Source of the DNA: Tepiditoga spiralis
GTDB taxonomy: Bacteria; Thermotogota; Thermotogae; Petrotogales; Petrotogaceae
DNA length: 64,000 nucleotides
Assembly: GCF_014701195.1 (NCBI RefSeq)
Contig: NZ_AP018712.1
Span: 1,010,501-1,074,500, forward strand
Reading direction: 5' to 3'
In this document: one piece after another, positions 1 through 64,000 of the stretch
Layout of the letters: the number at the start of each line of letters is the position of its first letter
Position numbering within the stretch: position 1 is the stretch's first letter
The notes under the pieces: model-generated
Database searches by the model: none
What the model saw: only the letters and a program-made list of their open reading frames with translations
What the model was told of the DNA's origin: nothing
Program-made: the position numbers and the translations under genes

Positions 1-222
1 AGAAGGAGAGAGATTTGAAACTATTTTTCCATTTGGAACATTATAACCTGAATTTCTTATTGCACTTATTACTCGTTTTTCGCTTTCTAAAATAGAAGTT
101 GTAGGCATTCCAACTATTTTAAAAGTTTGAATAGTAGATCTAGAGTTTATATCAATTTCAACCAAAGTTTCTTCGACATTAAATCCATTTACACTTCCTG
201 TTTTTATTTTTGAGTACTTCAC
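1..222 (-). CDS. ComM/YifB-family Mg-chelatase-like AAA ATPase, N-terminal fragment
   Basis: The first 74 codons of a gene that runs off the left edge. The N-terminus reads GSVNGFNVEETLVEID, then FKIVGMPTTSILESEKRV, then SAIRNSGYNVPNGKIVSNLSPS. This matches the Lon-like N-terminal domain of the YifB/ComM family, whose usual pattern has 'G..g..v.VEvdis.Glp.f.iVGLp...v.Eskervr.AIknSG...P...i.vNLaPa'. ComM family members are AAA+ helicases that promote branch migration during integration of transforming DNA. The AAA domain lies outside the window, so only the family is supported. The start is taken as GTG at 222 because GAGGTGG lies five bases upstream. An Asn replaces the Leu of the usual GLP, giving GMP. 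Confidence 0.8.
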   Translation of the reverse strand, partial: MKYSKIKTGSVNGFNVEETLVEIDINSRSTIQTFKIVGMPTTSILESEKRVISAIRNSGYNVPNGKIVSNLSPS

Positions 223-312
223 AAAAACCACCTCAATTATAATAAATAATAAGATTTGTTGTTTAGATTTTACTATATAAAACTTAGTTTATTATATTAT
301 TTATTGAAAGAA

Positions 313-2094
313 CTATTTAATATTTTTAATTTTTTCTACTGAAATGCCTGTTAATTCAGAAATCATATTCACATCTAATCCTTTTTTAAGCATGTTCTTT
401 GCTACTTTTTCTATCTCTGTTAATTCAACATCTTTATCCAAATTACTAACAATTTCAACCTCTTTTTTATCAAAAGCTATTGAAACTTTTATTATATCAT
501 TTATTCCATAATTTTTTATATCTTCTTCATACCTTTTTTCATTTATTTGTTTTAATCCATTTTTAGCACTATTTAATAGTGTTTTTTCGTTTTTATAAAA
601 CTTTTTAAACTCTATTATTATTCCTTTGTCTGTTTTATCTTTTGGAATTAAAATAACATCAGCTCTTCCAAGTCCTGTTTCTCTATTACTCTTTATTATG
701 TACTTTTCTTTTAAACCAACACTCATTCCAAGTATTAATCCATGATAAAATCTTTCTGGTTCTTCTCCACTAACGTCAAAATAACTCAATGTATTCATAG
801 TTAGTTTTTGAAAGTCTTCTTTAAACTCTTCTATATGTCCATTTATTAAATTTATTAATATATTATTGAGCTTTATTCTTTCTTCTTCAAGCATAGATAC
901 TACAGTTTTATTATAAAATATTTTTACTTCTTTATTTGGTATCTTTAAAGTATATCTTTCATAATCATGATTTATATTTTTTGTCCATTTTAAATATCCG
1001 CTGAATAAAAATAATGTCCATACAGACTCTTCTAAGTTGTTATTTAAGTCACCATAAACCATAGTTTCATTTATTGTACTTTCAATTTCTTCACCATTTA
1101 TTAGTTTTTCTATTTTATCTTTTAATTCAGCACTTCCTTGTTTTATTAATTGTTTAACTAAGTAGTTTCCACTCGTATTCATCCAATATGGTCTTATTTT
1201 ACCTTTATTCTTTGCAAGAGTTACTATAGAAAAAGGATTGTAAATTTCAACACCACCAAAATTATAACCATTGTACCAATCTATAACTTCACTTTCTTCA
1301 TATTCAAGTTCATAATACTTCAATGTTTCTTCAACTTCTTCTTTAGTTAAACCATACTTATCATTGAATAGTTCATTCAATACAGTAGAAACTTCTAAGT
1401 TATTCACACCAGTAAAGATACTTTCTTTAGAAACTCTTGTTATACCAGTAAGAACTGCTTTTTCAAGGTATACATTATCTTTTAATGCCATTCCAAATAA
1501 GTTACCAATTAAAGATATTATTTCATCATAGTATCCGTGTAAGTAAGCTTGTTGAATGGGAGTATCGTATTCATCTATTAATATTATTACCTTTTTACCA
1601 TAGTATCTTTCCATATATTCAGATAAACTTCTTATAGAATTTTCATAATCAGCATCTAAAGCTTCTCTACCCATTATTTTATCATATATAATTTTTTCTT
1701 CATTATCTAAAACTTCTAAAACATACTTATGCTTTAAATACAACCTTGAAAGCTCCATGGTTAATAAAGCATGCATCTTTTTTAAGTTATTAGACTTTAA
1801 ATCTTTAAAGGTGATGTATATAACTGGATGTTTATTTAAATGTTTTTCTATTATATTTTTTTCTTTATATATTTTTAAGTTTTTAAAGAGGTATTCGTTA
1901 TTTTGAGTAATATCAAAAAAGTACTTCATCATAGATTGACTGAGAGTTTTCCCAAACCTTCTTGGTCTTGTTATTAATAAAACATTCCCACCTTCAATAA
2001 CTTCTTTTATTAACAAGCTTTTATCTACAAAGTACATATCTTCTTCTATTATAGTTTTAAAGTCACTTTGTCCTATTGGAAGCCTTTTTTTCAT
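313..2094 (-). CDS. AAA-ATPase-like / PD-(D/E)XK nuclease family protein
   Basis: A 593-aa protein of the widespread 'AAA-ATPase-like plus DUF1703' family. The N-terminal signature LPIGQSDFKTIIEEDMYFVDKS is followed by an unusual Walker A, RPRRFGKT (about residues 43-50). A Walker B, ILIDEYD, sits near residues 170-177. The C-terminal third carries a PD-(D/E)XK-like core: GRADVILIP, then IIIEFKK. A short tail (VEKVAKNML-type, then ISELTGIS) resembles a degenerate helix-turn-helix. The biological role of this family is not established; members often occur as many paralogues per genome. The upstream in-frame GTG and ATG lie inside or against the GAGGTG ribosome site, so the ATG at 2094, six bases after it, is preferred. 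A second, truncated member closes the window at 63479. Confidence 0.8.
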   Translation of the reverse strand: MKKRLPIGQSDFKTIIEEDMYFVDKSLLIKEVIEGGNVLLITRPRRFGKTLSQSMMKYFFDITQNNEYLFKNLKIYKEKNIIEKHLNKHPVIYITFKDLKSNNLKKMHALLTMELSRLYLKHKYVLEVLDNEEKIIYDKIMGREALDADYENSIRSLSEYMERYYGKKVIILIDEYDTPIQQAYLHGYYDEIISLIGNLFGMALKDNVYLEKAVLTGITRVSKESIFTGVNNLEVSTVLNELFNDKYGLTKEEVEETLKYYELEYEESEVIDWYNGYNFGGVEIYNPFSIVTLAKNKGKIRPYWMNTSGNYLVKQLIKQGSAELKDKIEKLINGEEIESTINETMVYGDLNNNLEESVWTLFLFSGYLKWTKNINHDYERYTLKIPNKEVKIFYNKTVVSMLEEERIKLNNILINLINGHIEEFKEDFQKLTMNTLSYFDVSGEEPERFYHGLILGMSVGLKEKYIIKSNRETGLGRADVILIPKDKTDKGIIIEFKKFYKNEKTLLNSAKNGLKQINEKRYEEDIKNYGINDIIKVSIAFDKKEVEIVSNLDKDVELTEIEKVAKNMLKKGLDVNMISELTGISVEKIKNIK

Positions 2095-2127
2095 TTTCAT
2101 CACCTCATTTTATTATATCATACTAGT

Positions 2128-2766
2128 TTATCTGATTATTAATTTTTCAGTTTTTAATTTTACATTTTTATTGATTTTAAAAATTTCTGTACTATTTGCA
2201 ATGGTTATATATCCTTTTTCATTTTGATTAATAAAATTTTCAAAAAATTCAATATCTTTTTGATTTGAAAGATTAGGAACAAAAGTCATTCTAAATTCAT
2301 AATCAATCGAATTTTTTCTTAGTATATCTATACTTTTAAAAATATTATCCATATTTAGTTTAGTATTTGTTAATTTTTCATAGTTTTTTGGAGAGGATTT
2401 TATATCCATTGCAACATAATTAATTAAATCTTTTTTTAAAAGTTTTTCTAACATTTTTGGGTTTGTTCCATTTGTATCTAATTTTATTTCATAGTCTAAT
2501 TGTTTAATCTTTTGTATGAATTCAAATAAATCATTATTAATTGTAGGTTCTCCACCAGTTATACAAACTGCATTTAATCTTTTTTTTAAATCTATCAATT
2601 TTTTTATTATTGTATCTTCAGGAATTTTTTTATAATTATTAGAGTAGGCTATTTTCCAGTTATGACACCACGGACATTTAAAATTGCAGCCACCCGTGTA
2701 GATGACTGCAGATATTTTTTTTGGATAATCAACAAAACTAAAGGTTCTAATTCCTGATAAAATCAT
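2128..2766 (-). CDS. nrdG: Anaerobic ribonucleotide reductase activating protein (radical SAM)
   Basis: A 212-aa radical SAM activase. The cysteine motif C27-x3-C31-x2-C34 (GGCNFKCPWCHNW) binds the 4Fe-4S cluster. A GGEPT motif follows for SAM binding. It uses S-adenosylmethionine to install the glycyl radical on NrdD, allowing dNTP synthesis without oxygen. The start codon overlaps the stop of the upstream nrdD by one base (TAATG), so the two are translationally coupled. The order nrdD-nrdG and the length are usual for the family. The next gene downstream probably has its own promoter (TGATATAAT near 2112-2120). Confidence 0.95.
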   Translation of the reverse strand: MILSGIRTFSFVDYPKKISAVIYTGGCNFKCPWCHNWKIAYSNNYKKIPEDTIIKKLIDLKKRLNAVCITGGEPTINNDLFEFIQKIKQLDYEIKLDTNGTNPKMLEKLLKKDLINYVAMDIKSSPKNYEKLTNTKLNMDNIFKSIDILRKNSIDYEFRMTFVPNLSNQKDIEFFENFINQNEKGYITIANSTEIFKINKNVKLKTEKLIIR

Positions 2767-4640
2767 TATATATTTAATACCTCGCTATTCATAGAAAATT
2801 GAATTCTTTCAGAATATTCTTGTTGTTTTCCTTCGTTCCAATTTTGAACAGGTCTATAATATCCAACTACTCTTGAATAAACTTCTGAATCTTTTCCACA
2901 TTTTGGACATTTAAAGTGTTCTCCAGATATATAACCATGTTCGGGACATATTGAAAAAGTTGGAGTTATACTCATATAAGGTAATGTGAAATTATTGAAA
3001 CTTGTAACTATAAATTCTTTTAAAACTTCTTCATCGGTAATCTTTTCTCCTACAAATATATGAACAACCGTTCCACCAGTCCATTTATTTTGTAAACCCT
3101 CTTGATGTTCTAAAAGATCAAATGGATCTTCAAAAAATTTAACTGGTGGATGTACTGAATTTGTATAATAAGGTACATTTTTTGTACCAGATTGTATTAT
3201 ATTTTCTCCAAACTCTTCTTTATCTATTCTTGCTAATCTATAGGTAGTACCTTCTGCTGGAGAAGCTTCTAAATTATATAAATTTCCAGTTTCTTTATTA
3301 AAAGTATTTAATTTTTTTAGCATATATTCCATAATATCTTCTGCAAAATTTTTACCTTCTTCTTCTATTATTCCATGTTTTAAACCAAAGTTTAAAAGTC
3401 CTTCATGCATTCCAATAAATCCTATAGTAGAAAAATGATTAGCCCAATATTGACCAGTTAATTTATAAACACTATCAAGATAAATTTTAGTATAAGGATA
3501 TAATCCGTTTTTTGTCCACTCTTCAATATGTTTTCTTTTTATTTCTAAACTTTGTTTTGCTGTTTCCATTACATCATCTAACAAATTGTAAAATTTATCT
3601 TTGTTTCCATTTGCTAAATACATTAATCTGGGGATGTTTATTGTAACAACGCCTATGGATCCAGTTAAAGGATTTGCTCCAAAAAGTCCACCACGTCGTT
3701 TAATTTCTGTATTTTCATTATCTTGCTTGTTTTCATTTACAAATCCAAAAGATAATTCTTTCATATGAGATAACACTTGTCTATTATCCAATTTTAGTCT
3801 ACAACACATGCTTCTTGCATCTTCAGGATTCATATCAGAGTTTATATAATTTGCGAAGTAAGGAGTTCCATATTTCATGGTTAAATTCATTATCATAGTA
3901 GATACTTCAGACTCCCAATTGAAGTCTTTTGTAATGTTATATGTAGGAATTGGAAATGAAAAAGGTCTTCCATCATAATCACCTTCAAGCATTATTTCAA
4001 TAAAAGCTTTGTTTATTAAATTCATTTCTTCTTGAAATTCATCGTAAGTTTCTTTCATTTCTTGTCCACCAATTATTATATGTTTATTTTTATGTGTTGA
4101 TGGAACAACTAAATCCATAGTTATATTGCTGAATGGACTTTGAAAACCAACTCTTGTTGGAACATTCATATTAAAAATGAACTCTTGCATAGCTTGTTTT
4201 ATTCCTTTAAAATCTAATTTATCGTATTTTATAAAAGGAGCAAGTAATGTATCAAAGTTAGAAAATGCAACTGCTCCCGCAGCTTCTCCTTGCATTGTGT
4301 AAAGAAAATTAACTATTTGTCCAAGTGCTGTTCTTAAATGGTTTGCAGGTCCAGAAGAAATTTTGTTTGGTACACCATTAAAACCATTTTTCAATAGTTC
4401 TTCTAAATCCCATCCAACACAATAACTAGAAAGAGAACCCAAATCATGTATGTGAATAAGTCCGTTTTTATGGTATTTTGCAATGATGCTATCCTTACCA
4501 TATATTTCTTTGAGCCAATATTTTTTGGTAGCTTCTTGATGAATGTGATTATTTAATCCTTGAAGAGAATATTGCATATTTGAGTTTTCTTTTACCTTCC
4601 AATCATTTTCAGACAAGTATTCGTTTATAACTTTGTTCAT
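2766..4640 (-). CDS. nrdD: Anaerobic (class III) ribonucleoside-triphosphate reductase
   Basis: A 624-aa glycyl-radical enzyme that reduces ribonucleotides to deoxyribonucleotides under anaerobiosis. The C-terminus has the zinc site (CPEHGYISGEHFKCPKCGK) followed by the glycyl-radical loop SRVVGYYRPVQNWNEGKQ, with the radical Gly near residue 593. The protein begins almost directly in the catalytic domain (NSNMQYSLQGLNNHIHQE), so the roughly 90-residue ATP-cone found at the N-terminus of many NrdD enzymes appears to be missing. A longer frame starting with TTG at 4655 exists, but its extra codons form the AGGAGGT ribosome site. The ATG at 4640 is therefore the start. The gene diverges from acpP across a palindromic promoter region. 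Confidence 0.96.
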   Translation of the reverse strand: MNKVINEYLSENDWKVKENSNMQYSLQGLNNHIHQEATKKYWLKEIYGKDSIIAKYHKNGLIHIHDLGSLSSYCVGWDLEELLKNGFNGVPNKISSGPANHLRTALGQIVNFLYTMQGEAAGAVAFSNFDTLLAPFIKYDKLDFKGIKQAMQEFIFNMNVPTRVGFQSPFSNITMDLVVPSTHKNKHIIIGGQEMKETYDEFQEEMNLINKAFIEIMLEGDYDGRPFSFPIPTYNITKDFNWESEVSTMIMNLTMKYGTPYFANYINSDMNPEDARSMCCRLKLDNRQVLSHMKELSFGFVNENKQDNENTEIKRRGGLFGANPLTGSIGVVTINIPRLMYLANGNKDKFYNLLDDVMETAKQSLEIKRKHIEEWTKNGLYPYTKIYLDSVYKLTGQYWANHFSTIGFIGMHEGLLNFGLKHGIIEEEGKNFAEDIMEYMLKKLNTFNKETGNLYNLEASPAEGTTYRLARIDKEEFGENIIQSGTKNVPYYTNSVHPPVKFFEDPFDLLEHQEGLQNKWTGGTVVHIFVGEKITDEEVLKEFIVTSFNNFTLPYMSITPTFSICPEHGYISGEHFKCPKCGKDSEVYSRVVGYYRPVQNWNEGKQQEYSERIQFSMNSEVLNI

Positions 4641-4673
4641 TGTTGACCTCCTCAATATATAGAAAATATCATT

Positions 4674-4715
4674 TATATTTTACCATATAATACATTATAT
4701 GGTATATTAAATTTT
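4674..4715. promoter_or_regulatory. Divergent promoter palindrome between nrdD and acpP
   Basis: An 11-base inverted repeat, TACCATATAAT at 4681-4691 and its exact complement at 4694-4704, is separated by two bases. Read leftward it contains TGGTAAAAT and read rightward TGGTATATT. Both are extended -10 type elements (TGN before the hexamer). The palindrome can thus be explained as two back-to-back -10 regions, and could also bind a dimeric regulator of nrdDG. Confidence 0.5.
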
Positions 4716-4784
4716 CGTAATTTTTTTTGGCATGTTGTTGCTTTATAGTTTTTGTGCATCAAATTTATTAAGGAGGAATTTTAA

Positions 4785-5027
4785 ATGAATAGAGAAGAAA
4801 TATTAGAAAAAGTAAAGAACGTTATGGTTGATAGTTTGGATACAGATGCTGAAAAAGTTACATTGGACGCAAGTTTAACAGATGATCTTGAAATAGACTC
4901 ATTAGAACTTGTTGATCTTACTATGGCATTTGAAGAAGAATTTGACATAGCTATTGAAGATTCAGAGCTTGAAAGTATAAAAACAGTTAAAGATATTGTA
5001 GATTTATTTGAAAAAAAATCAAAATAG
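4785..5027 (+). CDS. acpP: Acyl carrier protein
   Basis: An 80-aa acidic four-helix carrier of fatty-acid intermediates. The phosphopantetheine attachment motif is IDSLELVDL (Ser near residue 38), in the usual place. The protein matches the family length of about 78-80 residues. The ribosome site AAGGAGG precedes the ATG. It is a single-gene unit ended by an intrinsic terminator at 5075-5097. A second acyl carrier protein is encoded at 14867; the two share the DSLELVDLTMA core but differ elsewhere, so each may serve a different acyl pathway. Nothing in the immediate neighbourhood belongs to fatty-acid synthesis. Confidence 0.95.
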   Translation: MNREEILEKVKNVMVDSLDTDAEKVTLDASLTDDLEIDSLELVDLTMAFEEEFDIAIEDSELESIKTVKDIVDLFEKKSK

Positions 5028-5074
5028 TTTTAATTTAGGAATTCCCAACTACAAACTCTCCCAGAAGCCAAAAA

Positions 5075-5097
5075 GAGACCGAAAGGTCTCTTTTTTT
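5075..5097 (+). terminator. Intrinsic terminator of acpP
   Basis: GAGACC, loop GAAA, GGTCTC, then seven T. The GNRA-type tetraloop makes the stem especially stable. Confidence 0.9.
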
Positions 5098-5158
5098 AGT
5101 ATTTATTTTTTTATTGAAATATAAATTATACATACAATTAAATATATTACATGATATA

Positions 5159-5186
5159 TTAACATAAGTGATGTATTATGTATAAC
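5159..5186 (+). promoter_or_regulatory. Candidate promoter of small RNA 1
   Basis: TTAACA (5159-5164), a 16-base spacer, and TATAAC (5181-5186). The predicted start of transcription falls near 5190-5194, directly before the C-rich sequence. The match to consensus is moderate. Confidence 0.4.
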
Positions 5187-5190
5187 AGAG

Positions 5191-5266
5191 ATCCCCCGAT
5201 CCCACAAAAAAATAAGTAACTAAATTACTTTGACAGTCTGCCCCCCAATGTAGACTGTCTTTTTTT
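5191..5266 (+). ncRNA. Candidate small RNA with C-rich exposed segments (sRNA 1)
   Basis: No ORF lies between the acpP terminator and the next gene, yet a strong intrinsic terminator sits here: GACAGTCT at 5232-5239, AGACTGTC at 5252-5259, and a run of seven T. Upstream are a small hairpin (AAGTAA, loop, TTACTT at about 5214-5230) and a C-rich 5' end (ATCCCCCGATCCC, 5191-5203). The terminator loop holds CCCCCCAAT (5241-5249). Runs of C are very rare in this AT-rich sequence, and unpaired UCCC-type segments are typical of bacterial small RNAs that mask Shine-Dalgarno sites. It could instead be an attenuated leader of the gene at 5305, but that gene appears to have its own -10 element after the terminator. 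Confidence 0.55.
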
Positions 5267-5267
5267 G

Positions 5268-5276
5268 TGATAAAAT
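5268..5276 (+). promoter_or_regulatory. Extended -10 element for the gene at 5305
   Basis: TGATAAAAT directly after the small-RNA terminator predicts a start near 5283 and a short leader containing the GGGGG ribosome site. No good -35 hexamer is seen. Confidence 0.4.
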
Positions 5277-5304
5277 ATAGTGACTAAAAGAATGGGGGAA
5301 AGAT

Positions 5305-7866
5305 ATGAAAACCTTAATAACGACACATGCCAATCCTGACTTTGATGGTTTTGCTGCTTCTATTGCTGCTTCATTAATTTATAAAAATTCAATTATAGTA
5401 ATAGCTGGAAACCCTTCTCAAAATTTAAAAGAATTTTTACAGTTGTATAATTTACCTTATTTGAATGAAAAAGATTTTTTAAAAAAATATCCTAATTATG
5501 AATTAGAAGTAGAAAAAATAGTTATAGTTGATACTGCAAATATAAATAGAATACCAGTTTTTATAAAAGAAATAATAATTAATAATAATGATATAAAAAT
5601 TGATATTTATGATCATCATCCAATTTTGAGAGAAAACAATATAATTGGAAATAATTATTCAAAAGAGTGTGGAAGTGCTGCAACTATAGTTTTAGAAAAA
5701 TTATTAAAAGAAAAAAATGACTTTCCAGATATTTATAAAACATTATTTTTAATAGCAATACATGAAGATACGGGGAATTTTATATATACAACTACAACTT
5801 ATTTAGATCATATTATAGCAGCAGAACTTTTAAAAATGGGAGCAAATTTAGAAGAAGTTGAAGATTTTGTTTCATTAGAAATGACAGAAGATCAAAAACA
5901 AATCTTTGATCTTCTATACAACAATATATCTGAATTTTATGTAAATGATTTGAATGTGTACATTGCTTTTGCAGAAACGGAAAAGTTTATAGGTGGATTA
6001 AATATAATAACTCATAAAATTTTTGAAACATTGACACCGGATGTATTGTTTTCAGTTGTTAAAATGGGAAAAAATATATACATTATTGCAAGATCTAAAA
6101 GTGATGAAATAGATTTAAATGTTATATTAAAAGAATTTAATGGAGGGGGACATAAAAAAGCTGGAGCTGCAAAAGTAAAAAATGGTGATGCTAATAAAAT
6201 TATTAATGATATAAGAGAATTAATGAAAAAAGCATTTGCACCTGTTTTAAAAGCTATTAACATAATGTCTTCTCCTGTTAGAACTGTATTTGAAAATGAA
6301 AAATTAGAAAAAATATTTGAAATAATGGAACAAACGGGACATTCTGGTCTACCAGTTGTTTCTAAAAATAAATTAGTTGGTATAGTAACAAAAAAAGATG
6401 TAGAAAAAGCAATTAAACATAAATTAAAAAATGCACCAGTTAAAGCAATAATGACAAAAAATCTTTTGGTTGTAGATGTTTTTACACCAGTATCACAAAT
6501 TAGAAAAATAATGGCAGAAAGTGATGTGGGTAGATTACCTGTGTTAAAAGATGGTGTTTTAATAGGAATAGTAACAAGAAGTGATATATTAAAAGCTACT
6601 AATGGAGTTTTTGATTTTTCAATAAATCCAATAATAGAAGATCATTATGATACATTTAATATTATTAATTTAATGAAAGAAAAAATTTCTAACAGGGTAT
6701 TAAATATGTTAAGACTTTTAGGAACGTATGGAACAGAGTTTGGTGTTCCTGTTTATGTTGTAGGTGGATTTGTTAGAGATTTACTTTTAGGTGTTGAAAA
6801 TCTTGATATTGATTTAGTTGTAGAGGGAAACGGAAATGAATTTGGAAAGTATGTTGCTGATCAATTAAAAATAAAGTATTTATCTCATGAAGCCTTTGGA
6901 ACTTGTTCTTTATTTTTTAAAGATGGATTTAAATTAGATATAGCAACAGCAAGAACTGAATATTATGAAGAACCTGCAAAATTACCAAAAGTAGAAATTT
7001 CTACCATAAAAAAAGATTTATATAGAAGAGATTTTTCAATTAATGCTATGGCTATAAAATTAAATCCAGAAAAGTTTGGTTTGTTACTTGACTTTTTTGG
7101 ATGTAAAAAAGATCTTGATAATGGTATAATTAGAGCTTTATACTCTCTTTCTTTTGTTGAAGATCCAACAAGAATATTAAGAGCTATAAGGTTTGAACAA
7201 AGATTTAACTTTAAAATAGATGAAAATACATTAGATTATATGGAAAGAACTATAGAAAATAATTATTTGGAAAAAGTAACAGGAACAAGACTTAGAGAGG
7301 AAATAGAAAAGATAATTAAAGAAAAAAGTCCAATAAATGGAATTAAAAGGCTTGGTAAATTGAAAATAATTTCTCATTTGTTTCCATATACTTATTATAC
7401 ACCAACATTAGAGAATGAAATAATAAAGATGTTTGCTTTTTATGATCTTTTAAATAAAGAAAATAAAAAGTATATAGAAAATACTAATAAATTTTATATA
7501 TTACTATATGTAATATTACAATATACTTCTATTGATGTGCTTGAATTTATAAGAGTTAAATATGGATTACCTAAAAATTTTGTAGAAAAATTAGTAGATG
7601 TAAAAAATGTTTTTAATAAGATAAATAAAGAAGATATAAAATTTTCTGAAATTTATGAATTAACAAAGAAGTTTAATAATGAACAAATAATATTTTTAGC
7701 TTCAAAGATAAGTGATAAAATGAGAGAACATTTTTATAAGTATTTGAAAAAGCTAAGCAATATAAAACTTCCTTTAAATGGAAAGGATTTAAAAAAAATG
7801 GGATACGTGAGAAATGAAATAGGTATTAAATTAGATGAACTTACTAAAATTGAACTTGATAAATAA
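5305..7866 (+). CDS. DHH phosphoesterase - CBS pair - tRNA nucleotidyltransferase fusion
   Basis: An 853-aa three-part protein. Residues 1 to about 310 form a DHH/DHHA1 phosphoesterase: THANPDFDGFAAS, later VDTAN and YDHHP, and the DHHA1 motif GGGHKKAGAA. Two CBS domains follow (about 315-435; IMSSPVRTVFENE and IMTKNLLVVDVFTP begin the repeats). From about 470 there is a class II nucleotidyltransferase of the poly(A)-polymerase/CCA family: VGGFVRDLLLGVENLDIDLVVEG, with DxD metal ligands, then RRDFSINAMA and DPTRILRAIRF. Such fusions are known in Thermotogota and other deep lineages and are thought to add A or CC to tRNA 3' ends. The DHH and CBS parts probably sense or hydrolyse nucleotides, which is inference. 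The ribosome site is an unusual GGGGG run. Confidence 0.9.
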   Translation: MKTLITTHANPDFDGFAASIAASLIYKNSIIVIAGNPSQNLKEFLQLYNLPYLNEKDFLKKYPNYELEVEKIVIVDTANINRIPVFIKEIIINNNDIKIDIYDHHPILRENNIIGNNYSKECGSAATIVLEKLLKEKNDFPDIYKTLFLIAIHEDTGNFIYTTTTYLDHIIAAELLKMGANLEEVEDFVSLEMTEDQKQIFDLLYNNISEFYVNDLNVYIAFAETEKFIGGLNIITHKIFETLTPDVLFSVVKMGKNIYIIARSKSDEIDLNVILKEFNGGGHKKAGAAKVKNGDANKIINDIRELMKKAFAPVLKAINIMSSPVRTVFENEKLEKIFEIMEQTGHSGLPVVSKNKLVGIVTKKDVEKAIKHKLKNAPVKAIMTKNLLVVDVFTPVSQIRKIMAESDVGRLPVLKDGVLIGIVTRSDILKATNGVFDFSINPIIEDHYDTFNIINLMKEKISNRVLNMLRLLGTYGTEFGVPVYVVGGFVRDLLLGVENLDIDLVVEGNGNEFGKYVADQLKIKYLSHEAFGTCSLFFKDGFKLDIATARTEYYEEPAKLPKVEISTIKKDLYRRDFSINAMAIKLNPEKFGLLLDFFGCKKDLDNGIIRALYSLSFVEDPTRILRAIRFEQRFNFKIDENTLDYMERTIENNYLEKVTGTRLREEIEKIIKEKSPINGIKRLGKLKIISHLFPYTYYTPTLENEIIKMFAFYDLLNKENKKYIENTNKFYILLYVILQYTSIDVLEFIRVKYGLPKNFVEKLVDVKNVFNKINKEDIKFSEIYELTKKFNNEQIIFLASKISDKMREHFYKYLKKLSNIKLPLNGKDLKKMGYVRNEIGIKLDELTKIELDK

Positions 7867-7896
7867 AAAAGTAAACCATCTTGGTTTACTTTTTTA
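7865..7896. terminator. Bidirectional intrinsic terminator
   Basis: GTAAACC...GGTTTAC stem flanked by A and T runs. It serves the convergent genes ending at 7866 (+) and 7894 (-). Confidence 0.85.
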
Positions 7897-8496
7897 TATT
7901 GTAGGATAAGTTACGGTTATTTCAGCAATTTTATAAATAACTTTATTTGCATAATATTCATTTCCGCCGCCATTATACCATCCTATTGCCGAATAAAAAT
8001 TTTGATCATGATAATTTAAAAGATGTTTTAAATAAGCAGTTCCAACAAGAATATTGTATTTAGGATCTATTAATAATCTTTTTTTTATCCAATTTAAATC
8101 ATTTGTTTTATAACCAGCCTTTTCAAAGCTTTCGGGATATTTATCAACTATGTATTTTGCAGTAGTTGGTCTTATTTGCATATATCCAATTTCACCCATT
8201 TTCCCTATTATGTTTCTAAAGTTTGTTTCAGTATCGATTATTGCAGTAATCATTAGTGGTGAAATTTTAAATATTTTAGAAGCATCTATTATTCCATCTA
8301 TTATGTCGTAAACTCTGTTTGTAGATAAATCTTTCCTCATAGTATTTTTATATTGCATAGTTATAAAATCTTTTAAAAATGTTTTTAATTTTAATTCTGT
8401 TTGTTCATTTGAAGATGATGTATAAGTTATTCCTGCTGCAAAGGAATAAGAAAAAACTAAAAGTACTGATAATAACATGAGTATCTTTTTCCGCAT
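7894..8496 (-). CDS. Exported lytic transglycosylase (SLT domain)
   Basis: A 200-aa protein with an N-terminal signal peptide (KKILMLLSVLLVFSYSFAAG). The SLT-type lysozyme-like domain covers about residues 60-190. The probable catalytic Glu lies in AIIDTETNFRN, followed by GEIGYMQIRPTTA, a GTAYLKHLL helix and the IGWYNGGG loop. It would cleave the glycan strands of peptidoglycan in the periplasm, for remodelling or to make room for envelope structures. It sits three bases downstream of the GH13 gene on the same strand and probably shares its transcript. The ribosome site GGGAGGT is well placed. No membrane anchor or lipobox is present. Confidence 0.88.
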   Translation of the reverse strand: MRKKILMLLSVLLVFSYSFAAGITYTSSSNEQTELKLKTFLKDFITMQYKNTMRKDLSTNRVYDIIDGIIDASKIFKISPLMITAIIDTETNFRNIIGKMGEIGYMQIRPTTAKYIVDKYPESFEKAGYKTNDLNWIKKRLLIDPKYNILVGTAYLKHLLNYHDQNFYSAIGWYNGGGNEYYANKVIYKIAEITVTYPTI

Positions 8497-8499
8497 TTG

Positions 8500-9945
8500 T
8501 TACCTCCCTTTTAGAACTAATATCGAATATTTTTCTAAAGACTTATTTTTTTTATTAAAATTCCCAAAAATTTTTATAATTTTAGAAGTATCAAAATTAT
8601 CTAATTTTATTTCGTGAGATTTAAAGTTATAATATATAATAAATTCATTTAATCTATTAAATACGCTTAATTTTACCATGTTTTTGTTTGAATACAAAAT
8701 CTTTATTTTTGCTTCTGAAATCCAGTCATTTTCTTTTCTAAAAGCTATTACAGACTTTAAAAAATTTAATATGGAAGTTTCGTTGTTTATTTGTTCTTCA
8801 AAAGATACACCACTGTAAGGTTTGTTGAATTTTATATTTTTCCATTCTGTTTGACCAATTCCATAACCACAAGAGTACCATTGTAGGGGTTCTTCTGCAT
8901 CTTCTGTGAAATCAACGTTTGAAAGTTTACCTTTCATACCTAATTCTTCACCATAGTATATAAAGGGATTTCCTGGTAATGTCATTAACATTGCAATTGA
9001 AAATTTAACTTTTTCTATGGTTTTAAGTTCAGACATTAATCTTGTCATATCATGATTTGTTAAAAAATTTCCAGAATTAGTAATAATTTTTTCTTCATTT
9101 AAATAATTTTCCATACTATTTTTTAAACCATTTATAAATTTTTTAGTAGAATTTCTTTTTAAACTTTCTTTTAAATCATAAGAAAATGGAAAGTTAAAAC
9201 CAATTTCAAAAATACCATTATATTTTTTAACTATTTTTGGATCATCCCAAACTTCACTTATTATTGTGGAATTTGGATTTATTGATTTTATATGAGAAAT
9301 CATTTCTTTCCAAAAAGATATATTTTTTTCATGTTGATATTCAAACTTCATTTCTTTTATGTTGTAATCAAATATATGTTTTGCAGCATCTAATCTAAAT
9401 CCATCAAATCCTATTTCTAACCAAAATGAAAATATTTTTTTCATTTCGTTCCAAAGATTTTTATTTTCAAAGTTTAATTCAGGAGAACCAGGTCCAAATA
9501 ATCCATAAAAGTATTTATCATTAACTTTATGCCAAATATTAATATTATTTCCCCAATGCCTTTTTTCATTTATATCTGTTTTATCATTTGACCAAATAAA
9601 ATAATTTTCATATTTTTTATCTCCGTTTAAGGCTTTTTGAAACCAAGGATGATTTATTGAAACATGATTTACTGGTATATCCAAAACAAATTTTAATCCT
9701 TTATTATGACCATTTTTTAAAGTTTCTTTTAATTCTTCTAAATTTCCATAAAGAGGATTTGTATTATAAAAATCAGTTATAGTGTATCCGTGAAAAGAAG
9801 GAGATTTCATTATTGGAAGAAGCCATATATGAGTAATACCTAAATTAACAAAATAGTCTAATTTTTTATTTAAACCAGAAAAATCTCCTATTCCGTCACC
9901 ATTACCATCAAAAAAAGATCTTAAATATAATTCATAAAAAATCAT
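8500..9945 (-). CDS. Cytoplasmic GH13 alpha-glucosidase / alpha-amylase family enzyme
   Basis: A 481-aa glycoside hydrolase of family 13 without a signal peptide. Conserved regions appear in order: the N-terminal loop DGNGDGIGDFSGL, region I DIPVNHVS, region II GFRLDAAKH (nucleophile Asp), region III IISEVWDD (acid/base Glu) and region IV FLTNHDMTR. Together they give the catalytic triad on a (beta/alpha)8 barrel. The short length and intracellular location suggest it works on imported maltodextrins or oligosaccharides, like neopullulanase/oligo-1,6-glucosidase types; exact specificity cannot be read. It diverges from the membrane-protein gene at 9999 and is followed directly by the transglycosylase gene. 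Confidence 0.92.
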   Translation of the reverse strand: MIFYELYLRSFFDGNGDGIGDFSGLNKKLDYFVNLGITHIWLLPIMKSPSFHGYTITDFYNTNPLYGNLEELKETLKNGHNKGLKFVLDIPVNHVSINHPWFQKALNGDKKYENYFIWSNDKTDINEKRHWGNNINIWHKVNDKYFYGLFGPGSPELNFENKNLWNEMKKIFSFWLEIGFDGFRLDAAKHIFDYNIKEMKFEYQHEKNISFWKEMISHIKSINPNSTIISEVWDDPKIVKKYNGIFEIGFNFPFSYDLKESLKRNSTKKFINGLKNSMENYLNEEKIITNSGNFLTNHDMTRLMSELKTIEKVKFSIAMLMTLPGNPFIYYGEELGMKGKLSNVDFTEDAEEPLQWYSCGYGIGQTEWKNIKFNKPYSGVSFEEQINNETSILNFLKSVIAFRKENDWISEAKIKILYSNKNMVKLSVFNRLNEFIIYYNFKSHEIKLDNFDTSKIIKIFGNFNKKNKSLEKYSILVLKGR

Positions 9946-9968
9946 AATAACAACTCCTTAAATATTTT

Positions 9969-9977
9969 TGGTATAAT
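9969..9977 (+). promoter_or_regulatory. Extended -10 promoter element
   Basis: TGGTATAAT, about 22 bases before the start codon at 9999. This is the promoter type most often seen in the window. Confidence 0.55.
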
Positions 9978-9998
9978 GTTTTTGAGGTGATATAAAAA

Positions 9999-11084
9999 AT
10001 GAAAACACTTTCAAGCTATTTTATCTTATTATCTTTAACATTGTTTGTAATATTTATTTCATTATTTATCTTTTATTTTAATTCTTTTAAAGATGATTTT
10101 GAAAAAGAAAGTTTTGATAAATATTCTAAGTTAATTTCTTCGACTATAACATTTGAGATAGAATCAAAGATAAATTTTTATAAAAATAAAACTTTAAAAG
10201 AAGGAATTCCAGTTGGTCCTGTAAAAGATTTTGAATTTTTAGACAAAACTTTTGGAGCAACAACAGAAATTTATAATTTTGAGAAGGAAAATTCTGAATT
10301 TATATTAATTTATGGTATTTATTCTGATATAAGCTACAAGATGCGTATGAATATTGAATACATATTAGATGAAATAGTTAGGGAATTAGATATAAATGGA
10401 AAGTATATTTTTATTTTTAATAAAAAACATTTTGGTGATGAAGAATTTTTAAAACGTATAAAGGATGATAAATTAGATTTTAATAAAAATAGAGTTGAAA
10501 AATACAATAATGGATACTTTTTTTATGATGAAATAGGAAAGTTAAAAATTAAATTTTTATATTATAGTAAGGGAATGTTTTCAAAAACTATAAAAGAAAA
10601 AATGTGGCAAATGTACATTATTTCAATGATATCATTTTTACTAATAGTTCTTTTAAATAATTATTTTTCAATAAGTATAAGGTTTAAAGTATCTCAAATT
10701 TTAAATGAAATATATGATTTTTTGAATAATCCTAAGAAAGAAATTAATGAGCATAGAGAATTTACAGAAGAGTTGAAAAAAATAAAAAAATCGATTTTAA
10801 CAAAAGAAGAAAGGAATTCATCATTTTTTAAAACATATGAAGAACTTAGATATATATACGAACTTACAGCTCAACATAATACGCTATTAATAGAATTAAT
10901 GGAGTTTATTGAAGAATTTTTTGAAAAAGATTTTTCTGAGTTAAAGATAGAAAATAAATTTGTTAAATTAGAAAAAAGTAAAAAGTATGAAAATATAGAT
11001 ACTGAATTTTATACTATAATAAAGAAAAATTTAATCCAACTTTATGAAAAAATAAAAAAATTAAAGGATAATGAACAAATATAA
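9999..11084 (+). CDS. Two-transmembrane membrane protein, unknown function
   Basis: A 361-aa protein that I do not recognise. One membrane segment lies near residues 6-27 and a second near 205-222 (MYIISMISFLLIVLLNNYF). The roughly 175 residues between them would be outside the cytoplasm. The C-terminal 135 residues are cytoplasmic, rich in Glu and Lys, and look helical or coiled-coil. This layout is that of sensor proteins such as histidine kinases or chemoreceptors, but no kinase, GGDEF, HAMP or methyl-accepting motif is visible. The gene has its own extended -10 promoter and diverges from the GH13 gene. Confidence 0.6.
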   Translation: MKTLSSYFILLSLTLFVIFISLFIFYFNSFKDDFEKESFDKYSKLISSTITFEIESKINFYKNKTLKEGIPVGPVKDFEFLDKTFGATTEIYNFEKENSEFILIYGIYSDISYKMRMNIEYILDEIVRELDINGKYIFIFNKKHFGDEEFLKRIKDDKLDFNKNRVEKYNNGYFFYDEIGKLKIKFLYYSKGMFSKTIKEKMWQMYIISMISFLLIVLLNNYFSISIRFKVSQILNEIYDFLNNPKKEINEHREFTEELKKIKKSILTKEERNSSFFKTYEELRYIYELTAQHNTLLIELMEFIEEFFEKDFSELKIENKFVKLEKSKKYENIDTEFYTIIKKNLIQLYEKIKKLKDNEQI

Positions 11085-11196
11085 TGAAAAAAAAACCTTT
11101 TAATTTTAAAATGGACGGTTTGTCGACTTTGAAATTAAATGTTAAAATAAAAGTTGTATAATTAAAAATATATTACACATAATGGGAGGTGTGTTT

Positions 11197-13548
11197 ATGA
11201 AAAAATATTTTTTTATATCCTTTTTATTAGTATTGCTGTTAATTTTTTCGAGTTGTAATACAAAAACTGTAATATTAAAAGCCAGTCCTAAAGTTCAAGC
11301 ACCAGTAGGAGCAACTTCTGTTTCGTTATCAGGCTTTATAACAGATTTAGAAAATCAAATAAAACAAAGTTTACCAATAAAAATTGTAAACAGAAACCCT
11401 TTAACCTTTAGATATGCAACAGACTTAATAAATGTATCTGTTAGTGATTTTTTTAGTTCTGATCAGATAAATTTAGATAGTTTTAGCAAGGTATTAAATC
11501 AAAATTTTGATGTTCCTTTAATACCAGCTCCTGAAAATTTAGGGGATTTTTCAATTCCTTCAGTTACAATAGGTAGTGTTCCAGACATAGGTATTAATAT
11601 AGTATTACCTGGAATAACAGAAGCAGAAGGAATTGAAGTTAATCAACATCAAACTTCTTCGCAAACAATAAGTACAGGTCTTTCTGGTACAGAATTTGTA
11701 ACTGCAACGTTAAAAGGGAATATTGAAGTGAACTTAACTCAAAACGCTTTTACAAATCTTGATACGGAAATTTATATTCTTAAAGTAACTCAAGGTACAA
11801 ATGTATTAAAAACATTTAATCTTTTAAAAGGTTCAAACATTTTAGATCTAAGCGGTATCACTATAGAACCTAAAGATTTGGGTATTTCATTTGAAGCAAC
11901 ACTTATAGGAAGTAATGCAAATGTAAAAATTGACGAAAATAATCCTGAAATATTAGCTTCTATAACACCTCATATTGCTTTAGCATCTATAAGTGGAGCT
12001 AAAATAACTTTAAAACAAGATGTTAATTTAACAATTCCGGCAATTTTAAGTTCAGCAACTTTTAAAAGTGGAAGTAAATTAAGTTTACATTCAAATGAAA
12101 TACAATTTAAATCTGTTAATGGAAACTTCAATATAGGTAGTCAAACAATACCATTATCTGTAACTTCAGGTGATTTGACAGCTGATTTATCTGATGCAAC
12201 TTTAACTCCTTCAGATAATTTGAATATAAATGCATCAATAACAGCAGATATACCAGATGCAAGTATGAGCCCTATGAGTGCATCGGCATCGCTTGAAAAT
12301 ATTGGTTTTTCAAATGTAGTTATAAATAATTCTGATTTGGATTTTCATGGTAATCAAACAATTCCTATACCAAGTGTTGCAAAAGGAATCGTTGATAATA
12401 TAGTTATTGATTCTGGTAAAGTTACAATAGAATGGAAAAACACAACACCGTTTGTAATAAAATCAAAGATTTTATCAAATGTTTTAGGTATAAACGAGAG
12501 TGTGAACTTAGATATAACAAACTCTGGATCTCATACAATAAACTTAAGTGGAAAAACACTTGATTTTAAAACATTAGATAATATAGATTTTTCATACAGT
12601 GCTTCACCAACAGGTTATAATGGAAGTACTTTGAGTTTATCAAATGTTAATCCAGGTGATTCATACACATTTGAAGCAACTATATTATTTGATGGAAATG
12701 CTTTTAATATAGGAAGCATAACAATAAATGCAACTACTATTAAAGGTTCTTTAGGAGATCCTATGGATCTTTCATTTAGTGATAATGATATGGCAGATAT
12801 GCTAAATAAAATACAAATAAATAAAGTTCCTTTAACCTTTGTATCCACTTTAAATAATGTTGATATGAATGGAAGTGTTACTATAGCTGCAAGCTATACA
12901 GACACAACAGGAAGTTCTAAAACAACGAATTATAATCCAATAACTCTTGGAACATCTTCAACAATTGATGCATCTGATATTATAAATTCACATCCAAAAG
13001 ATCTTGAACTTGGTTATTCAATAAATATAGATAGTGCTGTATTAAATGGTACAAATCAATCGATTGAAGCGGGTGTTTTACTTGATTTACCATTTAAATT
13101 TAGTGTAAGTCAAGATACTACAATTACAAATGATATAAAGTTAAGTGAAGGAGATATTTTAGGAAGAAATGAAGAAAACGCTCAAGATATGAAAGAACTT
13201 TTAGATGGGGTTATGAATGAAAACTTAGTAATTCATTTAGGAATTATGAATACAACAGGGGCTAAAGTAAAAGTTCAATTCATTCACGATGGAGCACCTG
13301 TTAACTTTAAAATAAATGATCAAATAGTTAATGGTTTACTAATAAATAATTCTGAATTTAAACAAAACTTAGCAATTGATATTACTAATATATTTGAACA
13401 AATAAAAAATACAAATCCTTATCCACTTTCATTGAGAATAATCTTACCTGAAGGTGTGTATAATATAAATGCTGATGGAAAATTAGATGCAGATTTATGG
13501 GTAAGTATAGGTGCAGATTTTAAAATTCCATTGCACCTAAATCAATAA
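11197..13548 (+). CDS. Large beta-rich lipoprotein, unknown function
   Basis: A 783-aa lipoprotein. The signal sequence ends in the lipobox LLLIFSSC, with Cys near residue 20. The mature protein is rich in Ser, Thr, Asn and short alternating hydrophobic stretches and contains many near-repeats of the type 'ITIPAIL...LSLH' and 'SGSKLSL'. It is probably an elongated stack of beta domains. No enzymatic motif is seen. An upstream in-frame ATG at 11182 lies before the GGGAGGTG ribosome site and is unlikely to be used. The next gene, 15 bases downstream, encodes a beta-barrel-like exported protein, so the two probably form a pair anchored at or in the outer envelope. Confidence 0.7.
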   Translation: MKKYFFISFLLVLLLIFSSCNTKTVILKASPKVQAPVGATSVSLSGFITDLENQIKQSLPIKIVNRNPLTFRYATDLINVSVSDFFSSDQINLDSFSKVLNQNFDVPLIPAPENLGDFSIPSVTIGSVPDIGINIVLPGITEAEGIEVNQHQTSSQTISTGLSGTEFVTATLKGNIEVNLTQNAFTNLDTEIYILKVTQGTNVLKTFNLLKGSNILDLSGITIEPKDLGISFEATLIGSNANVKIDENNPEILASITPHIALASISGAKITLKQDVNLTIPAILSSATFKSGSKLSLHSNEIQFKSVNGNFNIGSQTIPLSVTSGDLTADLSDATLTPSDNLNINASITADIPDASMSPMSASASLENIGFSNVVINNSDLDFHGNQTIPIPSVAKGIVDNIVIDSGKVTIEWKNTTPFVIKSKILSNVLGINESVNLDITNSGSHTINLSGKTLDFKTLDNIDFSYSASPTGYNGSTLSLSNVNPGDSYTFEATILFDGNAFNIGSITINATTIKGSLGDPMDLSFSDNDMADMLNKIQINKVPLTFVSTLNNVDMNGSVTIAASYTDTTGSSKTTNYNPITLGTSSTIDASDIINSHPKDLELGYSINIDSAVLNGTNQSIEAGVLLDLPFKFSVSQDTTITNDIKLSEGDILGRNEENAQDMKELLDGVMNENLVIHLGIMNTTGAKVKVQFIHDGAPVNFKINDQIVNGLLINNSEFKQNLAIDITNIFEQIKNTNPYPLSLRIILPEGVYNINADGKLDADLWVSIGADFKIPLHLNQ

Positions 13549-13563
13549 GGAGGTGGAAGAATA

Positions 13564-14793
13564 ATGAAAAAACTAATAGTTCTTTTATTAATAAGCTTAT
13601 CAATACTTTCTTTTTCTATAAATGAATGGAATAATGAGATTAATCCAGCATTATTAAATGAAACTAATAGAGGTTTTTTTGATTTTATTGAACTTGGAGA
13701 AAGCTTTGGATTAAATATATCTGAACCTATTTATTCTATTCCAGAACTTTTAAAAATGAGAACACAAGATGTAGTTACTGTTGATTTGAATAAAATTTAT
13801 AATTCATTAAATAAAAAGGATTTGATTTTAGGGATTTTAACTAATAATGAAGCACATATGAAAATAAATTTATTTGGTTTAAAACTTGGAACTTATACAA
13901 ATATTAGTGGAATTGGAAAAATCAATATTCCAAATAAACTTTTAAGCATAATGGTAAATGGTAATGAAATCAATAAAGATTATGAAACTTTTGGAAAAGT
14001 TGATTTAAAAGCAAGAGTTGAAGCTGGATTATTTTTAGGTCTTGGAAGATTTGGAATAAAAGTTGGAAGCTTTTTACCTTTATTGTATTCAGATGAAAGA
14101 GCAGGATATAAAGCTTTATTTTCAACAAATTTAAATGATATGAGTATAAATGGAACGGTTAGTGCAAAAATACCAGTTTACTCAGTATTGTTACCAGAAC
14201 AATTAGAAAATATAGAAAATTTAGATACAGATAAACTACAAAATAAATTGATGAATAACAGCGGTACAAAAATAGATATAGGGTATGTGGTAATGTCAGA
14301 AAATAAACCTTCATTTGGAATGTCTTTAAATAATCTGACAATTTCTAAAGCCACATTGGATAAAAAATTATTTTTGAATGCTAATTATACAGTTTCAGCT
14401 TCAAATATAATTTCTGGAGGCGAAGCTACAACAACTAGTAATTTTAATTTTGAAAAAGATTCTGATGTTAGTTTTAAAGTAGATGCTCCAACTAATTTTT
14501 CAATGTTCATGAGAGTTCCACTTTTATTTGATTTTTATCCTCATTTTGAATATTATTTTACAGGAAATAATATTAATTGGGGAATTGAAGCAAAAACATC
14601 ATTACTATGGTTATTTCCTTTGAATATATCGCTTGATAATACATTTGGTATTTGGAGTACTAAAGTTGGAATTGGCGTAAATATAGGGCTTGCAGAAGCT
14701 TTTATTCAAATAGGTAGTGCTTCTATGGATTTAAAAGATGCTCTTGCATTTAAAGGATTGTCACTCAAAATTAACATGAGTTTAGGATTTTAA
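13564..14793 (+). CDS. Exported beta-barrel-like outer envelope protein
   Basis: A 409-aa protein with a signal peptide (KKLIVLLLISLSILSFS). The sequence alternates hydrophobic and polar residues in long stretches, especially in the C-terminal half (EAKTSLLWLFPLNISLD, then VGIGVNIGL). It ends in LKINMSLGF. A terminal aromatic residue after an alternating strand is typical of outer-membrane beta-barrels. It is translated from a strong site (AAGGAGGTGG) just after the lipoprotein gene. I infer an outer-membrane ('toga') protein working with that lipoprotein; the family name is not known to me. Confidence 0.6.
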   Translation: MKKLIVLLLISLSILSFSINEWNNEINPALLNETNRGFFDFIELGESFGLNISEPIYSIPELLKMRTQDVVTVDLNKIYNSLNKKDLILGILTNNEAHMKINLFGLKLGTYTNISGIGKINIPNKLLSIMVNGNEINKDYETFGKVDLKARVEAGLFLGLGRFGIKVGSFLPLLYSDERAGYKALFSTNLNDMSINGTVSAKIPVYSVLLPEQLENIENLDTDKLQNKLMNNSGTKIDIGYVVMSENKPSFGMSLNNLTISKATLDKKLFLNANYTVSASNIISGGEATTTSNFNFEKDSDVSFKVDAPTNFSMFMRVPLLFDFYPHFEYYFTGNNINWGIEAKTSLLWLFPLNISLDNTFGIWSTKVGIGVNIGLAEAFIQIGSASMDLKDALAFKGLSLKINMSLGF

Positions 14794-14794
14794 C

Positions 14795-14823
14795 TTGACA
14801 ATGTAGCATTTTATAAATATAAT
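14795..14823 (+). promoter_or_regulatory. Consensus sigma-A promoter of the second acpP
   Basis: TTGACA (14795-14800), exactly 17 bases, TATAAT (14818-14823). Both hexamers match the consensus perfectly, so strong constitutive expression is expected. Confidence 0.85.
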
Positions 14824-14866
14824 TGAGTCGAATTATCATTTAAACATGTGTCGGGAGGGTGTAATT

Positions 14867-15121
14867 GTGACAAGAGAAGAACTTTTTGATAAGATGAAAG
14901 AGGTTATTGTAGAAACTCTCGGTGTTGAAGAAGAAGATGTAAAACTCGACTCTTCCTTTGTAGACGATTTGGACGCAGATTCACTTGAATTAGTAGATTT
15001 AACTATGGCTCTTGAATCTGAACTTGGAGTAACTATTGAAGACGATGAGATAGAAAGTCTAAAGTCTGTAGAAGATGCACTGAAAATTGTAGCAAATAAA
15101 TTAAATATTGACGAAGATTAA
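14867..15121 (+). CDS. acpP: Acyl carrier protein (second copy)
   Basis: An 84-aa acyl carrier protein with the phosphopantetheine motif LDADSLELVDL. It starts with GTG at 14867, eight bases after the GGGAGGG ribosome site. The in-frame ATG at 14846 would add seven residues encoded by that ribosome site and is not used. A perfect consensus promoter and a strong terminator frame it as a single-gene, highly expressed unit, as expected for the main fatty-acid-synthesis ACP. The copy at 4785 differs in length and in helix I. Confidence 0.95.
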   Translation: MTREELFDKMKEVIVETLGVEEEDVKLDSSFVDDLDADSLELVDLTMALESELGVTIEDDEIESLKSVEDALKIVANKLNIDED

Positions 15122-15130
15122 CCGTAATAA

Positions 15131-15157
15131 CGGGGAGCTTTTGCTCCCCGTTTTTTT
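15131..15157 (+). terminator. Intrinsic terminator of acpP copy 2
   Basis: CGGGGAGC, loop TTTT, GCTCCCCG, then seven T. Confidence 0.93.
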
Positions 15158-15191
15158 AATTTCAAATATAATATTTTGGAGGTGTTTAAAT

Positions 15192-16766
15192 ATGGTGAAA
15201 AAGCATATTATAGTTACTGGTGGCGTTTTGAGTGGGATAGGAAAAGGAATAGTTTCAGCATCAGTTGGAAAGATAATGAAAGATTCAGGAATAAATGTAA
15301 ATTCATTAAAATTGGATCCTTATTTGAATGTGGACGCAGGTACAATGAATCCTAATCAACATGGCGAAGTTTTTGTTACAGACGATGGTTATGAAGCAGA
15401 TTTGGATTTGGGTCATTATGAAAGGTTTTTAGGAATCCCAATGAAAAAATTTAACAATTTAACAACAGGGCAAGTCTATAAAAGCATAATTGAAAAAGAA
15501 AGAGCAGGAAAATATTTAGGAGGAACTGTTCAAATGGTACCTCATGTAACGAATGAAATAAAAGAAAGAATTAAATCAATAGATACTGATTTATTATTAA
15601 TAGAAGTCGGCGGAACTGTAGGAGATATAGAAGGAGAAATATTTCTTGAAGCAATTAGACAACTTTCTGTTGAAGAAGGAAAAGAAAATTTTATGTTTAT
15701 TCATGTGACTTTTGTTCCTTATTTAGGAGTTACAAATGAATTTAAGACTAAACCAACTCAACAATCTGTACAATTATTAAGAAAAATAGGTATACAACCA
15801 GATATGTTAATTATAAGAACAGAAAAAGAAATAGATCAATCAAGTTTAGAAAAAGTTTCACTTTTTGGTGGAGTAAAAAGTGAGTATGTTATTAATCTTC
15901 CAGATTTAAACAATGTTTATGAAGTTCCTGAAGTCATACATAAGATGGGTGTTCAAAATTTAATAGCAAAGAAATTAAATATAAGTATTACCAATAATCT
16001 CAATTGGAATTGTCCAAAAACTTTTAAACCATTAAAAATAGCAATGGTTGGTAAATATCTTGGAACGGATGATGCTTATAAAAGTATACTTGAAAGTATA
16101 TTTTTATGTGGTGTGAAAAAACCAGAACTTTTAGATGCAGAAACTTTGGAAGAGTACGATGATGAAGGTGTTGTTTCAGTACTTTCAAAGTACGATGGAA
16201 TAATTATTCCGGGTGGTTTTGGAAAAAGAGGTATAGAAGGAAAGTTAAAGGCTATAAAATTTGCAAGAGAAAATAAAGTACCAATACTTGGAATATGTTT
16301 AGGTATGCAAACCATGATAATAGAATTTGCAAGAAATGTTATGGGATATAATGGGGCAAATTCAACGGAATTTGATGTAGATACAAAGTATCCTGTTGTA
16401 GATATGATGGAACAACAAAAAAATATTTTACAACTTGGAGGAACTATGAGACTTGGAGCTCAAAAAACTGAAGTAATAAAAGGTTCAAAATTATTTGATA
16501 TATATAATAAAGAAATTATAGATGAAAGACATCGTCATAGATATGAAGCAAATTCAGATAAATTCAAGGAAATGTTTACAACTCCAGAAAAAAATGAAGA
16601 TAATAAATTAATAGTTGGAGGAAAATCAGATTTTGTTGAAGAAATAGAATTAAAAGATCATCCATTTTTTGTAGGTATTCAATATCATCCAGAATATAAA
16701 TCAAAAGTGGGTGCGCCACATCCAATCTTTAAAGCGTTTACAGAAGCAATAATAAATAATTTATGA
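15192..16766 (+). CDS. pyrG: CTP synthase
   Basis: A 524-aa glutamine-dependent enzyme converting UTP to CTP. The N-terminal synthetase domain opens with IIVTGGVLSGIGKGIVSAS (P-loop), then LKLDPYLNVDAGTMNP and HGEVFVTDDG. The C-terminal class I glutamine amidotransferase domain (from about 290) shows GICLGMQ with the nucleophile Cys, and the His/Glu pair in QYHPEYKS. Length matches the family (about 530-545). The start is the ATG at 15192 after GGAGGTG; the frame is open further upstream to 15108, but that stretch crosses the acpP terminator and cannot be coding. Terminators on both sides make it monocistronic. Confidence 0.97.
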   Translation: MVKKHIIVTGGVLSGIGKGIVSASVGKIMKDSGINVNSLKLDPYLNVDAGTMNPNQHGEVFVTDDGYEADLDLGHYERFLGIPMKKFNNLTTGQVYKSIIEKERAGKYLGGTVQMVPHVTNEIKERIKSIDTDLLLIEVGGTVGDIEGEIFLEAIRQLSVEEGKENFMFIHVTFVPYLGVTNEFKTKPTQQSVQLLRKIGIQPDMLIIRTEKEIDQSSLEKVSLFGGVKSEYVINLPDLNNVYEVPEVIHKMGVQNLIAKKLNISITNNLNWNCPKTFKPLKIAMVGKYLGTDDAYKSILESIFLCGVKKPELLDAETLEEYDDEGVVSVLSKYDGIIIPGGFGKRGIEGKLKAIKFARENKVPILGICLGMQTMIIEFARNVMGYNGANSTEFDVDTKYPVVDMMEQQKNILQLGGTMRLGAQKTEVIKGSKLFDIYNKEIIDERHRHRYEANSDKFKEMFTTPEKNEDNKLIVGGKSDFVEEIELKDHPFFVGIQYHPEYKSKVGAPHPIFKAFTEAIINNL

Positions 16767-16781
16767 GTTTTAAATAAAAAA

Positions 16782-16811
16782 GGGCAAATCTTTATTGATT
16801 TGCCTTTTTTT
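16782..16811 (+). terminator. Intrinsic terminator of pyrG
   Basis: GGCAAATC, loop TTTATT, GATTTGCC, then seven T. Confidence 0.9.
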
Positions 16812-17012
16812 ACATATAATAAATACAATGTATAATTTGATTATTATTAATATCTGTTTCGTAAATACTTTAAAAAGATGTATAATATATATATAATATC
16901 TTAAAATTATTTTTAGAATTAATATTAAAAAAATAAATTTAATGTATATATTTATATGTAAAAAATTAATATTTTTTTGAAAAAATGGACAATCAAATAA
17001 GGGGGATAAAAT

Positions 17013-18677
17013 ATGTCTGAAAAACTTAAATCCATATTTCAAATATTCAATCAAAACGAAAAAATTTTAAGATATTCTGTTTCTGTTTTTGATAAAGAAA
17101 AATTTCATCAAATTATTTATTATAAAGAAAACAAATTTAATGATGATTATATTGGTGTGGAGTTTAATTTTTCAGATGAACTTAAAAAATTTATTTATAA
17201 TGATAATATTTATTTTTATAAAGGAACAATAAAACTAAAAAATTATTTTAAAGACTATTGGTTTTTATTTGAAAATATTTCCGAAGAATACAATGAATTA
17301 AATATTTTTGTTTTCAAAATTTATGCTCCTTTTATAAACTTAAAGGAACTTCTTGGAATAGTAGTATTTTTTTCAAAAGAAGAAATATCAGAAGAAATAG
17401 AAATTTTATTTCAAGAAATTAATATAGAATTATCAGAAGCTTTTTATATATATAGAAAAAAATTTTTAAAAATAAACTATACTCATCAATTTTTAACAAG
17501 TTTTATTGAAATTTTAAAATCAATAAATACTCAACTTTATTATCATTCCTTGGGTGTTGCTGATACAGCAACAATTATTGCTGAGTCAATGGGTTATAGT
17601 TACGATGAAATAGAATTTGTAAGAAATTGTGGTTTGATTCATGATATAGGAAAAGTTTGGATTCCAAAAAGTTTAATAGATAAAAGAGGCCCTTTATCAA
17701 AGGAAGAGTTTGAACTTGTAAAAATACACACAGATAAGTTAGAAGAAATGCTCAATATGAATACATTTATGAAAAAATACGTAAAAGTGGCAAAATTACA
17801 TCATGAAAGGTTAGATGGAAGCGGTTATTATGGATTAAAAGATGATGAAATACCGGAAGAATCAAGAATTTTAGCAATAGCAGATATTTTTGATGCTTTA
17901 ACACATGAAAGATCTTATAGAGATGCTTTTACATTAGAACAATCATTGGCTGAATTAGAGAAGATGGCGAAAAACAAAAAAATAGATAAAGATATACTAA
18001 ATGTTGCAATTCATGTACTTCCAAAAGTTTTTTCTGGAGATAAAATTAGCACACCTAGTAATTATTTAATGGAAAAAAGTGTTTATATTCAAGATATAAT
18101 AAAAAAAGAAAATTTTATAAAAGGTGTAATAATAGGAGTCCATAAAGACATATTAAATATTAATATACAAGACTTTCAAAATATAGAAAATGGTAAAATA
18201 TATTTAATGACATATGAAAATAATGATATTGAAGAAAAGACTAAAATAAAAGTGCTTTCTACTTTTGAAAATCAAATAACTGTTAGATTAGAAACTTATA
18301 AAGAAATTAAAGAGAATTATGTAAAAATTTTATGGTACAAGGATATAAATATAACAAAGTTATCTTCAGCAATATCTAATTTTGAAAATATAAATATATT
18401 AAATTATCCAACCTTCAAAGTAAAGATGTTAATGCTTGGTGGAAATTCAATAACTATAGAATTAGAAGAATTAATAATTAATGAAAGTGATATAATATTA
18501 ATTTCATTTGAAGCTTATGATTTAAAAGTACGTGCTTTATGCAAAGTAACACTTATAAAACAAGAAAAAGATTTTATTAGAGCAACACTTGATTTTTTTA
18601 ATATGAATGATAAACAAATGAGAAAAATATTTCAAGTGATTTTTAAAAGACAAATAGAGCTCAGACTTAACTTTTAA
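17013..18677 (+). CDS. HD-GYP domain protein, probable c-di-GMP phosphodiesterase
   Basis: A 554-aa protein. The HD-GYP domain covers about residues 160-340: YHSLGVADTA, GLIHDIGKVWIPKS (HD at 210-211), KLHHERLDGSGYYGL and IADIFDALTHERSYR. Such domains hydrolyse cyclic di-GMP through a di- or tri-iron site. The namesake GYP triplet is GYY here, although the metal-binding His and Asp residues are kept. The N-terminal 150 residues look like a GAF-type sensor but are too divergent to name. The C-terminal 180 residues end in a helix (MRKIFQVIFKRQIELR) resembling the end of PilZ domains, so a degenerate PilZ module is possible. The ribosome site is a G-run (GGGGG). Confidence 0.85.
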   Translation: MSEKLKSIFQIFNQNEKILRYSVSVFDKEKFHQIIYYKENKFNDDYIGVEFNFSDELKKFIYNDNIYFYKGTIKLKNYFKDYWFLFENISEEYNELNIFVFKIYAPFINLKELLGIVVFFSKEEISEEIEILFQEINIELSEAFYIYRKKFLKINYTHQFLTSFIEILKSINTQLYYHSLGVADTATIIAESMGYSYDEIEFVRNCGLIHDIGKVWIPKSLIDKRGPLSKEEFELVKIHTDKLEEMLNMNTFMKKYVKVAKLHHERLDGSGYYGLKDDEIPEESRILAIADIFDALTHERSYRDAFTLEQSLAELEKMAKNKKIDKDILNVAIHVLPKVFSGDKISTPSNYLMEKSVYIQDIIKKENFIKGVIIGVHKDILNINIQDFQNIENGKIYLMTYENNDIEEKTKIKVLSTFENQITVRLETYKEIKENYVKILWYKDINITKLSSAISNFENINILNYPTFKVKMLMLGGNSITIELEELIINESDIILISFEAYDLKVRALCKVTLIKQEKDFIRATLDFFNMNDKQMRKIFQVIFKRQIELRLNF

Positions 18678-18743
18678 TTATTTATTTTATAAAAAAATTA
18701 ATGTATAATATTATATAAAATAATTTTTAAAGGAGAGAATATA

Positions 18744-19508
18744 ATGATAAAAAAATTTTTATTTATTGGAAAAAATACAAAGATAAGTGATACTGTAAAG
18801 TTTGGATACAATGTTATTATAGAAGATAATGTTGTTATAGAAAAGAATGTTCAAATTGGTCACAATATAGTTATAAAAGAAGGTACTATAATAAAAGCTG
18901 GAAGTGTGATAGCAGACAATACAGTTCTTGGGAAAGAGCCATTTAAAGCAAGTAATTCTGCAACTACAGAAAAGAGAAAGTTAGAACCGCTTGTTATAGG
19001 AGAGTACGTAACTATAGGTGCAAATTGTGTAATTTATAGAGGGGCAAAACTTGAAGATGGTGTTTTTGTTGGAGATTTAGCTTCAATAAGAGAAGATGTT
19101 GTTATAGGAGAAAAAACTATAATAGGAAAAGGCGTAACGGTTGAAAATAAAACAACTATTGGTAAATTTGTAAAGATAGAAACTGAAGCTTATGTTACTG
19201 CAATTTCAACTGTTGAAGATTATTGTTTTATAGCTCCAGAAGTTACCTTTACAAATGATAATTTTTTAGGAAGAACAGAAGAAAGAAAAAAATATTTTAA
19301 AGGACCAACTATAAAAAAAGGAGCAAGAATAGGAGCAAATGCAACACTTTTGCCTGGTATAGTAATAGGAGAAGATTCTTTAATAGCAGCAGGAGCGGTT
19401 GTTACAAAAAATATATCTCCAAGAAAAATTTATGCAGGAGTACCAGCAAAAGAATTTGGAAATGTTCCAGAAGAACAACTTTTAAAAAATCAAAGTTATT
19501 ATAAATAA
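18744..19508 (+). CDS. Left-handed beta-helix acyl/acetyltransferase
   Basis: A 254-aa hexapeptide-repeat protein. Nearly the whole length follows the [LIV]-G-x4 rhythm (VIIEDNVVIEKNVQIG, then VVIGEKTIIGKGVTVE), predicting a trimeric beta-helix. The end, AGAVVTKNISPRKIYAGVPAKEFG, is typical of nucleotide-sugar N-acetyltransferases of the WlbB/WxcM type. A loop at about 165-190 (TFTNDNFLGRTEERKK) matches the insertion in that group that contacts acetyl-CoA and the sugar. It probably acetylates an amino-sugar for surface polysaccharide, but no sugar genes are adjacent. It is a single-gene unit with its own AAGGAGAG site. Confidence 0.82.
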   Translation: MIKKFLFIGKNTKISDTVKFGYNVIIEDNVVIEKNVQIGHNIVIKEGTIIKAGSVIADNTVLGKEPFKASNSATTEKRKLEPLVIGEYVTIGANCVIYRGAKLEDGVFVGDLASIREDVVIGEKTIIGKGVTVENKTTIGKFVKIETEAYVTAISTVEDYCFIAPEVTFTNDNFLGRTEERKKYFKGPTIKKGARIGANATLLPGIVIGEDSLIAAGAVVTKNISPRKIYAGVPAKEFGNVPEEQLLKNQSYYK

Positions 19509-19547
19509 ACAAACAGTCGATATATTTATATCGACTGTTTGTTTTTT
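19507..19547 (+). terminator. Intrinsic terminator, 15-bp perfect stem
   Basis: Perfect inverted repeat 19510-19524 / 19527-19541 followed by six T. Confidence 0.9.
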
Positions 19548-19618
19548 AGGATATGATGCCCTTCAAATAGAAAAATAAAGAGGTAATTAAAAAAATATTT
19601 CTCATTGGAGGGATTAAT

Positions 19619-21400
19619 GTGAAACGAATGATACTTTTATCTATAATATTTATTATGTTCTTATTATTAAATGGATGTATAGCAACACAAAACAATGATA
19701 TAAGAGTAAGCTTATCAACAGTTGAAACGAAGTTTATTACTAATAAACCAATAACCTTTAATATAAAATTGAATCTTCCATATGGGGTTAAAGGATCAGC
19801 TGCATCGCTTATAGTTACGTCAGTAGATTCGCCAGATAATGATGAAACAACAATATCAGCAACGAGAGTAAACTCTAGTGAATATATTGCATCATATACA
19901 CCAAATAAAAATGGTAACTATAAGTTTAAAGCAAAATTTATGGGTCTAGGTTCAACAAAAGAATATGAAAGTAATGAGATAATAAAGTATATAAGAGTAA
20001 GCAGTGAGGATTTTCCAAAGATACTGAATATTAGTATAAATAATAATTTAAATGATGTTAAAGTATTAAATAAAGATGAAAATTATATATTTAGAGCGGT
20101 AGTAAAACCAAATGTTAGTCCAAGTTTAAATATTAGTTTAGATGCTTCAGCAATGAATGGATTAAAAATAGGAATAGGTACAAATCAACAAAATATACAA
20201 ATAGTAACTGATATGAATAATATAGAACTTGGAACATTAACAACAGGAATATATGAGTACTTAATTCAATTGTATGATTCATTAAACAATAATTTAGCTG
20301 TGTTTAATGAACCACAAAAGATACAGTTTATAGTTACAAATGATTTATTAAGTCCTACATTTGATTTAGACTATACAATAACAAAGAATAAAATAAATCT
20401 TGAAACTTATTCTAATTCAATACCATTTTCTGTTAATTTTATTGAAGATAAAAATTTAGATAATATAGGACTATATAAAACTAAAATTAGTGTTGATGGA
20501 ACAGATGTTCATAATGGATTATTTCAAAATGGACAATCAAAAGATTCAGCAGTTATAAATCTTTCAACAGGTCTTCACACAGTTTATTTGTATGCTGAAG
20601 ATTTAGCTGGAAATAGTGATGATAAAACGTATAGTGTTGAAGTAAAAAAAGTAGATATAAAAGCAACTGTAACCCCTAAAAATAACAGTGGAGATATTAT
20701 ACAGTCAACAGATATTTTAAACAATGATGATTTTGTATTTTTTGATTTAAATGTTTATGCTGAAACGTTAGAATCAACACCAGCAACGTATCATTATTTA
20801 TTAAAGAATTTAACTACAAATAGAATTCTTTATGATGAGACATTTTCCAATACATTACAAAAGAGTGTAACAACACCAGCAACACAAATAGAAGAAGGAG
20901 AAAATACAATACAACTTGAAGTTACTGTAAATGGCGGAGATTTAGTTGCAAGAAGCGGAGCTTTCATTCAAGTTCAAGATGTTACTGCGCCAGAACTGTA
21001 TAAAGCAGAAATGACAATAGACTCAAAAGTATATAAAATTTATGATAAGGATAATCCTTCATCGATTGCAACAATAACAAATTCTATTATACAAAATAAA
21101 ACTCCATCAATAAAGGTATACTTTAGAGATAAATCAGCAATTTCATATTCTAAAGATATTTCACTATATATAGATGGAAATGGAACAACAGATAACTTTG
21201 AACAATTATCTGTTGATAGAAATTATGTAACAGACAAAAGTATTGCATATACGACAACAATTGATGTTATATCATTTGGAACGGGTCAATATGAGTTTAG
21301 AATACCAGGTTCTTCTATAACAGATGCAAACGGAAATATAGAAAAAGATAAAGATGGAAATGTTGTTGATTATAGCTTTACACTAAATGTAGTTAATTAG
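19619..21400 (+). CDS. Ig-like-repeat lipoprotein (593 aa)
   Basis: A lipoprotein starting with GTG, six bases after GGAGGGA. The signal sequence ends in the lipobox LLLNGC (Cys near residue 20). The mature part is built of Ig-like beta domains: recurrent 'KVYFRD', 'LSTGLHTVYLYAEDLAGN' and 'VSLSTVETKFITNKP' segments are typical of bacterial Ig-like or cadherin-like folds. The DLAGN motif recurs in the next gene. No enzyme motif is present. It lies 11 bases upstream of a much larger lipoprotein of the same design, so both are probably co-expressed cell-surface or periplasmic structural proteins. Confidence 0.72.
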   Translation: MKRMILLSIIFIMFLLLNGCIATQNNDIRVSLSTVETKFITNKPITFNIKLNLPYGVKGSAASLIVTSVDSPDNDETTISATRVNSSEYIASYTPNKNGNYKFKAKFMGLGSTKEYESNEIIKYIRVSSEDFPKILNISINNNLNDVKVLNKDENYIFRAVVKPNVSPSLNISLDASAMNGLKIGIGTNQQNIQIVTDMNNIELGTLTTGIYEYLIQLYDSLNNNLAVFNEPQKIQFIVTNDLLSPTFDLDYTITKNKINLETYSNSIPFSVNFIEDKNLDNIGLYKTKISVDGTDVHNGLFQNGQSKDSAVINLSTGLHTVYLYAEDLAGNSDDKTYSVEVKKVDIKATVTPKNNSGDIIQSTDILNNDDFVFFDLNVYAETLESTPATYHYLLKNLTTNRILYDETFSNTLQKSVTTPATQIEEGENTIQLEVTVNGGDLVARSGAFIQVQDVTAPELYKAEMTIDSKVYKIYDKDNPSSIATITNSIIQNKTPSIKVYFRDKSAISYSKDISLYIDGNGTTDNFEQLSVDRNYVTDKSIAYTTTIDVISFGTGQYEFRIPGSSITDANGNIEKDKDGNVVDYSFTLNVVN

Positions 21401-21411
21401 AGGTGAGTGTA

Positions 21412-24400
21412 TTGAAAAAAATATTTTTATTTATTCTTTTATTTAGTTTTTTATTCATTTTTACAGGTTGTTTTTTAGATGATAAAGAACCACCAAAGTT
21501 TATTCAAATGCCAGAGCTATTGAATCCAATTCCAGAAAAAGCAGGAGATACTTTACAAGTAAAATTAAATGTTGTAGATGATACTAAAATAACCAAAATA
21601 GAATTTTTTAAATCTGGAGAAACAACACCTTTTTTTACTAAAATATATGATAAATCAACAATAAGAGATGAAATTTTATCTTCTCTTATGCCTTATGGTG
21701 AAACTTATTATGATGTTTTAATAAAAGTTACCGATTCAAGCGGTAATTCTTCTTATAGAAATTTAAATAAAAAATTTAGAACACCAGACAAATCAAGTCC
21801 TGAAATACTTAATGTTAATTTAACACAAAATTTAGATAAAGGGATAAATGATTATACTTTAACCTCTAATATAAATGATATAGGATCTGGGTTAAAACAA
21901 ATAAGAGTTTTTGTAGATAATGCAACTTATAATATTCAAATTTCTGATACAAAGCCAACGGGAGTAGAAAATTATTATTACTATACAGAAAAGACAGGTT
22001 ATAGTTATAGTGGATTATTGAATCTTGAATTAAATTCAGTTGGTTATGGTAAACATACTATAAAAATTGAAGCTTATGATAATACTGGAAAAAGAACTGT
22101 AAGTACAAGAGAATTTATGATTTCACCAACATCTGATACAGATCTGCCAGTAATAGAAGTTAATTATCCACCATATGTAGAACCTGGTGAAAATTATCAA
22201 ATTACTATTTCCGCATCAGATGCAAGTTATATACAAAAAGTAAAATTAAATGAAATGAATTTTCCAATATCTCCATCTCAACCAATAGTAAATAAAACTA
22301 TTACTTTAAAAGCTCCAACTGAACCAACAAAAAAAACATTTACAGCCTATGCTGAAGATTTATTTGGAAAAGAAAGTTCAACTAAATTTGATGTTTTTAT
22401 AGCTGTAAATACACCACCAGTAATTAAAAGTTTTTCAATTGATACAGATAATCCAAGTCAAGATGCACCAGTTACAGCATCTTTTGATATAGTTGATGAT
22501 ATAGGGTTGAGTACAGTTAGACTTTATGTTGATAGTACAAAAATAGCTGAGTTTGGTCAAGAATCATTTCAAAATAATGGAAGAACTTTAACAAAAACAG
22601 CAACGTGGACAAAGGCATCAAAAGGAAAACACGTTATGAAACTTGAAGTTTATGATTTGCACAATAAAAAAAGTGAGTCAAGTATAAATATACAAACAAA
22701 AGATAATACAGCTCCAATAATAAGTGAAGTATATATTGAAACATTAGTTGGAGGAAATGATACTAAAAAAAGAGAAATTCACAGTCAACCAACATTTGGA
22801 GTAGCTTTTGGAGATAAAATTAGGTTTTATGCAAATGTTTCTGATGCCGAAAGTGATGTAAAGGAAGTTGAGTTTAAGGTTGATGGTCAAAATATTACTA
22901 CTGTAAGAAGTACAATTAGACCAAATATATTTTATTCGGATGAGCTTTTTGATGCTGCTCCAACATTGGCATCTACTATTTTGAGTATTGATGTTTCTGC
23001 AACGAATACTGAAAATATCGGAACTACTATTACAGGGAATACATTAATTATTCAAGATAGCGTACAAGAAGTATATCAACCAAAGATAGATAGTTTAATA
23101 GTAAATCCTATATTAGCTAATTTGTATGATTCGGTAGAAAGTAGAGCAGAATTTGCTGATGATGGAAAATTAGATGAAGTAAAGCTTGAAATAAAAAAGA
23201 TAAAATCAGATGGAAGTATAGTTTCAATAAGTGATGGAGTAAAACCATATACCTTAGATTATCCTCAAGGTAAAACGGCTACATTAAATGTTAAATGGAC
23301 AGCAACTCCAGCAGGAACATATGTTGCCATTGCAACAGCAAAAAATTCTTTAGGAATAACGTCAACTAAAAATGCAACATTTACAGTTTCTGGTATTTCT
23401 TTAGATATAGTTAATCCTGCAGACGGAAAAGTTTTTAATTTAGATGATGAAAATACTCCTATAAATTATGAAGTTAAAACAATGATAGGGATACAAGGTA
23501 CTGTAACGATAATCTTTGATTCTGATAAGGATGGAGATTTTTCTACAAATCCAGCAACTATGACACAAATTGCATTGTCTAATCCATCTTTAGAATTTTT
23601 AAGTGAATATAATACAACAGTCAATAAATATACAGGTCAACTATTAACAACTAACTCAGCAGTTTTCCCAGAACCTGGAAGATACAGGTTTAGAGTTGAT
23701 GTTGAATCAACAGAAGACAAAACAATACACAGTTCTTCATATACTGATATTACACTTAGAGATATGAAATTACCTGTTTTGGAATATTTAAAGATAAAAT
23801 CGGATGGGTTAACAGAAAACTTTCCAGATACACAAGAAGTTAGTTCAAATGGAGAAAAGTTCTATTCAGGGCTTGATTTTAGTGGAAATACAAATAATAC
23901 AGATATAATTTTTAATTTAAGAGTGTCTGATGATGGAAGTATAAATAGTGTTGAACTTAAGTATGATAATGAAACAGTAGCTTTAAATAAAGTAGAATCT
24001 TTAGGAAGAGAAGATGAGTATCAAGGAGTTTTAGATAAAACAAAAGTAAAAAAAGGTAGCAAAGTAATAAATGTAACTATTATGGATTCTGCACAACCAA
24101 ACTCAAATAAAGTTGATTACTCATTTAATATGGTTGGAATAGAACTCAACAAACCTACAATTGAAAGTTATGATATGGCATTGAGTGGTAACTCTACGTC
24201 ATTAACTATTTCAAAAGATGATGGAGCTACACATGAAGTGCCTACGGGAGAAGGGTTCAATGTTACTTTTTCAAATACAAAACTTACAGATGATACTGCA
24301 GTTGGTAGATTTAAAATGATACTCGAAGATCAGTTTGGTAATCAAACTTTAATAAAACAATGGGATGCAGCTATTGATTATCCAGAAGTTACAGAACAAA

Positions 24401-26607
24401 ATGCTAACACGGTTTTTGGTTCAGATTTAATAACCTCTTGGAATGTTCCAAGTGATCCAGGGAATTATACAATATTACTTGAAGTTGACGACAAGTGGTA
24501 TGTGGAAACAGAAGGAACATCATTGAAATCATATACAGAAAAGTTGAATAGAAATGTTAATGACAGTAATAAAATACTTGAAAGAATACCAATAACAGTA
24601 ATTGATTATACTCCTCCTGCAATAGAACTAGAAGTTGTTGGAGAAAATACACCTGATAATATAGAAATGATAAAAAATACATTTGCTGTATCTGCGAATA
24701 TTCAAGATAAATATGATGAAATAAAAAGAGAAACTATAGTTGTGAAGCTGCAACTTGCAGATGGAACGGTAAAAACTTTTACTCCATCAACTAGTAAAGA
24801 AGGAGAAAAGTATATTACTGCAGCAATGACTTTAAATTCTTCTGATATAGATGGTCCAGGTAAACTTTGGATTGAATTTGATACATTAAAAACAAAGATG
24901 CATGTTGTATCAAAGAAAATACAAGTTATTGTAGATCAATTACCACCACAAATAAACGAAGTAACGGTTGAGCCAAGAGATTCTGGAAATCCATCATTGG
25001 GAACTATAATAGTTGCTCATGTTGGACCAGATACAGTAAAAGAATACGATATAAAAGAAGTAAAGATGGATCTATACAGTAATGGAAACTTGGTCAATAG
25101 TTTTACAGCTCAGCATGCAGGAGATGTATACTTTGCTGAAACAGGTGATTTAGCTTCTGGAGATTATACTGTTAAAGTTAAAGTAACTGATTATGCAGGA
25201 AATGTTGTCAACAGTACAGATAAAACAATAACTATTGAAAAAGAAGCACCAACATTGGGAAATAATTGGACTCATACAGGAAGGCAAGAAAATAAAATGG
25301 CCTATAAAGGAGCAGATATAAATAATTTTAGTTTTACTGCAAGTGATAATGATAAACTTTATCAAATAATAGCTGGTATTACAAAAAAAGGAGAAACTGA
25401 TTATAAGTATTATTATCAAGTAAACCCTGATTCTAAAACAGCAAATATTCTTGAAAGTAATTTAAAGGAAAATGGAAGTTCTTATGATTTAAATTCTAAT
25501 TTAACCGATGGAGATCATGTCAATATATTTATTACTCTTGTTGATAATAGTTCAAATGGAAAAACATATAAAGGTTATATCTATAAAGATGATACTGCGC
25601 CACAAGCACCAATTTTAACTAATCCAACAGCAGCTGAAATTATTTCAGAAAATAACGTTGGAGATGAAAAGATAGTAGTTGATGTAACTGATAATGTTGG
25701 AGTTAGAGAATGTCAAATAGTTAGTTTAAAAGATGCAGCAGATACAGTAAATATTGTTGAAAATGAACAGATGCAAGAAGGGACTGGCGCAACTGATTGG
25801 GTTTATACGCTTTCAAATTTACAAAGTGGATTAGAAGATATATTTAATTTAACTGTTCAAGCAACAGACCTTGCGGGTAATGCAGTAAATGGAGTTTTAA
25901 AATTAAAAATAGATACTAAAAGTCCAATTATAAATGACTTTAATATTGATGCAACGGTACCTAAATCGGATGATGTTTATTATGTAAATGCAGCAAATAC
26001 TTCAAAGAATTTTAATTGGGATATAACAGAATCTAATTTAAATTCTGTGCAAATATTATCAGATGGAATTCCACATACTGTTCCTGCAAGCAATGTTGGA
26101 AATGAAGCAATATCTCAGTTAATTTCAGATATAAGATTATCTGAAGGAACTCATTCTATGAGAGTTAAAGCAATTGATAAATCCAGTCATGAATCTGATT
26201 CTAATACTGGAAAACTTACAATGGTTTATGATTTAACTGATCCATATCTTGCAGAAGTAAAGGCAATGAGGAGTTTAACTTCGACAGAAAGTACCGATAT
26301 AATATCTGCAGATGAAGTTGGAAAAAGGATTTCACTTAGTGAAGATACAATAGCTTTAAAAATATTATTTACAGAAACAAACTTTAAATATTCAACCTCA
26401 AATGTTGTTATAAAATTTGGAGATGACGGTGCAACAGCGGATGCAACAAGCGATAAAATAAATTATTCTGAAGTATCAGATGGTGGATATAAGGCTATAG
26501 AAGTTTCGTCATTGGATTTGAGTGATGGAAATGATAAGCAATTAGATATAGAAATAACAGATTTAGCAGGAAATAAAGTTACAAAAACTTTGTATATAAA
26601 GAAATAA
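21412..26607 (+). CDS. Giant multi-Ig-like-domain lipoprotein (about 1731 aa)
   Basis: The largest gene of the window. The lipobox FLFIFTGC ends the signal sequence. The body repeats Ig-like domains of roughly 90-110 residues, many ending in a [VAI]-[TE]-D-x-[AS]-G-N motif (VTDSSGNSS, VTDYAGNVV, ATDLAGNAV, ITDLAGNKV). I estimate about 15 domains. Such proteins form elongated surface fibres or adhesins, or span from inner membrane to outer sheath. A TTG at 21412 is taken as the start because GAGGTGA lies just before it; the GTG at 21403 lies inside that site. It is followed by a strong terminator and then by an ECF sigma factor gene with its own promoter. Confidence 0.75.
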   Translation: MKKIFLFILLFSFLFIFTGCFLDDKEPPKFIQMPELLNPIPEKAGDTLQVKLNVVDDTKITKIEFFKSGETTPFFTKIYDKSTIRDEILSSLMPYGETYYDVLIKVTDSSGNSSYRNLNKKFRTPDKSSPEILNVNLTQNLDKGINDYTLTSNINDIGSGLKQIRVFVDNATYNIQISDTKPTGVENYYYYTEKTGYSYSGLLNLELNSVGYGKHTIKIEAYDNTGKRTVSTREFMISPTSDTDLPVIEVNYPPYVEPGENYQITISASDASYIQKVKLNEMNFPISPSQPIVNKTITLKAPTEPTKKTFTAYAEDLFGKESSTKFDVFIAVNTPPVIKSFSIDTDNPSQDAPVTASFDIVDDIGLSTVRLYVDSTKIAEFGQESFQNNGRTLTKTATWTKASKGKHVMKLEVYDLHNKKSESSINIQTKDNTAPIISEVYIETLVGGNDTKKREIHSQPTFGVAFGDKIRFYANVSDAESDVKEVEFKVDGQNITTVRSTIRPNIFYSDELFDAAPTLASTILSIDVSATNTENIGTTITGNTLIIQDSVQEVYQPKIDSLIVNPILANLYDSVESRAEFADDGKLDEVKLEIKKIKSDGSIVSISDGVKPYTLDYPQGKTATLNVKWTATPAGTYVAIATAKNSLGITSTKNATFTVSGISLDIVNPADGKVFNLDDENTPINYEVKTMIGIQGTVTIIFDSDKDGDFSTNPATMTQIALSNPSLEFLSEYNTTVNKYTGQLLTTNSAVFPEPGRYRFRVDVESTEDKTIHSSSYTDITLRDMKLPVLEYLKIKSDGLTENFPDTQEVSSNGEKFYSGLDFSGNTNNTDIIFNLRVSDDGSINSVELKYDNETVALNKVESLGREDEYQGVLDKTKVKKGSKVINVTIMDSAQPNSNKVDYSFNMVGIELNKPTIESYDMALSGNSTSLTISKDDGATHEVPTGEGFNVTFSNTKLTDDTAVGRFKMILEDQFGNQTLIKQWDAAIDYPEVTEQNANTVFGSDLITSWNVPSDPGNYTILLEVDDKWYVETEGTSLKSYTEKLNRNVNDSNKILERIPITVIDYTPPAIELEVVGENTPDNIEMIKNTFAVSANIQDKYDEIKRETIVVKLQLADGTVKTFTPSTSKEGEKYITAAMTLNSSDIDGPGKLWIEFDTLKTKMHVVSKKIQVIVDQLPPQINEVTVEPRDSGNPSLGTIIVAHVGPDTVKEYDIKEVKMDLYSNGNLVNSFTAQHAGDVYFAETGDLASGDYTVKVKVTDYAGNVVNSTDKTITIEKEAPTLGNNWTHTGRQENKMAYKGADINNFSFTASDNDKLYQIIAGITKKGETDYKYYYQVNPDSKTANILESNLKENGSSYDLNSNLTDGDHVNIFITLVDNSSNGKTYKGYIYKDDTAPQAPILTNPTAAEIISENNVGDEKIVVDVTDNVGVRECQIVSLKDAADTVNIVENEQMQEGTGATDWVYTLSNLQSGLEDIFNLTVQATDLAGNAVNGVLKLKIDTKSPIINDFNIDATVPKSDDVYYVNAANTSKNFNWDITESNLNSVQILSDGIPHTVPASNVGNEAISQLISDIRLSEGTHSMRVKAIDKSSHESDSNTGKLTMVYDLTDPYLAEVKAMRSLTSTESTDIISADEVGKRISLSEDTIALKILFTETNFKYSTSNVVIKFGDDGATADATSDKINYSEVSDGGYKAIEVSSLDLSDGNDKQLDIEITDLAGNKVTKTLYIKK

Positions 26608-26609
26608 TT

Positions 26610-26640
26610 AAATTGGAGTGTTTATGACACTCCAATTTTT
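26610..26640 (+). terminator. Intrinsic terminator of the giant lipoprotein gene
   Basis: 11-bp stem AATTGGAGTGT/ACACTCCAATT (26611-26621, 26627-26637) and a T tail. Confidence 0.88.
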
Positions 26641-26693
26641 AAATATTGATGTAATACATTTAGTAATATTTTTACAAATTAATAATAAATGTA

Positions 26694-26702
26694 TGATATA
26701 AT
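26694..26702 (+). promoter_or_regulatory. Extended -10 promoter of the sigma-factor gene
   Basis: TGATATAAT about 23 bases before the start codon at 26725. No clear -35 at 17 bases. Confidence 0.5.
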
Positions 26703-26724
26703 TTCTTTTATCAAGAGGTGAATT

Positions 26725-27285
26725 ATGAAAAATGAAGAAAAATTCATCAATAAGTTGAAGAATAAAGATAAAATAGCATATAATGAATTATATGAAAAGT
26801 ACACAAAAAAAATTTCTGGTGTACTTTCACATTATGTTAGGCAATCTGAAATGGATGATGCTGTTCAAGAAGTTTTTTTAAAAATTTTTAAAGGCATTCA
26901 TAATTTCAAAGGTGAATCAAAGTTATCAACATGGATATATAGAATTTCTGTTAATGTTGGAAAAAATTATTTAAAAAAATATAAAAATGAAAAAATTCAA
27001 TCTATGGATTTAGAAAATGATGAAAAAAACACTTATTTTTATCAACCAATATCTAAAATTAATGTTAGTGAAAGAATAATAAGTGAATTGAATTATGAAT
27101 TGATTTTAAAAATAATTAATAAGTTAAAACCAGATGAAAAAACATTGATAATGTTGAGAGAAATAGAAAAAATTTCTTATAAAGATATAGCGCATATAAT
27201 GAATATTCCTATTGGAACTGTAAAGAGTAGAATATTTTATACTAGAAAAAAATTAAAAAATTTATTAGAAAAAGAAAAGTATTGA
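26725..27285 (+). CDS. ECF-type RNA polymerase sigma factor (RpoE-like)
   Basis: A 186-aa sigma factor. Region 2 lies at about residues 20-90 (MDDAVQEVFLKIFKGIHNF, then KLSTWIYRISVN), and region 4 at about 125-180, with the helix-turn-helix SYKDIAHIMNIPIGTVKSRIFYTRKKL. Length and order fit group 4 (extracytoplasmic function) factors, which redirect transcription under envelope stress. It is followed after 29 bases by an RseC-like gene, as in the rpoE-rse operons, but no anti-sigma gene (RseA or zinc-finger type) is adjacent. How its activity is held in check is therefore unclear. No binding motif for its own promoter could be identified. Confidence 0.9.
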   Translation: MKNEEKFINKLKNKDKIAYNELYEKYTKKISGVLSHYVRQSEMDDAVQEVFLKIFKGIHNFKGESKLSTWIYRISVNVGKNYLKKYKNEKIQSMDLENDEKNTYFYQPISKINVSERIISELNYELILKIINKLKPDEKTLIMLREIEKISYKDIAHIMNIPIGTVKSRIFYTRKKLKNLLEKEKY

Positions 27286-27314
27286 TAAAATAGAAATTAT
27301 TAAGAGGTGAAAAA

Positions 27315-27764
27315 ATGAGAGAAATAATGTCTGTTATCGAAGTAAAGGATAAATATGTTTATTTATTAACTCAAAGAGCAGGTGAATGTGATAGTTGTGA
27401 ACTTCATGGTGCTTGTAGTATTACAGGAGGACCAGATCTTAAAATAAGAGCAAAAAGAAATGAAAATTTAGAATTAAAAGAAGGAGATACAGTTGTTGTG
27501 GAATTGCCTAAAGTTTCTATAACAAAAATGTCTTTTGTTGTTTATGGATTACCACTTATAGTATTTTTGTCATTTACCATACTCTTTTATCTTCTTGGAT
27601 TTGGAGATGTAAAATCTTTTTTATTTGGTTTAACTTCTATGGCTATTACATATACTGGAATTGCAATATATGATAGAAAAAAATTAAAAGATTCTTATTT
27701 TCCAGAAATTATAGATAAAATAAATACACCAACTACTTTTAAAGTAATTAATCCGAACGTATAG
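27315..27764 (+). CDS. RseC/MucC-family membrane protein
   Basis: A 149-aa protein. The N-terminal domain carries the cysteine cluster CDSCELHGAC typical of RseC, followed by 'GDTVVVELPKVS'. Two transmembrane segments lie at about residues 76-96 and 100-120 (FVVYGLPLIVFLSFTILFYL, then LFGLTSMAITYTGIAIY). The family is named for positive modulation of sigma-E and is also found with Rnf electron-transport genes, where it acts on SoxR reduction. Its place directly after an ECF sigma gene supports a role in regulating it. The stop codon lies inside the loop of the terminator hairpin. Confidence 0.85.
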   Translation: MREIMSVIEVKDKYVYLLTQRAGECDSCELHGACSITGGPDLKIRAKRNENLELKEGDTVVVELPKVSITKMSFVVYGLPLIVFLSFTILFYLLGFGDVKSFLFGLTSMAITYTGIAIYDRKKLKDSYFPEIIDKINTPTTFKVINPNV

Positions 27765-27777
27765 TTCGGGTTTTTTT
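27753..27777 (+). terminator. Intrinsic terminator of the sigma/RseC operon
   Basis: CCGAAC, loop GTATA, GTTCGG, then a T run. It overlaps the last codons of the RseC-like gene. Confidence 0.88.
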
Positions 27778-27964
27778 ATGAAAAAATTTTCGTGAAAAAT
27801 ATTTCATAGGTTGAGAATGTGAGAGAATAAACTATTTAATTTAAGTTAATCAATTATAAGTATAATTATTTTAAAAAAATCAGACTTTATTTTTTATTTT
27901 TTTAGGACTACAATAATGGTGTAACAAAAATAAATCAATCACTTTCATTTTGGGAGGTAAAGCC

Positions 27965-29245
27965 ATGAGCTTATACGAAAATGCTGTAAGACAATTTACA
28001 AAAGCATCAAAAATTATGAACTTAGAACCAGATCTAATCGATGTACTTTCAAAACCAAAAAGAGAATTAACAGTTAACTTTCCAGTAAGGATGGATGATG
28101 GTTCAATAAAAGTTTTTACTGGTCACAGAGTACAACACAATATTGCAAGAGGACCTGCAAAAGGTGGAATTAGATATCATCAAAATGTAACTCTTGATGA
28201 AGTTAAGGCACTTGCATTTTGGATGACATGGAAATGTGCTGTTGCAGATATTCCATATGGTGGAGGAAAAGGTGGAGTAACTGTTGATCCAAGAGAACTT
28301 TCAAATGGTGAACTTGAAAGATTATCAAGAAGATTCTTTTCTGAAATACAAATAATAGTTGGTGAAAATAAAGACGTTCCAGCTCCAGATGTTAATACAA
28401 ATGGTCAAATAATGGCTTGGTTTATGGATACATATTCAATGAACAAAGGTGCAACAACATTAGGAATCGTTACAGGTAAACCACTTGAAGTTGGTGGATC
28501 ACTTGGTAGACCAGAAGCTACTGGTAGAGGAGTTAGAATCTGTATTGAAGAAGGTGTTGAATACTTAAGAAAAGAAGGTAAAATCAACAAAGCAAATGGT
28601 GAATTAAAGGTTGCTATTCATGGATTTGGTAACGTTGGTTCTTATACAGCAGTTTTGACAGCTGAAGAACTTGGAATGAAGGTTGTAGCTGTTTCAGACG
28701 TAACAGGTGGCCTTTATAAAGAAGAAGGATTTACAGTAGAAGAATTGAAAGATCTTGTTGAAAAAACAACAGAAAGAAAAACAGGTTTAGCAGAAATTAA
28801 TCCTGGATTTAAAACAATAACTAATGATGAAATATTTACTTTAGATGTAGATGTTTTAGTTCCTGGAGCAATTGAAAATGTTATAACAGAAAAGAATGCA
28901 AATGAAGTTAAAGCAACATTAATTGTTGAAGCAGCAAATGGTCCTATAACTCCAGAAGCTGATGAAATTCTTCAAAAGAAAGGTATCTTTATTGTTCCAG
29001 ATTTCTTAGCAAATTCTGGTGGAGTTACAGTTTCTTACTTTGAATGGGTACAAGGATTACAATCATTCTTCTGGTCACTCGAAGATGTAAGAGACGCATT
29101 AAACAAAAAAATGAGAAATGCATTCCACAGTGTAATTGATACAATGAAAAAATATGACTTAGATATCGATATGAGATCAGCAGCTTATATAGTTGCAATT
29201 GAAAGAGTAGCAACAGCTACAAGATTAAGAGGTATCTATCCATAA
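27965..29245 (+). CDS. gdhA: Glutamate dehydrogenase
   Basis: A 426-aa Glu/Leu/Phe dehydrogenase interconverting glutamate and 2-oxoglutarate plus ammonia with NAD(P)H. The substrate domain shows RGPAKGGIRYH, MTWKCAVADIPYGGGKGGV (catalytic Lys in the K-C/A-A segment) and PAPDVNTN. The Rossmann domain follows with AIHGFGNVG. The size is that of the hexameric archaeal/thermotogal type (about 415-430). An ATG at 27965 after GGGAGGT is the start; the frame extends to 27950 only through the ribosome site. It is a single-gene unit. Confidence 0.96.
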   Translation: MSLYENAVRQFTKASKIMNLEPDLIDVLSKPKRELTVNFPVRMDDGSIKVFTGHRVQHNIARGPAKGGIRYHQNVTLDEVKALAFWMTWKCAVADIPYGGGKGGVTVDPRELSNGELERLSRRFFSEIQIIVGENKDVPAPDVNTNGQIMAWFMDTYSMNKGATTLGIVTGKPLEVGGSLGRPEATGRGVRICIEEGVEYLRKEGKINKANGELKVAIHGFGNVGSYTAVLTAEELGMKVVAVSDVTGGLYKEEGFTVEELKDLVEKTTERKTGLAEINPGFKTITNDEIFTLDVDVLVPGAIENVITEKNANEVKATLIVEAANGPITPEADEILQKKGIFIVPDFLANSGGVTVSYFEWVQGLQSFFWSLEDVRDALNKKMRNAFHSVIDTMKKYDLDIDMRSAAYIVAIERVATATRLRGIYP

Positions 29246-29254
29246 CAATAATTA

Positions 29255-29276
29255 ACGGGCCCTTAGGCCCGTTTTT
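29255..29276 (+). terminator. Intrinsic terminator of gdhA
   Basis: ACGGGCC, loop CTTA, GGCCCGT and T tail. The stop of the convergent gene at 29275 lies at its edge. Confidence 0.9.
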
Positions 29277-30153
29277 ATATTTTAATTTCAATTGGAATTC
29301 CACCAAATTTTCCATTTTTCCATTTTATATATTTACCTTTTAAATCCGTTCTTTTGTATTTTCCAAAACTTTTTTTAAGTTTAAAAGTTTTATTGAAGTT
29401 CATATTTTTTAAGTTAAAATCAATTAATTTTGTATCTAAAATATGATAATCTTTTTTTGAAACACCATAAGCGTCTAAAGATAAAAAATTAGCAAGTTTT
29501 AATGATGTGTTTAAAAATTCTTCTTTTATTATTTCGAAATCAAACCCAAAAGTATCAATACCCAAAATTTGAAAATCATATTTTTTCTTGTATTCTTGTA
29601 ACTTTATTATTCTTTCAAAAATCATTTCTTCTGTTTGATATAAAGTAACTTCACCATTTGCATAAAATGAAAAAGATTCTAATAAATAATAATCACTTTT
29701 CCAAGTAGACGTTTTTAAATTTTTAAATACATCATCTGGATTCCAAACATTCATTATTACTGATAACTTATTTTCATGAACTAAATCTATTATTTGTTTT
29801 CTTCTATCATCATCATTTCCATAATCATTTCCAAATTCATCTAAAAATATTCCATAAACTCCCATTTCTTTCCAAAGATTTATTAACTTATTTATTTCTT
29901 TTAAAGTCCAATGAGAATCAAAATCTCTATTCCCACATGCAATATATCCAAAACTTTCATTTTTTAAATTTTTAATAATTGTTTTAGATTTTTCATGATC
30001 TTCATGTGATTCAAATTCAATACTTTTAAAAGATCTTTTTGATCCTGGAAATACTATTAAATCATAATTTTTAAAAGAATTTATAGCTTTATTAATATCA
30101 TAATATTCATTGATACAAGAAGGGTATCCATAGTATATTAATGCTTTTTTCAT
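29275..30153 (-). CDS. GH114-like TIM-barrel protein, putative glycosidase
   Basis: A 292-aa protein without a signal peptide. It resembles the endo-alpha-1,4-polygalactosaminidase (GH114)/TM1410-type barrel: an early 'YYGYPSCINEY', a strand ending DLIVFPG, later FGYIACGNRDF and GVYGIFLDEFGNDYG. The acidic Asp-Glu pair at the end of a barrel strand (FLDEF) is where catalytic residues occur in these folds. Another strand ends with LGIDTFGFD. Activity on galactosaminoglycan is not shown, and a cytoplasmic location is unusual for that family. It is transcribed alone, convergent to gdhA and divergent from the hydrolase operon. Confidence 0.55.
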   Translation of the reverse strand: MKKALIYYGYPSCINEYYDINKAINSFKNYDLIVFPGSKRSFKSIEFESHEDHEKSKTIIKNLKNESFGYIACGNRDFDSHWTLKEINKLINLWKEMGVYGIFLDEFGNDYGNDDDRRKQIIDLVHENKLSVIMNVWNPDDVFKNLKTSTWKSDYYLLESFSFYANGEVTLYQTEEMIFERIIKLQEYKKKYDFQILGIDTFGFDFEIIKEEFLNTSLKLANFLSLDAYGVSKKDYHILDTKLIDFNLKNMNFNKTFKLKKSFGKYKRTDLKGKYIKWKNGKFGGIPIEIKI

Positions 30154-30196
30154 AAAAATAATCTCCTTCCTATTATTTTAATACTATACTTTTACC

Positions 30197-30225
30197 TTGA
30201 TAGCATTGTATAATATAATTATAAC
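30197..30225 (+). promoter_or_regulatory. Promoter of the hydrolase-STAS operon
   Basis: TTGATA (30197-30202), 17-base spacer, TATAAC (30220-30225). A TATAAT also lies within the spacer, so the exact -10 is uncertain. Confidence 0.5.
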
Positions 30226-30246
30226 ACTATTTTAAAGGAGTAAAAA

Positions 30247-31233
30247 ATGAAAAAATATAATAAACTCATGGCATTTTTTATAAAATCAAGACATATATTT
30301 AGAGAAATAATAGTCTTTGTTTTATTTATTTTAAGTATTTTTAATGGATGGATAGTAATTTTTTATAGTTTTATAATATTTAGTTTTATATATATTATAA
30401 ATATTCTAAAAAGAAAATTACCACTTGATGTTGAATATAAAGGAGAAAAAAAAACATATACTTATAAAGAAAACTTAAAATTAGATATATGGTATCCAGA
30501 AAATATTAATGAAATACATCCTGTAATTTTGTTTTCTCATGGTGGAGGATGGATTTCGGGATTTAGAAATCAACCCAATAATGTTTCTTGGTGTAAATAT
30601 CTTGCATCAAATGGTTTTGCAGTTGTTTCAATAGATTATAGATTTGGTTTTAAAAACTCTATGAAAGAAATATTAAAAGATTATACGGACTCTTTAGAAT
30701 TTTTAAAAACTAATGCTAATAAACTTAAATTAGATAAAAGAAATATAGTTTTAATGGGTCTTTCTGCAGGAGGACATCTTGCTATGCTATATGCTGCACA
30801 TAATTCTTATATAAAAGATAAAGAAAAAATGGCAGGTATTAAAGGTGTTGTTTCTTATTATACTCCAGCAGATTTAAATGATTTATTTGAAAAAAATGTT
30901 AAATCTTTATTTTCAAAATTTGCAGTAACGACTACATTAAAAGGTTCTCCTCAAAAGATAAAAGGAGAATATATATATTATTCACCAATATCATGGATAA
31001 ATTGTAATATGGTACCTGTTTTGCTTGTACATGGAAAAGAAGATGATGTAGTTCCATTTGAAAGTATGTTGAAAGTTGTAAAAAAATTAAAAGAAAAAAA
31101 TATAAAACATGAAGTTTTAGTACATAAAAATGGGGGTCATACATTTGAATTTTATATGAATGACTATCATACAGTTAAAATAGTAAAAAAAACTGTAGCA
31201 TTTATAAGGGCGTGTTTTAAAGATGAAAATTGA
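30247..31233 (+). CDS. Membrane-anchored alpha/beta hydrolase (esterase-like)
   Basis: A 328-aa protein. Two hydrophobic segments at about residues 17-55 anchor it in the membrane. The hydrolase domain starts near residue 70: LFSHGGGWISGF (oxyanion HGGG), VSIDYRFG, nucleophile elbow GLSAGGHL (Ser), acid in GKEDDVVPF and His in NGGHTFEFY. These place it in the BD-FAE/carboxylesterase group with an intact Ser-Asp-His triad. The substrate is unknown; an acetyl- or acyl-ester on lipid or polysaccharide is plausible. Its end overlaps the next gene by 11 bases, so the two hydrolases are co-translated. Confidence 0.82.
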   Translation: MKKYNKLMAFFIKSRHIFREIIVFVLFILSIFNGWIVIFYSFIIFSFIYIINILKRKLPLDVEYKGEKKTYTYKENLKLDIWYPENINEIHPVILFSHGGGWISGFRNQPNNVSWCKYLASNGFAVVSIDYRFGFKNSMKEILKDYTDSLEFLKTNANKLKLDKRNIVLMGLSAGGHLAMLYAAHNSYIKDKEKMAGIKGVVSYYTPADLNDLFEKNVKSLFSKFAVTTTLKGSPQKIKGEYIYYSPISWINCNMVPVLLVHGKEDDVVPFESMLKVVKKLKEKNIKHEVLVHKNGGHTFEFYMNDYHTVKIVKKTVAFIRACFKDEN

Positions 31234-32227
31234 TTTTAATTATGAAAAACAAAAAATAAAATATATATCTGGATATATATTTAAAGGAAGACATTATAGA
31301 TGTGATTATATAAGATTTCCAACATTGTATAGAAATCCTGCAATTGGTACGGAAACAGTAGAAATTTATAATTATAAACCAAAAGAAAAAAGTTCAGCAT
31401 CTGTTTTAATACTTCATGGGCTTGGAAGTGCCAATATAAAATTTTTATTATGGATGGGAAGTCATTTGGCTTCTGTAGATATAAATGCTACAATATTAAT
31501 ACTCCCTGGAAATTATACAAGAGTAGATAATAAATCTGTTAGTGGGAGAAATTATCTTTGGCCACAAATGAATGTTATGAAGCAATTTTGGGAAAACTCA
31601 GTGGTTGATGTTATGTCTACCATAGATTTTCTTGAACAAGAAAATCTATGGAAAAAGGATAATAATTGTGTATTGGGTTATTGCCTTGGAGGTATGGTTT
31701 CTACAATAACTTCAGCATTTGATAAAAGAATAAAAGATTTAATTTTAATGACTGTAGGTGGACACTTACCAAGTATAATGTATGATTCACCAGCTACTAA
31801 ATTTATAAGAAGATTAATAAAAAAGGGGTTTAAATCAGATTATAATTTGAGTGAACCGGAAAAAATGTTTGATATATACGAAAAACAATTTCAAATAGTA
31901 AAATATATGACAGCTAATGAAATAATAACTTCAAACGAGATACATCCACTATTTAAGATAGATCCATTATCTTATGCACATTTATTAGATGCAAATAGAG
32001 TTACTTTTATAGAAGCAATATTTGATAGAACATTATCAAGGAAAAGTAGAAAAAAATTATTAAAAGAATTTAAAAAGAGTAATCATTATTTAATTCCAAT
32101 TGGACATGTTTCGTGGCTTCCATTTCAATATATGTTAGCTCAATACATAATGAATAAATTAAATATAAAAGATTTAAAATTAAAAGCAAGACTTCTTGAA
32201 AAACAAAAAATAGACGAAGAATTTTAA
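31223..32227 (+). CDS. Alpha/beta hydrolase with Cys at the nucleophile position
   Basis: A 334-aa hydrolase-fold protein. VLILHGLGS provides the oxyanion strand and the elbow reads LGYCLGGMVS, i.e. G-x-C-x-G with Cys where most have Ser. A G-x-C-x-G elbow is known from polyhydroxyalkanoate synthases and dienelactone hydrolases. A His near the C-terminus (IGHVSWLPF) is well placed as the third residue. It has no signal peptide. It overlaps the preceding esterase gene and is followed by a STAS gene 13 bases later. Activity cannot be named; a PHA-synthase-like role is only a possibility, since the length is shorter than PhaC. Confidence 0.72.
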   Translation: MKIDFNYEKQKIKYISGYIFKGRHYRCDYIRFPTLYRNPAIGTETVEIYNYKPKEKSSASVLILHGLGSANIKFLLWMGSHLASVDINATILILPGNYTRVDNKSVSGRNYLWPQMNVMKQFWENSVVDVMSTIDFLEQENLWKKDNNCVLGYCLGGMVSTITSAFDKRIKDLILMTVGGHLPSIMYDSPATKFIRRLIKKGFKSDYNLSEPEKMFDIYEKQFQIVKYMTANEIITSNEIHPLFKIDPLSYAHLLDANRVTFIEAIFDRTLSRKSRKKLLKEFKKSNHYLIPIGHVSWLPFQYMLAQYIMNKLNIKDLKLKARLLEKQKIDEEF

Positions 32228-32239
32228 GGTGGTGAAGTT

Positions 32240-32548
32240 ATGGATTTTAACTTTAATGAAGTTAATGGAAGAGTTCAAGTGAAAATTATTGGAGATATGG
32301 ATGTAATGGGCGCTACAATGAATAAAAATCTTTTTTTTGAAAAATTAAAGCAATATGAAGGAAAAGAATTTGATATTGATATGTCTAAAGTAAATTACAT
32401 AGATAGTACTGGTATAGGCTTTTTAATTTCTGTTTATAGAGAAGCTAAAAAACTTAAATCTACATTAATATTTTCTAATTTTAATGAAAATGTATTTAAA
32501 GTTTTGAAAATGACTAATTTAGATAAAGCATTACCAATAAAATATTGA
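32240..32548 (+). CDS. STAS-domain protein (anti-sigma factor antagonist-like)
   Basis: A 102-aa single STAS domain. The motif VNYIDSTGIGFLISVYREAKK holds the Ser that is phosphorylated in SpoIIAA/RsbV proteins. The SD GGTGG precedes the ATG. Family members switch partner proteins (anti-sigma kinases, lipid transporters) by phosphorylation of that Ser. No anti-sigma kinase lies nearby. It is the last gene of the operon with two hydrolases, so it may regulate a partner encoded elsewhere. Confidence 0.85.
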   Translation: MDFNFNEVNGRVQVKIIGDMDVMGATMNKNLFFEKLKQYEGKEFDIDMSKVNYIDSTGIGFLISVYREAKKLKSTLIFSNFNENVFKVLKMTNLDKALPIKY

Positions 32549-32567
32549 AATATATTTAAATAAAAAA

Positions 32568-32597
32568 AATAATTGCTAAAAGCAATTATTTTTTTTA
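32568..32597 (+). terminator. Intrinsic terminator of the STAS operon
   Basis: ATAATTGCT, loop AAA, AGCAATTAT, then a T tract. A second AT-rich palindrome (TTAATTAATC/GATTAATTAA) follows at about 32602-32627. Confidence 0.8.
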
Positions 32598-32698
32598 TTT
32601 TTTTAATTAATCGCATGATTAATTAATTTTTTTAATCTTTTTTTAACATAATTAGAGTATAATTTTTCATGATAAAAAAACTTTAGGAGGGAATATCT

Positions 32699-34192
32699 TT
32701 GAAAAAACTATTAATTTTTTTATTTTTGACAGTATCTTTTTTATCTTTTTCAGTTGGAATAAGACCTATGTTATTTGAAGTTAATGCAAAACCAGGAGAT
32801 ACAATTAATGAAGAGATATTTTTAGATCCAGAAATGATCGATAAAAATGTAAATGTTGAATTATATCAATTTATTCAAAATGAAAATGGAGAATTTTCTT
32901 TTTTAAAAGCGGATAAAGATGTTTTTCCAGAAATTAATTGGATAAACTATGAAAATAAAATTTTAGTACCAGCTGGGAAAAATACAATATCTAATGTGAA
33001 AATAAAGGTACCTTTAAATGCAAAACCAGGAACTTATAACTTTATATTAATGATGACACCAGAAACGGTTAAAGCTAAAACTGGTATATCAATAGTTATG
33101 AGGTATGCAGTTAGAATTTCATTGAATGTTAGTGGTATTAGTAGAAAAAAAGTGGAATTAAAAAATATAAATATAATTCCAGATCAAGATAAAAAACCAA
33201 CTATAGTAGCAACTGTATTGAATTCATCTGACTTTGATTTAAAAACATCTGTTAATGCAATAATAAGAAATATAAAAGGTAAAATTATAGAAAAAATACC
33301 TTTAAAAACAGCTTATATGATGAAAAATTCTAAAAATGAACAAAAAATATTATCTAAAAATGAAGTTCAGTTTTATGGAACTTCAAAGTATTTGGTTTCT
33401 GCCGGTGAGTATAGAGTAGATGTTTTTTTAAACTATGATGATAATCAAAAAATTTATACTTCGAAAATAAAAATACCTAAAAATGTATTTTCTTTTGCAT
33501 CTGGAAAAGAACTTGCATTAAAATTAAATCCAAATTTTTTATCTTATAAACTGTATCCGGGAGCAGCAAAAACTTCAGCAATAAGATTAGAAAATTTTAG
33601 TGACTTTAATACAAAGGTAAAAGTTGGGGGAGCAGAATTTCCTATTTCAAAGGATAAATCAATGTTAAAATGGATAAGTTTAAAAACAAAAAATCCAATT
33701 ATATTAAATGCTGGAAGACATACCAATTTAATAACAACTATTAGAGTTCCAAAAAATGTAGAAGACGGAGCTTATTATGGAAAATTATTGTTGAATTCAT
33801 ATACTAAGGACTCAACATTCTTAACTCAAGAAATAGTAAATTGTGAAGTTTTAATAGGAAATACAACTACAAATGCTACGGTTTTGAATTATAATTATAA
33901 GGAAATGAATGATTCTGGATCTTTTTCCATTAAAATAAAGAATACTGGAGATAGATATATATTACCAAAAGCAACTTTGAATATTTCTAATGAAAAAAGA
34001 GAATCTATAGGAAATTTTGGTTTATCTTCAACAAGTGAAAGTAGATGGTTAATGAATGGAGAATCGACAATATTGTTTGGAGATACAGTTAAACTTGAAA
34101 AGGGAAAGTATTATTTTTCTATAAATATTTATAATAGTGATGAAATTTTGACAAAGTATTCTGGAATATTGGATATAGGTGAAAAACAATGA
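32699..34192 (+). CDS. Exported Ig-fold protein, chaperone-like
   Basis: A 497-aa protein starting with TTG, eight bases after GGAGGG. A signal peptide (KKLLIFLFLTVSFLSFS) is followed by repeated Ig-like domains. The first (about 20-150) has the layout of pilus-chaperone or DUF916-like domains: 'FEVNAKPGDTINEEIFL', 'WINYENKILVPAGKNTIS' and 'IKVPLNAKPGTYNFILMM'. A related motif pair recurs near 275-390 (LYPGAAKTSAIRLEN, then IRVPKNVEDGAYYGKLLL). No anchor is visible. It overlaps the secretin-like gene by four bases (ATGA). I infer a periplasmic scaffold or chaperone for exported subunits; a precise family is not assigned. Confidence 0.6.
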   Translation: MKKLLIFLFLTVSFLSFSVGIRPMLFEVNAKPGDTINEEIFLDPEMIDKNVNVELYQFIQNENGEFSFLKADKDVFPEINWINYENKILVPAGKNTISNVKIKVPLNAKPGTYNFILMMTPETVKAKTGISIVMRYAVRISLNVSGISRKKVELKNINIIPDQDKKPTIVATVLNSSDFDLKTSVNAIIRNIKGKIIEKIPLKTAYMMKNSKNEQKILSKNEVQFYGTSKYLVSAGEYRVDVFLNYDDNQKIYTSKIKIPKNVFSFASGKELALKLNPNFLSYKLYPGAAKTSAIRLENFSDFNTKVKVGGAEFPISKDKSMLKWISLKTKNPIILNAGRHTNLITTIRVPKNVEDGAYYGKLLLNSYTKDSTFLTQEIVNCEVLIGNTTTNATVLNYNYKEMNDSGSFSIKIKNTGDRYILPKATLNISNEKRESIGNFGLSSTSESRWLMNGESTILFGDTVKLEKGKYYFSINIYNSDEILTKYSGILDIGEKQ

Positions 34193-35313
34193 AAAAAATA
34201 CTGAGTTTACTTGTATTAATTGTAGGTACAATTATATTTTCAGAGCCATTAATAACCGCTACTTTTTATAATTCGCAATTAACTGAAGCTTTGAATGAAG
34301 TTGCAATGCAAGCAGAAGTTACTATTTTAACAGATGAATATGTAAATGGAATTATTAGTGCTGATTTTACAGATACACCTGTTGCATCTGTTTTAACAAC
34401 TCTGTTAATGCCTGGTGGATTTTCTTTTAAAAAAATAAACGATAAAACTTATTTTGTTGGACTTGCTGATCCTAGAAGTAAAACTTTTTCTTATTTAGCA
34501 GAAAAAAAATTTATAAAATTAAATTATATATCTCCAGAAGACTTTATAAAGTTAGTACCAGATTCGTTTTTAAGTTATATAAAAATAAATTATATAGATA
34601 ATGGTTTGATCTTTTATGCTCCAGAAGAAAAAATAAAGTATTTAACAGAAATAATAAAAGAAGTAGACAAACCACAAACTGATATAAAATTGAATATCTA
34701 TGTTTTAGAAGTGGATAAACAATATTCAAGTTTATTATCTGGAAATTTAAGTACAATTAATCAAAATTTAGGTGATTCCTTTTCTTATACTAATCAAACA
34801 GTATCTTTTTCTGTAAATAACTTATTTCAAGCACAATTAAAAATGTTCGAAAGTGAAAATTTAGCAAATTTAGTATCAAATCAAAGCGTTTACATAAAAC
34901 CAGGAAAAACTTTGAATATAAACATTCTAAATAATAAAAATATAGTAATGAATATTGATGGAAAAGATTCAATAAAAACTGTTAACAATGGAATATCAAT
35001 TTCAATACTTCCAACGTATTATAATAAAAAAATAGATTTAGAAATAAGTTCTGAAATTTCAAAACTTTTAGGAGTATCAGGAAATAGTTATGATACAACA
35101 AAATCAATTTTACAAACTAAAGTTTCGTTGAATCCAAATGAAATGATTATGATAGCAAATCTTGATATGAATCAATTTTCAGATACAAAAAGTGGATTTC
35201 CTTTATTAAGAGAAATACCAATATTAAGATTTTTATTTTCAAATAACTTAAATAGTGAAGGGAATAAAAGATTGATGATATTTGTAAATGCTGTTGGGGG
35301 TGAAATTAAATGA
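34189..35313 (+). CDS. Short secretin-like outer-membrane protein
   Basis: A 374-aa exported protein. After the signal peptide an STN-like domain (about 22-85: FYNSQLTEALNEVAMQAEVTIL, then LMPGGFSFKKINDKTYFVG) and an N1-like domain (about 95-165: FIKLNYISPEDFIKL, EIIKEVDKPQ) precede a beta-rich C-terminal part. It ends with the secretin hallmark GFPLLREIPILRFLF and KRLMIFVNA. Secretins form the outer-membrane ring of type II secretion and type IV pilus machines. This one is much shorter than GspD or PilQ (600-800 aa) and none of their other components are adjacent. Start and stop overlap both neighbours (ATGA), pointing to tight stoichiometry. Confidence 0.75.
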   Translation: MKKILSLLVLIVGTIIFSEPLITATFYNSQLTEALNEVAMQAEVTILTDEYVNGIISADFTDTPVASVLTTLLMPGGFSFKKINDKTYFVGLADPRSKTFSYLAEKKFIKLNYISPEDFIKLVPDSFLSYIKINYIDNGLIFYAPEEKIKYLTEIIKEVDKPQTDIKLNIYVLEVDKQYSSLLSGNLSTINQNLGDSFSYTNQTVSFSVNNLFQAQLKMFESENLANLVSNQSVYIKPGKTLNINILNNKNIVMNIDGKDSIKTVNNGISISILPTYYNKKIDLEISSEISKLLGVSGNSYDTTKSILQTKVSLNPNEMIMIANLDMNQFSDTKSGFPLLREIPILRFLFSNNLNSEGNKRLMIFVNAVGGEIK

Positions 35314-36161
35314 AAAAACTTTTTATTTTGATATTTTTAAGTATTATTTCACTTCAAGTATTTGCAAATATATATTCTTATTCAATTTTTATAAAGAGAG
35401 AAAATAAAGAAATAACATTATTCAATATATCGGTAATTGAAGGCTATACATTTAAGTACAGCACAAATGGAATAATAGAGTCAGACTTTGAAATAACTCC
35501 AGTTAATACAACGAAAAAAGTTGTAACGAGTAAAATAAAAATTAATTCAAAAACTTTTTTGTTTGAAAATACAGTTAACTCTAAATTAGGAGAAAAAAAA
35601 TATTTATTAAAAGCAAAAGACTTAAATAATGAAAAATTTGAAATATACCTCATTGTAAATGGAATAAAAAATATAAATTTTGAAACAAAAAAAGAAAAAA
35701 ACTTCAATTCAATAAAGTATAAAAGTATAAATAATGAAGTTGTATTTAGTACAAAGTTAGGAAAGTTATATTTAAATTATTCTACTTTAAAAACAATAAG
35801 TATTGGATTTTATTATAAAAATTCATTATTAAAAATAAGTTCAAATGGCACAGAAATTAAAGCTTCAATAGTAGATAATACAAACATTGATAACTTAAAA
35901 TTAAATGCAGAATTTTATCCTATAATCTATAAAGATAAAAAAATAATGTTTGCACCAGAATTTAATTCAAAAATAAATTATTTAATATATGATTTTCTTG
36001 GAATAGAAACAAATATAAGTATGGTTGATTATAATTTTACTTTTAGTAGTGGACTATTTTTAAACTTTAATTTTAATGATATTAAAGTAAGTTCGGATTT
36101 GTTTTACAATATTTTAGAAAACAAGTATTCTTTTGAAGCTAAACTTGAATATATTTATTAA
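35310..36161 (+). CDS. Exported beta-rich protein, operon partner of the secretin-like protein
   Basis: A 283-aa protein with a signal peptide (KKLFILIFLSIISLQVFA). The rest consists of short alternating strands, rich in Asn, Lys and aromatics, ending in EAKLEYIY. The terminal Tyr after an alternating strand suggests an outer-membrane beta-barrel or a barrel-associated protein. I recognise no family. Its start overlaps the stop of the secretin-like gene (ATGA), so it likely belongs to the same complex. Confidence 0.55.
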   Translation: MKKLFILIFLSIISLQVFANIYSYSIFIKRENKEITLFNISVIEGYTFKYSTNGIIESDFEITPVNTTKKVVTSKIKINSKTFLFENTVNSKLGEKKYLLKAKDLNNEKFEIYLIVNGIKNINFETKKEKNFNSIKYKSINNEVVFSTKLGKLYLNYSTLKTISIGFYYKNSLLKISSNGTEIKASIVDNTNIDNLKLNAEFYPIIYKDKKIMFAPEFNSKINYLIYDFLGIETNISMVDYNFTFSSGLFLNFNFNDIKVSSDLFYNILENKYSFEAKLEYIY

Positions 36162-36180
36162 CGTCATGGGGGGCATTGAA

Positions 36181-37221
36181 GTGATTTATGCTAATTTATT
36201 TGGTGTTTTTACTATAAAAAAAAATGAAAAATTAATAAAAAATTTTGGGTCCAGAAAAGCACAAGAATTGTTAAAATACTTGATATTAAATAAAAATAAA
36301 AAAATATCTACCTTTGATATTTACAATATATTTTGGGAAAATTTTGATGAAGATTCTGCTAAAGCAAACTTAAATTCAACCTTATATCTTATAAGAAAAA
36401 AACTTGGAATAACTAAAGAAGAATTGTATACTCATTATAATTATTGTACTTTTTCTCCAAAAAGTTTTAATACGGATATGAATGATATGTTGATGTTCTA
36501 TGAAAAAGCACAAGGTGAAGAAGATGTAGAAATGAAAATTGAATTGTTAAAAAAAGCTGTTAATTTATATAAAGATGAACTGTTGAGTGAGAATATATAT
36601 GATATGTGGGTTGAATACAAAAGGCAGTATATAAAAAAAATTTATGTAGATATATTATCAGAATTAGCAGATTTATTTGAAGAAAAAAATGATTTAACAA
36701 GGGCTTTAAAATATTTGCAAAAAGGGTTTGAATATGATAAAAACAGAGATGATATCTGGTTAAAACAAATAGCATTAAATATTAAAGCAGAAAATTATAT
36801 AGCTTCTCAAAAACTTTATAATGATTATAAAGAACTCTTTGGAAATTCAGAATTGAGTTTTATAGGAAATATAAAAGATATGTATACAAATAAAAAAGAA
36901 AATAATGTACAGGTTTTACAAGGAGCAACAATTTTATGTGAAGAAGATTTTGAATTGTTGATTGCTCTCGAAAAAAATAAAAGAGAAAAAGATTTTTTTG
37001 TATTAGAATTATCTTTTAATAAAAGGAGTTCATTTGATAATTCACTAAATATATTAACTAAAAAAATAAGAAAAGTAGATGTCATAATGACTAAAAAAGA
37101 TAAAATATATATAATGTTTAGAGAAATAAAAAACAAAGAATTAGCTAAAGATAGCATAAAAGAAAAAATAAAAAGTTTTTTAAAGAATGAAAATTATCAA
37201 TTAATTGAAGTAGAAGATTAA
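36181..37221 (+). CDS. SARP/BTAD-type transcriptional regulator
   Basis: A 346-aa regulator. Residues 1-90 form an OmpR-like winged helix of SARP type (NLFGVFTIKK, FGSRKAQELLKYLILN, then TLYLIRKKLG). Residues 100-235 form the bacterial transcriptional activator (BTAD) TPR-like domain (LKKAVNLYKDELLSE, then ALKYLQKGFEYDKNRD). The last 100 residues (FFVLELSFNK, LTKKIRKVDVIMTKKDKIYIMF) resemble a GGDEF domain that has lost its active-site loop; this is inference. Start is the GTG at 36181, seven bases after the GGGGGG ribosome site; the open frame to 36133 overlaps the preceding gene. As the last gene of the secretin-like operon it probably controls that operon or the secreted-subunit genes beyond hppA. 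Confidence 0.78.
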   Translation: MIYANLFGVFTIKKNEKLIKNFGSRKAQELLKYLILNKNKKISTFDIYNIFWENFDEDSAKANLNSTLYLIRKKLGITKEELYTHYNYCTFSPKSFNTDMNDMLMFYEKAQGEEDVEMKIELLKKAVNLYKDELLSENIYDMWVEYKRQYIKKIYVDILSELADLFEEKNDLTRALKYLQKGFEYDKNRDDIWLKQIALNIKAENYIASQKLYNDYKELFGNSELSFIGNIKDMYTNKKENNVQVLQGATILCEEDFELLIALEKNKREKDFFVLELSFNKRSSFDNSLNILTKKIRKVDVIMTKKDKIYIMFREIKNKELAKDSIKEKIKSFLKNENYQLIEVED

Positions 37222-37228
37222 TAAATAT

Positions 37229-37254
37229 AAAAAAGTAGCTTAGCTACTTTTTTA
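37229..37254 (+). terminator. Intrinsic terminator of the secretin-like operon
   Basis: AAAAAAGTAGC, loop TTA, GCTACTTTTTT. Confidence 0.85.
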
Positions 37255-37277
37255 TATTTATATGGAGATACTTTTAT

Positions 37278-37306
37278 TTGAATTTTATTATAATATATGA
37301 TAAAAT
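37278..37306 (+). promoter_or_regulatory. Promoter of hppA
   Basis: TTGAAT (37278-37283), 17 bases, TAAAAT (37301-37306) preceded by TGA (extended -10). Confidence 0.6.
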
Positions 37307-37342
37307 ATAGAAATAGTATAAAAATAAAAGAGGAGGTCGATT

Positions 37343-39325
37343 ATGGGAATTGTTTATCAGTTGTCTGGAGTTATTGCCGGTGTTATAGGTATGATATTTA
37401 CTGTGTTTTTGACTTTTAAAGTTTTAGAAAAAGAACCAGGAAATGAAAAAATGATTGAAATATCAAAAGCAATACAGGTCGGGGCAAAAGCATTTTTAAT
37501 TTCAGAGTACAAGATACTTTATATGATAGTTGGATTATTTGCGCTATTTCTTGGTATTGCTAACTCTTGGGGAATGGCTATAGCATTTGTTTTTGGTGCA
37601 ACTATGTCAGTTTTGGCAGGATTTTTTGGTATGACAATTGCAACAAGAGCAAATACTAGAACCACACATGCTGCTATTTCTTCACTCGGAAGTGCTTTAA
37701 AAGTAGCATTTAATGGTGGAGCTGTTATGGGAATGACAGTTTCTTCACTTGGAGTTTTTGGACTTGGATTAGTTTTTTTTATTTCTGGTGAAGATACATT
37801 AATTATGAGTGGTTATGCAATGGGTGCTTCATTTGTTGCACTTTTTGCAAGAGTTGGTGGAGGTATTTTTACAAAAGCTGCTGATGTTGGAGCAGATTTA
37901 GTTGGAAAAACAGAAGCAGGTATTCCAGAAGATGATCCAAGAAATCCTGCCGTAATTGCTGATAATGTTGGAGATAACGTTGGAGACGTTGCAGGTATGG
38001 GTGCAGATTTATTTGAATCTTATGTAGGTTCTATTTTTTCAGCATCAGCTTTAGGAGCATTGGCTTTTTCTGTTAAAGGAGCTATATTTCCATTTTTAGT
38101 TGTATCATTTGGGCTTATATCAGCAATAATTGGAATAATAATAGTTAATTTAACGGTTAAATCAAAAGAAGGTATTGATCCATCTAAGATGCTTCATTTT
38201 GGAACTTATATTGCAAATATAATAGAATTAATAAGTGTTTTTATACTTTCAAAGTACATTTTTGGTGATTTTAATAGTGGTGTAGTCATACTGCTTGGAA
38301 TGATAGTTGGAATTCTAATAGGAAGCATAACAGAATATTATACTGCAAAAAATCCTATAAAAAAATTAGCACATACAGCAACATCTGGAGCTGCACCAAT
38401 TTTAATAAATGGAATGGCAATTGGTATGGAATCAACTGCTATACCAGTTTTATTAATTGCTGCTGCTACTATTGTGTCTTATAAATTAATGGGCCTTTTT
38501 GGTATAGCACTTTCTGGAGTTGGAATGTTATCTACACTTGGAATAACTCTTGCAATAGATGCTTATGGACCAATTGCAGATAATGCTGGTGGAATTGCAG
38601 AAATGGCTCACTTAGATCCAGAAGTTAGAGAAAGAACTGATTTACTTGATTCAGTTGGTAACACAACAGCTGCAATAGGTAAAGGATTTGCAATTGGATC
38701 AGCGGCTTTAACAGCTCTTGCTCTTTTTGCTTCTTATATAAATGTAACTGGAATAAAATCAGTTAATTTAACTGATTCAACTGTATTCATAGGAGCTTTA
38801 ATAGGGGCAATGCTTCCATTCTTATTTTCTGCTTTTGCAATGCAAGCTGTTGGAGATTCAGCAGATATAATGGTTCAAGAAGTTAGAAGACAATTTAAAG
38901 AAATTCCAGGTTTAATGGAAGGAAAGAATAAGCCAGATTATGAAAAGTGTGTTTCTATTGCAACTAAAGGTGCGTTGAAAAAGATGATACTTCCATCATT
39001 ACTTGCTGTTTTATCTCCAATATTAATTTACTTTGTGTTAGGGAAAACAGCAGTGGCAGGAGTATTAGCGGGAACTACAGTAGCAGGAGTTATGCTTGCT
39101 ATATTTATGTCTAATTCTGGTGGTGCTTGGGATAATGCAAAAAAATATATAGAAGCAAATAATTTTGGTGGAAAAGGATCTATGGCTCATAAAGCATCTG
39201 TTATAGGAGATACTGTTGGAGATCCTTTTAAAGATACAGCAGGGCCAGCTATAAACATTTTAATAAAATTAATGTCAATAGTATCAATTGTAATAATACC
39301 AATATTAATAAAGTTTTTTGAATAA
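37343..39325 (+). CDS. hppA: Membrane-bound ion-pumping pyrophosphatase, K+-dependent type
   Basis: A 660-aa polytopic protein with about 16 membrane segments. It couples pyrophosphate hydrolysis to export of Na+ or H+. The catalytic signature DVGADLVGKTEAGIPEDDPRNPAVIADNVGDNVGD is complete (only a 20-residue part matters here: DVGADLVGKTE), and the distal motif GDTVGDPFKDTAGPA is intact. The segment GNTTAAIGKGFAIGSAALTA has Ala where K+-independent enzymes carry Lys (GNTTKA), so K+-dependence is expected, as in the Thermotoga maritima Na+ pump. Whether it moves Na+ or H+ cannot be decided from sequence alone. It is a single-gene unit with a strong AGAGGAGGT ribosome site. Confidence 0.95.
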   Translation: MGIVYQLSGVIAGVIGMIFTVFLTFKVLEKEPGNEKMIEISKAIQVGAKAFLISEYKILYMIVGLFALFLGIANSWGMAIAFVFGATMSVLAGFFGMTIATRANTRTTHAAISSLGSALKVAFNGGAVMGMTVSSLGVFGLGLVFFISGEDTLIMSGYAMGASFVALFARVGGGIFTKAADVGADLVGKTEAGIPEDDPRNPAVIADNVGDNVGDVAGMGADLFESYVGSIFSASALGALAFSVKGAIFPFLVVSFGLISAIIGIIIVNLTVKSKEGIDPSKMLHFGTYIANIIELISVFILSKYIFGDFNSGVVILLGMIVGILIGSITEYYTAKNPIKKLAHTATSGAAPILINGMAIGMESTAIPVLLIAAATIVSYKLMGLFGIALSGVGMLSTLGITLAIDAYGPIADNAGGIAEMAHLDPEVRERTDLLDSVGNTTAAIGKGFAIGSAALTALALFASYINVTGIKSVNLTDSTVFIGALIGAMLPFLFSAFAMQAVGDSADIMVQEVRRQFKEIPGLMEGKNKPDYEKCVSIATKGALKKMILPSLLAVLSPILIYFVLGKTAVAGVLAGTTVAGVMLAIFMSNSGGAWDNAKKYIEANNFGGKGSMAHKASVIGDTVGDPFKDTAGPAINILIKLMSIVSIVIIPILIKFFE

Positions 39326-39358
39326 AAAATGAGAATCACATTGTGATTCTCATTTTTT
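39325..39358. terminator. Bidirectional intrinsic terminator
   Basis: 16-bp stem with A/T flanks between hppA and the convergent secreted-protein gene at 39368. Confidence 0.9.
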
Positions 39359-39367
39359 ATTTTTAAG

Positions 39368-39859
39368 TTAATCAGCAGTTACAGTTAAAGTTACTGTTCC
39401 TGCAGCATAAGCTTCTGATGAAGCTTCTACATATGTCCAAACATCACTTTTACCAGATAATGTTTCAGCATCAGTTTCCATTTTTGAATAATCAACAGCA
39501 AATGTTACTGTATGATTATTAACTCCAGCATTTCCTGTATTGTTATCAAGAGTTATTGTATAATAATCAGTAATATTTATTTCAGATGGAGGAGTAGCAC
39601 CAGCTGGTAAGTTATATTCTGCTGTGATTGAATAATTGTAATTTGATTTAACTGTAAAATCAACAGAATCACTTGATACATCACTTGTATGTTCAGGATC
39701 ATAAGTTAAATCAAAAGAGGCATCTGTTGGAAGTTCAAGAACAACATGTTTTAAAACAGTAACATTAACTGGGATGTTGCTTGATACAGTTGTTTGATTT
39801 GCAAAACTAATAACAATTAATAAAGATAAAACAAGTACTAAACCAATAAACTTTTTCAT
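39368..39859 (-). CDS. Small secreted beta-rich protein, TVLPHV family (member A)
   Basis: A 163-aa protein with signal peptide (KKFIGLVLVLSLLIVISFA) and no cysteine. It shares with the proteins at 41311 and 41960 the segment NIPVNVTVLKHVV just after the signal peptide. With member C it also shares YDPEHTS... and a 'DFTVKSNYNYSI' strand. The body is Ser/Thr/Asn-rich and ends in alternating strands (AGTVTLTVTAD), fitting a single beta-sandwich of pilin or surface-coat type. The ATG overlaps the stop of the diguanylate cyclase gene (ATGA), so it is translationally coupled to it. The function is unknown; a secreted subunit of a surface structure is the inference. Confidence 0.65.
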   Translation of the reverse strand: MKKFIGLVLVLSLLIVISFANQTTVSSNIPVNVTVLKHVVLELPTDASFDLTYDPEHTSDVSSDSVDFTVKSNYNYSITAEYNLPAGATPPSEINITDYYTITLDNNTGNAGVNNHTVTFAVDYSKMETDAETLSGKSDVWTYVEASSEAYAAGTVTLTVTAD

Positions 39860-41268
39860 GAAAATTCCCTCCTTTTTGTGGTTTTTTTATTTAAATACAT
39901 GTTTTTATCAGCTTCTTCAAAGTATTCTTCTAATGTATCCTTTGTTCCATTTATTTTAGAACATCCATAAGAAAATTCAATAACTCCTTTTAGCTTTTTA
40001 TTAATTCTATTTATATACTTTATTTCTTTTCCAGAGTATTGACCAAACATTAAAATTCCAAATTCATCTCCTCCAAGTCTACAAATAATGTCATTATTTC
40101 TAAAACTTGAAATAAGTGCTTCTGAAAATTTTTTTAAAATAATATCGCCAAAAATATGCCCATTTTTATCATTGAAATTTTTAAAATCATTTATATCAAT
40201 TATCATTAATAAAGCATCTTTTTTATTTGAAATTACGTTTTGTACTTCTTTAAATAATTTTTCTTTTCTATAAAGAGTTGTCAATGCATCTCTCTTTACC
40301 TTGAAATTTATATTTAAAGTATTTTCTATTTCTTTTAATATTGTAGAATTTGTTTTTATGATGGAATCAAATTCAAAGTAAACTTTATAATTTTCATTTA
40401 ATTCAATTAAATATTTTATTTTAGATGAAAAAGATGATTTTGTAGAGTAAAAGAATATCTTTTTATTAAAGTTATATACAGTAATACTTACATTAGAATC
40501 AAATATTTTTTTCAATTCATTTGAATAATTAATTAATAAATCAGATTCTTCAAATTTAAAATTATTATTTGTAGTTACATTGGACTTTAAGTAATCAAAT
40601 ATTTTTTGAGGATATATATCCACTATATACTTTTTGTTTTTATAAGATGAAATACGTATTTTATAATAATAATCATAATTAAAATAATCAAATTCTTTTT
40701 TGTCTAATTGATTTTCAAAATTGAATATATTTTTATTAATACCAATTAAATCAAAAATTTTTGAATTTATTAGTTTTTTTCCAAAATGAGTAAGAGCTTG
40801 TAAGTTGTAGTTTATTATATTTTTCTTTTCGTCTAAAACTATAATTATATTTTCTATATTGTCTAAAATAAATTGAGAAAAGTTTAATGTTTCTTTGTAG
40901 TTTTTATTTAAATTGACTCTTTTTAATGATAAGTAAAAAATATCAGAAAAAACTTTTAAAAAAGAATAATCGACAAAGTCTCCAGTATCTAAATATCCAT
41001 AAAACTCATTTGAATTTCCTATTTTTATTTCAGTTTCATTGTTAGTAAGTTTAAAGTTTGTTCCAAGATTTGTATTTATAAAAAATAATGTTTTTTTTAT
41101 ATATTTTTCAATATTTGTTTCTTCATAACTATTATTAATGACAAAAAATAAAATAGAAACATAATAATCTTTTATACCAGAATTATAGTATTTAAGAAAA
41201 AAGGTATTAATTTGTTTTTGTATTTCAGAACTGATTATATTGTACATTACAGAAACTTCTCTTTTCAT
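39856..41268 (-). CDS. PAS-GGDEF diguanylate cyclase
   Basis: A 470-aa cytoplasmic protein. An uncharacterised N-terminal region is followed by a PAS-like domain (about 140-235: NIENIIIVLDEKKNIINYN). The C-terminal GGDEF domain (about 305-465) reads TTLYRKEKLF, MIIDINDFKNFNDKNGH and RLGGDEFGIL. The active site is complete, and RNND five residues before it is a product-inhibition I-site (RxxD). It should make cyclic di-GMP. The ATG at 41268 is preferred because GAGG lies nine bases upstream; two earlier starts (41274, 41277) are too close to it. It sits between secreted-protein genes and overlaps member A, which ties c-di-GMP to their production or export. Confidence 0.88.
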   Translation of the reverse strand: MKREVSVMYNIISSEIQKQINTFFLKYYNSGIKDYYVSILFFVINNSYEETNIEKYIKKTLFFINTNLGTNFKLTNNETEIKIGNSNEFYGYLDTGDFVDYSFLKVFSDIFYLSLKRVNLNKNYKETLNFSQFILDNIENIIIVLDEKKNIINYNLQALTHFGKKLINSKIFDLIGINKNIFNFENQLDKKEFDYFNYDYYYKIRISSYKNKKYIVDIYPQKIFDYLKSNVTTNNNFKFEESDLLINYSNELKKIFDSNVSITVYNFNKKIFFYSTKSSFSSKIKYLIELNENYKVYFEFDSIIKTNSTILKEIENTLNINFKVKRDALTTLYRKEKLFKEVQNVISNKKDALLMIIDINDFKNFNDKNGHIFGDIILKKFSEALISSFRNNDIICRLGGDEFGILMFGQYSGKEIKYINRINKKLKGVIEFSYGCSKINGTKDTLEEYFEEADKNMYLNKKTTKRREFS

Positions 41269-41283
41269 TAACATCAACCTCGG

Positions 41284-41308
41284 TAAAAAACGGGCTTATG
41301 CCCGTTTT
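41284..41308 (-). terminator. Intrinsic terminator of the gene at 41311
   Basis: On the minus strand: CGGGC, loop, GCCCG, followed by a run of T. Confidence 0.8.
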
Positions 41309-41310
41309 AA

Positions 41311-41904
41311 TTAATTTACTGCATTAACAATTACTTCTATATGACCTATAGTTACTGTCCCAGCTTTTATTTTGTACCAATTATCATCTGTGAATTTTAA
41401 GTTCATACTGTATTGAATATTAAATCCAGATGTTCCATCATAATCATGAGTTATAGTTGTATATACTTTTGGATCTTCATTAGCGCTTATAGCAAGTGGA
41501 TAAGAACCAACTTCATCTGAATCTTCTATAACAGATATACCACCTGTTATTGTTTCTGGATTTACTACTCCAGTTGCAGGATTATAAAAACTTGGATCCA
41601 TAGCTTCTGGATTAACAACAAATGATGATTTTATTTCAATATTTGTGTTTGTTTTTATTTCAGCATTAACACCAGTTGCATAGTACCTTACAGCTCTCAA
41701 TGAAGGATCAATTTCATTTACCTTTTCATTTACACCATTTATTTTTTTCCATGAGTCGAGAAGTTGATCTGATGGATTGAAAGACATTGTGACATGAGGT
41801 AAGACAGTAACATTAACATTAATACTTCCATTATCTTCAGGTTTATTTGCAAAGGATATAGTTAATAAACTCAAAATTAGAATAATGAATAGTAATTTTT
41901 TCAT
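41311..41904 (-). CDS. Small secreted beta-rich protein, TVLPHV family (member B)
   Basis: A 197-aa protein with a signal peptide (KKLLFIILILSLLTISFA). The shared segment SINVNVTVLPHVTMSF follows directly. Member B is longer than its paralogues because of a central insertion (GVNAEIKTNTNIEIKSSF is the aligned strand). No cysteine, lipobox or anchor is present. It is framed by terminators on both sides, so it may be transcribed on its own by read-through or a weak promoter near 41905-41925. A structural subunit role is inferred from family and context only. Confidence 0.62.
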   Translation of the reverse strand: MKKLLFIILILSLLTISFANKPEDNGSINVNVTVLPHVTMSFNPSDQLLDSWKKINGVNEKVNEIDPSLRAVRYYATGVNAEIKTNTNIEIKSSFVVNPEAMDPSFYNPATGVVNPETITGGISVIEDSDEVGSYPLAISANEDPKVYTTITHDYDGTSGFNIQYSMNLKFTDDNWYKIKAGTVTIGHIEVIVNAVN

Positions 41905-41920
41905 TTACTCACCTTCTTTT

Positions 41921-41950
41921 AAAAATGGGGCTTTAAAAGCCCCGATTTTT
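41921..41950 (-). terminator. Intrinsic terminator of the gene at 41960
   Basis: GGGGCTT/AAGCCCC stem with T run on the minus strand. Confidence 0.8.
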
Positions 41951-41959
41951 TATTTTTGA

Positions 41960-42373
41960 TTATTGTTGAGAAACTGTGTATACTATTGTACCAGTATAAT
42001 CAGCAGCATTATCTAACCAGAAATTATCACCATTATTAGCAAATGTTACTGAATAATCCCATGTGTCATTACCTGTTTGATTAGCATAAACATTCTCATC
42101 AACAAGAGCTAATTTTTCATTGCTGTCACTATTAAAATCAATATCAACCTTATAAGCGAAATTAGCTTTAACTTCTAAAGAAAATGATGTGTCTCCTAAA
42201 GTTTTATTTTCTGGATCGTAATTTACATTAATAGCTTCTACTGAAGGAGTTACAACAACGTGTGGTAAAACAGTAACCTTAACAGGGATATTTCCAGTTG
42301 CAGTTGATTGTGCAGCAAATCCCATAGCAACAACCATAACTAAAGCAAGTACTAAAACGATAAGTTTTTTCAT
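41960..42373 (-). CDS. Small secreted beta-rich protein, TVLPHV family (member C)
   Basis: A 137-aa protein with a signal peptide (KKLIVLVLALVMVVAMGFAA). It carries NIPVKVTVLPHVVVTP, YDPENKT and SFSLEVKANFAYKVDIDF, aligning well with member A. It ends in TGTIVYTVSQQ. It is the shortest member and may represent the core fold. The ribosome site GGGAGGT is strong; a hairpin (TTGGC/GCCAA) lies in the leader just upstream, and repeated TTGAGTA motifs lie further up. These suggest regulated, possibly high-level expression. Function unknown. Confidence 0.65.
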   Translation of the reverse strand: MKKLIVLVLALVMVVAMGFAAQSTATGNIPVKVTVLPHVVVTPSVEAINVNYDPENKTLGDTSFSLEVKANFAYKVDIDFNSDSNEKLALVDENVYANQTGNDTWDYSVTFANNGDNFWLDNAADYTGTIVYTVSQQ

Positions 42374-42464
42374 AAAATCTACCTCCCAATTTTTTTTTGG
42401 CTTTTGCCAAATTTGATTTTACAAGTATATTTTACACATTGAAAATAAAAAAATACTAAAATTT

Positions 42465-42521
42465 TACTCAAAAAACAATCAAAAAATACTCAAAGTTTGC
42501 TAAAAATTTTTAAATTGAGTA
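42465..42521. promoter_or_regulatory. Three TTGAGTA motifs in the divergent 41960/42570 control region
   Basis: TTGAGTA occurs on the minus strand at 42465-42471 and 42487-42493 (22 bases, two helical turns apart) and on the plus strand at 42515-42521. They lie between the start codons of member C and ccdA and could be operator sites. Confidence 0.4.
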
Positions 42522-42530
42522 ATATTAATA

Positions 42531-42539
42531 TGATATAAT
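42531..42539 (+). promoter_or_regulatory. Extended -10 promoter of ccdA
   Basis: TGATATAAT about 30 bases before the TTG start at 42570. No good -35 is present. Confidence 0.5.
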
Positions 42540-42569
42540 ACTATATATAGGTATAAGGAGGGAGATTAT

Positions 42570-43238
42570 TTGAACTTATTACAACCATCTATTGGATATA
42601 TAACTGCACTTGGTGGTGGAATTCTTTCTTTTTTTAGTCCGTGTGTTTTACCATTAATACCAATTATTTTTGCTATTTTGATTCCTGATATTAATAAAAC
42701 CTCTATTGTAATAAAAAGGGGAATAGGATTTTTTTTGGGGCTTTCGATTTTTTTTACTATACTTGGGGTTATTTCAGGAAGTATAGGCTTTTTGTTTTAT
42801 TCTTATAAATGGGTTTTAAATATAATAGCTGGAAGTATAACGATATTTTTTGGAATTGTGTTTTTATTGGATAAGCAAGTATTTAAAGGAAGTAAGGTGA
42901 ATTTAAATAAATTTAAAGACTCATCATTTATATCTTCTTTTTTTATGGGATTTGCTGTATCTATTGTTTGGATTCCGTGTTCTGGACCAATTTTAGGAGG
43001 AATTTTAAGTATGGCTGCTACTAATACCAATATTATTAAAGCAGCAGTATTATTGTTTGTTTATTCTCTTGGAATATCAATTCCCTTTTTGTTTTTTAGT
43101 GGAGTTATAAGTAAAATAGTTTCAAAGGTGAGTTTGGGAGAACCTAAATGGCAAAGATATTTGAAGTATATTGGTGGCATTTTATTGATTTTAATAGGAG
43201 TTTTTATTTTATTTGGATTGTTCAATAAAATTTTTTAA
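42570..43238 (+). CDS. ccdA: CcdA/DsbD-type transmembrane thiol-disulfide carrier
   Basis: A 222-aa polytopic protein with six predicted membrane segments. The two redox-cysteine motifs are visible: SFFSPCVLPLIPI near residue 24 and WIPCSGPILGG near residue 135. CcdA carries reducing electrons from cytoplasmic thioredoxin across the membrane. It starts with TTG after GGAGGGA. The next gene encodes an exported thioredoxin-like protein, the expected acceptor. The pair may serve cytochrome c maturation or periplasmic thiol repair; no cytochrome genes are near. Confidence 0.9.
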   Translation: MNLLQPSIGYITALGGGILSFFSPCVLPLIPIIFAILIPDINKTSIVIKRGIGFFLGLSIFFTILGVISGSIGFLFYSYKWVLNIIAGSITIFFGIVFLLDKQVFKGSKVNLNKFKDSSFISSFFMGFAVSIVWIPCSGPILGGILSMAATNTNIIKAAVLLFVYSLGISIPFLFFSGVISKIVSKVSLGEPKWQRYLKYIGGILLILIGVFILFGLFNKIF

Positions 43239-43258
43239 AATTTTAGGAGGAAAGATAA

Positions 43259-43936
43259 ATGAAAAAATTATTAAATTTTAAATTTTCAATTTTTGTTATG
43301 CTAATTATTTCTATTAGTATTTTTTCTGTTCCATTAAACAATTTTGTTTTAAGAAACTTCAATGATGCATTTACAGTTTCCAAAATAACAGGAAAGAAAG
43401 TCATTATAATGTTTTCTTCAGAAGAATGTTATTATTGTAAGAAGTTTGAAGAAGAAATATTAACCAATAAAGATGTTCAAAAATGGTTGAGAACAGAATT
43501 TGTATTTGCAGAAATAACTGCTAAAAATGATGGAACGGCTGATTTTAGAAATAAAAAGTATACATATCCACAACTTTTTGGAGCATTTGGAGTTAGAGGA
43601 ACTCCAACCTTTGTTTTTTTTGAGGATGAAGATAATTTTTTGGGTTCTATACCAGGATATGTTGAAGCTAATACATTTGAAAATTTGTTGAAATATCTTT
43701 TGTTTAAAGATAATACAAAGGTTCAATTTCAAGACTTCATAAAAAAAGATTATGGAATAAATATAAGAAAAAGAAGTTTAAATTTAAATAAGAAAGATAT
43801 AGAAACTTTATTAAAAATAGATCCAAATACTAAAATATATAATAAATCTTATGATGATTATACAAATGTTGTTGTAGACAATGAAAATAATAATTATAAA
43901 AATTTTATTATTATAAAAGAAAAAAGTAAAAAATAA
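43259..43936 (+). CDS. Exported thioredoxin-fold protein (DsbD-gamma/SoxW-like)
   Basis: A 225-aa protein with an N-terminal membrane/signal segment (about 10-25). The thioredoxin domain shows the active site SSEECYYCKKFEEE and the cis-Pro loop RGTPTFVFF. The C-terminal 60 residues are Lys/Asn-rich and beyond the fold. It should accept electrons from the CcdA protein encoded 20 bases upstream and reduce periplasmic disulfides. The secreted TVLPHV proteins nearby contain no cysteine and so are not its substrates. Confidence 0.85.
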   Translation: MKKLLNFKFSIFVMLIISISIFSVPLNNFVLRNFNDAFTVSKITGKKVIIMFSSEECYYCKKFEEEILTNKDVQKWLRTEFVFAEITAKNDGTADFRNKKYTYPQLFGAFGVRGTPTFVFFEDEDNFLGSIPGYVEANTFENLLKYLLFKDNTKVQFQDFIKKDYGINIRKRSLNLNKKDIETLLKIDPNTKIYNKSYDDYTNVVVDNENNNYKNFIIIKEKSKK

Positions 43937-43948
43937 ATAATATTTTAA

Positions 43949-43980
43949 AATGTTATCTTGTATTAAGATAACATTTTTTT
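43949..43980 (+). terminator. Intrinsic terminator of the ccdA operon
   Basis: AATGTTATCTT, loop GTATT, AAGATAACATT and T tail. Confidence 0.88.
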
Positions 43981-44022
43981 ATATAAAAAAATAACACTTT
44001 TCTTATTTATTTTATAAACTAA

Positions 44023-44052
44023 TTGTAATAATATATACTGATTTTGTATAAA
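44023..44052 (+). promoter_or_regulatory. Promoter of the 44097-44986 unit
   Basis: TTGTAA (44023-44028), 18 bases, TATAAA (44047-44052). Confidence 0.45.
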
Positions 44053-44096
44053 AAGAAATGTATCATTATTATATACAATAAGAGAGGTGGTTCAAA

Positions 44097-44252
44097 ATGA
44101 AAGACATATTTAGTTTTTCTAATCCAAAACTTTCTTCGCAATACGAATTTATAAAAATTATAAAACATAGTAATGATTATAAAGAAGTAAAAGAAATAGC
44201 TAAGTTAAGACGCGGTAATGTAAAAGAAAATACAAGTAATAAAGTAAAGTAG
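44097..44252 (+). CDS. Small 51-aa protein, unknown function
   Basis: An ORF of 51 codons starting MKDIFSFSNPKLSSQYEFIK and ending NTSNKVK. It has a good ribosome site (GAGAGGTGG) and a promoter about 50 bases upstream. It is basic and lacks a signal peptide or membrane segment. The stop lies eight bases before the ABC-ATPase-like start, which has no strong ribosome site of its own, so translation of the two is probably coupled. I recognise no family. It may be a partner of the ATPase-like protein. Confidence 0.6.
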   Translation: MKDIFSFSNPKLSSQYEFIKIIKHSNDYKEVKEIAKLRRGNVKENTSNKVK

Positions 44253-44260
44253 TTGATGTT

Positions 44261-44986
44261 ATGTTAGAAAATGTAATAACTATGTCTAATTTTAATCTTT
44301 TTATAAATGAAGAAAAAATTTTAAATGATATAAATCTTGAAATTTTTTCTGGTGAAACTATTTTATTATATGGACCTAGAAATTCTGGTAAATCAGCATT
44401 ATTGAGGTCTTTTGTTCATTTGAACGAAGAATTATTTAATAAAGTTGTAGGTGTTGGAGAGATAAGATTTGAGGATAAAGATGTAAGAACAATAGATAAA
44501 AAGTTGCTACGTTCTTTGATAATTTATTCAGATACTTCATTTGTTGAAAATCTTAATTTTTTAACTTTACATGAAATATTACAACTTTCAATAGGCTTGA
44601 AAATAAATGAAATAACAACTGAACATTTTGATATGCTTGAAAAGTTGAATATTGCACATTATTTTTCTGATTTAGATATGCTAAAAAAGTATGATAATCT
44701 TTCAAGTTGGTCAATGGCTGAAAAAATTTCTTTAATTACATTTATTTCTCTTGCAAGGAATCCAAGTGTTTTTATGTTTGATTGTATTTTAGATCATCTT
44801 GATGATTTTGTTTTAAAAGATGTTAAAAATCTTTTATTAAAAATAAAGGAAGAAAGAACTTTAATAATTTCTACACGTAACTTTTCATTGTTTTCTGATA
44901 TATGTGATAAGGTTATCCTTTTAGATAAAGGAAGTATAAAGTTTCATGGTTCAAAAGATAATTTTATGATTAATTTTCCCGAATGA
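44261..44986 (+). CDS. PstB-like ABC ATPase homologue with lost catalytic motifs
   Basis: A 241-aa protein with the ABC-ATPase layout. Walker A is recognisable (GPRNSGKS, 38-45). The other motifs are altered: the Q-loop position reads IIYSD (no Gln), the signature is LSSWS instead of LSGGQ, Walker B ends FMFDC with Cys for the catalytic Glu, and the switch His is Arg (ISTRN). The spacing and the C-terminus (DKVILLDKGSIKFHGSKDNF) follow the phosphate-type PstB family. It can probably bind nucleotide but not hydrolyse it normally. No permease is adjacent. A regulatory pseudo-ATPase paired with the 51-aa protein is the best guess. Confidence 0.75.
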   Translation: MLENVITMSNFNLFINEEKILNDINLEIFSGETILLYGPRNSGKSALLRSFVHLNEELFNKVVGVGEIRFEDKDVRTIDKKLLRSLIIYSDTSFVENLNFLTLHEILQLSIGLKINEITTEHFDMLEKLNIAHYFSDLDMLKKYDNLSSWSMAEKISLITFISLARNPSVFMFDCILDHLDDFVLKDVKNLLLKIKEERTLIISTRNFSLFSDICDKVILLDKGSIKFHGSKDNFMINFPE

Positions 44987-45004
44987 ATATTCGGGATTTT
45001 TATT
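44978..45004 (+). terminator. Intrinsic terminator
   Basis: CCCGAAT, loop GAAT, ATTCGGG and T-rich tail. It overlaps the end of the ATPase-like gene. Confidence 0.88.
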
Positions 45005-45017
45005 TTATATTTATATA

Positions 45018-45026
45018 TGTTATAAT
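45018..45026 (+). promoter_or_regulatory. Extended -10 promoter of the solute-binding-protein gene
   Basis: TGTTATAAT 35 bases before the start codon at 45061. Confidence 0.5.
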
Positions 45027-45060
45027 TATATTGATATTATATTAAAAGGGAGGTGTTTTT

Positions 45061-45798
45061 ATGAAAAAGGTATTGTTTCTTATTTTAGGATTATTGATTT
45101 TTGTTTCAATGTTTTCAAGGACAGTTACTTTTGCAGCTATAGATTGGCCACCTTTTACTGGTCCAACATTGGATAATTATGGATTTCATTCAGAAATTTC
45201 AATTGCTGCAATGAAAAAAATGGGATATGAGGTAAAAATAGAGTTTGTTCCATGGCAAAGAGCTTTAAATATGGTTCGTTCTGGAAAATATGATGGATTA
45301 TTTACAATATACTATTCAGATGAAAGAGCACAGTATTATGCCTTTACAGATGTGGTTTCTACTTCAAACTTAGTTTTTTTTAAGAAAAAGGGAAAAGATA
45401 TACCAAACAACTATAAAACATTTGAAGACCTAAAAAAATATACGTTTGGTGTTGTAAGAGGTTATAAAAACACTGATGAATTTGATAAAGCAGATTATTT
45501 AATGAAAGAAAATGCCAATAATTCTGAAGAAAACTTAAAAAAATTAATTTTTGGAAGAATAGATATTCTTGTTGATTCTAAAGAAACAATATTAGACCTT
45601 TTAAATAAAAAATATCAAGATTTTGTTGGAACATTAGATATAATAAATCCACCATTACAGACATTTAATGTATATAATGCATTTTCAAAGGCTATTCCAG
45701 ACTATAAAAAGTTAGTTGAAGATTTTAATAAAGGACTTCAAATGATTAAAAAAGATGGAACTTATGATAAAATTTTAAAAAAACATGGTATGAAATAA
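45061..45798 (+). CDS. Extracellular solute-binding protein, family 3
   Basis: A 245-aa protein with a signal peptide (KKVLFLILGLLIFVSMFS). The mature protein has the amino-acid-type binding fold: FAAIDWPPFTGP, then GFHSEISIAAMKKMGYEVKIEFVPWQRAL, SGKYDGLFTIYYSDERAQ and the late KKDGTYDKILKKHG. Family 3 members bind polar amino acids or similar ligands for ABC import. It lacks a lipobox and there is no permease or active ATPase gene beside it. The preceding ATPase-like gene is catalytically degenerate and separated by a terminator. It may therefore feed a transporter encoded elsewhere or act as a sensor. Confidence 0.85.
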   Translation: MKKVLFLILGLLIFVSMFSRTVTFAAIDWPPFTGPTLDNYGFHSEISIAAMKKMGYEVKIEFVPWQRALNMVRSGKYDGLFTIYYSDERAQYYAFTDVVSTSNLVFFKKKGKDIPNNYKTFEDLKKYTFGVVRGYKNTDEFDKADYLMKENANNSEENLKKLIFGRIDILVDSKETILDLLNKKYQDFVGTLDIINPPLQTFNVYNAFSKAIPDYKKLVEDFNKGLQMIKKDGTYDKILKKHGMK

Positions 45799-45829
45799 AA
45801 ATAATCCGGCTTAGCCGGATTATTTTTTT
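45797..45829. terminator. Bidirectional intrinsic terminator
   Basis: AATAATCCGGC/GCCGGATTATT stem with T run. It reaches into the last codons of the convergent gene at 45820. Confidence 0.88.
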
Positions 45830-48800
45830 AGATCTTCAAAAGTTATATCTATTATAGTTAAAGCACTAAACTTTAAATCTATATCTGAAATGCTGTTTGC
45901 AACATCAACAGCTTTAGAATAAATTTTTTCTGTATCTTTTATACTGTTTGTTGAAGCTATTTTATCTATTATTGTATTAATACTATTAAATTTCATTTCA
46001 CTGTTTCTTATTTTATAAGATACATCAAAGGCTTTTATGAAAAAGCTATCTGAATTTTTAATTTTATCGGTTATCATATACTTATTAATTATTTTTTCTA
46101 ACATAGCAGTTTTTTGTTCTTCTTTTTCTAAAGTATTTGTTATAGACAGTGCTTTTGTAAAAAAGTCATTTATTTTATCAAACTTCTTTAATTTTAAGTA
46201 GTTATCTATTGTTTTATTTAATATGTCATATTTAGATTTTAATGGTGAAATTGTATCTAATATTATTGAAAATATTAAGTCTGAATCTTTGTATATACCT
46301 GTAATCATATATTTATTCATAAATGAGTTTAAAGCTAATGGTTTGAATTCATCGGAAATTTTATTTTCTATAAATGATAATGTTTTTAAAAGAATGCTTG
46401 AATATTCTTTGTATTGATCATTGACATTTACTGAAAGATAGAAATTTTCTATAATGTTATTTAAAGATTCAAACTTAACTTTTTCATCATTCATTTTATT
46501 TATAATTTCAATTGCACCATTTAAATTTCCTAATTTTACATAGTTTTGAGATATATTTTGAAGTGCCATAGATTTAAAATAGCTATTTCTTATTAAATTT
46601 GCAATGTTTAACGAGGCTGAAAAAACCAAATTTGCATCTTTTTTATTTCCAACACTAACATATTTATTGTTTATTCCAGAAAGAGATTTATATTTTATTT
46701 CTTCATCCTTTATATTTCCAGTAATTTCAATAGCTTTAATAAAGATATATTTTGAATCTTTATTAGTATTTATAGTCAAATATTTATCTAAAATAAAATT
46801 TAATGTATTTATTTTATTGTTTATTTTTAGTATTTCATTTGTTATTTCAAGGCTTTTTACAAAAATATCTTTCGTATTTTCAAAGTACCCTGTTTTTTGA
46901 TATTTATTTAATATCATTATTATAAAGTCGGATTTGTCTGAATCAAATTTTATATTTTTTGCAATATTTAAAGCTTTTGAAAAAAACAAACTGTTATTAG
47001 TAAAGTTTCCTATTTTTATGTATCTATCTATTAATGTATTTAAAGCTTTAAACTTATATTCACTGTATTCTATATTTTCAATTGTATTCAATGATTTAAG
47101 TATAACATCGTCAGAATTTTTGAAATCCTTTATATTCATGTATAATTGCATAACTTTTTCATGTGTAAAGTATTTTTCTTCGCTATATTTTATTGTTTTT
47201 ACAACATCTAAAGCTTTTGAAAATATTTCAGAGTTTATTTTTAAATTATTTGTTTTTATATAATTATTCAGAAGAAATAAAATATTTTCAGATTTTTTTT
47301 CGATTCCATTTACAACATTAAAGCCTTCCATAAACACTTCTTTTGATTTTTCATAGTTGCCTATATTCATATACTTATTGATTATTTTTTGTAAAATTTG
47401 AGTTTTATCAGTATCAACTTTAAAGTTCTCCAATATGCTCAAAGCTTTTGAGAAAAAGTTATTTGAATTTTTAAAATTTTTAATTTCAAAGTAATTATCC
47501 AAGGCAGTATTTAATGTTTTTGCTTTCAATTCATACATTTCAAAACTATTTACTATGTCTAAGTATCTTGAAAATATAATGTCTGATTCGGTAAATATTT
47601 TTACTTTCATATATTTTTCAAATACATAATTTAATGCAGATAGTTTTTCAACATCATCATTTATATTTTTAATACTGTCAAGAGAGTTTAAAATAATTTC
47701 ATTCATAATATCAAATCTTGAAGTTTTAAAGTAATTATTTAATATATTTATAAGTGCTTTTGATTTATATGCTGGATTTTTCATTGAATCTACAGATTGA
47801 ATGGCTTTTAAGAATATATTTTCTGCATTTTTATAGTTTTTTTCTTTAACATATATTCCAATTACATTATTTAATTGTACGGACTTATCTTTATCTAATT
47901 TAATCATTTTAATTACTTCTAATGCTTCATTGAAGCTTTTCATTTCAACATATTTTTCTACTATAAAACTTAAAGTAATATAACTATTTTCGCTACCCTT
48001 ACTAACTATTTCTGCTAAATATACGGCTTTTTTAAAGTCTTTAGATACAGCATAAGCTTGAGCTAATGTACTCATTATTTTATACTTATATAATACAATA
48101 ATAGAAGGATTAATTTTAGGAAAATTATTTGATTTTAAACTTTCGATTATTGCTAAAGCTTCATCTAATTTATTTTTTTCTATGTACTCTTTTATAACTA
48201 ATTGCAGAGTATCAAATCTGTAATCATCATCTTCAATTCTATAGGTTAAAGTTAAAGCTCTTTCTATTTTTCCAAGTTTTAAGTATCTTTGAGCTAAATC
48301 GCTCATTGATTTTGATCTGTCAAAGTCTCCATTACTTGAAACTTTATTTAATATTTCTTTTATTGCATTTCTTTTGTATTCAGAATTTTTTAAAGAACTT
48401 GCTACTTTTAAAGAAATGTCATAAAAAGTATTAGATTTTTCAATATCTTGTATATTATTTTCTTTTACTGTTTTTAATAATAGAGCATATTTAGATTCAT
48501 CATTTGATAAATCATTTATTAGGTTTATTGCACCTACTCTGTCATTTAATTTTATATAGTTATTTATTAAATCTACTAATATTTTATCTGAAATATTTTT
48601 ATCTTTTATATCTTTTGCTATTTTTGCGTAATTAGAAAATAGTATATTATAATTTTCATATACTCCATCTCTTATAAAATTACTCAAAACTTCTTCCATT
48701 GCAAGATATTTTTCTTTGTCTTTATATAGTTTTTCTATAGAATCTGTTAATTTTTCATACTTTTTTTCTTTAAACGAAGAATAAGATACATCAGAAATAA

Positions 48801-49584
48801 TGTTAGTTTTCAACTTTTCATCTTTTAAAGAATTTATAAACTCAATAGTTCTGTTGTAAACATAAGTTTCATTGAAAAAATCTTTGCTGTCTATGATAGA
48901 GTTCAAAATTACATACTTATAATTGTCTTGATTGATTTTTTCTATTATATAAAAAGCATCTTTGTAATTTTTAATTTCAAAATTTTTATTAGATAGTAGT
49001 ATTAAAGCTCTATTTTTATAGTCAATATCTGGAAATTTTTCTGATATTAAAATTAAGTTATTCAATAGTGTTGGGAATTCTACATTTTGAGGGTCTTTAA
49101 AAACAAATTTGGTAACTGTTGTTAAGGCATTGTATCTTTCATTCATATCTTTTAATTTAATTAACATTTCTGTTCCTTTTATAAGATTACCTTTTTTTAC
49201 AGTGTTTTCAATTTTTTGGGGAGTTACTTTTAAAGAATAAAAGATAAAAATAAATAAAAAAATACTCGCTATGACTGATAAAGTTATAGCAATATTTTTT
49301 TTACTTATAATATTTTTATTTTGTTTTTCTTCGTGTTGACTTAAGAGTTCTAAATATTTATCATAAGTCTTTTTTTTATCAGGATCAGAAAGTGTTGTGT
49401 AAGCTTGTTGTATCTCTTGTATTATTTCTTTATATTCTTCTGTATCGACACTATCTTCGGTTTGTTCTAATTCTGTGAGTTTGTCATAATATTCAGACAA
49501 AATCTTTTTGTAAGCATTTGTTATTTCTTCAGTATTCGCATTTTTGCTAACCCCAAGAAGATCATAATAGTTTTTCTTTCCCAT
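45820..49584 (-). CDS. Membrane-anchored J-like protein with about 28 forty-residue helical repeats
   Basis: A 1254-aa protein. Residues 4-75 are a J-like domain (NYYDLLGVSKNANTEE, then AYTTLSDPDKKKTYDKY), but the essential HPD triplet is replaced by YYD (EYYDKL). A single membrane segment spans about 98-118. The rest, over 1100 residues, is a solenoid of TPR-like repeats with a 40-residue period, e.g. SEYKFKALNTLIDRYIKIGN then FTNNSLFFSKALNIAKNIKF. By the positive-inside rule the J-like part is cytoplasmic and the solenoid outside. Without HPD it should not stimulate DnaK. It is a single-gene unit with its own promoter and a GGGGGA ribosome site. The function is unknown; a large scaffold is likely. 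Confidence 0.75.
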   Translation of the reverse strand: MGKKNYYDLLGVSKNANTEEITNAYKKILSEYYDKLTELEQTEDSVDTEEYKEIIQEIQQAYTTLSDPDKKKTYDKYLELLSQHEEKQNKNIISKKNIAITLSVIASIFLFIFIFYSLKVTPQKIENTVKKGNLIKGTEMLIKLKDMNERYNALTTVTKFVFKDPQNVEFPTLLNNLILISEKFPDIDYKNRALILLSNKNFEIKNYKDAFYIIEKINQDNYKYVILNSIIDSKDFFNETYVYNRTIEFINSLKDEKLKTNIISDVSYSSFKEKKYEKLTDSIEKLYKDKEKYLAMEEVLSNFIRDGVYENYNILFSNYAKIAKDIKDKNISDKILVDLINNYIKLNDRVGAINLINDLSNDESKYALLLKTVKENNIQDIEKSNTFYDISLKVASSLKNSEYKRNAIKEILNKVSSNGDFDRSKSMSDLAQRYLKLGKIERALTLTYRIEDDDYRFDTLQLVIKEYIEKNKLDEALAIIESLKSNNFPKINPSIIVLYKYKIMSTLAQAYAVSKDFKKAVYLAEIVSKGSENSYITLSFIVEKYVEMKSFNEALEVIKMIKLDKDKSVQLNNVIGIYVKEKNYKNAENIFLKAIQSVDSMKNPAYKSKALINILNNYFKTSRFDIMNEIILNSLDSIKNINDDVEKLSALNYVFEKYMKVKIFTESDIIFSRYLDIVNSFEMYELKAKTLNTALDNYFEIKNFKNSNNFFSKALSILENFKVDTDKTQILQKIINKYMNIGNYEKSKEVFMEGFNVVNGIEKKSENILFLLNNYIKTNNLKINSEIFSKALDVVKTIKYSEEKYFTHEKVMQLYMNIKDFKNSDDVILKSLNTIENIEYSEYKFKALNTLIDRYIKIGNFTNNSLFFSKALNIAKNIKFDSDKSDFIIMILNKYQKTGYFENTKDIFVKSLEITNEILKINNKINTLNFILDKYLTINTNKDSKYIFIKAIEITGNIKDEEIKYKSLSGINNKYVSVGNKKDANLVFSASLNIANLIRNSYFKSMALQNISQNYVKLGNLNGAIEIINKMNDEKVKFESLNNIIENFYLSVNVNDQYKEYSSILLKTLSFIENKISDEFKPLALNSFMNKYMITGIYKDSDLIFSIILDTISPLKSKYDILNKTIDNYLKLKKFDKINDFFTKALSITNTLEKEEQKTAMLEKIINKYMITDKIKNSDSFFIKAFDVSYKIRNSEMKFNSINTIIDKIASTNSIKDTEKIYSKAVDVANSISDIDLKFSALTIIDITFEDLKK

Positions 49585-49673
49585 AACACTCCCCCTATTG
49601 CTGTATAAAAACGCAAGTTAAGTTTGATACTTAACTTACTAAATTGCTTTTTTCTAATAACCTTTTATATCAA

Positions 49674-49682
49674 ATTATACCA
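49674..49682 (-). promoter_or_regulatory. Extended -10 promoter of the J-like gene
   Basis: TGGTATAAT on the minus strand, giving a leader of about 80 bases. The leader holds a hairpin (AAGTTAAG/CTTAACTT near 49614-49637). Confidence 0.5.
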
Positions 49683-49702
49683 TATAATATTAATATTTAA
49701 AA

Positions 49703-49736
49703 GTAAAAAATGAGATAATTAAACCTCATTTTTTTG
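49703..49736 (-). terminator. Intrinsic terminator of the GGDEF gene at 49839
   Basis: AAAAAATGAG/CTCATTTTTT stem, about 100 bases after the stop codon. It can act in either direction, but only the minus-strand gene lies upstream of it. Confidence 0.65.
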
Positions 49737-49838
49737 ATTGAAATCGTAGAATTTGAGTTAATCTAAGTTATAATTTCATCATTTTTTGAAATAGATCACT
49801 TACTATTTAATATACATATCTTATTTATGTATACATTA

Positions 49839-50873
49839 TTATAATATATTGTATTGATCTTTGCCGTTTTCTTTTGAAAGATACAATGCTTTGTCTGTCC
49901 TTTTTAAGAGTGTTTTTTCGTTATCTGTTGTTTTTATTTTAGTAATTCCAATACTCAAAGTTATTTTTGTATTTAATTTTTTTGATTTATTTTTAATATT
50001 TTTTTGTAATAAATTTATTTTTTCTAATAATGAATTAGTTTCATCAAAATATAGTATAGCAAATTCATCTCCACCCCATCTTGTTACAAAACTTTTATTG
50101 AATATTTTTTCTAATTCATTGGCTACTAATTTAATTGCTAAATCACCTGTATCATGACCAAAATTATCATTTATTTTTTTAAAATTATCTATGTCAAGTA
50201 GTATAGAAAAGATGGTAACTTTTTCTGAAAGTTTTTTATTCAATATTTCTTTTAATTTTTCATCGTAAATTCTTCTATTGTATAAGGCGGTTAAAGAATC
50301 TTTTTGAGCATAAAATTTTAATTTTTCATTAGCTTTTTTTAATTCTGTTTTTTCTTTTCTATATTCATTTGAAAATTGATTTAATAATAAAAAAGAAGTT
50401 ATTAATGTAATTGGAATTTGTATTATTCTATCCATGAATTGGTTTTGTTCATCATAAATTTTTACTAAATTTGGAAAATAATGTCCAAGAAATTGTAAAG
50501 TTATAAATATTGAAACTAATGATATTATTAAAAAAATTCGTGACTTACCATAAAATAAAAAAGAGATACATATTAATATTAAAAAAAAGTAAGCAATGGT
50601 ATTGTTTTGATTCCCACCAGAGTCAAACCAACCATAAGGTATCATTATAAAAATAACAAAAAAGAAAAAAATAAATTTTTCTTTAATTTTATAAGTTATT
50701 TGGCTTTTAAAAAAAGTGTATAAAATTAATATAATAAATATCATCCATTTTAAATTAACATAAAATGGAAAGTGTAAAAGTATATTTCCAACAATTGAAA
50801 TAAAAGATAATATAAAAGATACAATCAATATTATACTAAATAGTCTATCTTCAAGATTATTTTTTTTATACAT
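49839..50873 (-). CDS. Membrane-bound diguanylate cyclase (GGDEF)
   Basis: A 344-aa protein. The first 170 residues contain about five or six membrane segments of no named sensor family. A short coiled linker leads to the GGDEF domain (about 185-344): LTALYNRRIYDEKL, LLDIDNFKKINDNFGHD and TRWGGDEFAIL. The active site is intact, so it should make c-di-GMP. The RxxD inhibitory site is absent (SFVTRWGGDEF has no Arg/Asp five residues before), unlike the other two cyclases in the window. It is transcribed alone from an extended -10 promoter at 50905-50913. Confidence 0.9.
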   Translation of the reverse strand: MYKKNNLEDRLFSIILIVSFILSFISIVGNILLHFPFYVNLKWMIFIILILYTFFKSQITYKIKEKFIFFFFVIFIMIPYGWFDSGGNQNNTIAYFFLILICISFLFYGKSRIFLIISLVSIFITLQFLGHYFPNLVKIYDEQNQFMDRIIQIPITLITSFLLLNQFSNEYRKEKTELKKANEKLKFYAQKDSLTALYNRRIYDEKLKEILNKKLSEKVTIFSILLDIDNFKKINDNFGHDTGDLAIKLVANELEKIFNKSFVTRWGGDEFAILYFDETNSLLEKINLLQKNIKNKSKKLNTKITLSIGITKIKTTDNEKTLLKRTDKALYLSKENGKDQYNIL

Positions 50874-50904
50874 ATTTCTCTCCTTAGAGTTATTCTATAA
50901 AATA

Positions 50905-50913
50905 ATTATACCA
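50905..50913 (-). promoter_or_regulatory. Extended -10 promoter of the GGDEF gene
   Basis: TGGTATAAT on the minus strand, about 32 bases before the start codon. Confidence 0.5.
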
Positions 50914-50999
50914 TGATTTTACTTTTTTTTAAACTTGAGAATTAATTATTTTTAAAGTATAATTATTTTATACAACATAAAAATTAGGAGGGGATCATT

Positions 51000-52748
51000 T
51001 TGAATTGGGATTTAACATTTTTTTATGAATCACCATCATCTAAAAAAATAAAAAAAGATTTAGATGAATTTCTAAATATGGCTCAAGAATTAAAAAACGA
51101 ATATTACAATAAATTGGGTAATGAAAATCTTTCACCCATTGAATTAAAAATATTTTTTAATAAATTAGAAGAATTCGAACAAAAAGGATATTATCCATCT
51201 CAGTATTCTAATTTATTGTTTGCATCAAATACATTAGATCAAGAAGCACAAAAGCTTAGAGCAATGGTTCAAGACTATTTTACTAAAGCTTCTATTATAA
51301 CTTCTTTTTGGTCACCAGTGTTATTAAAACTCAGTGAAGAAAAATTAACTGAGCTAAAAGAATCAAAGGAATTAATACAATACAAACATGTTATGGAAAA
51401 ATTAGTTGATTCAAAAAAACATACATTGAGTGAAGAAGCAGAAAAAGTGATGACAGCATTAAGTAGTTCTTCAAGGGAAGCTTTTGGAGATCTATATGGA
51501 AGACTAACTAATTCGTATGAATTTAAGTTTAGAATAGGTGAAGAGGTAAAAACTATAACTGGTCCACAATTAAGATCTATGAGATTAAATCCTGATCCAG
51601 ATATTAGAAGTAGAGCAATGAAGATGTTTTTTGAAAGATATGAAAAAGATAAAATTACACTTGAACATACTTATAATTCTATAGTAAAACATTATGATAC
51701 TGAAAGTAAACTTAGGAATTTTCCTGAGCCAAATTCTATGAAAAATTTAAAAAATGAAGTAAATGATGAAATAGTAAAAATGGTAATGGGAGTAACTACA
51801 GAAAAAACTCCTATTGTTCATAGTTATTATGAATGGAAAGCTAAACAGTTAAAGACTGATATAACTCTTGCAGATATTTATGCACCACTTAAATCTGTAA
51901 ATAAAGAATATGATTTTGAATCAGCAAAAAAAATTGTTTTAGATTCATATTATCAATTTGATAAAGAATTTGGAGATATTGCTAAATCTTTTTTTGATGA
52001 AAATAGAATAGATTCAGAAATAAGAAAGGGAAAAAGAGGTGGAGCATTTTGTTCTTATTATATTCCAAATAAAAAACCATTTGTTTTAATTAATTATACT
52101 GGAAATATGAGAGATATAATGACTCTTGCACATGAATTAGGACATGGAATTCATGGAACTTTATCTTCAAAACAAAACTTGTTAAATTATCATACTCCTC
52201 TTACAATGGCTGAAGTAGCTTCAGTTTTTGGCGAAATGTTAGTTATGGATAAGTTATTAAATGAATTAAACGAAGAAGATAAAAAGTTATTTATAGCTTC
52301 AAAAATAGAAGATATGTTTGCAACAATGTTTAGACAAAATATGTTTGCAAGATTTGAAGTTCAAGCTCACAAAATGATAGAAGAAAATGGAATGGCTTCG
52401 TGGGAAGAATTGAGTGATTTATATGAAAGAGAATTGAAAATTATGTTTGGGAATTCTGTTAAAATTACTCCAGAATACAAGTATGAATGGGCGTCTATTC
52501 CACATATATTTAATGTTCCATTTTATGTTTATGCTTATAATTATGCAAATTTATTAGTAATAGCTTTATATGAAAAATATCTTGAAGAAGGTAAAGATTT
52601 TGTTCCTAAGTACAAAGAGCTTTTAAGTAGTGGTGGAAATGATTATCCAAATATTTTATTAGAGAAACTTGGAATAGATATAACTAAAAAGGAGTTTTGG
52701 GAAAAAGGATTTGATTATGTTGAAAAATTGATAAAAGAAATAATGTAA
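51000..52748 (+). CDS. pepF: Oligoendopeptidase F family metallopeptidase (M3B)
   Basis: A 582-aa cytoplasmic zinc peptidase that cleaves oligopeptides. The zinc motif is TLAHELGHGIHG (HExxH, near residue 380), followed by TMAEVASVFGEMLV, whose Glu is the third ligand. The N-terminal half matches the M3 oligopeptidase_N fold (FNKLEEFEQKGYYPSQYS). Length fits the PepF group (about 560-600). It starts with TTG after AGGAGGGG. It probably helps recycle peptides in a peptide-fermenting organism. Confidence 0.93.
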   Translation: MNWDLTFFYESPSSKKIKKDLDEFLNMAQELKNEYYNKLGNENLSPIELKIFFNKLEEFEQKGYYPSQYSNLLFASNTLDQEAQKLRAMVQDYFTKASIITSFWSPVLLKLSEEKLTELKESKELIQYKHVMEKLVDSKKHTLSEEAEKVMTALSSSSREAFGDLYGRLTNSYEFKFRIGEEVKTITGPQLRSMRLNPDPDIRSRAMKMFFERYEKDKITLEHTYNSIVKHYDTESKLRNFPEPNSMKNLKNEVNDEIVKMVMGVTTEKTPIVHSYYEWKAKQLKTDITLADIYAPLKSVNKEYDFESAKKIVLDSYYQFDKEFGDIAKSFFDENRIDSEIRKGKRGGAFCSYYIPNKKPFVLINYTGNMRDIMTLAHELGHGIHGTLSSKQNLLNYHTPLTMAEVASVFGEMLVMDKLLNELNEEDKKLFIASKIEDMFATMFRQNMFARFEVQAHKMIEENGMASWEELSDLYERELKIMFGNSVKITPEYKYEWASIPHIFNVPFYVYAYNYANLLVIALYEKYLEEGKDFVPKYKELLSSGGNDYPNILLEKLGIDITKKEFWEKGFDYVEKLIKEIM

Positions 52749-52754
52749 TATTTT

Positions 52755-52793
52755 TACAAAAAAGTGTTTGACTTAGTCAAACACTTTTTTGTA
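52755..52793. terminator. Bidirectional intrinsic terminator, 18-bp stem
   Basis: Perfect inverted repeat 52756-52773 / 52775-52792 between the convergent pepF and permease genes. Confidence 0.9.
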
Positions 52794-54119
52794 TTATTTT
52801 AAGAATCCAAGGTATACAATGAAGATAAAGCAAAGAATCCAAGACATCCAATGAACTTCTTTTGATTTTCCGCTAAATAGTTTTAAAATTGGATAAGTTA
52901 TTATTCCAAAAGCAAGTCCCATTGCTATTGAATATGTTAATGGCATTAATATTATGGTTAAAAATGCTGGTAATCCTTCAGTTGAATCATTCCATTTTAT
53001 TTTTCCAATTTCTTTTAACATTAAAGATCCTATAAAAATTAAAGCGGGTGCCGTTGCTGCTGTAGGTATAGATGTAGCAAGTGGTGCAAAGAACAACATT
53101 AAAAGCATCATTCCACCAGCTACTATTGATGCTAAGCCAGTTCTTGCTCCATATAATATTCCTGCATCACTTTCAGCAACAGTAGTTATTGTAGAAGTTC
53201 CAAATAAAGCTCCAATTACTGATCCAGTAGCATCAGCCATATATGCTCTTGATGCTCTTGGAACATCTTTAGTTTCATCTGTATGTTTTGAACGTGCAAG
53301 CCCAAAAATTGTTCCAGTTGTATCAAAATAATCTACGAAGAAAAAAGTTATTACAACAATCCAAAAATCGGCATTTTTAAATATACTTGGTTCTAATTTG
53401 AGTTTTAAAAAGGTTGGAGATAAACTCGGTATTGGACCTATTATTCCTTTAAAATTAGTAACTCCATTAAATAATCCAAATATTGTTGCACCTATTATTC
53501 CAATAAGAATTGATCCAGGAACTTTTAAAACATACAATATTGATATTAAAAATAAACCGAAAATAGAGGTTAAAACTTCATCATTTTTAATATTTCCAAG
53601 AGCTATTAAAGTATCTTGATTAGATACAATAATACCAGAATTTTTCAAACCAAGAAAAGCTATGAATATTCCTATTCCACCTACTATAGCATACTTAATT
53701 GAATCTGGAAGAGCTTTTGAAATTATTTCCCTAACACCGGTTATGATAACTATCATAAAAATAAAGCCTGCAATAAAAACTGCTCCAAGAGCCATCTGCC
53801 AATCCATTCCAAGTTTTAAAACAACAGTATAAGTAAAATATGCATTTAATCCCATTCCAGGAGCAAGTACGAATGGATAATTTGAAAATAATCCCATTAT
53901 TATGGAAGCTATTGATCCACCAAGTATTGTTGCAACCATTATAGCACCAAAAAATTGATTATAAATATTAACATTTCCCATAGCTCCAGGAATAGCATTT
54001 ACAAGTATTGCTGGATTAACTATAATGATATATGCCATCATTAAAAAAGATAATATTCCTCCATAAATTTCTTTTTTTATGGTGCTACCAGATTCAGTTA
54101 TTTTAAAGAATTTATCCAT
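52794..54119 (-). CDS. Purine base permease, AzgA/NCS2-like
   Basis: A 441-aa polytopic membrane protein with about 12-14 segments. The N-terminus (FKITESGSTIKKEIYGGILSF) and the motif ANPAI-like 'IVNPAILVNAIPGAMG', followed by LAPGMGLNAYFTY, mark the AzgA/PbuG subgroup that imports adenine, guanine or hypoxanthine. The second half motif FFFVDYFDTTGTIFGLA is also present. It lies 14 bases downstream of adenine deaminase and is likely co-transcribed. Its ribosome site is a run of six G inside TTGGGGGGAT. That run is exactly complementary to the loop of the candidate small RNA at 5191-5266. Confidence 0.92.
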   Translation of the reverse strand: MDKFFKITESGSTIKKEIYGGILSFLMMAYIIIVNPAILVNAIPGAMGNVNIYNQFFGAIMVATILGGSIASIIMGLFSNYPFVLAPGMGLNAYFTYTVVLKLGMDWQMALGAVFIAGFIFMIVIITGVREIISKALPDSIKYAIVGGIGIFIAFLGLKNSGIIVSNQDTLIALGNIKNDEVLTSIFGLFLISILYVLKVPGSILIGIIGATIFGLFNGVTNFKGIIGPIPSLSPTFLKLKLEPSIFKNADFWIVVITFFFVDYFDTTGTIFGLARSKHTDETKDVPRASRAYMADATGSVIGALFGTSTITTVAESDAGILYGARTGLASIVAGGMMLLMLFFAPLATSIPTAATAPALIFIGSLMLKEIGKIKWNDSTEGLPAFLTIILMPLTYSIAMGLAFGIITYPILKLFSGKSKEVHWMSWILCFIFIVYLGFLK

Positions 54120-54133
54120 AGTATCCCCCCAAT

Positions 54134-55858
54134 CTATTCAACATATATACTGACAAACTCTTGTTTTGCAACATTTACTATGCCTCTATCTGTTATTTTT
54201 ATTTCTGGTATTACTCCAAGTTGAACAAAGGCGAGTGTCATAAAAATATCCTTTTCGCATCCAATTTTCTTTAAGGCATCTTCTTGATTTTCTAAAGTTT
54301 CAACAACAGTTTTATAATTTTCATTTGTCATTAAACCAGCTATTGGAAGCCCAAGTTTCCATATTACTTTTTTATTTTTTACTATTACAAGTCCCCCATT
54401 CATTTTTTCGAGTTCTTTTGCAGCAATTATCATATCTTCATCATCTGTTCCCACTATTCCGATATTGTGAGCATCATGACCAACGGTTGTACCAACAGCA
54501 CCATTTTTTACACTTAGTCCTTTTATAAAACCAAGTGAGTATCCGCTTCCTGTGTGCCTTTCTAAAATAGCTATTTTTGCTATATCTCTTTCTGAATCAG
54601 CCACTATGTATCCGTTTTTTGTTTTTGGTTCTAAATGTAACTCTTTTGTTATTAAAGAACCTTCAAACATTTCAATTACTCTTATTTTTTTATTTTTATC
54701 CTTAATCTTTAAATCTTCTACAGAAATTTTTGGAAGTATTACCTTTCCCACACTTTCTGGAAGCTCATTGAAGACTCCTTCAATAGGATCTACTAATTTA
54801 TTGTTATTTACAACTACTTTTGAATCTTTTATTACCATACTTATATTAAATTCACTTAAATCATCAACAACAAGAATATCTGCCTTATAACCTGGAGCTA
54901 TTGCACCCATACTTCTAAGATTATAGTGCCTTGCAGTATTTATTGTTGCCATTCTTATTGCAGTTATAGGGTTTAATCCATGTTTTATGGCTTTTTTTAC
55001 TATATAGTTTATATGACCTTCCTTTAATATATCTTTGGGATCTTTATCGTCTGTACAAAATGAAAAATATGGGAAGTTGTATTCATCAACAGCATCTATT
55101 AAACCATCAAAGTTTTTTGCTGCAGTTCCTTCTCTTATAAAAACTTGCATACCTTTCCCTACTTTTTCAAGGGCTTCTTGAACGGTTGTGCATTCATGAT
55201 CTGAACGTATAAATGCATCTATATAGGCATTTAATTCTTTTCCACTCAAAAATGGTGAATGTCCATCTATCTTTTTGTATTTGTGCCTTAATATTTCTAT
55301 TTTAGTTAAAAGTTCTGGATCACAGTTTAAAACTCCAGGGAAGTTCATAACCTCTCCTAAAGCAATTACTCTTCTTGGATATCTATCAACAAACCCAACT
55401 ATATCTTCTGGTCCAAGTCTTGCTCCAGATGTTTCCATGCCAGTTGCTGGAACTGCAGATGGAATAGCAATATAAACATTTAATGGTATTCCTTCTGTTG
55501 ATTTTATCATGTACTCTATACCACTTATTCCTAGGACATTTGTTATTTCGTGTGGGTCTGCAATCACTGTTGTTGTACCATTTTTTAAAGCTATTTTTGC
55601 AAATTGTCTTGGAGATAACATTGAACTTTCTAAATGCATATGGGCATCAATCAATCCTGGTATTACATATTTTCCTCCAAGGTCTATGATTTTTTTTCCT
55701 TCTTGATAGTCACCAATTCCCGCTATTCTCTTTCTATAAAGAGCAATATTTGTTTTTTCTATCTTTCCAGTGAAAACATTAACTAATTTTAAATTTTTAA
55801 GCAATACATCTGGAAGTTCTTTACCAAGAGCTACTGGAATAATATCTTTAATCTTCAT
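54134..55858 (-). CDS. ade: Adenine deaminase
   Basis: A 574-aa amidohydrolase converting adenine to hypoxanthine and ammonia. Metal-site motifs are visible: GLIDAHMHLESSM, VIADPHEITNVLG, and GHSPFLSGKELN. The C-terminal domain (IAILERHTGSGYSLGFIKG, then VGHDAHNIGIVG) is characteristic of AdeC-type enzymes. The ATG at 55858 after AGAGGTGG is the start; 16 further in-frame codons upstream cross that site. Together with the permease it forms a purine-uptake and salvage operon. No purine riboswitch is seen upstream. Confidence 0.95.
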   Translation of the reverse strand: MKIKDIIPVALGKELPDVLLKNLKLVNVFTGKIEKTNIALYRKRIAGIGDYQEGKKIIDLGGKYVIPGLIDAHMHLESSMLSPRQFAKIALKNGTTTVIADPHEITNVLGISGIEYMIKSTEGIPLNVYIAIPSAVPATGMETSGARLGPEDIVGFVDRYPRRVIALGEVMNFPGVLNCDPELLTKIEILRHKYKKIDGHSPFLSGKELNAYIDAFIRSDHECTTVQEALEKVGKGMQVFIREGTAAKNFDGLIDAVDEYNFPYFSFCTDDKDPKDILKEGHINYIVKKAIKHGLNPITAIRMATINTARHYNLRSMGAIAPGYKADILVVDDLSEFNISMVIKDSKVVVNNNKLVDPIEGVFNELPESVGKVILPKISVEDLKIKDKNKKIRVIEMFEGSLITKELHLEPKTKNGYIVADSERDIAKIAILERHTGSGYSLGFIKGLSVKNGAVGTTVGHDAHNIGIVGTDDEDMIIAAKELEKMNGGLVIVKNKKVIWKLGLPIAGLMTNENYKTVVETLENQEDALKKIGCEKDIFMTLAFVQLGVIPEIKITDRGIVNVAKQEFVSIYVE

Positions 55859-55934
55859 ACTACCACCTCTTATAATAATTTTACCATATTTTAACAAATT
55901 ATACAAAAAATGTTATAAAGTTTGAATGAAAAAC

Positions 55935-57812
55935 TTAATCAAGGCGAATGTTGTCTATAAACCAATCAATTTCAAAAAGTTCATCATCATCAATTACTAA
56001 GTTTTCTTTTATTTTTAAAGTTCCATCTATATCATAAATTGGACCTTTAAATATTTGAAAATCATCATTTATTATAGAAGCTTTTAAGAGTTTCATAAGA
56101 TTTTTAATTTGAGGATTTACAAGTTTTGAAGGAGTAACGATATCAACAACTCCTGAATCCATTCCACCCCAAAATTTTCTTATACCTTTGTTGTTTCCAA
56201 ATAAATCTAAAAATGAAAAAGTACTTCCTTTTAAAATATTTTGTATTATTTTTTCATAGTAGATACCCCAATTCCAAACTACAGAAGTAAGCATTGTATT
56301 TGGTGCATATTTTTTCATGTTATGATGATAACCTATTGTGTAGACTCCATATTTTTCTCCTTCTTCAACAACTGTTGTTGAATCTTGATGATGAGATAAA
56401 ACATCACAATTTTTATCTTTTATTAAATATTTGACTACATCTTTTTCATATTTTTTATTATGCCATTCATTTGTCCATCCAACATTTACTATTGCATTTG
56501 AGTTTACAGTTTTTACACCAAGAGCAAATGCATCTATTCCCATTATTACTTCTGGAATTCCAAAAGGAGCTACGTATCCTATTTTATTACTTTTAGTCAT
56601 AGATCCAGCTATTATTCCAGATAAAAATCTTGGTTCATACATTCTTCCGAAGTAAGTATTTACATTTTTATCAGTTTGATATCCTGAAAAATACATAAAC
56701 TTTACATTGTGGAATTTGGATAATTTTTCATCTAAAATAAAGTCAAAGCTCGTTGAAAAGATAACGCTGTAGTTTTCTCTTTCTAATTTTTTTAAAAGTT
56801 TTTCATATTCTTCTGTACTAGTAATTCCTTCAAATCTTCTTGTTATTATTTGATTTTTATACTTTTCTTCTATATATTTTCTTCCAAGATTATGAGAATA
56901 TGTCCAAGCTGATTCTTTTATATCACTATTATAAATAAATGCAACTTTTAATTTTTCTTCATTAAAAAATGCAGGTATTAAGAGTGAAGGTTGTTTTGTT
57001 TTCTCAGTATAATTCATTTCCCTAATAATTTTTTTAACTCTTTTTTTTAACTCTTTTTCATCATTTAATTCTGAAACACCAAATTCTTCTAAGTATTTTA
57101 AAAAAGAATCTCCAGTAGTTACTGTGTTATTTGAAGATTCAAATGTTTTATAAATTTTTCTAAATGGTTCATATATTTCATATAAAAAACTTTTATATAT
57201 TTCAAAATCTAATAAGTCTATATATGATTCGGGTTTGTATTCTTGCATATAATCATACAATATTTCAAAAGATTTTGGCTTTGAAAACCATATGGAATTT
57301 ATATGTGTTTTTTCATAAAAATCTAAGAAAGAATAGTATATTTTTATTTCTATATCATTTTTATCATAAGTTGGGATTATTCTTTTTACATTTCCCATAA
57401 TTGTTGGAGCTTTTAAGTATTTTAGAACACTAACTCTTTTATTTCCTTCAACAACATAAAACCAATTTAAATATTCGTAAACTTCTATTGCATCTCTTAT
57501 TCCTTCATTATACTGTATTTCTAAAAGATTACACCATTTTGATGAAAATTCCGTATCTCTTTCTATTAATGGATAAAAATTTTGTGAAAAAGATAAAGAT
57601 CTTGAATGATAATAAGTTCCAATTACTTTTTTTAAAGGTATTTCTATTGTTCCTAAATTTTTTTCAGACAAAATTTCAGCATTTTCTATAATTTCTTCAA
57701 GCGAATTTAAGTAGCCACCTTTAGCAGAAGATACGCTTTTTAAAAATTCTTTTTTACCTAATTTTAAAGCTTTTTCATAATCTTCTATACTCTTATTTCT
57801 ATCATAAAGCAT
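55935..57812 (-). CDS. ParB-like domain fused to a BMP-type (purine-nucleoside) binding domain, cytoplasmic
   Basis: A 625-aa protein without signal peptide. Residues about 53-135 resemble the ParB/sulfiredoxin fold (TIEIPLKKVIGTYYHSRSLSF, then FYVVEGNKRVSVLKYLK). The middle (140-280) is helical. From about 285 a BMP-family receptor domain follows: KVAFIYNSDIKESAWTYSHN, SGIIAGSMTKSNKIGYVAPF, VGWTNEWHN and DVLSHHQDSTTVVEEGEKYG. BMP proteins (PnrA, Med) normally bind purine nucleosides outside the cell or act as regulators inside. The cytoplasmic fusion next to adenine deaminase and a purine permease suggests a purine-sensing regulator. It starts one base after the phosphoesterase stop, so the two are coupled. 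Confidence 0.72.
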   Translation of the reverse strand: MLYDRNKSIEDYEKALKLGKKEFLKSVSSAKGGYLNSLEEIIENAEILSEKNLGTIEIPLKKVIGTYYHSRSLSFSQNFYPLIERDTEFSSKWCNLLEIQYNEGIRDAIEVYEYLNWFYVVEGNKRVSVLKYLKAPTIMGNVKRIIPTYDKNDIEIKIYYSFLDFYEKTHINSIWFSKPKSFEILYDYMQEYKPESYIDLLDFEIYKSFLYEIYEPFRKIYKTFESSNNTVTTGDSFLKYLEEFGVSELNDEKELKKRVKKIIREMNYTEKTKQPSLLIPAFFNEEKLKVAFIYNSDIKESAWTYSHNLGRKYIEEKYKNQIITRRFEGITSTEEYEKLLKKLERENYSVIFSTSFDFILDEKLSKFHNVKFMYFSGYQTDKNVNTYFGRMYEPRFLSGIIAGSMTKSNKIGYVAPFGIPEVIMGIDAFALGVKTVNSNAIVNVGWTNEWHNKKYEKDVVKYLIKDKNCDVLSHHQDSTTVVEEGEKYGVYTIGYHHNMKKYAPNTMLTSVVWNWGIYYEKIIQNILKGSTFSFLDLFGNNKGIRKFWGGMDSGVVDIVTPSKLVNPQIKNLMKLLKASIINDDFQIFKGPIYDIDGTLKIKENLVIDDDELFEIDWFIDNIRLD

Positions 57813-57813
57813 A

Positions 57814-58548
57814 TTATTCCTCCTTTAAAAGCTTTATAAACTCCACTTCTTTTAATTTACATTCAGTAACATCTTTTATTTTTATTATTCTTTTTAATTC
57901 TTCATCATAATCAATAAATTTGTAAGGAACTGTATTTAATAGATAACTTATTTTTTTCCCATTTATTTTAAAATCTAATAAATCAATTGTATAATTTTTA
58001 TGGATATGACCATAAAGCCATACATTTGGAAAAATTTTTTGAAATAATCTTCCGAGCTTATATGAAGGTTTATGATAATCATCATAGTCTTTTATTGTAT
58101 TTATCAACTTTGGTGGTGTATGAGAAATAAAAAAATCTATTTTTTTATTTCCATAAACTTTACTGCATAATTTGTTTTTTATTAATTTTACATCTTTTTC
58201 TTTAAAATGAAATGGTTTTTCGCCATGTGACAATGCTCCAGAAAATCCTGCTATTTTTATATTTTTATTTATATAATTTTTTAAATTGATATATCCATAG
58301 TTTAAAACTAAAAATCCTTTATAAATATTTGAAAATTTTAAATTTTCTTCATCATAAACAGAATTTTTGTAATATCTTTTATCATGATTTCCATGAATCA
58401 TAACTCCAAAGCTAACTTTAAATTCATTTATAAGATAATCAGTATATCCAGGAGATAAGTCTCCACAATTTATAAGTAAATCTACTTTTTCCTTTTTTTT
58501 ATTAATTAAATTTTTTTCAACATCACTAACTGCCAAGATTTTTATCAT
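57814..58548 (-). CDS. Calcineurin-like metallophosphoesterase
   Basis: A 244-aa phosphoesterase. The metal-binding blocks appear in order: LAVSDVEKN (first block, where SDxH is usual; here Glu takes the place of His), LLINCGDLSPG, IHGNHDKR, FISHTPPK and YGHIHKN. The fold is that of small cytoplasmic phosphodiesterases. The substrate cannot be read. It is co-transcribed with the ParB/BMP fusion, and so may act on a nucleotide in the same purine pathway. Confidence 0.82.
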   Translation of the reverse strand: MIKILAVSDVEKNLINKKKEKVDLLINCGDLSPGYTDYLINEFKVSFGVMIHGNHDKRYYKNSVYDEENLKFSNIYKGFLVLNYGYINLKNYINKNIKIAGFSGALSHGEKPFHFKEKDVKLIKNKLCSKVYGNKKIDFFISHTPPKLINTIKDYDDYHKPSYKLGRLFQKIFPNVWLYGHIHKNYTIDLLDFKINGKKISYLLNTVPYKFIDYDEELKRIIKIKDVTECKLKEVEFIKLLKEE

Positions 58549-58689
58549 TTTAATCTCTCCTTTATTTAATACAATTATATCACTCTTATTTAAATTGCTT
58601 TAATGAATCGAAATATTTATATTTTAATGATTATATTTTATAAATATTTGTTTTGATACTAAATTTATACTTATTATTAAATATAAAGG

Positions 58690-58698
58690 TGATATAAT
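58690..58698 (+). promoter_or_regulatory. Extended -10 promoter of the Cache-GGDEF gene
   Basis: TGATATAAT about 37 bases before the ATG at 58735. Confidence 0.5.
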
Positions 58699-58734
58699 TT
58701 TAGTATAAATTCAATTTAAATTGGAGTGGTTTTT

Positions 58735-60255
58735 ATGGAAACTAAAAAAACTTTTAATTTAATTAAACGCACTTTTATAATAATTATTTTAATTTTTATA
58801 GTATTTTTAATAGGAGTAATTAATATAGAAAAAAAAGCTGCAATAAATCAAATAACAGAAATGGGAAAAACTATTACAAATAATACTTCATCAATGCTTA
58901 AATCTTGGCTATCTGAACAATTAAAATTATTGAACACACTTTCTAAAGATGAAAGAATAATTAATGCTTGTAAATATCCAGACAATCCCATTTTTGTGAA
59001 AAAAGCAAATGAATTGCTTTTTTCAATTTATAATAATTATGAATATTATGAAAATTTGCCTCTTATTTCAACCAAAAAAAATTTAGTTATTTTGAAAAAT
59101 GGCAATAAAATAAAAATAAATAAAGGTACGTTTTTTACAGATACAGTAAACGGAAAAACGATAGGAAAAGGTGGATTAAATTACAGTTATATAAGTGAAA
59201 TTTTTAATGGAAAAGAATGTTTTATAAGTGAGGTTTATCCAAGTATTTTAAGAGGAAATCCAATATTTGTCATTTCAAAAGCTGTTAAAGATTTAAGTGG
59301 AAATCTTGTAGGAATAGTTTTATTGTCTCCAAAGATAAATTATTTTACAGATAAATTTATAAATAATATTAAAGTTGGAAAAACAGGTCATTTAGTTTTA
59401 ATAGATGAAAGACCTTTATTAATAGCACATCCAAATAAAGATTTTATATTAAATGATTCTATACAAGATAAGGTAAATGATGTTTTTAAAAGAATAAAAA
59501 ACAATGAAACTGTTTTTTGGGACAAATTTGACAATGAAAAAAAGCTTTATATTTCAAAAAAAGTAGATATAGACTCCAATAAAATAAAATACAGTTGGTA
59601 CATTGTTTTTATGATAAATTATAATGAAATATTAAATAAATACTTATTATCCTTTTTAATGATATTAAGTACAGGAATAATTATAATAACTTTATACGCA
59701 ATAGAAATGAAAAAACTTTATAATGCGATAAAATCGAAAACATTAAGTTTAGAAATTTTATCAAAAACGGATCCATTAACTCAATTAGTAAATCGTAGAA
59801 CATTATTAAATGCTTTATCTATAGAATCAGAAAGATTTAAAAGATATGGAACTGTTTTTTCTATAATATTGTGTGATATAGATTTTTTCAAAGATATAAA
59901 TGATACTTTTGGGCATGAAGCCGGAGATTTTGTTTTAAAAGAATTATCAAATATCTTTTTAGAAGAAACAAGGGATATAGATATAATTGGTCGTTGGGGT
60001 GGAGAAGAATTTTTATTGATATTACCTCAAACAACCGAAAAGGATGCAAAAATTTTAGCAGAGAGAATAAGAAATAAAATAAAAGAAAAAAATTTTATTT
60101 ATAGAGATAAACATTTACCTTTAACAATGACTTTTGGTATAAGTGTTTATAATGATAAAAATATAGAAATAGATGATTTAATAAGAAGAGCAGATTTAGC
60201 ACTATATGAAGGGAAAAATTCTGGAAGAGATACAATTAAAGTTTATAATGATTAA
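58735..60255 (+). CDS. Membrane sensor diguanylate cyclase (Cache-GGDEF)
   Basis: A 506-aa protein. A membrane segment at about 10-32 and another at about 300-320 bound a periplasmic domain of some 265 residues of dCache type (KNTSSMLKSWLSEQLKLLN-like start, 'SEVYPSILRGNPIFVISKAV' and 'VGKTGHLVLIDERPLLIAHP'). The GGDEF domain (about 340-506) reads LTQLVNRRTLL, LCDIDFFKDINDTFGHE and GRWGGEEFLLI, with an I-site (RDID) upstream. It should make c-di-GMP in response to an external small molecule. The GTG at 58726 lies in the GGAGTGG ribosome site, so the ATG at 58735 is used. Confidence 0.92.
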   Translation: METKKTFNLIKRTFIIIILIFIVFLIGVINIEKKAAINQITEMGKTITNNTSSMLKSWLSEQLKLLNTLSKDERIINACKYPDNPIFVKKANELLFSIYNNYEYYENLPLISTKKNLVILKNGNKIKINKGTFFTDTVNGKTIGKGGLNYSYISEIFNGKECFISEVYPSILRGNPIFVISKAVKDLSGNLVGIVLLSPKINYFTDKFINNIKVGKTGHLVLIDERPLLIAHPNKDFILNDSIQDKVNDVFKRIKNNETVFWDKFDNEKKLYISKKVDIDSNKIKYSWYIVFMINYNEILNKYLLSFLMILSTGIIIITLYAIEMKKLYNAIKSKTLSLEILSKTDPLTQLVNRRTLLNALSIESERFKRYGTVFSIILCDIDFFKDINDTFGHEAGDFVLKELSNIFLEETRDIDIIGRWGGEEFLLILPQTTEKDAKILAERIRNKIKEKNFIYRDKHLPLTMTFGISVYNDKNIEIDDLIRRADLALYEGKNSGRDTIKVYND

Positions 60256-60283
60256 AAAAGCAGAGTTAAACTCTGCTTTTTTA
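60254..60283. terminator. Bidirectional intrinsic terminator
   Basis: AAAAAGCAGAGTT/AACTCTGCTTTTT between convergent genes. Confidence 0.88.
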
Positions 60284-60721
60284 ATCATTTAATTTTACAC
60301 CCAATATTTTTTCAACATCTTTTTTAGAAATTCTTAGGATTACCCAAGCAACTCCATCTTCAGTAATACCAGAACCAATTTCTTTTAGACCTCTTATATA
60401 ACCTTGAAATTGAGCATCGATATTTTTATTTTGAAGTACAAAATCTTGAACTGTTTTTCCACCTTCTATTTTTAATCCAAAGATAGTTTCGATGGCTTTT
60501 GATTGAGCATCAACAAGAGCAGCTTCTTTTGCAGCAAGTTTTGCTTGTGCAGGATTAGGAAATCTTGTTGTATCTACAATTCCTTCTCCTCTAAACTCCA
60601 TATATTGAGAATTATCTCTTGCTCCTGGAGTATTTATTAAATCATCTGCTGTTCTTGGAGCACCACAACTAACAAAAAGAATAGATATTAAAAGCAAAGT
60701 TATACCGAAAAACTTTTTCAT
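60281..60721 (-). CDS. LPP20-like lipoprotein
   Basis: A 146-aa lipoprotein. The lipobox ISILFVSC places the acylated Cys near residue 19. The domain from about 40 (FRGEGIVDT, then AKLAAKEAALVDAQSKAIE, and VAWVILRISKKDVEKIL) fits the LPP20 fold first seen in Helicobacter and common in Thermotogota envelopes. It has no catalytic residues. The role is unknown; it is likely a periplasmic or outer-membrane structural lipoprotein. Single-gene unit with a GGAGGTG site. Confidence 0.75.
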   Translation of the reverse strand: MKKFFGITLLLISILFVSCGAPRTADDLINTPGARDNSQYMEFRGEGIVDTTRFPNPAQAKLAAKEAALVDAQSKAIETIFGLKIEGGKTVQDFVLQNKNIDAQFQGYIRGLKEIGSGITEDGVAWVILRISKKDVEKILGVKLND

Positions 60722-60823
60722 AAACTCACCTCCATATTGTATTATATTAAAATTATATCACACAATATGTATTATAAAAATAAATGAATTATTATGTCAA
60801 TATATGGGTATAAACAGTACATA

Positions 60824-62119
60824 TTAAAGGCTTGTAGCTACCATATAACCATGACAAGATGCATAAGTTATTGAACGAGTCCAACCACTTCCATCTCCAA
60901 TTATTTTTATATCTTCAAAGTAATTGTTATCTATTTTATTTCCATAAAATTTTACTTCTACACCATATAAAAGGTTATCTGCATAAGTAATTCCAGGTAT
61001 TACTTCATTTAATTTTTCCATAAAATCAATAATTGAATCTATAGTTTTTCTTGGAAAAACTAAGTTTAAATCACCTAAAATATAATTGTTAAAATTTAAA
61101 GTTGGTTCAACTCTTCCAAGTTTTTTAGTTCTATTTGTATTTTTAAAATCTTCGTATGCTTGAAGGATAACTTTTTCTCCACCAGCTAAAATATTTGAAA
61201 GTTTTGCCATGTGAGTTCCATATCCTATTGGATCATTAAATGGGTTAGTAAAAGAATGTGAAACTAGTATAGCAAAATTAGTATTAGAAGTCTTATAGGA
61301 AGCATTTGCGTGACCATTTACTGTTACAAAATCATCGTATTTTTCTATTGTAACTTCACCAGAAGGATTGTTGCAGAAAGTTCTAACAGTATAACCTGTT
61401 TTAGTTTTTAATCTAACTTTGAATTCATACATTTTTTTATTTAATTCTTCAACAATGTGATTTGGTAATTCAAATCTTACACCCAAATCAACCATATTGT
61501 TTGAAAGTACTAAGTTTTTATTATTGGAAATTAAATTATTTACAAGTTTATGACCGCTTCTTCCAACACCAATTATTATTTTATCGTACTTTATCTTTTT
61601 GTTTTCTATAACAACATATGCACCATTTTCATCTTTTTCTATTTTTTTTATATTTTTATCAAAGAAAAAATTAATGTTTTTATGTGATTTAAAACTTTGA
61701 TAAATATTGTTTACAGTATTTCCAAGTTCGTCTGTTCCTATATGATAAAATTCAGATTTTATAGGTTGAAAACCTTTTGAATAAAACTTTTTATAAAATT
61801 CTTCATCTTTAAAGGACAAACCTCTTTCAAGTTCGTTTGAATAAATATATTTATTTCCTTCTTTTTTTGCTAAATTAGATTTTTCAAGATAATAATTTAC
61901 TATTTCTCTTTGAATATTTAATGGAACATCTAAATCTCCACCCATTTCTTTTGAAACAAATATTTTTCCATCGTACTTTAAACCACCAAAACCAGATTTT
62001 TCTATACTTTTACCTCTTTCAAAAACATCAATAGTTGAGTTTTCAATTTTACCTGAATCTACCATACCTTTTATAAAACCAATAGAAGCCGCTCCGAAAC
62101 CTATAACAGCAATTTTCAA
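60824..62119 (-). CDS. FAD-dependent oxidoreductase (COG2509-like)
   Basis: A 431-aa flavoprotein. The N-terminal dinucleotide-binding motif is IAVIGFGAASIGFIKG, with the acid of the second strand in DVFERGK. GVGRSGHKLV is the usual second motif. The C-terminal IIGDGSGWTRSITYASCHGYMVA closes the FAD site. The protein belongs to the group of uncharacterised 'FAD-dependent dehydrogenases' (COG2509), whose substrates are unknown. It starts with TTG seven bases after GGAGGTG. It is divergent from the AEC carrier gene. Confidence 0.85.
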   Translation of the reverse strand: MKIAVIGFGAASIGFIKGMVDSGKIENSTIDVFERGKSIEKSGFGGLKYDGKIFVSKEMGGDLDVPLNIQREIVNYYLEKSNLAKKEGNKYIYSNELERGLSFKDEEFYKKFYSKGFQPIKSEFYHIGTDELGNTVNNIYQSFKSHKNINFFFDKNIKKIEKDENGAYVVIENKKIKYDKIIIGVGRSGHKLVNNLISNNKNLVLSNNMVDLGVRFELPNHIVEELNKKMYEFKVRLKTKTGYTVRTFCNNPSGEVTIEKYDDFVTVNGHANASYKTSNTNFAILVSHSFTNPFNDPIGYGTHMAKLSNILAGGEKVILQAYEDFKNTNRTKKLGRVEPTLNFNNYILGDLNLVFPRKTIDSIIDFMEKLNEVIPGITYADNLLYGVEVKFYGNKIDNNYFEDIKIIGDGSGWTRSITYASCHGYMVATSL

Positions 62120-62156
62120 AGTACAACACCTCCAAAATAATGTGTGAACAATTTTT

Positions 62157-62165
62157 ATTATACCA
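62157..62165 (-). promoter_or_regulatory. Extended -10 promoter of the FAD oxidoreductase gene
   Basis: TGGTATAAT on the minus strand, about 38 bases before the TTG start. Confidence 0.5.
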
Positions 62166-62209
62166 TATAAAGTATGAAGATAAAATTAAATAATAAATGT
62201 TATTTATTA

Positions 62210-62218
62210 TGTTATAAT
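62210..62218 (+). promoter_or_regulatory. Extended -10 promoter of the AEC carrier gene
   Basis: TGTTATAAT, 30 bases before the ATG at 62248. Confidence 0.5.
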
Positions 62219-62247
62219 TTAATGATATTTATTCTTGGAGGTAAAAA

Positions 62248-63165
62248 ATGAATTACACTAATATTTTAAATCAAGTTTCAGTACTTTTTTTATTGATACT
62301 AACGGGGTATTTTACAAGAAAATTTAATTTATTAAATGATGAAAAAACTAAGACACTTTCTGATATTGTATTAAATTTAACTTTACCAGCACTAATAATT
62401 TCATCAATGCAAATGGATTTTTCTATTTCTGTTCTTATAAAAAGTGGAAATTTTATACTACTTTCTTTAATAGTTTATGCTGTGATTTTTATTTTTTCTA
62501 TAACATTGCCAAAACTTTTAAAATCAAATGAAAAAGAAATTGGTGTTTATAAGTTTTCTATTATGTTTTCAAACGTAGGATTTATGGGATATCCAGTTGT
62601 TAATGCTGTGTTTGGAAAAAAGGCATTATTTTATACTGCAATTTATAATTTGCCTTTTAATTTATTGATATTTACAATAGGAATAATGTTTCTTTCAAAA
62701 GATATAAGATTAAATAAAAAAATTATTTTAAATCCAGGAATTATATCAGTATTAATTGGTTTTACTATGTTTTTATTCTCTATAAAACTTTTTACACCAA
62801 TAAAGATGACAATAGATATGATTGGATCAGTAACAACACCAATATCTATGATGGTAATTGGATCTTTATTAGCTAAAAACAAATTAAATACAATATTTAC
62901 TAATTGGAGAATTTATATAATAACATTCATAAGATTGTTTTTTGTTCCATTCTTTATTTGGATTATATTAAAAAATATAATTACTGATCCTTTAATGTTA
63001 GGTATATCAATTTTAATAAGTTCTATGCCAGTTGCAGCAAATAGTGCAATTCTTGCTGAAGAGTATGAAGGAAATGCAGAATTAGCTTCAAAAGTAGTTT
63101 TTATTTCTACTTTTTTTTCAATAATTACTATCCCAATTATTGTTAAACTATTTATTACAAATTAG
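62248..63165 (+). CDS. AEC-family (auxin efflux carrier-like) transporter
   Basis: A 305-aa membrane protein with about ten segments in two repeats of five. The opening (LNQVSVLFLLILTGYFTRKF) and the motif LNLTLPALIISSM are typical, as is the late MPVAANSAILAEEYEGNAELAS. Bacterial AEC proteins move small carboxylic acids such as malate or malonate, or sometimes act as channels. The substrate cannot be deduced. It is a single-gene unit. Confidence 0.9.
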   Translation: MNYTNILNQVSVLFLLILTGYFTRKFNLLNDEKTKTLSDIVLNLTLPALIISSMQMDFSISVLIKSGNFILLSLIVYAVIFIFSITLPKLLKSNEKEIGVYKFSIMFSNVGFMGYPVVNAVFGKKALFYTAIYNLPFNLLIFTIGIMFLSKDIRLNKKIILNPGIISVLIGFTMFLFSIKLFTPIKMTIDMIGSVTTPISMMVIGSLLAKNKLNTIFTNWRIYIITFIRLFFVPFFIWIILKNIITDPLMLGISILISSMPVAANSAILAEEYEGNAELASKVVFISTFFSIITIPIIVKLFITN

Positions 63166-63333
63166 AATTACATTTTTATAAAAAAAATCTAATATAAAAA
63201 TATAATTGCTTTAAAGTTACGATATTTTATAATTATTTTCTTGTATTAAAAAAAATTTTTTTCATTTTTTCTTTCAATTATAAAAAAAGATTTTGTGAAT
63301 TTAAAATTAAAATCTACATAACATATTTTTTAC

Positions 63334-63362
63334 TTGCAATAAAGAAGAGGTTATGGTATAAT
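63334..63362 (+). promoter_or_regulatory. Strong promoter of small RNA 2
   Basis: TTGCAA (63334-63339), exactly 17 bases, TATAAT (63357-63362) with an extended TGG just before. It is one of the best promoters in the window, yet no ORF follows. Confidence 0.75.
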
Positions 63363-63368
63363 AAAGTT

Positions 63369-63430
63369 AGTGAAGCTTATTTTTCACAAAAATCTCCTCT
63401 TTAGCGGTTCTTTTGAACCGCCTTTTTTTT
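63369..63430 (+). ncRNA. Candidate small RNA with anti-Shine-Dalgarno seed (sRNA 2)
   Basis: About 62 nt. The predicted start is 7 bases after the -10. A 5' hairpin (GTGAA at 63370-63374 with TTCAC at 63383-63387) is followed by an A/U-rich single-stranded stretch containing ATCTCCTCTTT (63392-63402). The RNA ends in an intrinsic terminator (GCGGTTC, loop TTTT, GAACCGC, then eight T; 63404-63430). Hairpin, exposed seed and terminator hairpin are the classic layout of bacterial trans-acting small RNAs, and CUCCUC is complementary to ribosome binding sites. No ORF of useful size lies on this strand. The rest of the gap 63166-63478 is AT-rich and shows nothing else. Confidence 0.68.
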
Positions 63431-63478
63431 ATATTATTTAATATATTAATGTAATAAAAAATCCCAGCATCGCTGGGA

Positions 63479-64000
63479 TTATATCTTTTCTATTTTGTAT
63501 TCGTCTATGTTTCTTTTTTCTGAGTTTATATTTATTCCTATTATATAAATTTCTTTTCCTTTGTACTTTTCATAGTACTTTATTTCTTTTATTTGATTCA
63601 AGGCTTTTTCTGCACTCTTATCTATCTTTATTTCCATTATGTATATAGTGTCTTCCTCTATTACTATATCGCTTCTTCCTAAGTTCGTTAATTCTTCTGC
63701 TGTTACGTTTAGTCCTGTTGATGCGAGTATTGTGTATATCAATGAATGATAGTAGCTTTCTTCTTTTTTGTGTAAGTTGTATGGGATTGCACTTATTATT
63801 CTTTTTATTTCTTTTATTATTCCTTCTATGTCTTTTTCTCTTATTGCTTTCCATATCGTTTTATTTATTTCTTTTATTTTTCCTCTTTCAAGTTCATAGT
63901 TCGCTTCTAATATTATCTTTGAAAAGCTATTCTTTACTTCTATATTTGGATAATCTAATAAATATTCATATTCCATTCCATATTGTTCTTTCCCTTTAAA
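63479..64000 (-). CDS. AAA-ATPase-like / PD-(D/E)XK family protein, C-terminal part (truncated by window edge)
   Basis: The visible 173 codons stay open to the right edge (FKGKEQYG precedes the internal Met at 63976), so the true start lies outside. The sequence fits the C-terminal region of the same family as the protein at 313: YEYLLDYPNIEVKNSF, AIPYNLHKKEESYYHSLIYTIL, then the nuclease-like core NLGRSDIVIEEDTIYIMEIKID. The last motif supplies the D...ExK residues (D and E-x-K). The tail ends soon after the core, unlike the longer tail of the first copy. Codons here use more C and G than their neighbours, which may hint at transfer. Confidence 0.75.
   Translation of the reverse strand, partial: FKGKEQYGMEYEYLLDYPNIEVKNSFSKIILEANYELERGKIKEINKTIWKAIREKDIEGIIKEIKRIISAIPYNLHKKEESYYHSLIYTILASTGLNVTAEELTNLGRSDIVIEEDTIYIMEIKIDKSAEKALNQIKEIKYYEKYKGKEIYIIGININSEKRNIDEYKIEKI

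Follow-up and report, generated by a model that had tools for sequence, protein, structure and literature searches.

The genome of Tepiditoga spiralis carries an operon for an exported chaperone-like protein, a minimal secretin and an exported all-beta third component, a set that recurs in a fixed order in other Thermotogota. We judge the chances to be about evenly balanced that these genes constitute a chaperone–secretin pathway for the export or assembly of small surface proteins. The window (the whole stretch of 64,000 nucleotides that was analyzed) contains the operon together with a nearby group of candidate client genes (Table 1).

Table 1. Features of the chaperone–secretin operon and of the client cluster, in positions of the window
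Feature	Coordinates	Strand	Basis
Stem-loop with T-run, likely terminator at the upstream boundary (STAS gene/operon)	32569..32590	+	Read from sequence
Exported chaperone-like protein of 497 aa with a tandem pair of WxLIP-ectodomain-like modules	32699..34192	+	Family profile, Pfam, hydropathy
Short secretin, 374 aa: signal peptide, N0 (STN), N1, secretin domain	34189..35313	+	Pfam, PDB profile matches, PHROG 1012
Third component, 283 aa, exported all-beta protein	35310..36161	+	hhalign, AlphaFold, Foldseek
SARP/BTAD-type transcriptional regulator	36181..37221	+	Pfam; same position in family f1 relatives
Stem-loop with T-run just 3' of the regulator, likely operon terminator	37230..37252	+	Read from sequence
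Candidate client P1, 163 aa, exported beta-protein	39368..39859	-	Relatives beside operon elsewhere; AlphaFold
PAS-GGDEF protein inside client cluster	39856..41277	-	Pfam GGDEF 3.4e-25
Candidate client P2, 197 aa	41311..41904	-	phmmer to P1 1e-6; alignment A4
Terminator-like stem-loop between P3 and P2	41927..41943	-	Consensus scan
Candidate client P3, 137 aa	41960..42373	-	phmmer to P1 2e-15; alignment A4

All four open reading frames of the operon are present where an earlier sequence-only reading had placed them, between a STAS-protein gene and a H+-pyrophosphatase gene. The consensus terminator scan listed neither of the stem-loops flanking the operon. The chaperone gene starts with TTG behind AGGAGGG, and the chaperone/secretin and secretin/third-component junctions are both ATGA with four bases shared, so the four-base overlaps described earlier hold among the first three genes. 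They probably do not extend to the regulator: its longest open reading frame, from 36133, would give a 29-base overlap with the third component, but the likely start is a GTG at 36181, which is preceded by a GGGGGG run as a G-rich ribosome site and lies 19 bases past the third-component stop, so that the two genes likely do not overlap. The SARP/BTAD regulator that had been counted in the set is recognized, if weakly (Pfam Trans_reg_C 3.6e-4, BTAD 2.2e-3), and is an accessory of some lineages rather than part of the core.

Profiles of the secretin and the chaperone were run over 151 genomes and strong matches were paired. The resulting 73 short-secretin loci are spread over 61 genomes, 59 of which belong to the window's class (about 100 Thermotogota genomes searched), and the secretin is present in every genome that has the chaperone (59/59). 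At 63 of the 73 loci the secretin is immediately preceded, on the same strand, by the chaperone. Contig ends or fragmented assemblies account for most of the ten loci with no adjacent chaperone; at one of the others a chaperone match containing an in-frame stop lies next to a gap of 517 bases, and in two, from the same genus, the chaperone is 2.5 kb off in another orientation. Because the profiles contain the tested sequences, the linkage was retested with each taxonomic family left out, and the chaperone was found in all 38 testable loci, immediately upstream of the secretin in 37. The set occurs in Pseudothermotoga, Kosmotogaceae and other Thermotogota, in full in one genome outside the window's class (G148, locus L069), and also in Halanaerobiales/Halobacteroidaceae MAGs, which are binned and possibly contaminated. 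T. spiralis itself has the set twice: besides the operon in the window there is another copy at C1:505–510 kb (L036), in which the third gene retains N0 and N1. This gene-neighborhood search, proposed with the sequence-only reading, supports the idea of an export system, and the concern raised there that the genes might rarely be together elsewhere does not apply to the chaperone–secretin pair.

Searched alone against Pfam, the 497-aa chaperone gave no confident match. A profile built from 32 of its relatives found Enterococcus faecium WxLIP1 (EfmWxLIP1; structures 9i1y, 9i25) as the best PDB match at 8.5e-12, the next unrelated structure scoring 0.04, and the match spans residues 27-273, that is, both EfmWxLIP1 domains (PGBD and HBD). 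Pfam WxLIP_PGBD is recognized in 20 of the 32 relatives and HBD in one, neither model matches the window's own chaperone, and the Pfam PapD models match none of the 32 at E 0.01. The N-terminal half aligns with the C-terminal half (99.7% probability, E ~3e-26), and the protein is therefore a WxLIP ectodomain (DUF916/DUF3324 family) in tandem duplicate; what had been called an Ig-fold chaperone is chaperone-like, and specifically a doubled WxLIP ectodomain. Hydropathy of 35 members showed that the family lacks a C-terminal transmembrane helix, and the chaperone is thus probably a soluble periplasmic protein. WxLIP itself, according to the published model, completes the β-sandwich of WxL by inserting a hairpin strand (PMC10599100); by analogy, the window's chaperone may insert a strand into its clients.

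Small exported β-proteins beside the operon, outside the region covered by the sequence-only reading, are the probable clients. At 24 of the 34 loci compared, the gene immediately before the chaperone encodes a small exported protein, as against 8% for control genes. The window is an exception, its clients lying 2 kb downstream of the operon on the opposite strand, behind the H+-pyrophosphatase gene. P1, P2 and P3 are mutually related, have relatives that flank the operon elsewhere in the window's family, and account for all three matches to their family in the whole genome (39368–42373). The PAS-GGDEF gene among them overlaps the start of P1 by four bases, and GGDEF genes adjoin the operon in several relatives. 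The AlphaFold model of P1 (pLDDT 82) has as its best PDB match the pilin domain of PapG as held by PapD (E 4.4e-3, probability 1.00), and PapG pilin domains make up four of the top eight matches. The match is weak, with TM-scores up to 0.46, an rmsd of ~7 A and nothing below 1e-3, and eukaryotic proteins with PapD-like domains come close to it in score. Homology among clients of different lineages appeared at first at 93–95%, and disappeared once signal peptides were removed. An alternating hydrophobic stretch follows directly after the signal peptide of the clients (IPVNVTV, INVNVTV, VPVYLNV); as a reading of these residues, it looks like a donor strand.

The set resembles the WxL/WxLIP clusters of Gram-positive bacteria in that its core protein is homologous over the whole WxLIP ectodomain and its neighbors are small exported beta-proteins, a strand-insertion partner being part of the published model (PMC10599100). 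Unlike those clusters, the Thermotogota ectodomain is tandem-duplicated and has no transmembrane helix, the clients scanned contain no WxL domain recognizable by Pfam or PDB sequence search, and the set is constantly linked to an outer-membrane secretin instead of to cell-wall anchoring. The nearest rival to a chaperone–secretin pathway starts from this likeness and takes the operon as an outer-membrane counterpart of the Gram-positive WxL complex, a static coat or adhesin (perhaps a toga component) and not a chaperoned fiber. The WxLIP-like protein would then be the surface partner of WxL-like proteins, with the secretin as exit and the barrel-like protein as anchor. In addition to the homology, this rival is consistent with the role proposed for WxLIP in a stable surface complex with WxL, with the clustering of one to four small exported proteins, as in WxL clusters, and with the sheath of the Thermotogota. 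We consider it unlikely, since the clients scanned have no Pfam WxL domain, the chaperone has no transmembrane anchor, and a purely structural surface protein would need no such constant position directly upstream of a secretin.

The secretin call made from the sequence is firm. The Pfam Secretin model matches the 374-aa protein at 2.3e-15, above the curated cut-off, the motif GFPLLREIPILRFLF is present, and Secretin_N and STN score just under their Pfam cut-offs; the protein thus has the secretin domain and the N0/N1 periplasmic domains that define the superfamily. The protein IV family of filamentous phages (PHROG 1012) matches it end to end (residues 1-368, 1e-22), which makes it a minimal N0–N1–secretin protein at full length rather than a fragment or a truncated GspD. 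The family profile retrieves GspD, PilQ and pIV structures from the PDB at 1e-35 to 1e-44. The homology and the N0 and N1 domains are shared with GspD and PilQ of type II secretion and type IV pili, but the scores against the curated GspD model (38 bits, cut-off 351), PilQ (42 bits, cut-off 284) and SctC are far under every family cut-off. In the tree, the short secretins, their paralogues and one 595-aa relative (L116) are separate from the 19 other sampled secretins (96/94). The short secretins and paralogues split into two subtypes, both carried by T. spiralis, and in one of them the paralogues are sister to that subtype's secretins, which points to an internal duplication.

These paralogues are the third genes of the operon. 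At many loci the third gene is a clear secretin paralogue with N0, N1 and part or all of the secretin domain followed by a β-rich tail, matched by the secretin profile at 5e-64 in L069 and at better than ~1e-12 in other tandem-type loci. In L044 and L051–L053, N0 and N1 are lost and secretin-domain sequence alone is kept. Using hhalign with signal peptides removed, these truncated proteins match the secretin (95%, E 2e-8) and the window's third component matches the truncated proteins (96%, E 5e-9); matched directly to the secretin, the window's protein is not significant, so the link runs through the truncated intermediates only. To judge from these alignments, the third components are a degenerating series of secretin paralogues fused to a β-barrel-like tail, and the window's would be at the end of that series. 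Its AlphaFold model, from 6 sequences, has a mean pLDDT of 74 (one good run of five, the others near 50) and shows an N-terminal β-domain followed by ~12 meander strands over residues 134-282. Foldseek matches the model to porins at ~1e-4 with low TM-scores, so the tail resembles a barrel in the model. We infer that the protein previously described as barrel-like has a barrel-like tail behind a degenerate secretin paralogue.

No ATPase, PilC/GspF platform, pseudopilin or competence gene was recognized beside the operon, in keeping with the earlier statement that it has no adjacent type II, type III or type IV pilus genes. A PilC-like gene and a 657-aa secretin occur together at 588–593 kb in the T. 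spiralis genome, 450 kb from the operon at 1.04 Mb, and this PilC/PilQ-like cluster, having its own secretin, provides the type IV pilus-like system with its own exit. The condition named with the sequence-only reading, that the genes might form part of a type II or type IV pilus operon, was thus checked and does not hold. The sole T2SSE match above the cut-off in this genome, at 2.25 Mb, is 368 aa and of PilT size. Nearly all genomes of the class outside the window's family have ~570-aa ATPases of PilB/GspE size at 1e-126 or better. To say that all genomes have T2SSE is misleading, since throughout the window's family (21 genomes) the best matches belong to the PilT-size class; no PilB/GspE-size ATPase was recognized among these 21, a diverged ATPase being possible, and 13 of them have the chaperone and short secretin.

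The operon could instead be an outer-membrane module that acts in trans with the type II or type IV pilus machinery of the cell, its secretin giving that ATPase-driven system another way out. Secretins usually operate with such machinery, PilB/GspE-size ATPases are present in most Thermotogota outside the window's family, and T. spiralis has the pilus-like cluster and the PilT-size ATPase. This arrangement seems quite improbable given that the cluster already has a secretin, that its kind of genes was not recognized beside the operon, and that the 13 genomes keep the pair in a family with PilT-size matches only. A domesticated filamentous-phage export protein would account for the end-to-end protein IV match and the shared minimal architecture and size, but any N0-N1 secretin would show this likeness, the operon is cellular and has a chaperone, a partner and clients, no other phage-specific PHROG family was matched among the operon proteins tested, and the gene order is conserved over the whole bacterial class, making a phage origin highly unlikely. 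Equally little credence can be given to a DNA-uptake (HofQ/competence) secretin, suggested by weak HofQ/PilQ profile similarity, as its scores are far under every curated cut-off, no competence gene was recognized nearby, and the linkage to chaperone and clients would be left unexplained.

Chaperone–usher pili are similar in outline, having a periplasmic Ig-type chaperone and an outer-membrane pore in the same operon. The clients, to judge from the P1 model, are possibly incomplete sandwiches as well, and a pilus chaperone completes its pilin by a strand as the WxLIP model has it for WxL. In contrast, a secretin accompanied by a secretin-derived protein takes the place of the pore in Thermotogota, the chaperone is of the four-domain WxLIP type and not PapD by Pfam, and there is no usher: PF00577 was above the cut-off in none of 111 genomes, with Escherichia coli detected as positive control.

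In the proposed chaperone–secretin pathway, clients would cross the inner membrane by Sec and be captured in the periplasm by the double-WxLIP protein, which would lend a beta-strand to their incomplete sandwich and pass them to the N0-N1 face of the minimal secretin ring. They would leave through the ring with no ATPase, and strand exchange would probably link or anchor them at the surface. The third component may be an outer-membrane partner of the ring, acting as pilot, plug or surface anchor. Expression or surface life may be tuned, in the family of T. spiralis, by the SARP regulator and, via the GGDEF protein, by c-di-GMP. Arguing for this pathway are the position of the chaperone and its homology to a predicted strand inserter, the full-length pIV-like secretin with its secretin-derived partner, the small exported proteins upstream of the chaperone and the local client family, the resemblance of P1 to PapD-bound PapG, the lack of an usher in the 111 genomes, and the lack of a recognized PilB/GspE-size ATPase in the 21 genomes of the window's family. 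Counting against it are the weakness of the pilin-fold match, the lack of detectable homology between clients of different lineages, the place of the clients outside the operon in the window, and the indirect link and single good model run of the third component. WxLIP is not known to act as an export chaperone, which also weighs against the pathway.

Every part of the set belongs to a known fold family, and the combination fails defining tests of type II and type IV pilus systems (no ATPase, inner-membrane platform or pseudopilins recognized nearby), chaperone–usher systems and WxL clusters. The earlier proposal of a novel export system is partly supported, the export of protein being our interpretation. 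A literature search for secretins linked to chaperone–usher systems, WxL or Thermotogae, with subscription papers and preprints outside its scope, returned no description. It is possible, if somewhat doubtful, that a new pathway is common in Thermotogota, combining WxLIP-type donor-strand chaperoning with a secretin that replaces the usher, no ATPase, and a paralogue turned barrel partner.

In a genome survey, no diderm clade other than the Thermotogae lacked all of the protein secretion systems searched for, and its authors suggested that these bacteria have systems of their own, suited to the toga (Abby et al. 2016, PMC4793230). The gene set described here is a concrete and testable candidate for such a system. 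If the pathway is real, the diderm clade reported to be without all those searched for would gain its first dedicated secretion system, and Gram-positive WxL complexes would be linked to outer-membrane export. Secretins would then do the job that ushers have elsewhere, and strand donors of the WxLIP type would be used for export by bacteria that possess an outer membrane.

The half-length forms of the chaperone (L069_12, G121:C14 and G129:C73; about 260–296 aa) equal a single WxLIP ectodomain in size, and in G148, a genome outside the class of T. spiralis that carries the full set, such a form adjoins the full-length one. Genes related to the SARP/BTAD-type regulator adjoin the system in several Thermotogota families, at times on the opposite strand, and a stem-loop stands between the STAS-domain gene and the operon. 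The second copy in the T. spiralis genome, L036, represents a subtype with a secretin paralogue of 490 aa, its system genes being followed by a response-regulator gene.

Features of the window and of the T. spiralis genome (G000)
Feature	Position	Strand	Remark
1734-aa protein	21403-26607	+	many Ig-like repeats, lipoprotein-type N-terminus
STAS-domain protein	32240-32548	+	anti-anti-sigma-like; just upstream of operon
SARP/BTAD-type regulator	36181-37221	+	
P3-P2-GGDEF-P1	39368-42373	-	putative transcription unit
Terminator-like stem-loop	41927-41943	-	between P3 and P2
L036	G000:C1:505-510 kb		second copy of system
L105	G000:C1:588-593 kb		PilC-like and PilQ-like genes

The candidate client genes P3, P2 and P1 and the GGDEF gene read as a single transcription unit, of which P3 would be the most abundant product because the stem-loop separates it from P2; in this predicted abundance it would resemble major pilins. 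The 1734-aa protein is likely a large surface protein. No PilB/GspE ATPase is recognisable near L105 or elsewhere in the T. spiralis genome, and in all genomes of its family the best ATPase matches are of PilT size only.

The loci L083-L086 in Halanaerobiales/Halobacteroidaceae MAGs carry the chaperone and short secretin, with the third component where the contig allows. If the binning of these MAGs is right, the system extends to diderm Firmicutes.
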